Virus record (IMG/VR): IMGVR_UViG_3300044616_000313
Location: 1-36,463 of that record
Direction: 5' to 3' (one strand)
Origin: a virus
Length of the DNA stretch: 36,463 bases
Part shown: positions 1 through 36,463 of the stretch, piece by piece
How the letters are laid out: each line of letters opens with the position of its first letter
How positions within the stretch are numbered: the stretch's first letter is position 1
Notes under the pieces: model-generated
Databases searched by the model: none
What the model was told of the DNA's origin: nothing
The model's input: the letters and a program-made list of their open reading frames with translations, nothing else
Program-made: the position numbers and the translations under genes

Positions 1-127
1 AGCCGCGAAGCGGCTCATGGCAGATGCCGCAAAAGAGATCGACAGCAACACCCCGCCATATATGCTGGCGGAATATAAGGATCTAAAGCGATCTTTCTCC
101 CGCCCCGGCGCGAAGGCGAAGATGGCG
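1..127. repeat. Left copy of 127-bp terminal direct repeat (circular assembly overlap)
   Basis: Bases 1-127 are identical to bases 36337-36463. The reading frame at the right end continues uninterrupted through this overlap into the gene ending at 1195. The overlap is therefore best read as an assembly k-mer overlap of a circular or circularly permuted genome. It lies inside a coding region and ends exactly at the end of one copy of an internal repeat of that gene. Confidence 0.93.
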
Positions 128-1195
128 AAGCCGCAGTTCCGCGTTCGCAAGTTGCATGGCGGATACCTTGCCGTGGACATGAATCAAGGTAGCGGGTGGG
201 AACGGTACGACACCACGCACGAAGAAGTGTTTGACGGGCTTGAAGATTACGAACGGGGCTATCAGAAGGCGTACGACCGTGGGCTACGGTGGAGTGGCGG
301 ATCGTGGCGCATTCCTAGCACGAAGTCCTCCCGCCCCGGCGCGAAGGCGAAGATGGCGCGGTGGACGCTAGACGCATCCGAAGGATGGGGCGATCTGTCC
401 AAGCAATGGACGGCAACCATCAACGGAACGCAATGGGCTATCGTTGTTGAGGGCGCGACTGGCAATGGTTCGCTCATGCGAGTTCAACCGGGGCGCGCTC
501 CGCAAACCATCAAGCGTGGTTCCGTCGAACAATTAAAGCGATACGCGGAAACGCTCAAGTCCTCCCGCCCCGGCGCGAAGGCGAAGATGGCGGCTCCCCG
601 ATGGGAGGACTTCTTCCCTAGCGAAGGCAAGGGACTGCTCACGGAGGCGGAGAATCTTCAGCGCAAGATTGCCGACAAGAGCAGGGAATTGTTTGAGACC
701 ACTCGGTCGCTTCAGATTGCCGTCAGCACCCTAAAGACGGCTTTGCAGTCACAAGATGCTGCCGCATACACCCGCGCTCGTCAGATGATCTACAACGCTG
801 ACCGGGCGCGTTCTTCCTTCTCCCGCCCCGGCGCGAAGGTTCGCAACGCCGCTGACATCCTCAAGGTCGAAGTCATGGATGGCAGCACCGTGACGAGTTC
901 GATGACCCCATCGGATTTCATGGCGTATGCCAAGCGCAGTCTCCCCGGCATCGCAAGCACTTCGTCCCTCCCGGACATGATTGCCCGGTTCAATGAACTC
1001 GCGGAGGAAAAGGGAATGCGCGTGCGCGTTCGCAGCAACCTTGCAAAGTCCAAGAACGCCATCCGCGAAGGCGAGAAGGTGAGCGCGTCCGACGATGCCG
1101 TGTCGCGTAAGATCCGCAAGTTGATGGACGAAGGCAAGCCGCAGAAGCAGGCTGTCGCCATCGCGCTTGACCTTGAACGTAGGGGCGAACTGTGA
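1..1195 (+). CDS. Modular RPGAK-repeat protein, 3' part of an origin-spanning gene
   Basis: This is the continuation of the gene starting at 35657. Joined across the circle it encodes 624 residues. It consists of short, mutually unlike segments separated by a near-identical linker, roughly (S/K)(F/S/A)(S)RPGAKAKM(A), at residues 194-205, 258-269, 335-346, 413-424 and 499-510 of the joined protein. The four linkers in this part lie near bases 92-127, 323-358, 557-592 and 815-850. Three of these are almost identical at DNA level. Segments include a Trp/Gly-rich piece, a beta-rich piece, a helical piece (residues about 425-498) and a C-terminal helical domain. The last contains SRKIRKLMDEGKPQKQAVAIA-like sequence, a type of tail I associate with small phage proteins. 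The ATG at 17 is internal and not the true start. The gene overlaps the portal start by four bases (GTGA). Function is unknown. Its place between terminase and portal suggests a packaging or head role, or a polyprotein cut at the linkers; both ideas are inference. Confidence 0.85.
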   Translation, partial: AAKRLMADAAKEIDSNTPPYMLAEYKDLKRSFSRPGAKAKMAKPQFRVRKLHGGYLAVDMNQGSGWERYDTTHEEVFDGLEDYERGYQKAYDRGLRWSGGSWRIPSTKSSRPGAKAKMARWTLDASEGWGDLSKQWTATINGTQWAIVVEGATGNGSLMRVQPGRAPQTIKRGSVEQLKRYAETLKSSRPGAKAKMAAPRWEDFFPSEGKGLLTEAENLQRKIADKSRELFETTRSLQIAVSTLKTALQSQDAAAYTRARQMIYNADRARSSFSRPGAKVRNAADILKVEVMDGSTVTSSMTPSDFMAYAKRSLPGIASTSSLPDMIARFNELAEEKGMRVRVRSNLAKSKNAIREGEKVSASDDAVSRKIRKLMDEGKPQKQAVAIALDLERRGEL

Positions 1196-2661
1196 GCAAG
1201 AAGCGCGGTCAAAACCTCAACCCGTTGATGAACGGGCTGACACCGGACGAGCGGCCCCGTAAGCCACTCCCGGCCCCGGTTGACCGCGCACCGTCTGCAC
1301 CCCTTGCTACCCCGGTCGAAGTCCAGCGTTCGTTCTTCACGACCGCCGACAAACTGCTCCGCAACAGCAGTTTGGCGTATCGCCTGAACCCGCAGTATCA
1401 GATGATGATGCGGGCGGATGCGGACATCGAAGGTGTCCTGCGGTCCCTGCAAGTCACGCTGGCTTCCCTTGAATGGGCAGTCATGGCCGACGATGACGAG
1501 AACCCCCGTCTAGTCGCGCTGGCCGAACGCATCGGGAAGATTTACGCAGCCATCCCCCGTCGTTCCGATTTCGTGCGGGCGATGCACGAAGCCGTGTGGT
1601 ACGGCAACAGCGCGGCCAACGTGGTGTACGGGCGGCACGCGAACTTTGGCGTGTGCGTGAAGGAGTGGTATCCGTTCCACCCCGACACCCTCGCCTACGA
1701 CCAGCGCGGCAACCTTGCCATGCGCGTTGGCGCGGATTACGGCGCGCACGGCCCGAACGAGCAGAACATCGGCTTCGATAGCCGCGTGCATATCTTCACG
1801 GAGGAGGAGCGGAAGTCGGTCATCCTCCACCGGGTGTTCGTGGCCGCGCCTGACTTCAACGACCCCAACAGCACCGAAAGCATCTACCGGGGCGTGGGTG
1901 CGCGTGATGTCTGTTGGTTTATGTGGCTGGCGAAGCAGGAGATCCTTCAGGACGCGATCACCTACGCGGAGCGGTACGCGATGGGCATTCGCGTGGGGTA
2001 CTACCCGCTTGGGCAGGACGCTGGCCGCGCCATGATGGAGAACGTCCTAGCCAACCTGACCAACGACAACTCCGTGCTGCTCCCGCAGTCGGGCACGGAG
2101 AAGGTGTACGACATCGAAATCAAGGAACCGAACGCGGGCCGCGCCACGGTGTTCCTTGACCTTGTGAACTGGTTTAGCAGCAAGATCAAGGAAGCGATCC
2201 TCGGGCAGTCGCTTTCGAGCGAGGCTGGCAGCACGGGGCTTGGTTCAGGGGTGGCAAGTCTGCACGCCGATACCCTGTCCCGCATCATCCGCTACCACGC
2301 GGACGCGCTGGCCGACAGCCTCACGAACGACTTTGTGCGGGTGGTGGCCCGGATGCTTGGGGCGACGGAGGAGGAATCCACCGCCCTGCGCTTCCAGTTT
2401 GCCCCGGAGCGGCCCGACCCGAAGGATCGGCTGGAAGCCATTGAGAAGTTCGTATCGATGGGTGGCCGGGTGTCCGAACGCGAGGTGCGCGACCTGCTCG
2501 GGCTGTCGCAGCCACAGGAGGACGAACCCATCCTCGGCTCCTCGCAGGCAGGCAGCAACCCGTTAGATGCCATCCTCGGGAAGAACGGGACCGCCGCGCC
2601 GGAAGGCACGGAACCCGCCCCGGATGCCCCTGTGACGTTCACGATGAAGCGGTGGGTGTAA
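1192..2661 (+). CDS. Portal protein, DUF935 / Mu gp29-like
   Basis: The 489-residue product matches the DUF935 (Mu gp29-type) portal family by its overall pattern. It has an N-terminal region with RNSSLAYRLNPQYQMMMRAD, a stretch on local trial lesions of DNA-side contacts (residues about 75-130), the YGNSAANVVYG block, a conserved WFSSKIKEAILGQSLSSEAG region near residue 325-350 and an acidic C-terminal tail. Portals form the dodecameric ring at one capsid vertex through which DNA is packaged and to which the tail attaches. The GTG start overlaps the stop of the upstream modular gene (GTGA), and the gpF-like gene follows after three bases. The length is usual for the family. The assignment rests on recognised sequence pattern and on order after the terminase genes. 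Confidence 0.88.
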   Translation: MSKKRGQNLNPLMNGLTPDERPRKPLPAPVDRAPSAPLATPVEVQRSFFTTADKLLRNSSLAYRLNPQYQMMMRADADIEGVLRSLQVTLASLEWAVMADDDENPRLVALAERIGKIYAAIPRRSDFVRAMHEAVWYGNSAANVVYGRHANFGVCVKEWYPFHPDTLAYDQRGNLAMRVGADYGAHGPNEQNIGFDSRVHIFTEEERKSVILHRVFVAAPDFNDPNSTESIYRGVGARDVCWFMWLAKQEILQDAITYAERYAMGIRVGYYPLGQDAGRAMMENVLANLTNDNSVLLPQSGTEKVYDIEIKEPNAGRATVFLDLVNWFSSKIKEAILGQSLSSEAGSTGLGSGVASLHADTLSRIIRYHADALADSLTNDFVRVVARMLGATEEESTALRFQFAPERPDPKDRLEAIEKFVSMGGRVSEREVRDLLGLSQPQEDEPILGSSQAGSNPLDAILGKNGTAAPEGTEPAPDAPVTFTMKRWV

Positions 2662-2664
2662 CCC

Positions 2665-3789
2665 GTGGCGAAGCGCGCCGCGCCTATCGCGGACCTGCTC
2701 CGCGCCGTCTATGCGGACGGGGCGCAGGCGTACCGCCGTGCCATCGCAGCGCAGGTGGAGGACCGCGACCCGACCGCCGAATGGGACGCATGGGAAGCCG
2801 ATACCGCCGCCCTGCTGCTTGCGTCGTGGGCGTTGGGGGCGCAATACAGTCTGCACGCCGCCGGGGTGAGCATCCCCAAGCCGACCGCCCCCGCCCGGTT
2901 CGACCGTGAGGTGCCGGACATCGGCGTGCGCTTCAAGGCAGGCCCAGCGCGGGAAGTCATCCGCAGATTTGCCGACCTGCTCCCGATCACCCGTGCGAAG
3001 TGGGATGCGCTGATCGACAACGCCTTCCAAGCCGCCGGGGAGTTGCGGAAGGACGAAGCCAATACCGCCCTGACCAAGATGATGGACCGCAGCCCTGACT
3101 TGGCGCGGCTGGTGCTTCCGGCGATGCTGGGCACCAAGCCCCCGCCCGTGCCGGGGCAGCAGGCCGCAACCCTGCCCGAAGGCGTGCAGGTGCGCCGGAC
3201 CCCCGGCGTGCAGGCGATTGCCCGTGGCGCGTTCTTCGTCACAGGCATGACGGCGAAGCAGGCTACGGAAGTCAAGTCCCTGCTGGCAAAGGTGATACGT
3301 GGCGATGTCACCCGGTCGGTGGCCGGAAAACGGCTTGAACGGCTAGGCGTAGGAGACTTCGTGGAGCAGGCGACGCTCACCACGGGGACCGACCTGACGG
3401 CGGCACGGCTGGAAACGGTCTACCGGACCAATCTGAACCGGGCATCCTCGCAGGGGCAGTTGGACATCGTGCGGGACGAGAAGGTGCAGGCGTTCGTCCC
3501 GGTCATGCAGTTCAGCGCGACGAAGGACAACCGGACCCGCGAGACGCACCGGGCGATGGACGGCTACGTGGCGACCGTTGAGCAAATTGACGCGCAGGGG
3601 ATCAACACCCCCGGCGGCTTCAACTGCCGCTGCGGATGGAAGCCCATCCCGGTTGCCGTGGCGATGGCGCAGGGCTGGGTGGACGATGACGGCCAACCCG
3701 ACTACGCGGCCATCAAGCGGCACAACGGGCGACGGCAGGCATTGATCGACACGGGCAAGTTCCCCGACGCGGGTTTCGTGTCGGGTTGA
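2665..3789 (+). CDS. Head morphogenesis protein, Mu gpF / SPP1 gp7 family
   Basis: The 374-residue protein has a variable alpha-helical N-terminal two-thirds. Its C-terminal module is characteristic of the phage minor head protein family, with TRETHRAMDGYVATVEQID followed by TPGGFNCRCGW at about residues 292-330. In Mu and SPP1 relatives this protein is a minor capsid component needed for head assembly and probably associates with the portal. It starts with GTG three bases after the portal stop. Its own stop codon (3787-3789) lies inside a TTGACA sequence that may be a -35 element for the next gene. Portal followed by gpF is the standard order of this module. Confidence 0.87.
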   Translation: MAKRAAPIADLLRAVYADGAQAYRRAIAAQVEDRDPTAEWDAWEADTAALLLASWALGAQYSLHAAGVSIPKPTAPARFDREVPDIGVRFKAGPAREVIRRFADLLPITRAKWDALIDNAFQAAGELRKDEANTALTKMMDRSPDLARLVLPAMLGTKPPPVPGQQAATLPEGVQVRRTPGVQAIARGAFFVTGMTAKQATEVKSLLAKVIRGDVTRSVAGKRLERLGVGDFVEQATLTTGTDLTAARLETVYRTNLNRASSQGQLDIVRDEKVQAFVPVMQFSATKDNRTRETHRAMDGYVATVEQIDAQGINTPGGFNCRCGWKPIPVAVAMAQGWVDDDGQPDYAAIKRHNGRRQALIDTGKFPDAGFVSG

Positions 3790-3826
3790 CACATGGGATT
3801 GTGTACGCATTGCAGGACGCTACGAT
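3786..3826 (+). promoter_or_regulatory. Weak promoter candidate ahead of the fibre-like block
   Basis: TTGACA occurs at 3786-3791, overlapping the stop codon of the preceding gene, but no good -10 lies 16-18 bases downstream. TACGAT at 3821-3826 could serve as a -10 with a poor -35 (TTGTGT at 3799-3804). The 11-mer GCTACGATGGA here recurs at 33744-33754 just before the small terminase gene. The gene that follows starts at 3858 with GAAAGG upstream. Confidence 0.25.
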
Positions 3827-3857
3827 GGATAGCGTTCCGGAAACGAAAGGCATCGAC

Positions 3858-4397
3858 ATGGCAGACGCAAGCATCATCACCTATCAGCGACCGTACACCA
3901 ACGTGAGCGTGGCAAGCGTGGGTTCGTCCTACGCGAGCATCGCCACCCTGTCGGCCACCAAGCCTTCAAGCGGCGTGGTGCATGACCAGCAGTTGAACGG
4001 AAGTTCGCCTTCGCTGCTTCGGATCATGCCCTATGCGAGCAGCACCAGCATCGGTTCCGCGACGGGCGTGCGCGTGGTCGGATACACGGGCGAAGTCAAC
4101 AGCGCGGACGGCCTGACGTACTGGCTTCCGACCGTGCTGGCGGATTTCAACCTGACGTTCAGCAGCGGCTCGGTCCCGACGTACAGCCTTGATAGCGCAA
4201 CGCAGCGACCGTTCGCGGTGATTGCGCAGGTTGGAGGTACCCCGGCGGCAAACCTGTATAGCCCCGGCACGGCAGCAGGCGGCAACGTGGAACCCGCGTC
4301 GGCAATGGTGGACATTGCTGGGCACCAGTTGGTGCAAGTGCAGTTCAAGGCCGCAAGCGGCACGCCGACGATGGGCGTGTTCGTGACCACGCTCTAA
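3858..4397 (+). CDS. Structural protein of unknown function (179 aa)
   Basis: I chose the ATG at 3858 because GAAAGG lies about seven bases upstream; the frame is open back to a TTG at 3786 but that extension has no ribosome site. The 179-residue product starts MADASIITYQRPYTNVSV and is rich in Ser, Thr, Ala, Gly and Val. It has a beta-strand-like alternation, no transmembrane segment and almost no charge clusters, which is typical of virion surface or fibre-associated proteins. It abuts the 601-residue fibre-like gene with its stop adjoining the next start. I do not recognise a family. Its position inside the head gene cluster suggests a head-decoration or head-fibre base protein, which is inference. 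Confidence 0.75.
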   Translation: MADASIITYQRPYTNVSVASVGSSYASIATLSATKPSSGVVHDQQLNGSSPSLLRIMPYASSTSIGSATGVRVVGYTGEVNSADGLTYWLPTVLADFNLTFSSGSVPTYSLDSATQRPFAVIAQVGGTPAANLYSPGTAAGGNVEPASAMVDIAGHQLVQVQFKAASGTPTMGVFVTTL

Positions 4398-6202
4398 TGC
4401 GCCGCAGCACCCGCTACAACCGTCCCGGCCTGTCGGGTTCATCCCGATCCGCGATGCTGTTGGGTGCGGACGGCGAGGCATCCACGCTCACGCTGGATTT
4501 CACTACGGGATCGCTTGATCCGCGCCTGACGTTCTCGCGCACAACCAACGCGACGTTCATCAACAGCAGCGGGTTTGTGCAGTACGCATTTTCTAACCGC
4601 ATCCCCAATTCAGCATCATTGAGCAATTTTACAAAGACTGGCGTGACGGCTACGGCGGACCCAACAGAACCGGGTCCCGTTATTGCGCCAGCGGGAACAC
4701 AGGCAACAAAAATCACGGTAAACGTCGGAGCAACAACAGTAAGCGTGCCTCTCAATTTTGGAGCAGGTGCGGGAACCGCTACGGGGATGACCTATTCCCT
4801 ATATCTCAAGCCCGACCGTCTAAACAACGGATCGGGTTTCCGGTATGCCATTCGCAACGAAACGACCAGCCTGAATACATATGGCGTAGATGTCATATGG
4901 GCAAACAATCCTGTAACTGTCACAGAAGTCATCGGTGCCGCCGACGGCAATAATCAACTCATTGGGCCAGACGCGAACGGTTGGTATCGGTTGATTCTTA
5001 CCGTCACCAATACGTCTTTGATTCGCCCCGGCGACAACATGACGGTCTACGCCGGATATAGCGGACAGGGATCGGGCTTCTTTGATACGTTGGGCGCGTA
5101 TTGGGTATGGGGAGCGCAACTTGAACCCGGATTGACCGCGTCTCCTGTGTTCCTGACGGGCGCAACATCCACGGGGTATTTCGATACTCCCCGCTTCGAC
5201 CACGACCCGACCACGAATGCGTTGCGAGGACTGCTTCTTGAAGCAACAGCAACGAACCTGCTGAATTGGAGTTCGGCATTCGCAACGAGCGGAGGCACGA
5301 ACAACAACTGGGCCGATACGAGCATCACGCGCACGACCGGACAGGCCGATCCCGCCAACGGAACGACGGCCATTCGGTTCACGGCATCCGCAGGAAATGC
5401 GACCGTTATCAGCAGCGCGGCAATCGGGACATCAGCGCAGCGCACGTTCAGTATTTGGTTACGGCGAGTTACGGGGTCCGGCAACATTCAATTCACGACG
5501 GACAACGGCTCAACATGGACAACGCAGGCGATTACGGCTTCATGGGTTCGTTATGTGTTTCCCGCAACCACGGCAGCGCAGCGCGTTGGCATTCGTATTG
5601 TGACCAGCGGTGACGCGATTGAAATGTGGGGCGCGCAACTAGAAATTGGATCGACGGCAAGTTCCCATCTTCCGACGGGGCCAAGTCAAATCACAAGATC
5701 GGCGGAGTTCTGTGTGATGACTGGGACCAACTTTTCGTCATGGTATACGGGCGGGACGCAAGGGACGTTCTACGCAGACTGGTTCGGCGGGGTGCGCGAA
5801 GGCGCAAGTGGAAGCACCAACCGCACCGTGCTGTCCACGGATGACGTTGCAAACAAGCACCTGCACTTCGTGCAAACCGCCGCCGCTGGCAACCTGCGCG
5901 TGGCCGACTTCGGAGGCGCAAACAACGTCACGACGGCCAACACGCTCACAAGCGGCGCAAGGACAAAGGGTGCATTCGGGTACAACGGCAGCAGCGCGAG
6001 CGTCTGCCTAAACGGTGGCACCGTAGCCACAGGTTCGTCGCTGGCGTTCTCGGTGGCCCCGACTTGGCTGGTCATTGGCGCGACCAGCACCAACGGCACA
6101 AGCCTGACCGACGCGAACGTTGTCCTGAACAACTCCATCCGGCAGATCAAGTACTGGCCGACACGCCTCGCTGACGGCACGTTGCAGGGACTCACCACAT
6201 GA
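4397..6202 (+). CDS. Fibre or appendage protein with beta-sandwich modules
   Basis: The 601-residue product begins with basic residues and then has LDFTTGSLDPRLTFSRTTNA (about residues 32-51), a segment I associate with phage fibre and appendage proteins. Two related modules follow, each ending in a WGAQLE motif (about residues 237-242 and 416-421) after a W.R..LT/FP strand pattern, as in carbohydrate-binding jelly-roll domains. The C-terminal part ends NNSIRQIKYWPTRLADGTLQ, another common ending of such proteins. It probably forms an external fibre that binds host surface sugars. Its position between gpF and the protease, not among the tail genes, favours a head fibre, although a displaced tail fibre is possible. 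The next gene overlaps its stop by four bases. Confidence 0.7.
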   Translation: MRRSTRYNRPGLSGSSRSAMLLGADGEASTLTLDFTTGSLDPRLTFSRTTNATFINSSGFVQYAFSNRIPNSASLSNFTKTGVTATADPTEPGPVIAPAGTQATKITVNVGATTVSVPLNFGAGAGTATGMTYSLYLKPDRLNNGSGFRYAIRNETTSLNTYGVDVIWANNPVTVTEVIGAADGNNQLIGPDANGWYRLILTVTNTSLIRPGDNMTVYAGYSGQGSGFFDTLGAYWVWGAQLEPGLTASPVFLTGATSTGYFDTPRFDHDPTTNALRGLLLEATATNLLNWSSAFATSGGTNNNWADTSITRTTGQADPANGTTAIRFTASAGNATVISSAAIGTSAQRTFSIWLRRVTGSGNIQFTTDNGSTWTTQAITASWVRYVFPATTAAQRVGIRIVTSGDAIEMWGAQLEIGSTASSHLPTGPSQITRSAEFCVMTGTNFSSWYTGGTQGTFYADWFGGVREGASGSTNRTVLSTDDVANKHLHFVQTAAAGNLRVADFGGANNVTTANTLTSGARTKGAFGYNGSSASVCLNGGTVATGSSLAFSVAPTWLVIGATSTNGTSLTDANVVLNNSIRQIKYWPTRLADGTLQGLTT

Positions 6203-6504
6203 CTGATTTCATGCTCCGAACTGATACGGAAGCGCAAATGGAAGATGCGCTGGAAGCCGCCGGAATCCTCATTGAGCAAGAGGTAGCCATTGGGGAACTT
6301 GCGCTTGTTCCTGTTGCAAATTGCGCGGTGGATTACATCGGCCCCATCCCGCCCGCGCTAGACGAGGACGGCAAAGTGACCCGCCCCGGCGACCCGCGCT
6401 TTCACGCCAACCTGCGGGTGGCGTTTGAGATGACGGAGGAACAGGAAGCGTGGCTCCCGACGTTCACGCCTGAACCAAGCATTCCCTATCGCGTATTTGC
6501 CTAA
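6199..6504 (+). CDS. Small acidic protein following the fibre gene
   Basis: This 101-residue acidic protein starts at an ATG that overlaps the preceding stop (ATGA), so it is probably translationally coupled to the fibre gene. It has a helical N-terminal third (TDTEAQMEDALEAAGILIEQ) and a central segment with DYIGPIPPALDEDGKV, then FHANLRVAF and a proline-rich end. I do not recognise a family with confidence. A small protein directly behind a fibre gene is often a fibre-assembly or chaperone factor, but that is inference from position only. It is the last gene of the block that ends just before the promoter at 6509. Confidence 0.65.
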   Translation: MTDFMLRTDTEAQMEDALEAAGILIEQEVAIGELALVPVANCAVDYIGPIPPALDEDGKVTRPGDPRFHANLRVAFEMTEEQEAWLPTFTPEPSIPYRVFA

Positions 6505-6508
6505 CCCA

Positions 6509-6537
6509 TTGACTTGCGATAACTCCTACGAGATACT
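6509..6537 (+). promoter_or_regulatory. Leaderless-type promoter for the protease/scaffold gene
   Basis: TTGACT (6509-6514) is followed by a 17-base spacer and GATACT (6532-6537). Exactly six bases then separate the -10 from the ATG at 6544, so the expected transcription start is the A of the start codon. No Shine-Dalgarno sequence is visible before this ATG. The same geometry recurs at 19802, 25924, 33447 and 35623. Confidence 0.65.
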
Positions 6538-6543
6538 GCGCTA

Positions 6544-7722
6544 ATGAATACCCCTTCGCACCGCGTAACGGACAACGGTAAGACCGTGACCATTCACGGG
6601 CTGGAAGTGTTTTGCGCCTACGATCCTGCGCTGGACGGAGAGTCGGACCCCGAACTGACGAAGTTCGATAACGAGCGCGTGCAGGACATCGTGGAAAGCA
6701 CCCGGCGGTACATGGAGCGCGGGTCGCTTCCCCGGCTGGTGGTCATGCACGAAAAGGACGGGAACGAACCCAAGTCCAGCGTGGGCCGCTTCACGAACAT
6801 CGGGTACGAGGAGCGCGACGGGGTGGGCTTCATCGTGGGCGACTGCGAGGTGGAGAAGCCCGTATTCGACAAGTTGCTGGCGACCAATGCTTTCCCGCGC
6901 CGTAGCGCGGAGATTTGGTCGGAGCAGAATCACCTGTCGGAAGTGGCGTTGCTCGGGCGTGAAACCCCGCGCCGTCCGCTTCCCGACACGCACTTCACCC
7001 GCAAGGGTGAACTGGTCCGGTTCGCACGTTCGCTGCGCTTCGACATGGGGACGGTCGGAGGCGGGCTATCCACTTACGTTCCCGGTACGAAGGACATCAA
7101 CATGGCTGACGATGACATCCGGAAGGAAGTCGCCGCGATGAAGTGCGACATGGACGAAATGAAGTCCATGATGAAGAAGCACTTTGGCGAAGGCAAGGAG
7201 GAGAAGGAGGAGATGGCGGCGGAAGATATGCTCACGGAGCAGTTCGCGGAGGAATCCGGCGAAGGCGACGGCGTGCATATCGACATCGACTCCCACGGTG
7301 GCGAGGAGGAGGAGGAGGAGGAGATGGGTATGTATGCCCGTCCCGGTGCCGCCGACACCTTTGCGCTGCGCCGTGAAAACGCCAAGATGAAGCGCGAACT
7401 GGACTCGCTCAAGGCGGAAATCCGCCGTGAGAAGTTTGGCCGCGAACTGGACATCATGGAGAGCGAGGGTTACCGAATCCCCGCCGCCCAGCGTCCCCGG
7501 CTGATTGCCGAACTTCAGGCGAGCAATGATCCGGCGGGAACGCTGGAGGGTTGGCGGGAACTGTTCACCCGCGATCCCATGAACGTGCGTATCGACATGA
7601 GCCGCGCCGCCCTGCCCAGCAGCACGGACATCAACAAGAACGAAATCTCCAGCATGGTCCGCGAGTTCGCTGGCCGTCCTGAAGAGTTCGCCAAGGCAAT
7701 CAACAGCCGCATCAAGCGGTAA
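6544..7722 (+). CDS. Head maturation protease fused to scaffold (Mu gpI-like layout)
   Basis: The 392-residue protein divides into two parts. Residues 1-165 form a compact domain with ERVQDIVESTRRYMERGSLP, LVVMHEKD and FPRRSAEIWSEQNHLSEVALLG, which resembles the protease half of Mu gpI-type proteins. Residues 187-392 are a highly charged, coiled-coil-like scaffold with a run of glutamates at about 254-260 and long Lys/Glu/Arg helices. The linker (residues 171-184) carries VGGGLSTYVPGTKD, almost the same as the N terminus of the capsid protein encoded downstream. In Mu and lambda the scaffold half is also made alone from an internal start, and such a start exists here at 7102. The product would act inside the procapsid, shaping the shell and then digesting scaffold. 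Protease catalytic residues are not assigned. The gene has its own promoter and probably a leaderless message. Confidence 0.78.
   Translation: MNTPSHRVTDNGKTVTIHGLEVFCAYDPALDGESDPELTKFDNERVQDIVESTRRYMERGSLPRLVVMHEKDGNEPKSSVGRFTNIGYEERDGVGFIVGDCEVEKPVFDKLLATNAFPRRSAEIWSEQNHLSEVALLGRETPRRPLPDTHFTRKGELVRFARSLRFDMGTVGGGLSTYVPGTKDINMADDDIRKEVAAMKCDMDEMKSMMKKHFGEGKEEKEEMAAEDMLTEQFAEESGEGDGVHIDIDSHGGEEEEEEEMGMYARPGAADTFALRRENAKMKRELDSLKAEIRREKFGRELDIMESEGYRIPAAQRPRLIAELQASNDPAGTLEGWRELFTRDPMNVRIDMSRAALPSSTDINKNEISSMVREFAGRPEEFAKAINSRIKR
7102..7722 (+). CDS. Scaffold protein from an internal in-frame start
   Basis: Codon 187 of the protease/scaffold gene is ATG, preceded by GAAGGA with suitable spacing (7089-7094). 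Translation from it would give a 206-residue acidic, helical protein starting MADDDIRKEVAAMK, without the protease domain. This copies the arrangement of Mu gpI/gpZ and lambda C/Nu3, where the scaffold is the nested product. The internal SD is better than anything before the main start, so the scaffold may be the more abundant product. This is inferred from sequence and family precedent. Confidence 0.55.
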   Translation: MADDDIRKEVAAMKCDMDEMKSMMKKHFGEGKEEKEEMAAEDMLTEQFAEESGEGDGVHIDIDSHGGEEEEEEEMGMYARPGAADTFALRRENAKMKRELDSLKAEIRREKFGRELDIMESEGYRIPAAQRPRLIAELQASNDPAGTLEGWRELFTRDPMNVRIDMSRAALPSSTDINKNEISSMVREFAGRPEEFAKAINSRIKR

Positions 7723-7740
7723 ACAGGAAAGGAACTACCA

Positions 7741-8133
7741 ATGTCTGACATGGGATTCACCCCGAACTTCATCGCAAGCGGCGATATCAACCCGTTCCGC
7801 TTCGTGGAGATCAACACTTCTACGGCGTTCACGGGCCAGCAGGCCAATGCTGCTTCGGACAACGTGCTTGGTGTTACGGATGGCAGCGTCAAGCGTTTTG
7901 ATTTGACCGTCCACGCTGCTGCTGGCGACCCGATCACCCTCCAGCCGTCGAACACGGTGCAGGTTGAAGCGGGTGCGGCAATCAGCACCATCGGCTCGCT
8001 CCTGACTTCGGATTCGGTCGGTCGGGCGGTTACTGGTGCGTCTACGAACGTGTGCTACTACATGGCACTTGAAACCGCTAGCGGCCCGGGTGAGATCATC
8101 CGTGCATTCCGCTTCGGCACTCGCGTTGTCTAA
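7741..8133 (+). CDS. Capsid decoration-like protein
   Basis: The 130-residue product begins MSDMGFTPNFIASGDINPFRFVEI and is Ala, Ser, Thr and Val rich. It contains a DNVLGVTDGS segment near residue 40 and a beta-rich remainder. It resembles the small capsid cement proteins (DUF2190-like) usually encoded directly before the major capsid gene, though my recognition is only moderate. Such proteins bind the outer capsid surface and stabilise the expanded head. A good SD (AAAGGAA) precedes the ATG. The gene lies between scaffold and capsid genes, and the capsid gene follows after a short gap with a strong SD. Confidence 0.7.
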   Translation: MSDMGFTPNFIASGDINPFRFVEINTSTAFTGQQANAASDNVLGVTDGSVKRFDLTVHAAAGDPITLQPSNTVQVEAGAAISTIGSLLTSDSVGRAVTGASTNVCYYMALETASGPGEIIRAFRFGTRVV

Positions 8134-8161
8134 AGCCATTACCTACAAGGAGGACTAAACA

Positions 8162-9199
8162 ATGGCATTCTCTGTTGTCGGTGGTGGACTTTCGACGTAC
8201 ATCCCGTCCACCAATGATCTTGCGACGGGTGCGCTTCAGGTGGAGTTCACCCGAAGCGTCAATTCGTTCGCTCTCACCCGGTACGCGCAGTTGGTTCCCG
8301 TCACGAAGATGACGGGCTACTATCTGCGGCAGGACGTTCCGGACAACGTGCGACTGACGAGCGACCGCGAGTTTGCTTGGCCGCTGGGCAATGACCGCCC
8401 CACGGGTAAGCAGAACTCGTTTGACTTCGTTCAGTACGCCACGCAGCGTTTTGCGTTCCCCTTCTACATCCCGCAGGAGACTGCGACGCAGGCCGCGTGG
8501 GATGTCGTTGCGCAGCACGCTCGCAGCAAGGCGCAGTTGGCGATGACCGCCCGTACGAACCGTGCGGCGGCTATCCTGACCGATACGGGCAACTGGGGCA
8601 GCAACTTCGTTGCGAACCCCACGGCTTCCCCGATTTCGGCTGCGTCGCATTGGAACGGAAGCACGATTGCGAACGCATCCATTCAGACTTCCATTCAGGC
8701 GGTCATGCGGCAGGTGAGCCTGTCGAGCGGCGGCGCGATTGCTCCGAATCAACTCATCATGGTCATTTCTCCGACCGTGGCGAATGTGATTTCGCAGTCT
8801 CCGGAAGTTCGTGAATACGTCCGCAACTACCCCGCCGCCCTTTCGTTCCTTCAGGGTTCGGATACGTTCTCGCGGTGGGGCATTCCCCCGACCCTGTTCG
8901 GGCTGGGCGATGTCGTGGTGGACGATTCGGTGAAGGTGACGAGCAAGAAGGGTGCAACCCTTTCGACTTCGTACATCTACGGCGAGTCGGCCATCTTCGT
9001 GTCGCGTCCGGGTGGACTGGTCGGCGTTGAAGGCGCATCGTCCTTCAGCACGTGCCAAATCTTCGCGTACGAGGACATGACCGTGGAGCAGTTCAACGAT
9101 CCGATGAACCGTCGCATTGAGGGTCGCGTGATCGACAACTCGGTGGCTGCGGTGGTGGCCCCGGTTGGTGGCTATCTGATTCAGGACGTTATCTCCTGA
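8162..9199 (+). CDS. Major capsid protein
   Basis: The 345-residue protein is expected to form the shell in an HK97-like fold. It starts MAFSVVGGGLSTYIPST and continues with a helix-rich N region, a charged stretch around DRPTGKQNSFDF, a long central helix with QAAWDVVAQHARSKAQLAMTARTNRAA and a C-terminal beta region ending GGYLIQDVIS. The size, position after protease/scaffold and decoration genes, and very strong SD (AAGGAGG, 8149-8155) fit an abundant capsid protein. A terminator-like hairpin follows. Residues 6-19 nearly match residues 171-184 of the protease/scaffold protein, which may mark a cleavage or docking signal. Confidence 0.87.
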   Translation: MAFSVVGGGLSTYIPSTNDLATGALQVEFTRSVNSFALTRYAQLVPVTKMTGYYLRQDVPDNVRLTSDREFAWPLGNDRPTGKQNSFDFVQYATQRFAFPFYIPQETATQAAWDVVAQHARSKAQLAMTARTNRAAAILTDTGNWGSNFVANPTASPISAASHWNGSTIANASIQTSIQAVMRQVSLSSGGAIAPNQLIMVISPTVANVISQSPEVREYVRNYPAALSFLQGSDTFSRWGIPPTLFGLGDVVVDDSVKVTSKKGATLSTSYIYGESAIFVSRPGGLVGVEGASSFSTCQIFAYEDMTVEQFNDPMNRRIEGRVIDNSVAAVVAPVGGYLIQDVIS

Positions 9200-9224
9200 T
9201 AAGTGAAGCAGCGGACAACGGGTG

Positions 9225-9244
9225 GGGGGGGCTTCGGCCCCCCC
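9225..9244 (+). terminator. Strong hairpin after the capsid gene
   Basis: An eight-base-pair stem (9225-9232 with 9237-9244) of G/C pairs closes a TTCG tetraloop. It lies 25 bases after the capsid stop. There is no T-run, so it may act as an mRNA 3'-end stabiliser or partial terminator that raises capsid expression relative to the connector and tail genes. Confidence 0.55.
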
Positions 9245-9269
9245 TCCCCGGCTTCTGAAAGGCGGCACG

Positions 9270-9755
9270 ATGGCATACGCTGATTACGCCGACCTAGAGG
9301 CTGCGCTGGATCAGAACATCATCGCGCAGTTGTGTGGGGATGCGGGCACCCCGATGCCGGGGCCGAACCCGATGACCACGCACGCGCTTGACCGGGCTAC
9401 TGCCATCATCCGGTCCTATGTCCGGGTCGGCAACATTTACACGGACGCGGAACTGGCTGCGCTTGACGCGGCCAACGATCCGTTGCTGGTCACGATGGCG
9501 GTTGACCTTGCGACGGAGTTCCTGTTTCAGCGGCGCGGGTCGAAGTTGACTCCCGCGATTGAACAGCGCATCAAGCAGACGTATTCGATGCTAGAGGGGC
9601 TGCGGGACGGCAAGATGCTGTTCGGCTCCGTGGGCGCGAACGCGGACGCGGGTACGCCCGTGGTCAAGGCGGTGGGGTCCGCCGTGACCGGGTGGTACAA
9701 CCAAGTGTCCAACTCGCAATTCTTCCCGCCCCGCCGACCCACGGCCTATCCGTGA
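9270..9755 (+). CDS. Head-tail adaptor, DUF1320 / Mu gp36-like
   Basis: The ATG at 9270 is preceded by GAAAGGCGG; the open frame extends further upstream through the hairpin but without a plausible start. The 161-residue protein has the pattern of connector adaptors: an N-terminal helix (YADYADLEAALDQNIIAQL), ALDRATAIIRSYVRVG, then LLVTMAVDLATEFLFQRRG and a C-terminal tail ending FFPPRRPTAYP. In Mu the gp36 family sits between capsid and gpG genes, as here. It would extend the portal ring and bridge to the tail. It overlaps the next gene by four bases (GTGA). Confidence 0.72.
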   Translation: MAYADYADLEAALDQNIIAQLCGDAGTPMPGPNPMTTHALDRATAIIRSYVRVGNIYTDAELAALDAANDPLLVTMAVDLATEFLFQRRGSKLTPAIEQRIKQTYSMLEGLRDGKMLFGSVGANADAGTPVVKAVGSAVTGWYNQVSNSQFFPPRRPTAYP

Positions 9756-10378
9756 ACTGGCGCAGCCGGGTGCGGCAGGCGTTGCGCGACCCGTCCGTGG
9801 CGGCGGGCATCGCGCAAATTGTCGCGTACTACATGAAGGAACACATCGACCGTTCAGAGGGTCGCGGCGCGGGCGGTCAGGCGGTCGCCTACGCCCCCCT
9901 GAAGGCGTTATACGGCGAGTTTTGGACGAGCAAGCCCGTGAAGGGCGGTACGGTGGTCAAGACCCGCCAAACGGCTTCAGGCCGCACGGAATACCTTGTG
10001 CGCGTTCCGGGCTACCGTAACGGCGGGCACCCCCTGCGGGACACCGGGCTGCTCTACGGCAGTCTGACGGCCACCGGGAAGGCAAGCGGCAGCAGCATCA
10101 AGGTGACCCTGCGCGGCCCGAAGTACGCCCTGTATCAAGACAAGGGGCTTACGACAAAGCGCACCAACTACATCCCCCTCACCCTTGCGGCCAAGCGTGG
10201 CCACGGCACGGGCAACGATCCCGGCAAGGAAGGGTTCACGGAGGGGCGCGACTACCTGCTGGCTCGGCGGGGAGTCAAGGTGCCAGCACGACCTTTCCTC
10301 CTTCCGACGCGGCAAGAGATGACCGCTGTTGGAAAGAGCATCTATCTCGGACTACGATCCATCCTCAAGAGGACTTGA
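9752..10378 (+). CDS. Tail completion protein, Mu gpG-like (phage virion morphogenesis)
   Basis: I take the GTG at 9752, which overlaps the previous stop, as the start, giving 208 residues. The protein carries GGHPLRDTGLLYGSLTATG around residues 103-121 and VPARPFLLPT near 176-185. The combination 'L.DTG.L..S' plus 'PARPFL' marks the phage virion morphogenesis (gpG) family. Members help join or complete the tail at the head-tail interface. Neighbours are the DUF1320-like adaptor and a tail-tube candidate, which is consistent order. Confidence 0.78.
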   Translation: MNWRSRVRQALRDPSVAAGIAQIVAYYMKEHIDRSEGRGAGGQAVAYAPLKALYGEFWTSKPVKGGTVVKTRQTASGRTEYLVRVPGYRNGGHPLRDTGLLYGSLTATGKASGSSIKVTLRGPKYALYQDKGLTTKRTNYIPLTLAAKRGHGTGNDPGKEGFTEGRDYLLARRGVKVPARPFLLPTRQEMTAVGKSIYLGLRSILKRT

Positions 10379-10381
10379 CCC

Positions 10382-10882
10382 ATGCCTATCGCTCTGTTCG
10401 TCCCCGGACCCACCATCATCTCCGTCGATACGGCCAACAGCGGCACGTACACGGAACTTGGTCGGTCGGACAACGACAACCTGCCGTCCATCTCGTTCAC
10501 CGACCATCGCCACGAAGTCAAGACGGTTTCTAGCGGCGCGGTGCCGGAAGAAATTGTCATGCAGAACACCGAAGCCATCGTGACTTGCGCGCTGGTGAAG
10601 TGGGATGCGGATGTCCTGACCAACCTGCTAGCGGACAACCGTGGCAATGCCTTCACCCCGGTTGTGGGGCGGCAGTTGGTGAGCAGCAACGGATTCTTCG
10701 GGCTGCGCATCCGTTCGGTGGCGGCGGGCAATCTCGGCTACACCTTCACCCACGCATTCCTGCGTTCGGACGGCATTTCGGATTCGCAATGGGGTAACCG
10801 CGAGCGCGTGCTTGCGCTGAACTTCCATTGCATCCCGAACCCCTCCACAAACCTTCTCTACGCCTACGCGACGGTTTCCTAA
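10382..10882 (+). CDS. Tail tube protein candidate
   Basis: The 166-residue protein MPIALFVPGPTIISVDT... is beta-rich, with NSGTYTELGRSDNDNLPSIS and a GFFGLRIRSVAAGNLGYTFTHAFL stretch. It sits directly before the tail assembly chaperone pair. In long-tailed phages the major tail tube gene is usually found there. No sheath-like gene is present in the window, which supports a non-contractile tail. I do not recognise a family by motif, so the call rests on position, size and composition. Its stop overlaps the start of the chaperone gene by one base. Confidence 0.55.
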   Translation: MPIALFVPGPTIISVDTANSGTYTELGRSDNDNLPSISFTDHRHEVKTVSSGAVPEEIVMQNTEAIVTCALVKWDADVLTNLLADNRGNAFTPVVGRQLVSSNGFFGLRIRSVAAGNLGYTFTHAFLRSDGISDSQWGNRERVLALNFHCIPNPSTNLLYAYATVS

Positions 10883-11145
10883 TGCCTATCGAACTAACCG
10901 AAAACGACGATCCGATGCTGTTCGCCGTGTCGCTCCCCAACGGGCGGCTGGTGTTTCAGTTCAACGAAGTAACCGCGACGCTTCAGGCGATGAATGGCGG
11001 GCAGAACCCCGGCGTGCCGGAACTTGCTCGCGCAATGCGCGAGGCAAGCCGCACGGCAGACGTAGCGAAGGACGCGACGGACGCGCAGTTGTTCGCCGCG
11101 TATGCGCGTGCAGCGCAAAGGGTGGAGCAGGCGGGAAACGGCTAA
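10882..11145 (+). CDS. Tail assembly chaperone, short product (G-like)
   Basis: The 87-residue protein starts MPIELTENDDPMLFAVS and ends RVEQAGNG. It is acidic and helical towards its C terminus (ELARAMREASRTADVAKDATDAQLFAAYARAAQ). It lies between the tube candidate and the tape measure region, the place of lambda G/GT-type chaperones. Just before its stop is GGGAAAC (11133-11139) in the correct phase for -1 slippage. A fraction of ribosomes should continue into the next frame to make a longer chaperone. These proteins coat the tape measure during tail assembly and are absent from the virion. Confidence 0.72.
   Translation: MPIELTENDDPMLFAVSLPNGRLVFQFNEVTATLQAMNGGQNPGVPELARAMREASRTADVAKDATDAQLFAAYARAAQRVEQAGNG
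11133..11139 (+). promoter_or_regulatory. -1 programmed frameshift slippery heptamer GGGAAAC
   Basis: The heptamer reads G GGA AAC in the upstream frame, the X XXY YYZ form, and differs from the lambda G/GT site (GGGAAAG) only in its last base. Slippage yields GGG AAA and reads CGG next. It lies four bases before the zero-frame stop at 11143-11145. I did not identify a clear downstream stimulatory structure. Confidence 0.7.
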
Positions 11146-11387
11146 AGGCGGTAGCCCGATTTGTAAGCGTCTACGGGCGACCGCCGACAGAGTTCGACAA
11201 GGACACGGCGATGGGCCTGATGGCGAACATCCCCGCAGTTGAGGCAGCGCAGGCACTTGTATTTGCCCGCGCCATTTCTATTGCGTTCGGTGATGGGAAG
11301 CAGATGGCATCGACGGTGTACGCCGCTACGGGCAACAGTCGGCTGGCGCAGAAGATTGAGATTGATTCCATGAGGCAGGCGCGATGA
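11139..11387 (+). CDS. Tail assembly chaperone, frameshift extension (T-like domain)
   Basis: After the -1 shift the frame is open for 82 residues, beginning RLKAVARFVSVYGRPPTEF and ending IEIDSMRQAR, with the stop at 11385-11387. The joined product from 10882 would be about 168 residues. The frame has no ATG near its beginning or SD of its own, and codon usage looks like the neighbours. The next gene starts inside its stop (ATGA), so the stretch cannot be intergenic filler. The whole arrangement matches the G/GT chaperones of long-tailed phages, where the T part binds the tape measure. The product amount depends on frameshift efficiency. Confidence 0.72.
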   Translation, partial: RLKAVARFVSVYGRPPTEFDKDTAMGLMANIPAVEAAQALVFARAISIAFGDGKQMASTVYAATGNSRLAQKIEIDSMRQAR

Positions 11388-11842
11388 CGAACACGGGCGA
11401 AATCCTGTTTGAAATGCGCGACCGACTCGCGGAGTGGATGCAGGAGCGCGGCTACGGGTCGAACGTCTACATCGTGGAAGCCCCGATTGATGACATGGTG
11501 GGGACGTACGCCATACAAATTGTTCCCGGCCCGGATACGGCAGCGCACCCGAACAGCGGCGTAGGGCTGATTCGGACGAGCGTAGACATGGTGGTGTGGT
11601 GGCGCGGCATGGCCGACCCGGTAATGCGCGGCACGTATCGAATCGCAGGAGGCGAAGGCATCCAGCAGTTCGCGGATGTCCTGCGCGAATGGCTGGTGCA
11701 ACGCACCTTCGATGGTCGCATGGTGGTGCCGATGACGTTCCGTAACGGCGGCACGGTGCAGGCGGTGCCGGAACTGGAGGGGTGGCTGACCCTAAAGGAC
11801 ACCTACGAGTTCGGCTATGAGATGGATTGGGAGGTGAAGTAG
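11384..11842 (+). CDS. Tail terminator / minor tail protein candidate
   Basis: This 152-residue protein starts at an ATG overlapping the stop of the chaperone extension. It begins with an amphipathic helix (GEILFEMRDRLAEWMQER) followed by alternating beta strands (VYIVEAP, TYAIQIVPG, SVDMVVWWRG) and a central helix (IQQFADVLREWLVQ). This alpha-beta order and size recall tail terminator proteins, which cap the tail tube at its head-proximal end. However, terminators usually precede the tube gene, whereas this one lies after the chaperones. The assignment is tentative. The last bases contain GGGAGGTG, which serves as SD for the next gene. Confidence 0.5.
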   Translation: MTNTGEILFEMRDRLAEWMQERGYGSNVYIVEAPIDDMVGTYAIQIVPGPDTAAHPNSGVGLIRTSVDMVVWWRGMADPVMRGTYRIAGGEGIQQFADVLREWLVQRTFDGRMVVPMTFRNGGTVQAVPELEGWLTLKDTYEFGYEMDWEVK

Positions 11843-11844
11843 CC

Positions 11845-12840
11845 GTGGAGGATCTAGGAACAATCAGCATCAACATCCGCGAACTTGGCGGCGGGGGCGG
11901 GGGTGGAGCGGGTAGCGGCAACGTCGGCGGTGGTCCGGGCGGCGGCGGTGGGTTTCAGGCGAACTACGGCAATCGACTGCTTGGCCCCCTCACGGCTATG
12001 CAGGAACGAATCTCACAGGCGTTCGGCAACATCGCGGGATTTGCAACGGGATCAAATCGCGTATTTAGCGACGTAAAGCGAACGGTGGCTTCGGGCATGG
12101 TGGCGATGCAGGTGGACCGCGCACGCGCTGCGGGCTTTGCGAGCAACCTTCGGTCTGAACTGGTGGGGTTTTTTCGTGCGCCGACGATGGGTGGCTACTC
12201 GCAACTCATGCGCGAAGGCACGGCGACTAGCACCGTTATCAATGCGCTTGGCAAGACGGGCAAGGTGGTGGACAAGGCGTTGTATCGCTTGTCGGTGGTC
12301 GGCTCCGTGGCATCGCTGGCACTTGCAGGGTTGCGTGCGTCCGCAGATTTCACGGCCAAGCGCGTGGAGGCGGTCGGCACCTATAGCGGTCGCGTGCAGT
12401 TTGAATTGCTGCGACAGCAGTTCCTCAAACTCGATATGGCAATGTACGAAGCCGCAGAGAACGGGAAACTGTACGCACGGGTACTTCGGACCCAAACGTA
12501 CGAAATCCATATGCAGGCGTTCTTTACCCGTGAACTAGGTCGATTCACTTCGGTACTGTCACAGGCGTTTTCCGTGCTTACGGGAATGTTGTATCACTTG
12601 GGAACTGCGGTTCTGTTCATCATGAACATTCCCTCGCGGATGGCAGAAGCGTTGGAAGCCCCATTCCGATACCTGCTTGATGCCGCTCTGCCGGGGAGCG
12701 CGTTGTATGGATTGCGCGAGGTGCTGAAGTATCTCGGCATCATTGAGGACAACACGCGCAAGACGAACGAAGCCGACCCAAACGATGTCAATGCGTGGTT
12801 CCAAGCGGACATTCGCGTAATGACCGGAAAGGCGTATTGA
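11845..12840 (+). CDS. Short tape measure protein candidate
   Basis: The chosen GTG at 11845 follows GGGAGGTGAAG and gives 331 residues. A glycine-rich segment (about residues 14-36) leads into long amphipathic and hydrophobic helices, including GKVVDKALYRLSVVGSVASLALAGL (about 140-165) and FSVLTGMLYHLGTAVLFIMNIP (about 240-262). Its place right after the chaperones and before distal tail genes is that of the tape measure, which sets tail length and enters the host membrane during DNA injection. It is short for this role. At the usual 0.15 nm per residue the tail would be about 50 nm. No other gene in the tail block is a better candidate. Confidence 0.55.
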   Translation: MEDLGTISINIRELGGGGGGGAGSGNVGGGPGGGGGFQANYGNRLLGPLTAMQERISQAFGNIAGFATGSNRVFSDVKRTVASGMVAMQVDRARAAGFASNLRSELVGFFRAPTMGGYSQLMREGTATSTVINALGKTGKVVDKALYRLSVVGSVASLALAGLRASADFTAKRVEAVGTYSGRVQFELLRQQFLKLDMAMYEAAENGKLYARVLRTQTYEIHMQAFFTRELGRFTSVLSQAFSVLTGMLYHLGTAVLFIMNIPSRMAEALEAPFRYLLDAALPGSALYGLREVLKYLGIIEDNTRKTNEADPNDVNAWFQADIRVMTGKAY

Positions 12841-12841
12841 G

Positions 12842-14680
12842 ATGCCCAGCACACTCGTCATGCAGTTGTCAACGGGAGCGAGCGCGACGTTCAACAACGT
12901 GCAGGTGGATGCCTACAACTGCGATCCGATCTATGCGGAGGGAACGCAGATTGTCGCGGAGCAGAAGCGCATGGTGCGCGGCACAGCCATCGTCAACACG
13001 GGTACGACCAACTATTCGACGTTCCTTGCCACGCTGCGCGATTCGGCGGGCAGGCTGAATAGTGCCGCGCTGACGGTCAACGGCCAAAGCCTGTTTGCGG
13101 CATCAACAGATGCGCGTGGATGGCCGACCGCGAAGGTGGAAACGACGGAAATCGTGGGTACGCAGACGGCGTTGATGCGGTTTGAGATTGAGAACCACGT
13201 GACGTTCAACGGCAATCAGACGGTGACCGCACACCGTTGGACGCAGCGGATGTCAATGGACGCAGCCGGGAAGCCGACGCGCACCGTAAACGGCACGCTG
13301 CATATCACGCGCAGCACAACTGGGACAAGTACGACCGCTGCGATTGGGTCTACATCATGGACAGGGCGTGCAGCCTTTGCCGACCTGTTCCGGAATGCGA
13401 TTATCCCGCCCGTGCCGGGTCCGGGTTGGCGGCGCGAGGGGCAGGAGTTCGCGCTGGACGAGTTGGGCACGATGCTTACCTACTCGTTCACGGACAAGTG
13501 GCACACCCATGACCTTCCGGACGGTGTGAAGGTTGGCAACATGAACTGCGTCTACGAACGGTCGATGCAGAACGCCACTCTTGCCACGATTCAGTTTTCC
13601 TGCGAACTGGAAGGCGAGCAGGGGTTGAAGCACATCACGGGCACGACAGGCAATCGCAAGTTAGTGGAAGCGGCGGTTGAACTTGCCAAGACCCGCGTAG
13701 ACCTGAACTTCCAGCAGACTTGGATTACGCGACTTCGTGTTGAGGAACGCGAAATCCTGACCGGGTTTTCGATTCGGTTTGAACTTGACGCGATGGTGCA
13801 GCCGAAGGGCAGCGATTCGGCAAGCAGCACAAGCATTCTCGGGCTGGCCTACATGGTCGGCAACCAGTTCACGATCACGCGCACGGAAACACGGGAAGCC
13901 CCGCCGTACGGCTCATCCATGCTGGTGTCGGGCATTGAATCGCAGTATGCGATGCTTCCGTACTTCGTCGGCAACCTGATTGACGGAATGGCGAATACGG
14001 GCGGCAATATGCCGCAGGCGGCGTTGTTTACGATCCCCCAAGCCAATACGTTCGGCCCCATCAATGTTGCCATTATTAGCAATGCCGATGGCGTGAACTT
14101 GATGAACACGGAGTTGGGCGGTGCGTTTAGCGGAACGCAGTCGCAGCCCGCATCCGTGAGCGGATTCACCACGGCAATCGGGGACACCCACGGACACACC
14201 AAGACCACGGTGGACCCCGGCATCGTCCGGTTGTCTCCCATGTACGTCGATGCGCCGGACCTGCTGTTCCAAACGCGCAAGCCTACGGCGGTGGTGACTG
14301 AATACATCGAAGTGTCTCGGATGAACCAAGCCCCGCCACGGTATCAGCGACCGCTTCCTGCGCAGGCGTACCTTGCCAATGAGGATTGGCGCGTGTCGCA
14401 TGGCAAGTATGACCCGCAAGGGAACCGCCTGTTCAGCGGCGTGTTTACCCGGTCGTACGTGACGTATGACGTAGGCGCAGGCAGCACGGTGGGCTTTAGC
14501 ACGTTTGTAGCCCCAAGCGGCGCATTCGTTCGTCGATGGTCTACGCCGAACAACGGACTGCTTCCCCCGGTGTCACCCGCGACCACGGCGGGAAGCGATG
14601 TCCCATCCTCCAGCAGCCTTGCGGCGGCGACGGATGCAAGGCAGCAGTACGCAGTCACCACGGCCACGTTGGTCACATGA
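12842..14680 (+). CDS. Large minor tail / distal tail protein
   Basis: The 612-residue protein has a beta-rich character throughout, with ALMRFEIENHVTFNGNQTVTAHRW near residue 100-123 and LKHITGTTGNRKLVEAAVELAKT near 262-284. A second half around residues 330-480 has VGNLIDGMANTGG and alternating strands. The C terminus is Ser/Thr/Ala rich. It follows the tape measure candidate by one base and overlaps the next gene (ATGA). Position indicates a distal tail or baseplate-type component. I do not recognise a defined family, and no enzyme motif is visible. Confidence 0.65.
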   Translation: MPSTLVMQLSTGASATFNNVQVDAYNCDPIYAEGTQIVAEQKRMVRGTAIVNTGTTNYSTFLATLRDSAGRLNSAALTVNGQSLFAASTDARGWPTAKVETTEIVGTQTALMRFEIENHVTFNGNQTVTAHRWTQRMSMDAAGKPTRTVNGTLHITRSTTGTSTTAAIGSTSWTGRAAFADLFRNAIIPPVPGPGWRREGQEFALDELGTMLTYSFTDKWHTHDLPDGVKVGNMNCVYERSMQNATLATIQFSCELEGEQGLKHITGTTGNRKLVEAAVELAKTRVDLNFQQTWITRLRVEEREILTGFSIRFELDAMVQPKGSDSASSTSILGLAYMVGNQFTITRTETREAPPYGSSMLVSGIESQYAMLPYFVGNLIDGMANTGGNMPQAALFTIPQANTFGPINVAIISNADGVNLMNTELGGAFSGTQSQPASVSGFTTAIGDTHGHTKTTVDPGIVRLSPMYVDAPDLLFQTRKPTAVVTEYIEVSRMNQAPPRYQRPLPAQAYLANEDWRVSHGKYDPQGNRLFSGVFTRSYVTYDVGAGSTVGFSTFVAPSGAFVRRWSTPNNGLLPPVSPATTAGSDVPSSSSLAAATDARQQYAVTTATLVT

Positions 14681-16482
14681 TTCAGGCGTTCTTTACTACT
14701 TCCAGCAGCACCGATATCCCGGCCCGCGTGCCGGACGGTGACCTACTGGACCTTGCCGCGAGCGTCGGCGTAGAACCGGGCGACCTGTTCAGCGTGGACA
14801 TCCCATCGGGAGCAACGCGACATGCTCGCATCCGGGTGTTGGTGGCGCAGGATCAGTTGACCGCGCTCTACAACAGCGTGTCGGACGGGTCGAACCCCAG
14901 CGCGACGTTCACGTGGCAGGAGAACACCAACGCCACGGCTATGACGATGGACGTATGGCTGCTTCCTCCGCGTCCGCTTTACATGGTCGCAGGCGGCGCA
15001 GGTGTGGCGGTGGTGGAGGCGGTCGATGCGCGGTGGTGGTGGTCGCAGTCACAGGCGAACACGCTCAATGCCGTGCCGCTTCAGGGCGTGCTGCGAAGTT
15101 CAGATGGGCGATGGGCAATCAAGGCAGCAACAGCAAGCACGCCAACGGGATTGATGAGCGCGCTGATTACCGCAATCAGTTCAGCGGGGTTGCCGGGAAC
15201 TATCGGGCTTGGCAGTTATTCCGCCAATTCCCTGCTTATCAATCGGTTGACTGACTTCGTGCTTACGCCGGAATGCTCGCTTGCGATGGCGATTGACACG
15301 CTGGCAGCAGCGACCGGGTTCATGGTGCAATGGGATACGTCCACCATGACCCTTGAACTGGTGCCTGTGGGGGGCGATGCGTCCACGCTCAATTCGTGGA
15401 TGACCGCGAACAAGGTGGCCTATGCGGGCGGCGCGCAACCCCCCGCGAACACCTTTAGCCCGACCGAACCGCTGGCAACCTTGTGGTACGGCAACGCGGC
15501 GCAGCAGCGCAACATGATGCCGAACGCGGTTACTACGTCGTTCCCGTATCGGACTGTCGAAGGCAAGACGCGCTACAACAACACGGCGACCGACTCCACC
15601 ACGCTCATGTTTGCGACGGAGAAGGAGTTTGGGTGGGAAAGCGCGATCACGACCGGACGAGCGCGGGCCGACATTGGCAAGCGGCTGTTGAAGGAGCCGC
15701 GTCCGTTGGTGGCGAGCAGCACGCCGGGGTTGACCCCGCTGACCCCGGCTACGGCCATCCTTGGCACGACTGCGCCATCATGGAACTATCCGGGCTACAT
15801 CACGCAGGTAGTGAACCTGTTGCAGACACGGGCATCGGTAATGTCCGGGCGCATCGGGTGGGGTGGATGGGCTGCGGTGCCAACGGGCAGTTTCCGATGC
15901 ACAATGCTGCGGTACTGCTTGTCTGTTCGGGCTGGCGAATTGGTCCCGGTGACCATCACGGACTGCGATCAAGACGATTGGCTGCTCGGCCCGGACGGGA
16001 TGATGGAGTCAGACCCGAAGCAACTGACGTTATCAAAAGGCACGACGCATCTTCGGCGGTTGTGGAATGGCGCGGTCATGGCGGATACAGCCCCGCCAAA
16101 TACGCGGGTGTTCGCGGCTCGCATCACGGGCAGCACCGAAATCTGCGACGGATGGAAGTGGGAATACCAGTTTGAGGAAGTCGAACCCGCGAAAATCCCG
16201 TGTCCGATGGTAGTTTCGATTTCGCCATTTGATCGAACCGATATGGCACTCAACCTCATGGAAGAAACGAATGACTCCGTGACGGGGTTTATTGCTCCCG
16301 GAGTGTCGCAGGCCAATTACCCGAATGCGACTGTTTCACCCATAGCGATTGCAACGGGAACCATCGTTACGATGGTGGAACAGTTCCCGGCAATTTCCGA
16401 TGGAACGACGGCAGAAGTTCCTGTGCCGAAATACTGGTTCACGATTCCGAACGCGGTGTTGGTTGAATGCGAAGGAGAATGA
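14677..16482 (+). CDS. Large minor tail / tail tip protein
   Basis: The ATG at 14677 overlaps the previous stop. The frame is open further upstream to 14536 but that part is a shadow of the preceding gene. The 601-residue protein starts MIQAFFTTSSSTDIPARVPDGDLLDLAAS. It contains VEAVDARWWWSQSQ (about 112-125), ECSLAMAIDTLAAATGFMVQWD (about 204-225) and many W and Y residues. This resembles tail-tip or hub proteins that sit between distal tail protein and fibres, but no family is recognised. The short gene at 16484 and the fibre gene follow, so it is probably part of the tail tip that holds the fibre. Confidence 0.62.
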   Translation: MIQAFFTTSSSTDIPARVPDGDLLDLAASVGVEPGDLFSVDIPSGATRHARIRVLVAQDQLTALYNSVSDGSNPSATFTWQENTNATAMTMDVWLLPPRPLYMVAGGAGVAVVEAVDARWWWSQSQANTLNAVPLQGVLRSSDGRWAIKAATASTPTGLMSALITAISSAGLPGTIGLGSYSANSLLINRLTDFVLTPECSLAMAIDTLAAATGFMVQWDTSTMTLELVPVGGDASTLNSWMTANKVAYAGGAQPPANTFSPTEPLATLWYGNAAQQRNMMPNAVTTSFPYRTVEGKTRYNNTATDSTTLMFATEKEFGWESAITTGRARADIGKRLLKEPRPLVASSTPGLTPLTPATAILGTTAPSWNYPGYITQVVNLLQTRASVMSGRIGWGGWAAVPTGSFRCTMLRYCLSVRAGELVPVTITDCDQDDWLLGPDGMMESDPKQLTLSKGTTHLRRLWNGAVMADTAPPNTRVFAARITGSTEICDGWKWEYQFEEVEPAKIPCPMVVSISPFDRTDMALNLMEETNDSVTGFIAPGVSQANYPNATVSPIAIATGTIVTMVEQFPAISDGTTAEVPVPKYWFTIPNAVLVECEGE

Positions 16483-16483
16483 C

Positions 16484-16822
16484 ATGGACAAGTGGCAAAT
16501 CATCTTCCTCAAGGATGCGACCTACGAACAGCAGATTGCGCTGTCCGGAATCCCTGACATTGCGACGGCGACCGAATGGACGGTGCGTTGCGCCAAGCCG
16601 CAAACCGCCCCATTCCTTACGGCCACAATCACCAACGGCATGATTATTAATACAACGCCTCCGGTGACGGGAACCAAGATCCTGCGCGTTCCAGCGGCGA
16701 CTACGGCGACGTTCCCGGTAGGAAATGCGCGGTTTGATTTTGAAGTCACCTTCCCAACCGGGATCATCCGGCGGTATTACGAAAACGGCGACGTACAGGT
16801 GCAGCCGAAGGTGGGAACATGA
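16484..16822 (+). CDS. Small tail-tip protein preceding the fibre
   Basis: The ATG at 16484 has GAAGGAG just upstream, and the longer open frame before it is a shadow of the preceding gene. The 112-residue product starts MDKWQIIFLKDATYEQQIAL and consists of alternating short beta strands (TEWTVRCAKP, FLTATITNG, KILRVPAA, ARFDFEVTFPTGIIRRYY). This suggests an Ig-like or baseplate adaptor fold. Its stop overlaps the start of the fibre gene (ATGA), so the two are likely co-translated and may interact. Function is inferred from position; no family is recognised. Confidence 0.6.
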   Translation: MDKWQIIFLKDATYEQQIALSGIPDIATATEWTVRCAKPQTAPFLTATITNGMIINTTPPVTGTKILRVPAATTATFPVGNARFDFEVTFPTGIIRRYYENGDVQVQPKVGT

Positions 16823-19797
16823 GCGCAGAAATTACGGTCACGACTACGGGCGTTGGTGTCACCCTTGCTTCAGGCACGGTGACCAGCATTACGGCTGGCT
16901 CCGGACTGACGGGTGGCGTGATTACGACCAGCGGGACCATTGCGGTGGACTTTGCTCCCAACGGGGCAGGATCGGCTACGCAGGTGCCGGGAGCGACCGA
17001 CCTGCGGCTGTCCAACGCACGAACTCCGACCGCACACGCGGCATCCCACGCTGCGCTTGGTGGCGACCCGGTGCAACTGGACATCTCACAAGTCACGAAC
17101 CTTGTCACCTCGCTAGCCGGAAAACTAGATACCACGGTGACGGTCACGGCGGGAACGGGGCTGCTTGGCGGCGGTTTGGTATCGGCCAATCCGGTAATTT
17201 CTGCGGACATCGCCCCGTCCGGTGGTGGCACAGCCAATCAACTAGTGAGCGCAACCGATTCGCGTCTGTCGAACACCCGTCCTCCGGGGCCACACGCAAC
17301 CACGCACGGTCCACTTGGAAGCGACCCTATTCCGGCGGGTGGCCTAGCACAAACGCAGGTGGCGAACCTTGTCGCGGACTTGGCGGCGAAAATCAACGCT
17401 ACCCGGCAAGTCATCGCTGGCAACGGGCTGACGGGGGGCGGCGATCTATCTGCCGACCGCACGTTCAACGTGGAGTTCGCGCCGTCCGGTGGTGGTGGCG
17501 CGGGCGAAGTAGTGGAAGCCACGGACAGCCGACTGACAAATAGCCGCGCACCTAGTGGTGCGGCCAGCGGAGATTTGTCCGGTACATATCCCGGCCCTAC
17601 AGTCAGCAAGTTTGCAACGGTAGGAATTGATACGTCGGCCCCGACAACAAACGATGTCTGGATTTTTAACGGGTCGCAATGGGTGCATCAAGCGCAGAAC
17701 ACGCTGAATACGAACCCCATCGGCGCGGCGAGCGGTGACCTGTCGGGCACCTACCCAAGCCCAACGGTAGATGGGCTGGCAGGCGTGGCTCTCAATACGT
17801 CTGCCCCGGCAACAAACGACGTATGGGCATTTAGCGGCTCGCAATGGGATCACGTTGCACCAACAACCATCGCTACGGATTCCTCACTCGCAAACTACAC
17901 GCCTACGCCGGGTTCGGTAACTCGCACCGTTGCAAACAGACTCAATGAAACCATAAGCGCAAAGAACTTCGGCGCGGTTGGTGATGGGGTCGCGGATGAC
18001 ACGGTGGCACTTCAGGCCGCACTTACTGCTGCTGCTGGTAAGACGCTTTACATTCCGCAAGGCACGTACAAGACATCGGCCACGCTCAACGTATCCGCCG
18101 GGACATTTGTGAAAGGGGACATTGGCGAATCCAAGATTGATGTCCAGCCCGCGAACCCTCCTACGCCGCCGGGAAACCCCGGTCCACCGACAAAGAACGA
18201 TGCGTTCTTGCTTACTGGCAATGACATCACCATTGACGGTCTGCTGATTTCGGGAACGAACGAAGCGTCGTACCGCGTGTCAAGCCCGACGCAGCGCGAG
18301 GAATACGCGGTTGGGATTCGGTTTGTGAACCGCCACAACATCACGGTGCAGAACTGCAACTTCTTTCAGTTTGCGAACGGTGTGTTTGCCACGGGCGGGC
18401 AGAACATCCGCATCTGCAACAATCGCTTCGTGGGTGGTCGGCAGGTTGGAATCGCCAATGATATTGCCAACGCGCACGATATTTGGATGAACGGATCATC
18501 GGGGTTGTCCGTCCAAAAAGGACGACGCATCATCATCATGGGCAATCATTGCCTCGGCAATTCCGATGGTGGAATCAATGTTGCTCTTGAACGAGGAGAT
18601 TCCGATATCACGATTACGGGCAATGTTGTGCAGCCGATGCAAGCGGATGGGATCACCGATCCAATCTTCCGCACCAACACCCCATCGAATGTCGCAGACC
18701 CGACAACCAACAAGAGTCGATATGGAATCGTTGTTTCATATGGTTCGGAAAATTGGCAAAGCCGGGTGACTGTTTCTGCAAACGTAGTTCGGAACTTCGG
18801 ACAGATCGGCGTGTATGCCACTTCAGAACCGCACAGCCCGCAAACCGCCGGACCCGAAACGACGATTGTTGGAAACATGGTTTCTGCGTGTGGACAGCAA
18901 TTGTTGTACCCCGGAGATAGTTCGCTGAAGGGTGGTATTTGGGTGGCTTCGTGCGGAACAAAGACCATTTCCGGGAATGTGGTGGCTGACTGCGCCCTTG
19001 CAGGTATTTGGATCAACGGAACTGGAGACACTTCGCAGGTGTTTGGTGGTCCGGTGGTCAACGCCAATGCAATCAGCAGGTGCGTCGTTGAGCCGATCAA
19101 CAATAATCAAGGCGTTGGTATTTTCATCACCAGTTCAGCAAGCCGTTGCATCATCAGCAACAATCGAATCAACGACGTTGCACTTATTGGGATCTATGCT
19201 GAAGGACTAAACGCATCATCCGGAAATCACCTGATCTCTAACAATCTCATTGATTGCGACACCACGTTCCCGGCGATTCGAATTATTAGTTCCGGTGGTA
19301 GTTTGCCATCTACGATTGTTGGCAACCGACTGCATGGCTCGGACAACACTACGTCCAACGGCGGATTGAATGCTGGTATTTGGTTTCAGGGCACCCAGCA
19401 TTGCATCGGGAACACCATTGTGAAGTTCCATCGTGGCATTGAATCCAACCACAATGGGCGAGTCACGAACTCGCAATGCGATGGCAATGTGATCTTTGAC
19501 TGCCACTTCGGAATCACGGGGCAGGGCAATGGTCCGTGGCTGGTGAGCAACAACATCTTCAGCGGCATCACGAACCGGGAACTGCACGCGGGGCCATATC
19601 AAGGCACGCTTATGCGGTCGGAGGGAAACGCGCAGCCGACCGTAATTCATACCGTTGCCAATGCTGCGCCTACGACGAACACGTGGGCGCGTGGCGATTA
19701 CGTCAAGAACGCTACGCCGACTGCGGGTCAACCGAAGGGCTGGTATTGCACCGTGGCGGGCACGCCCGGAACGTGGGTTTCCGAAGGCAACCTATAA
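16819..19797 (+). CDS. Tail fibre / tailspike with right-handed beta-helix
   Basis: The 992-residue protein has an N-terminal region with three diverged repeats carrying G.GL.GG, an APSGGG-type block and ATDSRLSN-type segments (about residues 25-240). Two copies of GAASGDLSGTYP then follow, each with TNDVW.F.GSQW downstream (about 252-350). At about residue 384 begins KNFGAVGDGVADDTVALQAA, the start signature of pectate-lyase-like beta-helices. This is followed by many N.I/ITG/SNN turns through about residue 930. Such proteins bind or degrade surface polysaccharide at the tail tip. No catalytic residues can be assigned. It is the last gene of the tail block and is followed directly by the promoter at 19802. 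Confidence 0.82.
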   Translation: MSAEITVTTTGVGVTLASGTVTSITAGSGLTGGVITTSGTIAVDFAPNGAGSATQVPGATDLRLSNARTPTAHAASHAALGGDPVQLDISQVTNLVTSLAGKLDTTVTVTAGTGLLGGGLVSANPVISADIAPSGGGTANQLVSATDSRLSNTRPPGPHATTHGPLGSDPIPAGGLAQTQVANLVADLAAKINATRQVIAGNGLTGGGDLSADRTFNVEFAPSGGGGAGEVVEATDSRLTNSRAPSGAASGDLSGTYPGPTVSKFATVGIDTSAPTTNDVWIFNGSQWVHQAQNTLNTNPIGAASGDLSGTYPSPTVDGLAGVALNTSAPATNDVWAFSGSQWDHVAPTTIATDSSLANYTPTPGSVTRTVANRLNETISAKNFGAVGDGVADDTVALQAALTAAAGKTLYIPQGTYKTSATLNVSAGTFVKGDIGESKIDVQPANPPTPPGNPGPPTKNDAFLLTGNDITIDGLLISGTNEASYRVSSPTQREEYAVGIRFVNRHNITVQNCNFFQFANGVFATGGQNIRICNNRFVGGRQVGIANDIANAHDIWMNGSSGLSVQKGRRIIIMGNHCLGNSDGGINVALERGDSDITITGNVVQPMQADGITDPIFRTNTPSNVADPTTNKSRYGIVVSYGSENWQSRVTVSANVVRNFGQIGVYATSEPHSPQTAGPETTIVGNMVSACGQQLLYPGDSSLKGGIWVASCGTKTISGNVVADCALAGIWINGTGDTSQVFGGPVVNANAISRCVVEPINNNQGVGIFITSSASRCIISNNRINDVALIGIYAEGLNASSGNHLISNNLIDCDTTFPAIRIISSGGSLPSTIVGNRLHGSDNTTSNGGLNAGIWFQGTQHCIGNTIVKFHRGIESNHNGRVTNSQCDGNVIFDCHFGITGQGNGPWLVSNNIFSGITNRELHAGPYQGTLMRSEGNAQPTVIHTVANAAPTTNTWARGDYVKNATPTAGQPKGWYCTVAGTPGTWVSEGNL

Positions 19798-19801
19798 ACC
19801 A

Positions 19802-19830
19802 TTGACTCCTACGGCCCGGTCATCTATTTT
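19802..19830 (+). promoter_or_regulatory. Leaderless-type promoter for the lysis/accessory operon
   Basis: TTGACT (19802-19807), a 17-base spacer and TATTTT (19825-19830) are followed by exactly six bases and then the ATG at 19837. The -35 lies four bases after the fibre stop codon. It would let the lysis genes be transcribed apart from the tail operon. Confidence 0.65.
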
Positions 19831-19836
19831 GCTCCT

Positions 19837-20097
19837 ATGTCCGAATCTCCACAAACGCGCATCATGCTGGAGCGGTTGCAACTGATTGCTACCGCCATTC
19901 TGCTGTTCGGCTCCCTGATCTACGTTGGCAAGCGAAGCGAGCAGGACGAGGCGCAAAGCCGCGTGTTGAACAACATTGCCTCCGACATCACGGTGATGAA
20001 GGAACGCAACGCCGACGCGAACGCGCAGATTCGCGTAATTGGCGAGCGCGTATCGCAGGTTGAGAAGCGGCTGGAGCGCATGGAGCAGCCCCGGTGA
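19837..20097 (+). CDS. Small membrane protein with coiled coil (holin- or i-spanin-like)
   Basis: The 86-residue product has one transmembrane segment (about residues 14-31, LIATAILLFGSLIYVG). A charged heptad-type coiled coil then runs to the C terminus (NNIASDITVMKERN...RVSQVEKRLERMEQ). An N-terminal membrane anchor plus coiled coil fits an inner-membrane spanin of the Rz type or a small holin-associated protein. It overlaps the lipoprotein gene by four bases, as Rz/Rz1 pairs often do. There is no SD and the start lies six bases after the -10, so translation may be from a leaderless message. Function is inferred from topology and position. Confidence 0.6.
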   Translation: MSESPQTRIMLERLQLIATAILLFGSLIYVGKRSEQDEAQSRVLNNIASDITVMKERNADANAQIRVIGERVSQVEKRLERMEQPR

Positions 20098-20585
20098 GGC
20101 TGGCGGCGGTGCTATGCGCCGCCGTGCTTTCCGGGTGCAGCCCGGTTCAGCGCATTGCCGCGAACGCGGCAGGCATCCGCGACGAGGCGCAAGCGTTAGA
20201 GGCGCACGGGGTGGAGGTAGGCGACCCGGTAGTGGTTGCCAGCGCAGGCCGGATTCAGGTGCTTGCCGGGGGCATTCAGGGCGATCTAGGGGGTATTCAG
20301 GACCGCACACCCTCATGGCTGACGGCCATCATGTACGGCGGTGCGGCAATTATTGCTATTGCCGTCGTGGTGGTGCTATGGCAGACGCAACTTGGGACGT
20401 TGATCCGGGTCGCCATCGGATGGCTTCCGCGCCGGAAGGTGTCGCAGGCTGAACTGGCGGTGGATATGCTCGACCCAAACCGACCCGAAGGGGATCGGGA
20501 ATTTGTAGCGGCACTTCGGCAAGATCCGGAGTTCGATGCCGCCTATCGCAAGGCTCAAACAAGGAGGAAGAATGATTCTCGCTGA
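20094..20585 (+). CDS. Lipoprotein with transmembrane segment (spanin-like)
   Basis: The GTG at 20094 overlaps the previous stop. The 163-residue protein has a short signal with lipobox LSGC (Cys15), an Ala/Gly/Val-rich region, one strong transmembrane segment (about residues 76-97, IMYGGAAIIAIAVVVVLW) and a polar C-terminal tail of about 60 residues. A lipid anchor plus an internal membrane segment is the topology of a one-piece spanin that links outer and inner membrane. Alternatively it is the outer-membrane partner of the preceding coiled-coil protein. The long C-terminal tail is unusual for known unimolecular spanins. It implies a Gram-negative host. Confidence 0.58.
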   Translation: MRLAAVLCAAVLSGCSPVQRIAANAAGIRDEAQALEAHGVEVGDPVVVASAGRIQVLAGGIQGDLGGIQDRTPSWLTAIMYGGAAIIAIAVVVVLWQTQLGTLIRVAIGWLPRRKVSQAELAVDMLDPNRPEGDREFVAALRQDPEFDAAYRKAQTRRKNDSR

Positions 20586-20685
20586 CGCTCTCGGAACGCT
20601 TTGGTGGTCGGCCCTGTGCGTGGTTGTTGGCTTCGGGCTTGGCTGGTTCGTCAAGGGTAAGTACGGCAAGCACTTCACCCTGTGA
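20572..20685 (+). CDS. Tiny single-span membrane protein (holin candidate)
   Basis: A 37-residue frame starts at ATG 20572 directly behind a strong SD (AAGGAGGAAG) and overlaps the end of the lipoprotein gene. It encodes one hydrophobic helix (about residues 10-27) with WW near its start and a basic end (VKGKYGKHFTL). The stop overlaps the GTG of the next gene (GTGA). The good SD and the two tight junctions argue that it is real. Size and topology suit a small holin or lysis-control protein. Confidence 0.62.
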   Translation: MILADALGTLWWSALCVVVGFGLGWFVKGKYGKHFTL

Positions 20686-22535
20686 GTGGCATCACGGCAT
20701 ATTCATGCTGCTGCGAAACCGGGGTCACGTATTTCGCTGACAAGTGCGAAGCGTATACGGGTGACTATTGTTGTGAACTTGTGTGTTGCAGCGGCCCGGA
20801 ACGCATTGAGTTCTGCGAGTCGTACTTGACGTTCATCGGAATCCCGCTTCCGCTGGACCCGACCAAGTGTTACTTCGTGGCTTATCTCAACTGCGTGTAC
20901 GAAGTCGTAGGCACGTTGGAGTTCCCATGCCCACCGGGGTCCGGGTTGTTCCCGCTCAACGTCGGCACGCTGCTTGAAATCCGCGACAAGGGGGAAGATC
21001 CGTGCTGCATCCCGAAAGAGCAGGAGCAGGTGCCGCCGGGTGGCATTGAGGATTTGGTGGTCGAAGATCCGCCGCCAATCGAAATCCCACCCAATATCTG
21101 TGAAGATGTCATCGCGGAGTGCTATCAGTTTTGCGACCAGTTCGGTACGAACGCTGCGGGGTGTGATGGCCCTGCGGTAACAAGCACGCTTACGGCGTGC
21201 TACATCAAGTGGGGACTGGACTGGAACGGCGGGTTGGATGACCGGGATTGCGTGTGTTGTGATCGGGACTTTCCGCTGGAAACCTATGCGCCCGTCACGA
21301 AAGCGGCGAACCAGCGCGTGGGAATCTGCATTCCGGATATGTCGCAGGTGGTGCAGACGTTAGTGCCGGGTTCGCAGACAGGCGTGTATTTCCAATCAGA
21401 GGTGGTTTTTGGCGAGTGCCCCGACTGCCCTGCGGCGTTGGGGTATTGCTGCATTGAAGGGGACATCTGTGAAGAAGACCCCGCGCTCTGCGACAACTAC
21501 GAAAACCCGCTGTTGTCATATGACCTGTTCACGTTTTACTCGTTGGTCACGGGCGGGGTAAGCGGATGCGTGGATGACGTTCGGGATGCGCTTGTCATCC
21601 GATTCCCGTTCTGCATGGCACAGGCGGCTTCGCTTGATCCGTTCTCCAGCGATCCCGTAGAGCAGGAGGCGGTGCGCCAGTTCTACTTGGCGTTGGTCAA
21701 CGTCACGAATTGGAACGATCCCATTCCCTGCACGGTGAACACCGGATGGGGCGTGCTTCCGGCAACGTGCGTCGATGTGTGCGACTATCGCGCCATCGTG
21801 TTCAGCGGCAACCCCGGCCACGTTGCGCAGCGGATCAACGACAGGCTGGCCCCATTCATCACGGCGCAGGGACAGGGCTTTGGGGCAGAGTGCTTTTGGT
21901 TTGCCAACAGGCAGTCCTGCAACGACTGTGGAGGCGGTCCAAACCAGCGTCCGCCGTTCTCCGCAGGCGACAGGCTGGAGGTAGATCGTGCCGTAATTGA
22001 CGTTGCGAGCCAGCAGGTGTTCGTATGGCTGGTCGGCAGAAGCGTGCGCTACCGGGCGTGCGTGTGCCAAGACTTCACGCCGCGCCAAGTCATCAAGAAC
22101 GTAGTGAACGTCGCTATCAGCGCGGAATGCTTGTCGCCAGCGGAATACTCATGCAACGCTCGCTACTCCATGCTCCCCGTGTCGCAAGATGGCACGGTGG
22201 GGTTGTATTGCCGGGGCGATGGGTTGCCGGAAGAAGAATACCCGGAGTGCGAGGAGATTCCGTTTTCGCCGGGAGCGGTTTGGCCGCTTGAGGACATTGA
22301 GGTATTCGACCCAATTAGCGGGACGTTTATTGTGTTGGTGCATGGGTATGAGAGCATTTGCAACCTGTGTTCGCCGTCCACGAACTGCCGCGTGTACCCC
22401 TTGAAGTTCCCGACGTTCTCCTGTGAGGAATGCAACAGCATTCCGCCGAATGAATGCCCGGAACTGTGCCAAGAAGTTTTCTTTGATCCCAAGACGTTCT
22501 GCGAAACTAGCGCGACACCGATCCAACTGCAATGA
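20682..22535 (+). CDS. Very cysteine-rich protein of unknown function (617 aa)
   Basis: The 617-residue product contains about 51 cysteines spread over the whole length, many as CC, CCC, CxxC or CxC (SCCC near residue 8, YCC and VCC near 30-36, DCVCC near 187, ECPDC near 244, SCNDC and ACVC in the C-terminal half, ECPELC near 595). It is acidic, with proline-rich linkers (VPPGGIEDLVVEDPPPIEIPP, about 117-137), and has no signal peptide or membrane segment. The spacing suggests several disulfide or metal-binding modules of differing type. I recognise no family. It begins at a GTG overlapping the tiny membrane gene and is followed by a second Cys-motif gene by four-base overlap. It may be a virion surface or exported protein; this is speculative. 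Confidence 0.75.
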   Translation: MSGITAYSCCCETGVTYFADKCEAYTGDYCCELVCCSGPERIEFCESYLTFIGIPLPLDPTKCYFVAYLNCVYEVVGTLEFPCPPGSGLFPLNVGTLLEIRDKGEDPCCIPKEQEQVPPGGIEDLVVEDPPPIEIPPNICEDVIAECYQFCDQFGTNAAGCDGPAVTSTLTACYIKWGLDWNGGLDDRDCVCCDRDFPLETYAPVTKAANQRVGICIPDMSQVVQTLVPGSQTGVYFQSEVVFGECPDCPAALGYCCIEGDICEEDPALCDNYENPLLSYDLFTFYSLVTGGVSGCVDDVRDALVIRFPFCMAQAASLDPFSSDPVEQEAVRQFYLALVNVTNWNDPIPCTVNTGWGVLPATCVDVCDYRAIVFSGNPGHVAQRINDRLAPFITAQGQGFGAECFWFANRQSCNDCGGGPNQRPPFSAGDRLEVDRAVIDVASQQVFVWLVGRSVRYRACVCQDFTPRQVIKNVVNVAISAECLSPAEYSCNARYSMLPVSQDGTVGLYCRGDGLPEEEYPECEEIPFSPGAVWPLEDIEVFDPISGTFIVLVHGYESICNLCSPSTNCRVYPLKFPTFSCEECNSIPPNECPELCQEVFFDPKTFCETSATPIQLQ

Positions 22536-22912
22536 CCACGCTCAAACTCCGTTTCGGGTCGCGCGAGTACGAAGTGCCTGACTGCAAGTCATGCCAAGTG
22601 CAGAACTATGCCCCGCGTTGTCTGCTTGGGCTGGACATCACGGCGTGCGCAACGTGCGACAAGCGCGAGTCACGCAACGGGGACTATCACCATCCCCCAT
22701 TGGTCATGGTGTCGATGTCTGTCCCAAGTCCGCAACGGGCTGCGCCGAAGCCAGCGGAACCTGCGGTCCCTGCGTCGGAGCCGATGCGTGGGCTTGGCGA
22801 TGCAGTTGCCAAAGTGACCAAGACGCTTGGCATCAAGGAATGCGGCGGATGCAAGAAGCGGCGCGAAGCCCTGAACAAACTGGTGCCATTCAAGACTCCA
22901 CCGGAGGGATGA
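22532..22912 (+). CDS. Small CxxC protein with GIKECGGCKKR tail
   Basis: The 126-residue protein has a first cysteine cluster (Cys18, Cys21, Cys30, Cys39, Cys42) that could bind a metal. A Pro/Ala-rich linker (about 64-85) follows, then a C-terminal LGIKECGGCKKRREALNKLVPF segment (about 99-120). I have the impression that this last segment type occurs at the ends of other small phage proteins, but no role is known to me. The ATG overlaps the stop of the cysteine-rich gene. Its partnership with that gene suggests a shared metal or redox theme. Function is unknown. Confidence 0.68.
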   Translation: MTTLKLRFGSREYEVPDCKSCQVQNYAPRCLLGLDITACATCDKRESRNGDYHHPPLVMVSMSVPSPQRAAPKPAEPAVPASEPMRGLGDAVAKVTKTLGIKECGGCKKRREALNKLVPFKTPPEG

Positions 22913-22915
22913 CCT

Positions 22916-23818
22916 GTGCCGCCGACGCTCCCGTTTACCGTCACGCAGAACGCCCGCAACATTCACACGGTCGAAATGCGGACGGACACGCGCACGGCGC
23001 ATTGGGACTTCCTGCTGACAAGCGACAGGCACCACGACAACCCAAAGTGCGACCGCGACCTAGAGCGAAAGCACTTGGACGAGGCGGTAAAGCGCAAGGC
23101 AGGTGTGCTGGATTTTGGGGATATGGGCTGTCTAATGATGGGGCGTTTCGATCCACGGCGTTCCCGACAGGGGGTGCATGAGGAAGATCAAGACGCGCCG
23201 GACTACTTGGACTCCGTGGTGAAGCACGCGAGCGAGTTCTACGCGCCGTATGCGCGGCACTTCGTGGTCATCGGCAGAGGCAACCACGAAGAATCGGTCC
23301 TTCGGAATTGCGACACGGACTACACCGACCGGGTATGCGAGCGCATGAGCGCGCTGAGTGGCCATCGCGTGTTCAGCGGCGGCTACGGAGGATGGGTGCG
23401 CTTCATGGCGAAGGTTCACAACGAGCGGTACACGCTCAACCTGAAGTATCACCACGGTTCGGGCGGCGCGCCGTTGATGTCGCACGGCACGCTGAACGTG
23501 CGCCGGAATGCCGCCATCGTCCCCGACGCGGATGTGATGTGTACCGGGCATATCCATAAGCGGTGGGTGCTACCGATGCGGCGGGAACGCATCGTGAGCG
23601 ACCGCGCAGGCGTGCGAATTGAGCAGGACTATCAATGGCATATCTGCACAGGCTCATACAAAGACTCCTACGGCGACAACTACCGGGGATGGGAAACGGA
23701 GAAGGGGATGCCGCCCGCCGAATCGGGTGGCGGCGTTTGGATGCGGCTGCACTTGGAGAAGCACAGCAAGGAAGGGCGAACGCGCTACGCGCTAGTGCCG
23801 CAATTCACGATGGCCTGA
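22916..23818 (+). CDS. Calcineurin-like metallophosphoesterase
   Basis: The 300-residue protein shows the metallophosphoesterase motif series: D37-x-H39 (TSDRHHD), GD69, GNHE at 122-125, HH at 179-180 and GHIH at 211-214. These residues hold two metal ions in calcineurin-like enzymes that hydrolyse phosphoesters, nucleotides or DNA. Large insertions (for example about 72-100) separate the motifs. The start is a GTG three bases after the preceding stop. Substrate is not predictable from sequence. In phages such enzymes may act in nucleotide or DNA metabolism, yet here it lies in the late accessory block with Cys-rich neighbours. Confidence 0.8.
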   Translation: MPPTLPFTVTQNARNIHTVEMRTDTRTAHWDFLLTSDRHHDNPKCDRDLERKHLDEAVKRKAGVLDFGDMGCLMMGRFDPRRSRQGVHEEDQDAPDYLDSVVKHASEFYAPYARHFVVIGRGNHEESVLRNCDTDYTDRVCERMSALSGHRVFSGGYGGWVRFMAKVHNERYTLNLKYHHGSGGAPLMSHGTLNVRRNAAIVPDADVMCTGHIHKRWVLPMRRERIVSDRAGVRIEQDYQWHICTGSYKDSYGDNYRGWETEKGMPPAESGGGVWMRLHLEKHSKEGRTRYALVPQFTMA

Positions 23819-23821
23819 ACC

Positions 23822-24127
23822 ATGCCGCATCGCAAGCCCATGCGCGTTCGGCTCGGCAAGCGGTGGTTCACGATCCGCGAGAGCGGCAACCTGAATGACT
23901 TTGGGCAATGCGAGATCACGCAGCGCAAGGACGGCACGGTGGAGCGCGTCATCCGGGTAGCAACATGGCAGAACGAACCCGACGAGTTGGATACGTGGGT
24001 CCACGAAGCCATGCACGCGATATGGCCTGACAAGTCGGAAGCGGAGGTTGCGGCGGCGAGCGCGGAACTGGCACGCCTGTTGTGGCGAATTGGCTACAGG
24101 CGCACGAAAGAAACGAACGATTCCTAG
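23822..24127 (+). CDS. Small HExxH metallopeptidase-like protein
   Basis: The 101-residue protein carries H61-E62-x-x-H65 (WVHEAMHAIWPD) in a helical context, followed by an Ala/Glu-rich helix with EAEVAAASAELARLLWRIGY. This fits minimal zincin-type peptidases, in which the two histidines bind zinc and the glutamate activates water. A later Glu in the second helix could be the third zinc ligand. The gene is last in the accessory operon and precedes a terminator-like inverted repeat. No endolysin is recognised in the window, so a lysis role is conceivable but unsupported; most such small phage proteins have no known substrate. Confidence 0.65.
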   Translation: MPHRKPMRVRLGKRWFTIRESGNLNDFGQCEITQRKDGTVERVIRVATWQNEPDELDTWVHEAMHAIWPDKSEAEVAAASAELARLLWRIGYRRTKETNDS

Positions 24128-24150
24128 TCGGGGCGGTAAGGAAACGATCC

Positions 24151-24176
24151 TGCTACAGATAGGAACTTCTGTAGCA
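24151..24176 (+). terminator. Inverted repeat at the end of the late region
   Basis: TGCTACAG (24151-24158) and CTGTAGCA (24169-24176) form a perfect eight-pair stem with a ten-base loop, 24 bases after the stop of the last late gene. No T-run follows, so it is either a Rho-independent terminator of weak form or a protein-binding operator. Confidence 0.45.
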
Positions 24177-24216
24177 CCTTCGTACCATTGAGGTGCGGTG
24201 ATGTGGGTCAAGCGTC

Positions 24217-24396
24217 ATGGCTAGCGCACGTGATTCCCACACGGGCTGGGGCAGAAGGCCGCAAGGTACGCCCCCCAGCAGCGCACCCGTTGGGGTAAGG
24301 GAACCTGCCGCCGGGACAGGCGGGCATCCGAAGGGTGCCCGTGCTGTCCGCAAGTTCAACAAAGTGGAAGGTAAACTTCCACTTACGGGGGTGTAG
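24217..24396 (+). CDS. Possible small ORF (59 aa) in the early leader region
   Basis: An ATG at 24217 opens a 59-residue frame ending at TAG 24394-24396. The product would start MASARDSHTGWGRRPQG and end NKVEGKLPLTGV, basic and Gly/Pro/Arg-rich. No SD precedes it, and the stretch contains several inverted repeats. It could equally be a structured non-coding RNA or control region. Confidence 0.25.
   Translation: MASARDSHTGWGRRPQGTPPSSAPVGVREPAAGTGGHPKGARAVRKFNKVEGKLPLTGV
24362..24384 (+). promoter_or_regulatory. Perfect 9-bp palindrome (operator or hairpin)
   Basis: AAGTGGAAG (24362-24370) and CTTCCACTT (24376-24384) flank GTAAA. It is the strongest AT-containing palindrome of this stretch, about 55 bases upstream of the -35 of the early promoter. 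An operator bound by a phage or host regulator is a reasonable guess. No T-run follows. Confidence 0.4.
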
Positions 24397-24439
24397 AAAC
24401 GTGTACGGGCAGGCGCGGGGGTGGCGATTTGCACACGGC

Positions 24440-24468
24440 TTGCGCTGGCGGTCGGGACCGGGTATGCT
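24440..24468 (+). promoter_or_regulatory. Early promoter upstream of the replication gene
   Basis: TTGCGC (24440-24445), a 17-base spacer and TATGCT (24463-24468) precede the replication gene by 131 bases. The same -10 is used by the promoter at 30571. The expected transcript start is near 24475. Confidence 0.5.
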
Positions 24469-24474
24469 GCGCGT

Positions 24475-24599
24475 GTCCTGCCGTTCGGCGGGATGAGCAG
24501 CGTGGCAGTTGCTCGACATTACGGCTAACCGGGCGCGGGGCGTGGGTTGCTTCGCCACGCTGCTCCCCGCCCCCGCCCCGGTGCTTTGGAGCGTCACGG
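24475..24599 (+). promoter_or_regulatory. Structured leader with small uORF before the replication gene
   Basis: The predicted transcript starts almost at a hairpin (TCCTGCC, loop GTTC, GGCGGGA; 24476-24493). A possible 11-codon leader frame runs from ATG 24493 to TAA 24526-24528. A GC stem follows (24535-24545 with 24555-24570, containing CGTGG/CCACG and GCGGGG/CCCCGC). GGAG before the ATG at 24600 is the SD. The layout would suit attenuation or translational control of replication. Confidence 0.4.
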
Positions 24600-25496
24600 A
24601 TGGCACAGCCTCAATGGTTTCCGATGTACCCCACCGACTTCCTGACGAGTACGGCGATGATGTCGCCCGTGCAGGGGTGGGCGTACACGCAGTTGCTTCT
24701 GTACGCATGGACGAATGCGGCGGTGCCGGATGACCGGGAAACGTGTTCGCGCATGACCCGCTGCGACCTGTCGGACGGGGATTGGGCGGTCATCCGCGCA
24801 CGGTTCACACCTACCCCGGCGGGACTCGTCCATCGACGGCTGGAGAAGGAGCGCGCCGACGCTTTGAGGCGGTCGGAACAGGCCGCAGATTCGGGCCGCA
24901 GAGGTGCCGCTGCGCGATGGGGTCGCCATAGCGACCCTATTGGCGACCCCATTGGCAACCCTAATGGCAACCCTAATGGCAAAACGATGGCTGCTACATC
25001 CACAACTACATACACCCCCCACCCTTCGGGTGGGGGTGCAGGGGGAGGGGAGGGGGTTGTATCTGCAAAGCAAGGCAGCAAGCAGCCCGCCGTTTCGTCC
25101 GTAGCGGCCCGCCGTTCCCCTGTGGCGCGTCCGAACGCTTCGGACGGGTCCACGCCGCACCCGACCCCTTCGGACGCAACTGGGGGCATTTCCGGCGATG
25201 TCGTTTTACGCGACCCAACCCCCGCAGAGATGGACCGGATAACACGTTGGCCGGGGAGCAGGACCGTACCCCCCGTCGCGTTGGAGGGGAAGCGCAGGGT
25301 GCTGGTCCGGATGCTGCGCGAGAAGAAGGTATCGGCGGAGTACCTTGCCCCGGCGTGGGAGGCGGCACTACGCGAATGGGGGGAGCGTGGGACCGATCCC
25401 TACGACTTCGTAGCCAACACCCTGTTGGGGGAATGGGAGGGGGTGCGCTTCCCTGACGCGGTGATGAAGCATCGGCTGGGGATGGGGGCCGCATGA
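24600..25496 (+). CDS. Replication initiation-like protein, DUF1376 N-terminal domain
   Basis: The ATG at 24600 has GGAG eight bases upstream and gives 298 residues; the open frame before it is shadow. The N terminus, PQWFPMYPTDFLTSTAMMSPVQGWAYTQLLLYAW, is the DUF1376 (YdaU-like) pattern found in phage replication proteins. SGRRGAAARWG follows at about 102-112, another frequent element of that family. A low-complexity middle (DPIGDPIGNPNGNPNG, then Pro/Ser/Gly-rich) is encoded partly by 12-bp iterons that may be the replication origin. The C-terminal domain (about 215-298) ends in a helical region that may recruit a helicase. It would bind the origin and start replication with host proteins. 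The next gene overlaps by four bases. Confidence 0.75.
   Translation: MAQPQWFPMYPTDFLTSTAMMSPVQGWAYTQLLLYAWTNAAVPDDRETCSRMTRCDLSDGDWAVIRARFTPTPAGLVHRRLEKERADALRRSEQAADSGRRGAAARWGRHSDPIGDPIGNPNGNPNGKTMAATSTTTYTPHPSGGGAGGGEGVVSAKQGSKQPAVSSVAARRSPVARPNASDGSTPHPTPSDATGGISGDVVLRDPTPAEMDRITRWPGSRTVPPVALEGKRRVLVRMLREKKVSAEYLAPAWEAALREWGERGTDPYDFVANTLLGEWEGVRFPDAVMKHRLGMGAA
24920..24990. repeat. 12-bp iterons inside the replication gene (candidate origin)
   Basis: Four 12-bp units run head to tail from 24931 to 24978 (GCGACCCTATTG, GCGACCCCATTG and two identical GCAACCCTAATG), with a decayed fifth to 24990. The first unit also pairs with GGGTCGC at 24920-24926, making a perfect seven-pair inverted repeat (spacer CATA). 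Iterons within the initiator gene recall the lambda origin inside O. Confidence 0.5.
25016..25036. other. GC hairpin downstream of the iterons
   Basis: CCCCCACCC (25016-25024) and GGGTGGGGG (25028-25036) form a perfect nine-pair stem with a three-base loop inside the replication gene, about 26 bases after the last iteron. A purine-rich G tract follows on the + strand. It could be part of the origin or only reflect proline/glycine codons. Confidence 0.4.
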
Positions 25497-25927
25497 GCCG
25501 CCCCGTGTACGAGCGACTGACCGACCAAATCCGACAAGGTGAAATCATCACCCGGTTGGAGCGTGCGGTGGGAATGCGTGCCAGCGCGACCCCGCGCCTG
25601 TGTGGGTGGGACTACGAGATGCTGCGGAACGATGGCACGCTGTCGGCGTTGGTGGAGGTGAAGTACCGCCGGAACACGATGCAGCACTACCCCACGTACA
25701 TCATCTCGCAGGCGAAGATCGTCGGCATGGCGCAAGCCGCACGGGAGCGCAACTGCATGGCGGGGCTACTGGTCGGATGGACTGACTGCATCGGCTGGCT
25801 GCGCGTGGACAATCGCAAGCGCAACGCATGGCCCGTCGTGCGCGGTGGCCGCAGCGACCGCAACGACCCCGCCGACATCGAATCCGTGTACGAGATTCCC
25901 ACGGAATATTTCCGGATCATCTATTGA
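25493..25927 (+). CDS. PD-(D/E)XK-type nuclease
   Basis: The 144-residue protein shows a nuclease core: a helix (YERLTDQIRQGEIITRLERA), Asp40 in WDYEML, then LVEVKYR (Glu55-x-Lys57). The helix that follows, YIISQAKIVGMAQAARERN, fits the restriction-endonuclease-like fold. Asp40, Glu55 and Lys57 would bind the metal and activate water. In this early block, next to the replication initiator and upstream of RusA and ERF genes, it may process recombination or replication intermediates. It overlaps the replication gene by four bases. Its stop codon lies within the -35 of the next promoter. Confidence 0.7.
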   Translation: MSRPVYERLTDQIRQGEIITRLERAVGMRASATPRLCGWDYEMLRNDGTLSALVEVKYRRNTMQHYPTYIISQAKIVGMAQAARERNCMAGLLVGWTDCIGWLRVDNRKRNAWPVVRGGRSDRNDPADIESVYEIPTEYFRIIY

Positions 25928-25952
25928 CCCCGGCACGGCGGGGCGTTAGGTT
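25924..25952 (+). promoter_or_regulatory. Leaderless-type promoter with C4/G4 spacer
   Basis: TTGACC (25924-25929), 17 bases and TAGGTT (25947-25952) are followed by six bases and ATG 25959. The spacer holds CCCCGGCACGGCGGGG, differing at one base from the 16 bases in the promoter at 32559. The -10 itself is weak, so an activator may be needed. Confidence 0.55.
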
Positions 25953-25958
25953 ACCCGC

Positions 25959-26192
25959 ATGGCAAACACCGATATCACCCAACAACTGCGGAACCACGCC
26001 ATGTATGTGCGCGATAGTTGGTCGGACATCACGCAAGCAGGCGAGTGGCACGCGAAGGACATGAATCTGTGCTTCATGCTTGAAAGCGCGGCGAGCATCA
26101 TCGACCAGTTGCGCGACCAACAGCGCGAGATGCGCGACCGCAACGTGCGCTTGATGTCGAAGATTCAGGAGATGGAGGTGAGGGAGCAATGA
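25959..26192 (+). CDS. Small helical protein of unknown function (77 aa)
   Basis: The 77-residue protein MANTDITQQLRNHAMYVRDSW... is almost wholly helical, with a C-terminal coiled coil (SAASIIDQLRDQQREMRDRNVRLMSKIQEMEV). It starts six bases after a -10 hexamer, so a leaderless message is likely. The next gene overlaps its stop (ATGA). No family is recognised. The pattern of short helical proteins with C-terminal coiled coils recurs at 27244 and 31503. Confidence 0.65.
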   Translation: MANTDITQQLRNHAMYVRDSWSDITQAGEWHAKDMNLCFMLESAASIIDQLRDQQREMRDRNVRLMSKIQEMEVREQ

Positions 26193-26548
26193 CCGAAGTA
26201 GCCGAATGGGACTTGACCGACGCGACCGACGAGGACATCGCGTTCATCGAACAGGAACACCCCAACGCCTTGAAGGGGATGATGGTTGCCAGCATCCGCA
26301 CCAACGCGGCCTACTCGCGCATTGAAGATGAAGGCACCGTCACGCAGAAGTGGGTGCTAGATGCCCGCATCGTGATGCGCGACGAGGACGAGCAGTATTC
26401 CGCCGTCACGTTCCACGCCGACGTTCCGTTCCGGAGCATGACGATTGAAGAAGCCCGCGACAGGTGGACCGGGATCGTGGCGCACTACTTCGTGCAGGAC
26501 TGGCTTCCGGTGTATCTCGCAGGAGGCTTTGACGATGAAATCGAATGA
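26189..26548 (+). CDS. Unknown acidic protein (119 aa)
   Basis: The 119-residue acidic protein begins MTEVAEWDLTDATDEDIAFIEQ and has central strands (VTQKWVLDARIVMRDEDEQYSAVTFHADVPF). It ends in a helix plus FVQDWLPVYLAGGFDDEIE. The start overlaps the previous stop (ATGA) and its end overlaps the start of the next gene by 14 bases. The alpha-beta pattern suggests a small globular domain. No family or motif is recognised. Its setting is the early small-gene string between nuclease and RusA. Confidence 0.62.
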   Translation: MTEVAEWDLTDATDEDIAFIEQEHPNALKGMMVASIRTNAAYSRIEDEGTVTQKWVLDARIVMRDEDEQYSAVTFHADVPFRSMTIEEARDRWTGIVAHYFVQDWLPVYLAGGFDDEIE

Positions 26549-26759
26549 ACTAGGCAGGCTGGTTGTCACCCTTGACAGCCGGGATGAGGCGATGACACTC
26601 ATGGCGCACACCGACAACGGCCCGATGCCTGTGTGGTTTCAGGTCGCGGAACCGAAGGGGTGCCGCTGCGGGTGCGGGGCGCACAAGGTGAAGGTGCGCG
26701 TAGTCGCGTCGAAGGCGGTGCGCCTTCAGCGCGTCCCGCTCACGGAAGTTCCGGAATGA
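26535..26759 (+). CDS. Small protein with CRCGC motif (74 aa)
   Basis: The ATG at 26535 has AGGAGG (26521-26526) upstream and gives 74 residues; the longer open frame before it is shadow of the preceding gene. The product has three strand-like segments and the motif KGCRCGCGAHKVKVRVV (about residues 41-57). Three closely spaced cysteines and a histidine there might bind metal. No family is recognised. Confidence 0.62.
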   Translation: MKSNELGRLVVTLDSRDEAMTLMAHTDNGPMPVWFQVAEPKGCRCGCGAHKVKVRVVASKAVRLQRVPLTEVPE

Positions 26760-26777
26760 CCACGGCGAAACTAGCCT

Positions 26778-26996
26778 ATGACCATGAAGCGACGGCACCC
26801 CGCCTACACGCTGGAGCGCGAACGGCGACGGCATCGGGATGCCGTGCGGCTGGTCGAAGCAGCGATGGCATCCGGCGAGTGCGAGATGGAGACAGGGCTA
26901 GAAGCCATTAGCGTGTTGTGGCATTGGTACGAAGTCACGGGGATGTCGATTGATCGACCATTGCCTGCATGGTTGCGGGCGCACAAGGAGACATGA
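26778..26996 (+). CDS. Basic helical protein of unknown function (72 aa)
   Basis: The frame opens with ATGACCATG, so the start may be 26778 or 26784. The 70-72 residue product is strongly basic at its N terminus (MKRRHPAYTLERERRRHRDAVR). It then has two helices (LVEAAMASGECEMETGLEAISVLWHWY) and ends DRPLPAWLRAHKET. No SD is obvious. Its last codons contain AAGGAG, which serves as SD for the next gene. Function is unknown. Confidence 0.55.
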   Translation: MTMKRRHPAYTLERERRRHRDAVRLVEAAMASGECEMETGLEAISVLWHWYEVTGMSIDRPLPAWLRAHKET

Positions 26997-27247
26997 TGCA
27001 ACCGAAGTCACTTATCCAAGAGGCCGAAAAGTTCCTTGCCTACCTGCGTGGGCTGGGCTTTGTCGGCAACCTTACGAAGTCGGGATGGGTCGCGTGCCAC
27101 GCCAACGGCGTGACGTTTACAGGGAACGCCAAGCGCATCCGGTTTGATTACGTGGTCATCACCGAAGGCGGGACCACGTGCATCTGCGAACGCGGCCCCG
27201 TGAGCATGGCATGGCTTGACGGCAAGGCGAAGGGGGCAGGACTGTGA
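26996..27247 (+). CDS. Unknown small protein (83 aa)
   Basis: AAGGAG ends at 26990, which favours the second of two adjacent ATG codons (26993 and 26996). The 83-residue product starts MQPKSLIQEAEKFLAYLRGLGFVG and has a helix followed by alternating strands (SGWVACHANGVTFTGNAKRIRFDYVVITEGGTT). This looks like a small alpha-beta domain. It ends MAWLDGKAKGAGL and overlaps the GTG of the next gene. No family is recognised. Confidence 0.6.
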   Translation: MQPKSLIQEAEKFLAYLRGLGFVGNLTKSGWVACHANGVTFTGNAKRIRFDYVVITEGGTTCICERGPVSMAWLDGKAKGAGL

Positions 27248-27612
27248 CTCCCACGGGATGCCCGGTCGGACTGTGCGACGATCAAAGCGCGTGCCGCTTC
27301 TGCGACAACGGGGGACGCAGGTACATGGACGGCGGCGAATTGCAGCGCGTGTGGATGCTCCACGTGAATGCCATGCGCGAGTGCCAACGTGCCGAGGCAC
27401 GCGCACGGACGCTGGATGACGATTGCACGATGTTGGCTCGTCGAAACGCGAAGTTGGTCCTTGAGGTTGACCAACTCCGCGATGAAATATCCGTGCTGCG
27501 TCGGGCGGTTGCGCCGCAACATCTGCAAGCGCAGATTGCCATGCTCACGTACGAGAACGAGCAGTTGCGCCAGCGCAGCCTCAACGCCGCGTTGTACGAG
27601 GGTGAGGGATGA
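27244..27612 (+). CDS. Zinc-ribbon-like plus coiled-coil protein (122 aa)
   Basis: The GTG start overlaps the previous stop (GTGA). The 122-residue product has an N-terminal cysteine cluster (CPVGLCDDQSACRFCDNG; Cys6, Cys11, Cys17, Cys20), which could form a small zinc site. A long coiled coil follows (about 38-115, with RNAKLVLEVDQLRDEISVLRR and LQAQIAMLTYENEQLRQR). It could be an adaptor for replication or transcription proteins, but no family is recognised. It overlaps the RusA gene (ATGA). Confidence 0.62.
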   Translation: MTPTGCPVGLCDDQSACRFCDNGGRRYMDGGELQRVWMLHVNAMRECQRAEARARTLDDDCTMLARRNAKLVLEVDQLRDEISVLRRAVAPQHLQAQIAMLTYENEQLRQRSLNAALYEGEG

Positions 27613-28073
27613 CGGCCAGCGAGTACGTCGTATGGGTCGATGGCGACCCGGCGGCGCAGGGGTCCAAGCGACTGGTGCGCCTGAAGGATGGCCGCAGCGT
27701 GATGCTGGAGAACAGCAAGCGCGTGAAGCCGTGGCGTGCGGCGGTAGCCGATGCCGCCCGCGAGCAGCGCGTGCAGCCGTTTCAAGGCGATGTCATCATC
27801 CATGCACGGGTGCGGTTCGTGCGACCGCAGAAGCACTACCGCAAGGACGGCAGCATCACCCCGTCCGCGTTGCCCCGACCGGGGTACGCCGACTGCGACA
27901 AACTGGCGCGTGCGATTTGTGACGCGCTGGCCGGGATTGCGTATGCCAACGACCGACAGGTGGCCGCGCTTGCCATTGAACGGGAATGGGCATCGGAGGG
28001 TTCCGGCCCCGGCGCGTGCATCCTGATTCGGCCATGCCCGCCAAAGGGCGGCTGGAACTACATAGCCCCCTAG
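27609..28073 (+). CDS. rusA: Holliday junction resolvase, RusA family
   Basis: The 154-residue protein carries the RusA pattern: an N-terminal GDPAAQGSKR, a basic strand region with VKPWRAAV and HARVRFVRPQKHY, then PGYADCDKLARAICDAL with Asp95, Asp97 and Lys98. AYANDRQV with Asp115 follows. In RusA enzymes the conserved aspartates bind metal and the lysine helps cut Holliday junctions symmetrically. Length is close to that of E. coli RusA. It is the last gene of the operon from 25959 and would resolve recombination intermediates before packaging. An ERF annealing gene lies downstream in the same early block. Confidence 0.85.
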   Translation: MTASEYVVWVDGDPAAQGSKRLVRLKDGRSVMLENSKRVKPWRAAVADAAREQRVQPFQGDVIIHARVRFVRPQKHYRKDGSITPSALPRPGYADCDKLARAICDALAGIAYANDRQVAALAIEREWASEGSGPGACILIRPCPPKGGWNYIAP

Positions 28074-28150
28074 ACCAACCCCGGCGCGGGATCTGACGCA
28101 ACGACCCGGCGAGTGCTGGGAAGGAGTGCCCGCGACCGGGGATTATCTTG

Positions 28151-28225
28151 CCCTAAAAGAAATCTGTGAAATCCATCGGAAATACCCCTCCACCCCCTTG
28201 AACCCCGCCGGAACGGGGGTACAGT
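28151..28225 (+). promoter_or_regulatory. Early promoter with conserved upstream AT-rich element (copy 1)
   Basis: TTGAAC (28198-28203), 16 bases and TACAGT (28220-28225) form the core. The spacer carries CCCCG...CGGGG. From 28151 to 28197 an upstream stretch (AAATCTGTGAAATC, GAAATACCCCTC) is nearly the same as at 32511-32558. It looks like an UP element or activator site. The expected start is G28232. Confidence 0.65.
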
Positions 28226-28231
28226 ACGGGT

Positions 28232-28286
28232 GTTGAGCAGGTCGCTCAACCCGAACCCGCCGGATGCGGGGGCAGGAGACACGCAG
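28232..28286 (+). promoter_or_regulatory. Tandem-hairpin mRNA leader (copy 1)
   Basis: The predicted mRNA starts with hairpin 1: TTGAGC (28233-28238), loop AGGTC, GCTCAA (28244-28249). Hairpin 2 follows: CCCGC (28256-28260), loop CGGAT, GCGGG (28266-28270). GGCAGGAGACACGCAG then leads to the ATG at 28287. The loops are kept in the other copies while the stems change with compensation. Confidence 0.7.
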
Positions 28287-28502
28287 ATGACCAAGACCTA
28301 CCGTAACCGTTTCGCGTCGATGGAGCGTCAGCCCTGTGGTGGTTGGATGGTGTTTTCGGAAGTCGCGGGCGTGCCCGTTACCGATGGGGGGCATCTCTGT
28401 GACGGGGAGCGTCAGCCGAAGGTGTATGCGACCTACGCGGCGGCTCGTGAAGTCATGGTCATGCTGACCGAGCGGTACAAGAGCATCATGCGCGGCTACT
28501 GA
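28287..28502 (+). CDS. Small protein of unknown function (71 aa)
   Basis: The ATG at 28287 follows the AGGAGACA leader end; the open frame before it crosses the promoter. The 71-residue product MTKTYRNRFASMERQPCGGWMVF... is alpha-beta in pattern, with VYATYAAAREVMVMLTERYKSIMRGY as a C-terminal helix. It is first in a two-gene unit with the DUF932 gene. A strong hairpin and a second CGGAC-loop leader follow it. No family is recognised. Its expression is set by the tandem-hairpin leader. Confidence 0.68.
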   Translation: MTKTYRNRFASMERQPCGGWMVFSEVAGVPVTDGGHLCDGERQPKVYATYAAAREVMVMLTERYKSIMRGY

Positions 28503-28511
28503 ATTACGAGC

Positions 28512-28562
28512 GGGGGCGGGCACGTTGCCCGCCCCCCTTCACCCCACGCCCCCGGACGGGGC
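28512..28562 (+). repeat. Intercistronic hairpin plus hairpin-2 leader (copy A)
   Basis: An 11-pair stem (GGGGGCGGGCA, 28512-28522, with its complement 28526-28536, loop CGT) is followed by TTCACCCC and hairpin 2 (GCCCC, loop CGGAC, GGGGC; 28548-28562). Then come AAAGAGACACG and the ATG at 28579. A near-identical 50-base copy lies at 33055-33104 between another gene pair. Confidence 0.75.
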
Positions 28563-28578
28563 AGAAAGAGACACGAAC

Positions 28579-29595
28579 ATGGCGCACGAAATCGAAACGA
28601 ATGACGGGCTGGTGCTGGCGAACAAGGGAGCATGGCACGGGCTTGGCACCGTGGTTCAGGGCGCACCGAACCCCTACGCCGCGCTCCGCATGGCCGGGAT
28701 GGAATGGGAAGTGCTGGAGTCGGACGCGCTCACGGGCACGTTCAACGCGGGCAGCACCGACGAACGCCGGGTGGTCACGGGTGACAGCAAGATGCTGGTG
28801 CGCTCCGACGATCACACCGTGCTGGGGGTGGTCGGCAAGGACTACAGCCCCGTGCAGAACAGCGCGCTGGCCGACCTTGCCTACGCCATGCGGAACGCCG
28901 ACGCGGAGAGCGGGGTGGAAGTCGAATCCGCCGGAAGCATCCGGGGTGGCAAGCGGGTGTTCATGCTCCTGCGCGCTCCCAGCGTGGACATGACGGGCAT
29001 GGGCGACGAAGCCCACCCCTACCTGCTGATCGCCAACGGGCACGACGGCACGCTGGCCCTGCGCGTGCAGCCGACGAGCGTGCGCGTGGTGTGCAGCAAC
29101 ACCTTCCACGCCGCCATCGGGGTGAAGCAGAAGGCGTGGTCCCACCGCCACACCCTGAACATCGGAACGCGGGTTGAAAGCCTTGCCGCCGAAATCAAGT
29201 TGTGGTTTAAGATGGTGGAGGACGGGCAGGAAACCGCCCGCGCACTTGCGGCGCGGCAGGTGAACCGCGAAGGCATCCGCAACCTGTGGGCAGACGTTCT
29301 CCTGCGGCTTGACGGACCCACGCCGCTCAACCCCAAGAACGGCTGGCAGGAGCGGCGCAAGGAACACGCCGTCGCCTTCCTCGCGCACGCCGCGCAGGTG
29401 TTTGACACGGAGGCGCGGCAGTACGGCGCGAACCTGTGGGTGGCCGCGAACGCCGCCACGAACGCCATCCAGCACCTTCGCGCCGGGTGGAGCGTGCGGA
29501 CGAAGGACGCGCAGGCCCGCGCCTACGCCGCATGGGACGGCACGACGGCGAACGCCACGCAGGAAGCCTTTGACGCTGCGCTAGCGTGCCTGTAA
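28579..29595 (+). CDS. DUF932 phage/plasmid-like protein
   Basis: The 338-residue protein starts MAHEIETNDGLVLANKGAWHGLGTVV, the typical opening of the DUF932 (phage/plasmid-like TIGR03299) family. The family blocks VVTGDSKMLVRSDDHTVLGVVGKDYSPVQNSALAD and VVCSNTFHAAIG follow. Its biochemical role is unknown. Members occur in early regions of phages and plasmids, often near recombination genes such as the ERF gene here. The start follows the CGGAC-loop hairpin and AAAGAGACA. The open frame upstream of 28579 lies in the intercistronic hairpins and is not coding. A terminator follows. Confidence 0.82.
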   Translation: MAHEIETNDGLVLANKGAWHGLGTVVQGAPNPYAALRMAGMEWEVLESDALTGTFNAGSTDERRVVTGDSKMLVRSDDHTVLGVVGKDYSPVQNSALADLAYAMRNADAESGVEVESAGSIRGGKRVFMLLRAPSVDMTGMGDEAHPYLLIANGHDGTLALRVQPTSVRVVCSNTFHAAIGVKQKAWSHRHTLNIGTRVESLAAEIKLWFKMVEDGQETARALAARQVNREGIRNLWADVLLRLDGPTPLNPKNGWQERRKEHAVAFLAHAAQVFDTEARQYGANLWVAANAATNAIQHLRAGWSVRTKDAQARAYAAWDGTTANATQEAFDAALACL

Positions 29596-29653
29596 CCTAA
29601 CCCGGTCGGGATGGCCACGGACGGCCCCCGACCCTTCACAAGCCCCCGGAAAG

Positions 29654-29692
29654 CGTGCCCCCTGTGCCCTTTGGCCGGGGGGCGCGTTATTT
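29654..29692 (+). terminator. Rho-independent terminator after the DUF932 gene
   Basis: CGTGCCCCC (29654-29662) pairs with GGGGGCGCG (29678-29686), with one G-T pair, and is followed by TTATTT. It closes the unit from 28287 and lies 50 bases before the next promoter core. Confidence 0.65.
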
Positions 29693-29741
29693 CACCCCCA
29701 ACAAAATGTAAGAAAATCTACCAACTTTCCCCTTCACCCCC

Positions 29742-29769
29742 TTGCACCCCGGCGCGGAGGGGGTATAGT
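29742..29769 (+). promoter_or_regulatory. Early promoter with C4/G4 spacer (copy 2)
   Basis: TTGCAC (29742-29747), 16 bases and TATAGT (29764-29769), the best -10 of the hairpin-leader class. The spacer contains CCCC and GGGG arms. Upstream 29700-29741 is A-rich (GTAAGAAAATCTACC) then C-rich, a diverged form of the element at 28151 and 32511. The expected start is G29776. Confidence 0.72.
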
Positions 29770-29775
29770 ACGTGT

Positions 29776-29830
29776 GTCGCGCAGGTCGCGCGGCCCGAAC
29801 CCGCCGGACGCGGGCGCAGGAGACACGAAG
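29776..29830 (+). promoter_or_regulatory. Tandem-hairpin mRNA leader (copy 2)
   Basis: Hairpin 1 is TCGCGC (29777-29782), loop AGGTC, GCGCGG (29788-29793). Hairpin 2 is CCCGC (29800-29804), loop CGGAC, GCGGG (29810-29814). GCAGGAGACACGAAG leads to ATG 29831. Compared with copy 1 the first stem is rewritten but still paired. Confidence 0.72.
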
Positions 29831-30178
29831 ATGACTACTACGAACACCGTTGCCGAACGCTTCAGCACCGTCGGGAAACGTGCAGCGCAGCATGACGCTG
29901 GCATCCTTTTCAAGATCGCCGTTGAAATCATGACAAAGGACATCGAAGCCTGTTCCGACACCGGGCGCATCAACACGCTGCTGGGCCTTGCCGCGCGTCT
30001 TTGCGGCGAACCCTACACGGCGTTGTACGAAGCCGCTGTCGAACTCGCGTCCAACGAGCGCACGGTAAGCCAGCGTTTGTGGGAGAACCGTCGCGGCTTG
30101 GCGCAGCACAAGCGCGATGAGTTCCACTTGCCCACCCCGAAGCACGACGTTGTTGAGCGTTCCCTTTGCGGCTACTGA
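29831..30178 (+). CDS. Helical protein of unknown function (115 aa)
   Basis: The 115-residue product MTTTNTVAERFSTVGKRAAQHDAG... is mainly helical (ILFKIAVEIMTKDIEAC, INTLLGLAARLCGEPYTALYEAAVELA, VSQRLWENRRGLAQHKRDEF). No enzymatic motif is visible and I recognise no family. It is first in a two-gene unit with the 106-residue gene at 30221 and is preceded by the tandem-hairpin leader. The start is fixed by AGGAGACACGAAG before the ATG. Confidence 0.68.
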   Translation: MTTTNTVAERFSTVGKRAAQHDAGILFKIAVEIMTKDIEACSDTGRINTLLGLAARLCGEPYTALYEAAVELASNERTVSQRLWENRRGLAQHKRDEFHLPTPKHDVVERSLCGY

Positions 30179-30189
30179 CACACCACAAC

Positions 30190-30204
30190 GCCCCCGGACG
30201 GGGC
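30190..30204 (+). promoter_or_regulatory. Hairpin-2 leader element before gene 30221
   Basis: GCCCC (30190-30194), loop CGGAC, GGGGC (30200-30204), then AGAAAGAGACAACGAC and ATG 30221. This copy lacks the preceding large intercistronic hairpin seen at 28512 and 33055. Confidence 0.68.
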
Positions 30205-30220
30205 AGAAAGAGACAACGAC

Positions 30221-30541
30221 ATGAACAAGCACTACTTCGTTCAGTTCTACAACGACAACGGCAACCACATCGGCACGCGCTCGCTCACCAGCAGCACGCA
30301 CGACGAGGCGCGCCGCGAAGCCCAAGCCCTGCTGCTGAACAGCACCGCCGAACAGGTGTGCGTGTTCGCCAACATCGGCAGCGAGATGTATCAAGCGTAC
30401 TTCATCGACAGGCAGACGGGCTACACCTACGGCCCGGATTGGGGTGCGTTGATCAAGGCGGAAGCAAGCGCATCCTGCGCGAGCGACCATCCCGGCGACG
30501 TTCCCGCATGGATGCGCGGCGAGCAGATGGAACTTGACTGA
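30221..30541 (+). CDS. Unknown protein (106 aa)
   Basis: The 106-residue product starts MNKHYFVQFYNDNGNHIGTRSL and reads as a small alpha-beta domain: strand, turn, strand, helix (HDEARREAQALLL), strand (QVCVFANIG), then YQAYFIDRQTGYTYGPDW and an acidic end. No family is recognised. It is second in the unit from 29831 and is preceded by the CGGAC hairpin. Its stop is followed within ten bases by a terminator-like hairpin that merges into the next promoter. Confidence 0.68.
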   Translation: MNKHYFVQFYNDNGNHIGTRSLTSSTHDEARREAQALLLNSTAEQVCVFANIGSEMYQAYFIDRQTGYTYGPDWGALIKAEASASCASDHPGDVPAWMRGEQMELD

Positions 30542-30551
30542 CCACGGAAAC

Positions 30552-30573
30552 GGGGCGATGCGACCGCCCCTTT
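30552..30573 (+). terminator. Short terminator merging into the next -35
   Basis: GGGGCG (30552-30557) and CGCCCC (30565-30570) pair around a seven-base loop. The following TTTACA is both the short T-run and the -35 hexamer of the ERF promoter. Confidence 0.5.
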
Positions 30574-30599
30574 ACACCCCCGCGTAACGGGGGTATGCT
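30571..30599 (+). promoter_or_regulatory. Early promoter for the ERF operon (copy 3)
   Basis: TTTACA (30571-30576), 17 bases and TATGCT (30594-30599). The spacer is CCCCC...GGGGG, a perfect five-pair inverted repeat with a seven-base centre. The expected start is G30606. Confidence 0.62.
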
Positions 30600-30605
30600 G
30601 AACGC

Positions 30606-30652
30606 GCCGCAGGTCGCGGCGACCGTACCCGGCGGGACCGGGGGAGACACCG
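30606..30652 (+). promoter_or_regulatory. Tandem-hairpin mRNA leader (copy 3)
   Basis: Hairpin 1 is GCCGC (30606-30610), loop AGGTC, GCGGC (30616-30620). Hairpin 2 is CCCGG (30628-30632), loop CGGGA, CCGGG (30638-30642). GGAGACACCG leads to ATG 30653. Both stems differ from copies 1 and 2 yet stay paired. Confidence 0.7.
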
Positions 30653-31468
30653 ATGAACCGAAGCGACTCAATCGCAAGCCTTGCCACCGCGCTGGCGAAG
30701 GCGAACTTGGAGATGTCGAACCCCGCGTTCGACAAGAAAAACTCGCACTTCAACAACGGCTACGCATCGCTCGCCGCCGTGCTGAACGCGATCCGGCAAC
30801 CGCTTGCGAAGCAGGGGCTATCGCTGATTCAGACGATCAGCACCGAACCCGGCTCCGTGACCATCACCACAAGCCTGATCCACGCATCCGGCGAATGGCT
30901 GTCGGCTGACGTATCCGTGGCCGTCCCCAACAACGCGACCGCGCAAGCCGTGGGGTCCGCAACGTCGTACATGAGGCGTTACAGCGCGCTGTCGATGTGC
31001 GGCATCGCGGGCGACAACGCCGACGATGACGGCGAGGAGGACCGCCGGGACCGCGAGGAGCGCAAGCCGATGGCCGCGCCGACACGCAGTCAGCGCACAA
31101 CCCGCGCCACCTTTCAACCGGAGAAGGCGCAAGGCGCAGCCCCAGCACCCGCCGCACCCCCGGCACCCCCGGCCCCGGCAAAGGCTGACCGCTTCCCCGA
31201 TGACTTCAACGGCGAAGTGACCGTGCGGCGCGTCACCCGCCGACCCGGACACCCGCACGCCATTCAGGTTGAAAGCGCGGATCACGGCATGGCGTGGGTG
31301 TCCACGAAGGTTGACGGGTACGCCGAGTGCCTAGAGGAAGCCGTGAACGAGAAGCGCATCGTGGAAGTGTGGCGCAACGGCAACGCGCTGGAACTCATCG
31401 CCGTGCGGAACTGCGCGCAGCCCGCACCCACCGGGGAGGAGGTGAACGCCAATGACCTTCCCTTCTAA
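30653..31468 (+). CDS. erf: ERF-family single-strand annealing protein
   Basis: The 271-residue protein has an N-terminal ERF domain (about residues 5-125), with SIASLATALAKANLEM, FNNGYASLAAVLNAIRQPLAKQGLSLIQT and ATSYMRRYSALSMCGIAGDNADDDGEE. ERF proteins anneal single-stranded DNA during phage recombination and genome circularisation. A Pro/Ala-rich linker (about 150-178) leads to a C-terminal beta-rich piece (FNGEVTVRRVTRRPG...NALELIAVRN) that may be an OB-like binding domain; this is inference. The start follows GGAGACACCG of the tandem-hairpin leader. It works with RusA (27609) and probably the PD-(D/E)XK nuclease. Confidence 0.85.
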   Translation: MNRSDSIASLATALAKANLEMSNPAFDKKNSHFNNGYASLAAVLNAIRQPLAKQGLSLIQTISTEPGSVTITTSLIHASGEWLSADVSVAVPNNATAQAVGSATSYMRRYSALSMCGIAGDNADDDGEEDRRDREERKPMAAPTRSQRTTRATFQPEKAQGAAPAPAAPPAPPAPAKADRFPDDFNGEVTVRRVTRRPGHPHAIQVESADHGMAWVSTKVDGYAECLEEAVNEKRIVEVWRNGNALELIAVRNCAQPAPTGEEVNANDLPF

Positions 31469-31502
31469 AAACTCTCCGCCCCGCCAGCATGAAAGGAATG
31501 CC

Positions 31503-31733
31503 ATGACCGACATCGTGAACCGCTTGCGGACGAACCGCGAGTGCCTTGCCCCGTGCCTAATGGACGAAGCCGCCGATGAAATTGTGCGCCTTGAGCGCGT
31601 CGTGCTGGACCTGATTGCCGAGCGCGACGAGGCGAGGCGGGAAATCGCTCATCGCGTGTTCGTTTCGGGCGGCTTGCTCCCAGCGGAGTTTGCGGAATCT
31701 CGCGGCTGGGATTTCTTCAAGCAAGACAACTGA
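31503..31733 (+). CDS. Small helical protein (76 aa)
   Basis: The ATG at 31503 has AAAGGAA upstream and gives 76 residues starting MTDIVNRLRTNRECLAPCLMDEAADEIVRLERVV. This opening, MTDIV.RLR with DEAADEI, is common in small phage proteins of unknown role. A coiled-coil-like helix (VVLDLIAERDEARREI) follows. An alternative ATG at 31452 would overlap the ERF gene and lacks an SD. The product ends SRGWDFFKQDN. Function is unknown. Confidence 0.65.
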   Translation: MTDIVNRLRTNRECLAPCLMDEAADEIVRLERVVLDLIAERDEARREIAHRVFVSGGLLPAEFAESRGWDFFKQDN

Positions 31734-31761
31734 CCGTCCACGAAGGACAGATTGGAACCCG

Positions 31762-31908
31762 ATGCCGAACCGCAAAGCCCCGAAGTCTAAAGCCAAGCCC
31801 AAGACCTCGCCCCAGCCCCGCGACGTTGGGAAGGAACTGGAGCGGTACGCGCTCATGCTTGCAATCATGCAACTCACGAACGAGCAAATCAGAAAGGCGA
31901 CCCCGTGA
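31762..31908 (+). CDS. Tiny basic protein (48 aa)
   Basis: A 48-residue frame starts at ATG 31762, with a Lys/Pro-rich N terminus (MPNRKAPKSKAKPKTSPQ) and a helix (VGKELERYALMLAIMQLTNEQIRKATP). The ribosome site is weak (TTGGAA). Its stop overlaps the GTG of the Gp157 gene, which argues for translation coupling and a real gene. Function is unknown; the basic tail suggests nucleic-acid contact. Confidence 0.52.
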   Translation: MPNRKAPKSKAKPKTSPQPRDVGKELERYALMLAIMQLTNEQIRKATP

Positions 31909-32417
31909 ACCTGTACGCCATCTCATCCGAAATGCAGGCGGTCATCGACGCGATGCTGGAGGGCGGCGCAGACTCCCCCGAAGCAATGGCCGCGCTGGAC
32001 GAACACCTGAAGGGACTGGACACCGCCCTAGAGGAGAAGGCGGAACGCTATGCCGCCGTCATCCTTGAACTGAAGGCACGCGCCGAAGCACGCGCACGCG
32101 AAGCCGACCGCATCCGCAACCTTGCCAGCATCGACAACAAGGTGATGGAACAACTGGCCGACCGCCTGAAGCACGCCATGACCGCCACGGGACGCACCCG
32201 GATCGACGGTGCCACCGTGCGCCTGTCCGTGGTCCGCAACGGGGGCAAGATCCCCCTGCGCGTCGATGTCGAAGCCGACCAACTGCCCACACGCTTCCAG
32301 CGCGTCGTTTCCGTCACGACCGCGAACAACGATGCCATCCGCGAGGCGTTGGAGGCAGGCGAAGCCGTCCCCGGTTGCGCGCTGCTGGAGCGTGGAACCC
32401 GCCTTGCCATCCGGTAG
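31905..32417 (+). CDS. Siphovirus Gp157-family protein
   Basis: The 170-residue protein fits the Gp157 family: MNLYAISSEMQAVIDAMLEG, a long charged helical region (LDTALEEKAERYAAVILELKARAEAREAD-type, about 38-75), then a beta-rich end with TVRLSVVRNGGKIPLRVD. Residues VPGCALLERGTRLAIR complete the C terminus. The family lies in early regions near annealing proteins of siphoviruses and was named from a streptococcal phage protein; its mechanism is unknown. The start is a GTG overlapping the previous stop. It closes the ERF operon and a strong terminator follows. Confidence 0.82.
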   Translation: MNLYAISSEMQAVIDAMLEGGADSPEAMAALDEHLKGLDTALEEKAERYAAVILELKARAEARAREADRIRNLASIDNKVMEQLADRLKHAMTATGRTRIDGATVRLSVVRNGGKIPLRVDVEADQLPTRFQRVVSVTTANNDAIREALEAGEAVPGCALLERGTRLAIR

Positions 32418-32457
32418 ACTCACCAGCAATTCGCGTGGCCCATCCCCACGCAGTCTC

Positions 32458-32509
32458 CCGCCCGCCGCGTGGACCCCATGAAGGGGAAACCCCGGCGGGC
32501 GGTTTATTT
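32458..32509 (+). terminator. Rho-independent terminator after the ERF operon
   Basis: CCGCCCGCCG (32458-32467) pairs perfectly with CGGCGGGCGG (32493-32502), with an inner CCCC/GGGG stem in the loop, and is followed by TTTATTT (32503-32509). It is the best terminator in the window. Confidence 0.82.
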
Positions 32510-32523
32510 GACCCTCAAATAAA
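32503..32523. promoter_or_regulatory. Perfect 9-bp palindrome between terminator and promoter
   Basis: TTTATTTGA (32503-32511) and TCAAATAAA (32515-32523) flank CCC. The left arm is the terminator T-run. The right arm begins the conserved upstream element of the next promoter. It could be an operator or a bidirectional terminator stem. Confidence 0.4.
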
Positions 32524-32586
32524 TCTGCGAAATCTGTCAGAAATACCCCTCTACCCCATTGCACCCCGGCATGGCGGGGGTACAGT
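32511..32586 (+). promoter_or_regulatory. Early promoter with conserved upstream element (copy 4)
   Basis: TTGCAC (32559-32564), 16 bases with CCCCGGCATGGCGGGG in register, and TACAGT (32581-32586). The upstream 32511-32558 stretch closely matches 28151-28197, with differences mainly at single bases. The expected start is G32593. Confidence 0.68.
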
Positions 32587-32592
32587 ACGTGT

Positions 32593-32645
32593 GTCGCGCA
32601 GGTCGCGCGGCCCGCAGCCCCCGGACGGGGCCACAGGAGACAGCC
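32593..32645 (+). promoter_or_regulatory. Tandem-hairpin mRNA leader (copy 4)
   Basis: Hairpin 1 is TCGCGC (32594-32599), loop AGGTC, GCGCGG (32605-32610). Hairpin 2 is GCCCC (32617-32621), loop CGGAC, GGGGC (32627-32631). CACAGGAGACAGCC leads to ATG 32646. Confidence 0.72.
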
Positions 32646-33044
32646 ATGAGCAACAACGACACCAACACCTACAATCCGTTCGCCACCGTCGAAGCGTTCA
32701 ACGCCTTCCCGACCCCGGACGAACTTCAGCACGGACACTTGGGCCGCTGGGCCGGGGATATGCAGGTGTTCAAAATCAACCTAATGCAGGTTGATTTGGG
32801 ATGGTGCGATGTTGAGGTGTGGGCGCGCCACGCCAGCGCGGACGCTAGCACCGACTTTCGCACCGTTACCCTGAATGTGATGGACGTTGGCACCAACGAC
32901 GCAGAGGTGGCGCGCGCAGCGTTCCGCGCCGACCTGACGCGGCATGGATGCACCGAACCCGAAGTGGCGTACATCGTGGCCCGCAGCAAGGTGGAGGCCA
33001 CGCCGGAATACACCCGATTTATGTGGGTGGAAGATTTGTCCTGA
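32646..33044 (+). CDS. Unknown protein (132 aa)
   Basis: The 132-residue acidic product starts MSNNDTNTYNPFATVEAFNAFPTPDEL. It has a central beta stretch (MQVFKINLMQVDLGWCDVEVWARH, then FRTVTLNVMDVG) and a C-terminal helix (DAEVARAAFRADLTRHG). It ends EYTRFMWVEDLS. No family is recognised. It is first of a two-gene unit with the gene at 33119. The start is set by AGGAGACA of leader copy 4. Confidence 0.68.
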   Translation: MSNNDTNTYNPFATVEAFNAFPTPDELQHGHLGRWAGDMQVFKINLMQVDLGWCDVEVWARHASADASTDFRTVTLNVMDVGTNDAEVARAAFRADLTRHGCTEPEVAYIVARSKVEATPEYTRFMWVEDLS

Positions 33045-33054
33045 CGCACACGCC

Positions 33055-33104
33055 GGGGGCGGGCACGTTGCCCGCCCCCTTCACCCTACGCCCCCGGACG
33101 GGGC
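33055..33104 (+). repeat. Intercistronic hairpin plus hairpin-2 leader (copy B)
   Basis: The 11-pair stem with arm GGGGGCGGGCA (33055-33065, complement 33069-33079) and hairpin 2 (GCCCC 33090-33094, loop CGGAC, GGGGC 33100-33104) repeat the block at 28512-28562 almost base for base. CACAGGAGACAGCC and ATG 33119 follow. The two copies flank unrelated genes. Confidence 0.75.
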
Positions 33105-33118
33105 CACAGGAGACAGCC

Positions 33119-33445
33119 ATGAGCAGCGAGAACACGGGCATGATCGTGAGCCTGAAAACCAAGATTGTGCAGAAGCGTTGGAAGGGCTACACGCGCCGCT
33201 TCCGCTCAAGCGTTGAATACGGCACCTTTCACCGCGTTGCAATGACCGTCCGGATGGCTGACGGGCGCATGGTGTGGGGGTACATCAGCAATGCCGTGCG
33301 CGACCCCGCCAAACTCGCAGACTGCCCGGTGAAGGTGGGAGACACCATCACCATCACCAGCACCATCGCGCAATCGGATTCGGGCACCATGTGGTTTCCG
33401 CTTGAACCCGGATGCCGACTGCACTACACGACCGCGACGGAATGA
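33119..33445 (+). CDS. Beta-rich protein of unknown function (108 aa)
   Basis: The 108-residue product starts MSSENTGMIVSLKTKIVQKRWKGYTRRF and is basic at its N terminus. Successive strands follow (RVAMTVRMADGRMVWGYIS, VKVGDTITITSTIAQS, TMWFPLEPGCRLHYTT), a pattern that could form an OB-like or small barrel fold. A nucleic-acid-binding role is therefore possible but unproven. It is the second gene of the unit from 32646 and is followed two bases after the stop by a consensus promoter. Confidence 0.66.
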   Translation: MSSENTGMIVSLKTKIVQKRWKGYTRRFRSSVEYGTFHRVAMTVRMADGRMVWGYISNAVRDPAKLADCPVKVGDTITITSTIAQSDSGTMWFPLEPGCRLHYTTATE

Positions 33446-33446
33446 G

Positions 33447-33475
33447 TTGCACCCCCTGCGCGACGGGGGTATAAT
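33447..33475 (+). promoter_or_regulatory. Leaderless consensus promoter for the candidate regulator
   Basis: TTGCAC (33447-33452), 17 bases and TATAAT (33470-33475), then six bases and ATG 33482. The spacer holds CCCCC...GGGGG. It combines the leaderless geometry with the C/G palindrome of the early promoters. Confidence 0.72.
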
Positions 33476-33481
33476 GAACGC

Positions 33482-33736
33482 ATGAGACACCCGATTGAAT
33501 CGCCGCATGATGTGCGGACGGCGATCCTCGCCGCCCTGCACGAACAGGGACGCACCCGGTACGCATTCGCCAAAGACTGCGCCACCGCCAACCTGTGCCA
33601 GCACAAGACCGTGGACAGCATCCTGACCAACCCGGAAGCCCTGTCCGCGACCATCCCCACCCTGCCGACCGCCATCACCCTGCTGCAACACGCCGGGTAT
33701 GAACTGGTCGCCGTGTCACGCAAGGGACCACGCTGA
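33482..33736 (+). CDS. Small DNA-binding-like regulator candidate (84 aa)
   Basis: The 84-residue product starts MRHPIESPHDVRTAILAALHEQG and is helical throughout. RTRYAFAKDCATANLCQHKTVDSILTN is compatible with a helix-turn-helix pair, and TLPTAITLLQHAGYELVAV resembles the last helices of small phage repressors. The call is tentative because the pattern is not a textbook HTH. Its promoter is the closest to consensus in the window, with the ATG at the expected +1, as for lambda cI from PRM. It lies between the early block and the terminase genes, so it may switch expression between them. Confidence 0.5.
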   Translation: MRHPIESPHDVRTAILAALHEQGRTRYAFAKDCATANLCQHKTVDSILTNPEALSATIPTLPTAITLLQHAGYELVAVSRKGPR

Positions 33737-33762
33737 AAGACGTTGCTACGATGGAGGGCGAC

Positions 33763-34185
33763 ATGGCCGACCACGCAAACACAGGGGGGATGGAGGGGGT
33801 TTCGGATGGACCGCCCACCCGCAAGGCGGTACGGCGGCACCTGAACGTCATCGAACAGGCGGTCTACGGCGGTTGGGAACTGCCCGACCACGCATCCAAG
33901 ACCATCCCGCAGACCCTTCAGGGCATCCTTGATGACCCCAACGCATCGGTGCGGGACCGCATCCGGGCATCAGAATGCATGATGGCCCTGCGCCGGGACC
34001 GTATGGACGCAGCCGTGCAACTGGACCGCATTCAGCGATTGGACGCAGGCACCGCCACCGACCGCGTGGAGGTGGTGGAAGGCATCACCGATGCCACCCT
34101 GAACGCCGTCGCGCAATCGCTTGTCGCACCCGCCAAGCCCGCCCCCAAGCCGTGCCGAAGCCCAAAGCGCAAGCGCAAGCCCTGA
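33763..34185 (+). CDS. Small terminase subunit candidate
   Basis: The ATG at 33763 has GGAGGG just upstream; an earlier ATG at 33751 is part of that site. The 140-residue protein has a helical body (PTRKAVRRHLNVIEQAVYGGWELPDHASKTIPQTLQGILDD, then ASVRDRIRASECMMALRRDRMDAAVQLDRIQ). A Pro/Lys/Arg-rich tail ends it (KPAPKPCRSPKRKRKP). This size and order before the large subunit fit a small terminase, which binds the packaging site and activates the motor. A similar helical pattern is seen in other environmental phage small subunits. Its end overlaps the large subunit start by 34 bases. Confidence 0.68.
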   Translation: MADHANTGGMEGVSDGPPTRKAVRRHLNVIEQAVYGGWELPDHASKTIPQTLQGILDDPNASVRDRIRASECMMALRRDRMDAAVQLDRIQRLDAGTATDRVEVVEGITDATLNAVAQSLVAPAKPAPKPCRSPKRKRKP

Positions 34186-35618
34186 CCCGCCAGCAGGCGG
34201 TCGAAGCCGCCCGTGAGAACCCGGCGGCGTTCGTGGCCCTGTGCATCGGGAAGCCCGTAAGCGCGCTCCAGCGCGAAATGCTGCACCACGCGCTTGTCCA
34301 CCTTGACTGGTACGCAGAAATCCCACGCGGCCACGCCAAGACATCCACCTACGCCTATCTCGTCGCATGGTGGCTAGGGGTCCGACCCGATGCCCGGTTC
34401 AAGATCGTTTCACAGAACGATGAAACGGCATCGGCTACCAGTCGGTTCATCCGCGACATCATCCGCAGCCGACCGTACCAAGCCGTGTTCCCAAACGTCA
34501 CCCTGAAGCCGGGTGAGGACACCGTGACGGCATGGAGCATCGTTTCGCCGGGACTAGGGCCGCGCCGTGACCCCTCCGTGCAGGCTTCCGGCGTGTTCGG
34601 TCGAACGGGTGGACGCGCAGACGTAATTTGGTTCGATGACTTGTGCGACCTACGGAACTCCGTGCTGCAACCCGCCCTGCGCGAGCAGGTGAAGGAAGCC
34701 GTATCGAACGTGTGGCTCCCGATGCTGGACCCGTCCGGGCCGCACCCCAGCCGGGTATGGCGCAGCGCAACCCCCTTCCATGTCGATGACCTGACCGCCG
34801 ACTGGCGCAAGGAATGCGAAGGCAACGGCACCCTGCTTCGCCGCCCGTGCATGGGACTGCAAAGCCCGTGGCCGGAAGTATTTACGCCTGACCTACTCGC
34901 CAAGCGTCGCAGCGCGATGGGGCCGATGGGCTACGCCCGCGCCTACGAACTGGTCCCCCTGTCCAGCGACCTGCTGGTGTTCCGCCCTGAATGGGTGCGG
35001 TACTACGACCCGGCAAAGATTCCTGCCGTGACCCGGACCATCGCCGCGATTGACTGGGGCTATGGCAAGAAGGCGCAGGAGCGGGATGACCCCGACTACA
35101 GCGTGTGCATCGTGGGGGAAGTGGACTTCCACCGCAACCTGTACCTGACCGACATCCTGCGCGTGCGAGAGGCGTTCCCGGTGTTCGCAAAGCAGGCCGC
35201 GTCCCTGCTCTCCCGCCGGGGAGCGTCCGTGGTGCTGGCCGAAGCCAACGGGCCGCAGAAGGGCATCTTCGACTCCTTCCGCGACATGACCACGCAGCCC
35301 ATGCTGGCCGTGGAGCGATCCAGCGACAAGCACCTACGCGCAGCCGGGGCGCAGCCGTTCGTGGAGCAGGGCAAATTGCTGTTCCCGCAATCGGGCGACG
35401 GCAGGGTGTTGCCCGCCTTCCAGCCCGTCATGGACGAAATGATGGCGTTCCCGGCAGGCTCCCACGATGACACCGTGGACGTAGTGGTAGACCTGTGCGG
35501 GGAAGCCGTGCGCGGCTCGCTGACGGCGACGGAGCGCAACGCGGGCAGAATTGAACGGCCTGACGCAATCGGGCAACTGTTCGGCGCGCGTGCCCCCAAG
35601 CGTCCGTTCTTTGCGTGA
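34152..35618 (+). CDS. Large terminase subunit
   Basis: I take the GTG at 34152 as start (488 residues); the frame is open earlier, but that part is an Arg/His-rich shadow of the small subunit gene. The protein has an ATPase with a Walker A-type motif in EIPRGHAKTSTY (about 54-65) and Walker B VIWFDDL (about 159-165). A C-terminal nuclease domain carries AAIDWGYGKK (about 298-307) and SHDDTVDVVVDL (about 437-448), whose aspartates would bind metal. It cuts concatemeric DNA and pumps it into the procapsid. Family type (cos or headful) cannot be told from sequence alone. The modular gene follows 38 bases later. Confidence 0.87.
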   Translation: MPKPKAQAQALTRQQAVEAARENPAAFVALCIGKPVSALQREMLHHALVHLDWYAEIPRGHAKTSTYAYLVAWWLGVRPDARFKIVSQNDETASATSRFIRDIIRSRPYQAVFPNVTLKPGEDTVTAWSIVSPGLGPRRDPSVQASGVFGRTGGRADVIWFDDLCDLRNSVLQPALREQVKEAVSNVWLPMLDPSGPHPSRVWRSATPFHVDDLTADWRKECEGNGTLLRRPCMGLQSPWPEVFTPDLLAKRRSAMGPMGYARAYELVPLSSDLLVFRPEWVRYYDPAKIPAVTRTIAAIDWGYGKKAQERDDPDYSVCIVGEVDFHRNLYLTDILRVREAFPVFAKQAASLLSRRGASVVLAEANGPQKGIFDSFRDMTTQPMLAVERSSDKHLRAAGAQPFVEQGKLLFPQSGDGRVLPAFQPVMDEMMAFPAGSHDDTVDVVVDLCGEAVRGSLTATERNAGRIERPDAIGQLFGARAPKRPFFA

Positions 35619-35619
35619 A

Positions 35620-35650
35620 GCATTGCATGGGCAATGCAGGCGGATACCAT
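35620..35650 (+). promoter_or_regulatory. Leaderless-type promoter with inverted repeat, before the modular gene
   Basis: TTGCAT (35623-35628), 16 bases and TACCAT (35645-35650) are followed by six bases and ATG 35657. The -35 lies in an inverted repeat, GCATTGC (35620-35626) and GCAATGC (35631-35637), which could be an operator or the hairpin of a terminator for the terminase operon. Confidence 0.5.
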
Positions 35651-35656
35651 CCGCGC

Positions 35657-36463
35657 ATGGCCGACATCGACCTGACCCCCACGGAGGAGATGGCATCGAA
35701 TGCCGCCCGTGGGCTGGAACTGCGCGAGAAGCACGGACGCGGCGGAACCGCCGTGGGCGTTGCCCGCGCACGCGACATCAAGAACCGGAAGAACCTGTCC
35801 CCCGACACCGTTCGGCGGATGCACTCGTTCTTTTCGCGTCACGCCGGGAATGAAGCCGGGGGTGAGGATGATGCGGGGTATATCTCGTTCCTGTTGTGGG
35901 GCGGGGCCGCAGGACGATCATGGGCAAAGCGCAAGAGCGCACAACTTGACAAGGACGAAAACGCTATGAGCGACACGCGCAAGGAAATCATGGAACGACT
36001 TGGCAGCGCGGGCAAGGTGAAGTCGGGCCGCGCGGAACAGGTGATGCGCGATGGCACCGTACACCTTGATTTCCGCGCCGCGAAGGAATGGCTGGCGGGC
36101 GTGACGGATTCTGCCCTGCGGTACATCATCAACGATGCACAGCAGGCGGCGAAGGCGATGCCGGATGGGAACAAGTGGAACTACTACCACGATCTTTCGC
36201 TGACAGCGCAAGACGAACTCCAGCGGCGCAAGCGCAAGTCTGCCCGCCCCGGCGCGAAGGCAAAGTTTGGCAATGTAGATCGGCTGGACAGCCTCATGGC
36301 GGCTGTCTACCGAGCCTTGAAGAACAACGACAAGGAAGCCGCGAAGCGGCTCATGGCAGATGCCGCAAAAGAGATCGACAGCAACACCCCGCCATATATG
36401 CTGGCGGAATATAAGGATCTAAAGCGATCTTTCTCCCGCCCCGGCGCGAAGGCGAAGATGGCG
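35657..36463 (+). CDS. Modular RPGAK-repeat protein, 5' part of an origin-spanning gene
   Basis: The ATG at 35657 lies six bases after a -10 hexamer. This part encodes residues 1-226 of the 624-residue joined protein and then repeats the first 127 bases of the window. Residues 1-64 are a basic N-terminal region with MADIDLTPTEEMASNAARGLELREKHG-type sequence, rich in Arg/Lys (ARARDIKNRKNL). Residues 65-103 have a small aromatic segment (YISFLLWGGAAGRSW). Residues 104-193 form a helical domain starting MSDTRKEIMERLG. The first linker, KSARPGAKAKFG, is at 194-205, and a helical module (NVDRLDSLMAAVYRALKNND) follows. An internal ATG at 35966 (MSDTRK) could be a nested start. The gene continues at base 1. 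It is encoded between the large terminase and the portal. Function is unknown. Confidence 0.82.
   Translation, partial: MADIDLTPTEEMASNAARGLELREKHGRGGTAVGVARARDIKNRKNLSPDTVRRMHSFFSRHAGNEAGGEDDAGYISFLLWGGAAGRSWAKRKSAQLDKDENAMSDTRKEIMERLGSAGKVKSGRAEQVMRDGTVHLDFRAAKEWLAGVTDSALRYIINDAQQAAKAMPDGNKWNYYHDLSLTAQDELQRRKRKSARPGAKAKFGNVDRLDSLMAAVYRALKNNDKEAAKRLMADAAKEIDSNTPPYMLAEYKDLKRSFSRPGAKAKMA
36337..36463. repeat. Right copy of the 127-bp terminal direct repeat
   Basis: These 127 bases repeat 1-127 exactly. Removing one copy gives a circle of 36,336 bp. The length suggests an assembler k-mer of 127 rather than a physical terminal repeat. Confidence 0.93.

Follow-up and report, generated by a model that had tools for sequence, protein, structure and literature searches.

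Our analysis of a 36,463-nt viral genome, a single IMG/VR record (IMGVR_UViG_3300044616_000313, here called the window), describes a gene of the head operon in which small, mutually dissimilar protein modules are joined in frame by a linker that is frozen at the DNA level (TCCCGCCCCGGCGCGAAGGC). Comparison with the corresponding genes of related phages makes it very likely that the modules are shuffled as cassettes at this DNA linker inside a single head-operon gene. For the system as a whole, the best explanation, and in our judgement a probable one, is an in-frame module array that is rearranged by crossover at its linkers and that supplies the capsid with replaceable, host-directed proteins. 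In this mechanism, a constant leader, here placed after a helical N-domain of ~100 aa, and a constant tail enclose six small independent domains, and the frozen site of ~20 bp doubles as the peptide linker (S-RPGAK-A-K) and as the crossover point between modules. Comparison of the arrays shows exchange both between phages and between two sites of the head operon, with the phage-encoded ERF annealing protein, together with RusA, presumably acting on short homologies. The leader and N-domain would most likely load the protein into the procapsid lumen for ejection with the DNA, and its modules would be small, exchangeable proteins directed at the host, similar to the internal proteins of T4. The head-maturation protease might conceivably cut the modules apart at the linkers.

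The window begins and ends with the same 127 bases (positions 1–127 and 36,337–36,463), which indicates a circular contig. Once its ends are joined, the array gene becomes a single uninterrupted ORF of 624 aa, which starts with 35,657–36,463 (residues 1–269) and continues at 128–1,195; on the linear contig the 3′ part is found at 1–1,195 (ORF 2–1,195, ending in TGA). The GTG start codon of the portal gene at 1,192 overlaps this stop codon. As the initial annotation had stated, the gene is flanked by those for TerL (phrog_38, E = 4e-67) and for a Mu-type portal (PF06074, E = 9e-48). The same annotation had described a joined protein of 624 residues with five linkers at intervals of 64, 77, 78 and 86 residues, and the joined ORF reproduces these values exactly, with RPGAK at residues 197, 261, 338, 416 and 502.

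All parts of the array are encoded on the plus strand. The protein begins with the N-domain (35,657–35,965; residues 1–103, MADIDLTPTEEM...), which is PHROG 2859-like and predicted to be all-helical (AF2 pLDDT 91), and continues with the leader MSDTRKEIMERLGSAG of the RLG-ending type (35,966–36,013; residues 104–119). Module 0 (36,014–36,241; SGRAEQVMRDG..., family M12) is followed by linker site 1 (36,242–36,261; GCCCGCCCCGGCGCGAAGGC, the consensus with one mismatch), and module 1 (36,262–36,433; NVDRLDSLMAAVYRAL..., family M7) by linker site 2 (98–117, equal to 36,434–36,453 in the duplicated contig end). Module 2 (118–328; KPQFRVRKLHGGYLAV..., family M4), module 3 (349–562; RWTLDASEGWGDLSKQW..., family M0) and module 4 (583–820; APRWEDFFPSEGKGLL..., family M32) alternate with three further linkers placed by the 20-mer scan, namely site 3 (329–348), site 4 (563–582) and site 5 (821–840, one mismatch). 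Module 5 (841–1,040; ADILKVEVMDGSTV...) ends in a sixth, degenerate junction (..VRSNLAKSKNAIREGEK) that precedes the C-terminal tail (1,060–1,192; NAIREGEKVSASDDAVSRKIRKLMDEGKPQKQAVAIALDLERRGEL, PHROG 2423-like). Because this junction is degenerate, the last segment is best read as one module plus the constant tail.

The linkers are conserved as DNA. A scan of the window with the 20-mer TCCCGCCCCGGCGCGAAGGC, allowing up to three mismatches, returned six matches, one of them the duplicated end, whereas 0.02 are expected from dinucleotide shuffles. Near-identical linker DNA had been noted for three copies over about 30 bp; the identity is exact over 31 bp between copies 2 and 3 and copies 2 and 4, and over 36 bp between copies 3 and 4, and the remaining pairs are exactly identical over 18–22 bp. 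The segments between the linkers, in turn, are as unlike each other as had been claimed, with the best BLASTP pair extending over 21 residues (E = 0.003). Across 358 linkers, the commonest codon at each of the five RPGAK positions (CGC-CCC-GGC-GCG-AAG) has an average frequency of 0.96, compared with 0.65–0.81 in equally conserved motifs of the tail and N-domain of the same genes and 0.53 in the leader RLG. Codon agreement between linkers of the same array is 0.94, as against 0.40 for random codons of the same residues. The core is ~20 bp long and near-invariant, with sharp edges and a single orientation, and its 19-mer stands in the SRPGAK frame at 380 of 384 places. Homogenisation by exchange, selection for homology, or both could be the source of this codon freeze.

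Evidence for shuffling comes from phages that share the window's backbone. Nine other phages with flanks ~93–98% identical in nucleotide sequence to those of the window carry different arrays. The block of module 2 recurs in L118 at 99.6% nt identity with both of its edges in linkers, and module 3 in L110 (98.1% nt) and module 1 in L169 (96.0% nt) likewise lie in shared blocks bounded by linkers. Among 651 inner ends of blocks of at least 90% identity, taken from 347 array pairs and non-independent because the arrays are related, 64% lie within a strict linker and 10% within a degenerate one, compared with 19% and 6% of random positions; ~19% were assigned neither to a linker nor to a junction with the leader or tail. 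In the first 88 arrays, the corresponding figures for breakpoints in linkers were 67% against 10% at random. One pair of arrays (L117 and L052) differs by a single clean insertion of 192 bp, equal to one module plus one linker. Together with the frozen linker codons, these observations strongly support the cassette-array reading put forward in the initial annotation, and the comparison of module content in relatives that it called for shows variable order, contrary to the invariant order that would have spoken against it. One array on the window's backbone differs in another manner: in the 636-aa ORF of L174, a long segment, rich in lysine and mostly free of linkers, stands in place of the whole module region; it includes another leader-like stretch and a single linker at the end.

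The array is one of a large family. A search of IMG/VR with a degenerate RPGAKAK pattern, in which third codon positions were left free, found at least 119 stretches, and many of the matches listed have three to seven linkers per ORF at variable spacing. Combining these matches with a protein search and an exact 19-mer scan gave at least 148 array ORFs, at least 104 of them distinct, all on metagenomic contigs. The 104 distinct arrays hold at least 337 inner modules with a median length of 74 aa, which group into at least 161 families, these counts being lower bounds and the number of families varying with the clustering cut-off. The pool appears large and open, since 93 of the 161 families are represented by a single copy and the Chao1 estimate is ~300. 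The commonest family, M0, to which module 3 of the window belongs, occurs 18 times, next to 13 different modules on its left and 12 on its right. In most arrays, a constant leader and a constant tail flank modules in changing order.

All placeable arrays lie inside the head operons of related phages, co-directional with the operon's coding strand, and they occupy two sites. Site A, between TerL and portal as in the window, holds 38 sure and seven likely arrays, and site B, between MuF and the protease/scaffold gene, holds 56 sure and two likely ones; one array is unplaced. Some phages carry arrays at both sites, and 30 of the 68 multi-copy module families occur at both. L110, with its array at site A, and L104, with its array at site B, share a 210-bp M0 module at 100% nucleotide identity, whereas their portals are 98% and 65% identical, respectively, in amino acid sequence to that of the window. 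Similarly, module 3 of the window is 98–99% nt identical to site-B copies in phages with portals ~65% identical in amino acid sequence. Array-like linker clusters were absent from 257 Gb of prokaryotic genome sequence (bacteria and archaea), where 44 stretches with one match each were found in scattered taxa; arrays in cellular genomes were rejected and these lone matches taken as chance. The search of cultured phages returned the N-domain and a few single modules but no phage bearing an array. Module M3 matches a 68-aa ORF of Rhodobacter phages, a CWEGYEAVG..PNCVP motif of modules is also found in cyanophages, and a few modules resemble small genes of unrelated phages. A literature search, which took in few subscription journals and no preprints, found neither phage RPGAK linkers nor such arrays described, and the system is apparently undescribed as well as large.

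The constant ends of the arrays suggest where the protein goes. A leader of type MSDTRKEIMERLG is present in ~80 of 104 arrays, an approximate, pattern-based count that includes arrays with no N-domain, and the C-termini carry a QAVAIALD-type tail in 66 of the 104 and GSSKAKA in six. The N-domain, present in 32 of the 104 arrays and with 45 invariant columns in an alignment of 24 sequences, gave no significant match to solved structures in the PDB. The same domain is fused to other head proteins. It is found at the C-terminus of the portal in L244, L212 and L205, at the N-terminus of 6544-type protease/scaffold proteins in L116, L065, L045, L012 and L221, at the start of the protein annotated as the major capsid protein (MCP) of Roseobacter phage CRP-406, and in a 661-aa protein of Vibrio phage 1.122 encoded between a head morphogenesis protein and the MCP. 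Portal C-termini, scaffolds and N-terminal extensions of the MCP generally face the procapsid interior, and fusion to such proteins points to a lumen-targeting role for the N-domain. The L205 portal also bears the array tail at its C-terminus, which makes the N-domain fusions look like movable head-loading tags. From these fusions and the overlap of the array gene with the portal gene, we put the chance that the array protein is packed in the virion at slightly better than even. It is plausible, as the initial annotation suggested, that the segments are small proteins of the head or are injected. Inside the fusion of N-domain and array, the leader starts at 35,966 with an ATG that has AGGA ~12 nt upstream; this possible alternative start could yield a shorter product lacking the N-domain.

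The protein encoded at 6,544–7,722 (plus strand) in the window, a putative head-maturation protease fused to a scaffold, occupies the position of gpI in Mu. It lies between MuF and MCP, has invariant His69 and Ser121, and ends in an acidic and coiled-coil part resembling a scaffold; the putative assignment derives from this position, the conserved His and Ser, and the scaffold-like architecture. Identification of the protease by profile comparison was dropped as not significant, as hhalign gave a probability of 0.2% against two Mu gpI relatives and scans of the family with Pfam and PHROG matched no protease family. The protease/scaffold (GGGLSTYVPGTKD) and the N-terminus of the MCP (8,162–9,199; GGGLSTYIPSTND) have a motif of ~13 residues in common, perhaps a processing or interaction site.

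Two alternatives to a homology patch concern what the linker is for. The initial annotation had proposed a polyprotein cut at the linkers, possibly by the 6544 protease, and in its fullest form this would make the linkers primarily cleavage sites of a virion polyprotein, with their identity kept for the protease and shuffling as a by-product. This proposal gains from the peptide YARPGAADTFA in the 6544 protein itself (from residue 264, DNA ~7,333–7,365), which is the single linker-like peptide encoded outside the array and lies where the acidic stretch meets the coiled coil, in codons that differ from those of the linker. When the linker profile was run over the window's genes, this peptide scored a PSSM value of 17.8, compared with 3.4 for the next gene and a maximum of 11.5 in 100 shuffled proteomes. 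Close relatives keep a linker-like peptide at this junction (ASRPGKADTFAL or ASRRGAADTFAL), and the linker is predicted to be disordered beside the one folded module. However, a need at the peptide level would not freeze third codon positions, and an array-bearing sub-clade with arrays at site B has the same linkers but a VVAARSTYSL-type scaffold junction with no linker-like peptide. As the scaffold peptide is limited to a sub-clade and the 6544 family has no profile similarity to Mu gpI or any protease family, cleavage of the array at its linkers is possible but, on our reading of the sequences, unlikely, and we think it equally doubtful that cleavage is the linkers' main role. The alternative that the linker is the target of a dedicated, integron-like site-specific recombinase would fit its near-invariant core, its sharp edges, its one orientation and frame, and the gain or loss of a single cassette between L117 and L052. 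Yet among the replication-region genes scanned with Pfam, no integrase (including the tyrosine integrase IntI), invertase or transposase was recognised, and the core has no obvious inverted repeat by eye. The window encodes an ERF-family single-strand annealing protein (30,653–31,468, plus strand; PF04404, E = 1.8e-23) and a RusA-type Holliday-junction resolvase (27,609–28,073, plus strand; PF05866, E = 2.7e-12), which would be enough in principle, and a dedicated recombinase is distinctly improbable. ERF and RusA are plausible candidates for the enzymes of linker exchange, and Erf-type recombinases outdo RecA on short and on diverged homologies in a lambda assay (PMC3945230).

A further alternative accepts the arrays but assigns them another purpose, as an internal protein of the head with a structural or DNA-condensing function, in which module identity is minor and turnover near-neutral. 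The modules could have such a role, being basic on average (net charge +2.8) and joined by linkers rich in Lys and Arg, and the internal proteins of T4 contact DNA (PMC3012670). In contrast, the modules are under purifying selection, with a median dN/dS of 0.15 over 152 pairs from 40 families and no value above 1, which indicates that the sequence of each module matters and makes this alternative quite unlikely. Values this far below 1 also leave no hint of an arms race inside the modules. Few arrays (3 of 104) contain the same family more than once, which would count against interchangeable modules, but 4.8 are expected at random and the two numbers are not significantly different; selection against repeated modules was rejected on this basis. 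Assembly error is the remaining alternative, a chimera at the contig ends or repeats, given that the gene spans the ends and contains near-identical 30-bp repeats. The 127-bp overlap includes unique sequence, and ~100 arrays on independent contigs, many of them complete and away from contig ends, refute this explanation and leave it a negligible chance.

The preferred reading of the modules as host-directed proteins is itself tentative, at somewhat less than even odds. Structure prediction covered the N-domain and one module, M0, which is predicted to form a compact domain of five strands and a helix (mean pLDDT 77) with a disordered adjoining linker. M0 had no significant match in the PDB, where the top hit was an integron cassette protein (E = 0.23), and a BFVD search returned weak matches, mostly to uncharacterised proteins. 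Scans of 70 arrays with Pfam, NCBIfam, PHROG and PADLOC gave nothing informative and no known effector or anti-defence family; within the Pfam results, the best match was DUF7678 in two arrays, and no enzymatic or polyvalent-associated family was found.

The closest working analogue of the arrays is the set of T4-type internal-protein loci (IPI, IPII, IPIII), which are marked by a capsid targeting sequence. To our knowledge, there is no sequence relation between the arrays and these proteins. Repoila and colleagues reportedly found in 1994 that T4-type internal-protein loci vary in number, order and identity, and proposed flanking homologies as drivers of the shuffling. The internal proteins of T4 are small and diverse, have a conserved leader, and are packed and injected with anti-restriction roles (PMC3012670, PMC12373910). 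Like them (mature IPI* has 76 aa), the modules are small, diverse proteins with nothing in common but an N-terminal leader, and they are found at two loci. Unlike T4, which has one gene and one leader per internal protein, the arrays place many modules under one leader, one tail and one frame, and the homology for exchange is the in-frame linker itself. In being multidomain, encoded among virion genes and changing in architecture, the arrays also resemble the polyvalent proteins of phages and conjugative elements, which, according to the predictions of Iyer et al. (2017, PMC5512222), accompany the DNA into the host and may be processed by a peptidase. Polyvalent proteins, however, combine enzymatic and other large domains, of a kind that Pfam found in none of the 70 arrays, and the sections of that account consulted describe no frozen DNA linker. 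The arrays further recall the domain mosaicism surveyed by Smug et al. (2023, PMC10684548), in which otherwise unrelated phage proteins have recently shared domains, a pattern read there as an arms-race signature. The examples given prominence there are receptor-binding proteins, endolysins, neck and replication proteins; in the text searched, the words 'linker', 'internal' and 'ejection' are absent and multi-module arrays with one DNA site go unmentioned.

Integron gene cassettes offer a different parallel, having an open pool, small cassettes, variable order and a conserved recombination site, whereas the array cassettes encode segments of a protein in one reading frame, come with neither a recognised integrase nor an attC-like site, and move from phage to phage. 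On balance we would hold only loosely to the stronger reading that the arrays are a protein-level counterpart of integrons, in which a conserved coding site of ~20 bp would act both in recombination and as the peptide between domains, perhaps also as a cleavage site, and a clade of phages would draw on a common, open pool of ~300 or more small cargo proteins, recombined in frame within a capsid-loaded polyprotein that brings a rapidly changing set of counter-defence or take-over factors into host cells. One gene shows how phages can reassort protein modules with the frame intact and the crossover site serving as the linker. If the modules are injected effectors, the arrays are ready catalogues of uncharacterised phage counter-defence and take-over proteins, which can be searched with a 20-bp probe and in which linkers mark the module boundaries. 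The N-domain, leader and tail, for their part, may form a modular capsid-loading system. Arbiol and colleagues are said to have described in 2010 mobile regulatory cassettes of T4, short repeated DNA elements with a dual function that provide homology for shuffling small genes; those cassettes are intergenic, whereas the array linker is coding and lies inside one gene.

Elsewhere in the window, repeated GC-rich intergenic elements between 28,143 and 33,135 precede small early genes (for example at 28,190, 28,548, 29,734, 30,190, 30,564, 32,551, 32,617 and 33,090). They comprise a 149-nt element present three times, a GCCCCCGGACGGGGC..GAGACA..ATG element present five times and an identical 26-nt hairpin-like element present twice, and are reminiscent of intergenic shuffling cassettes.
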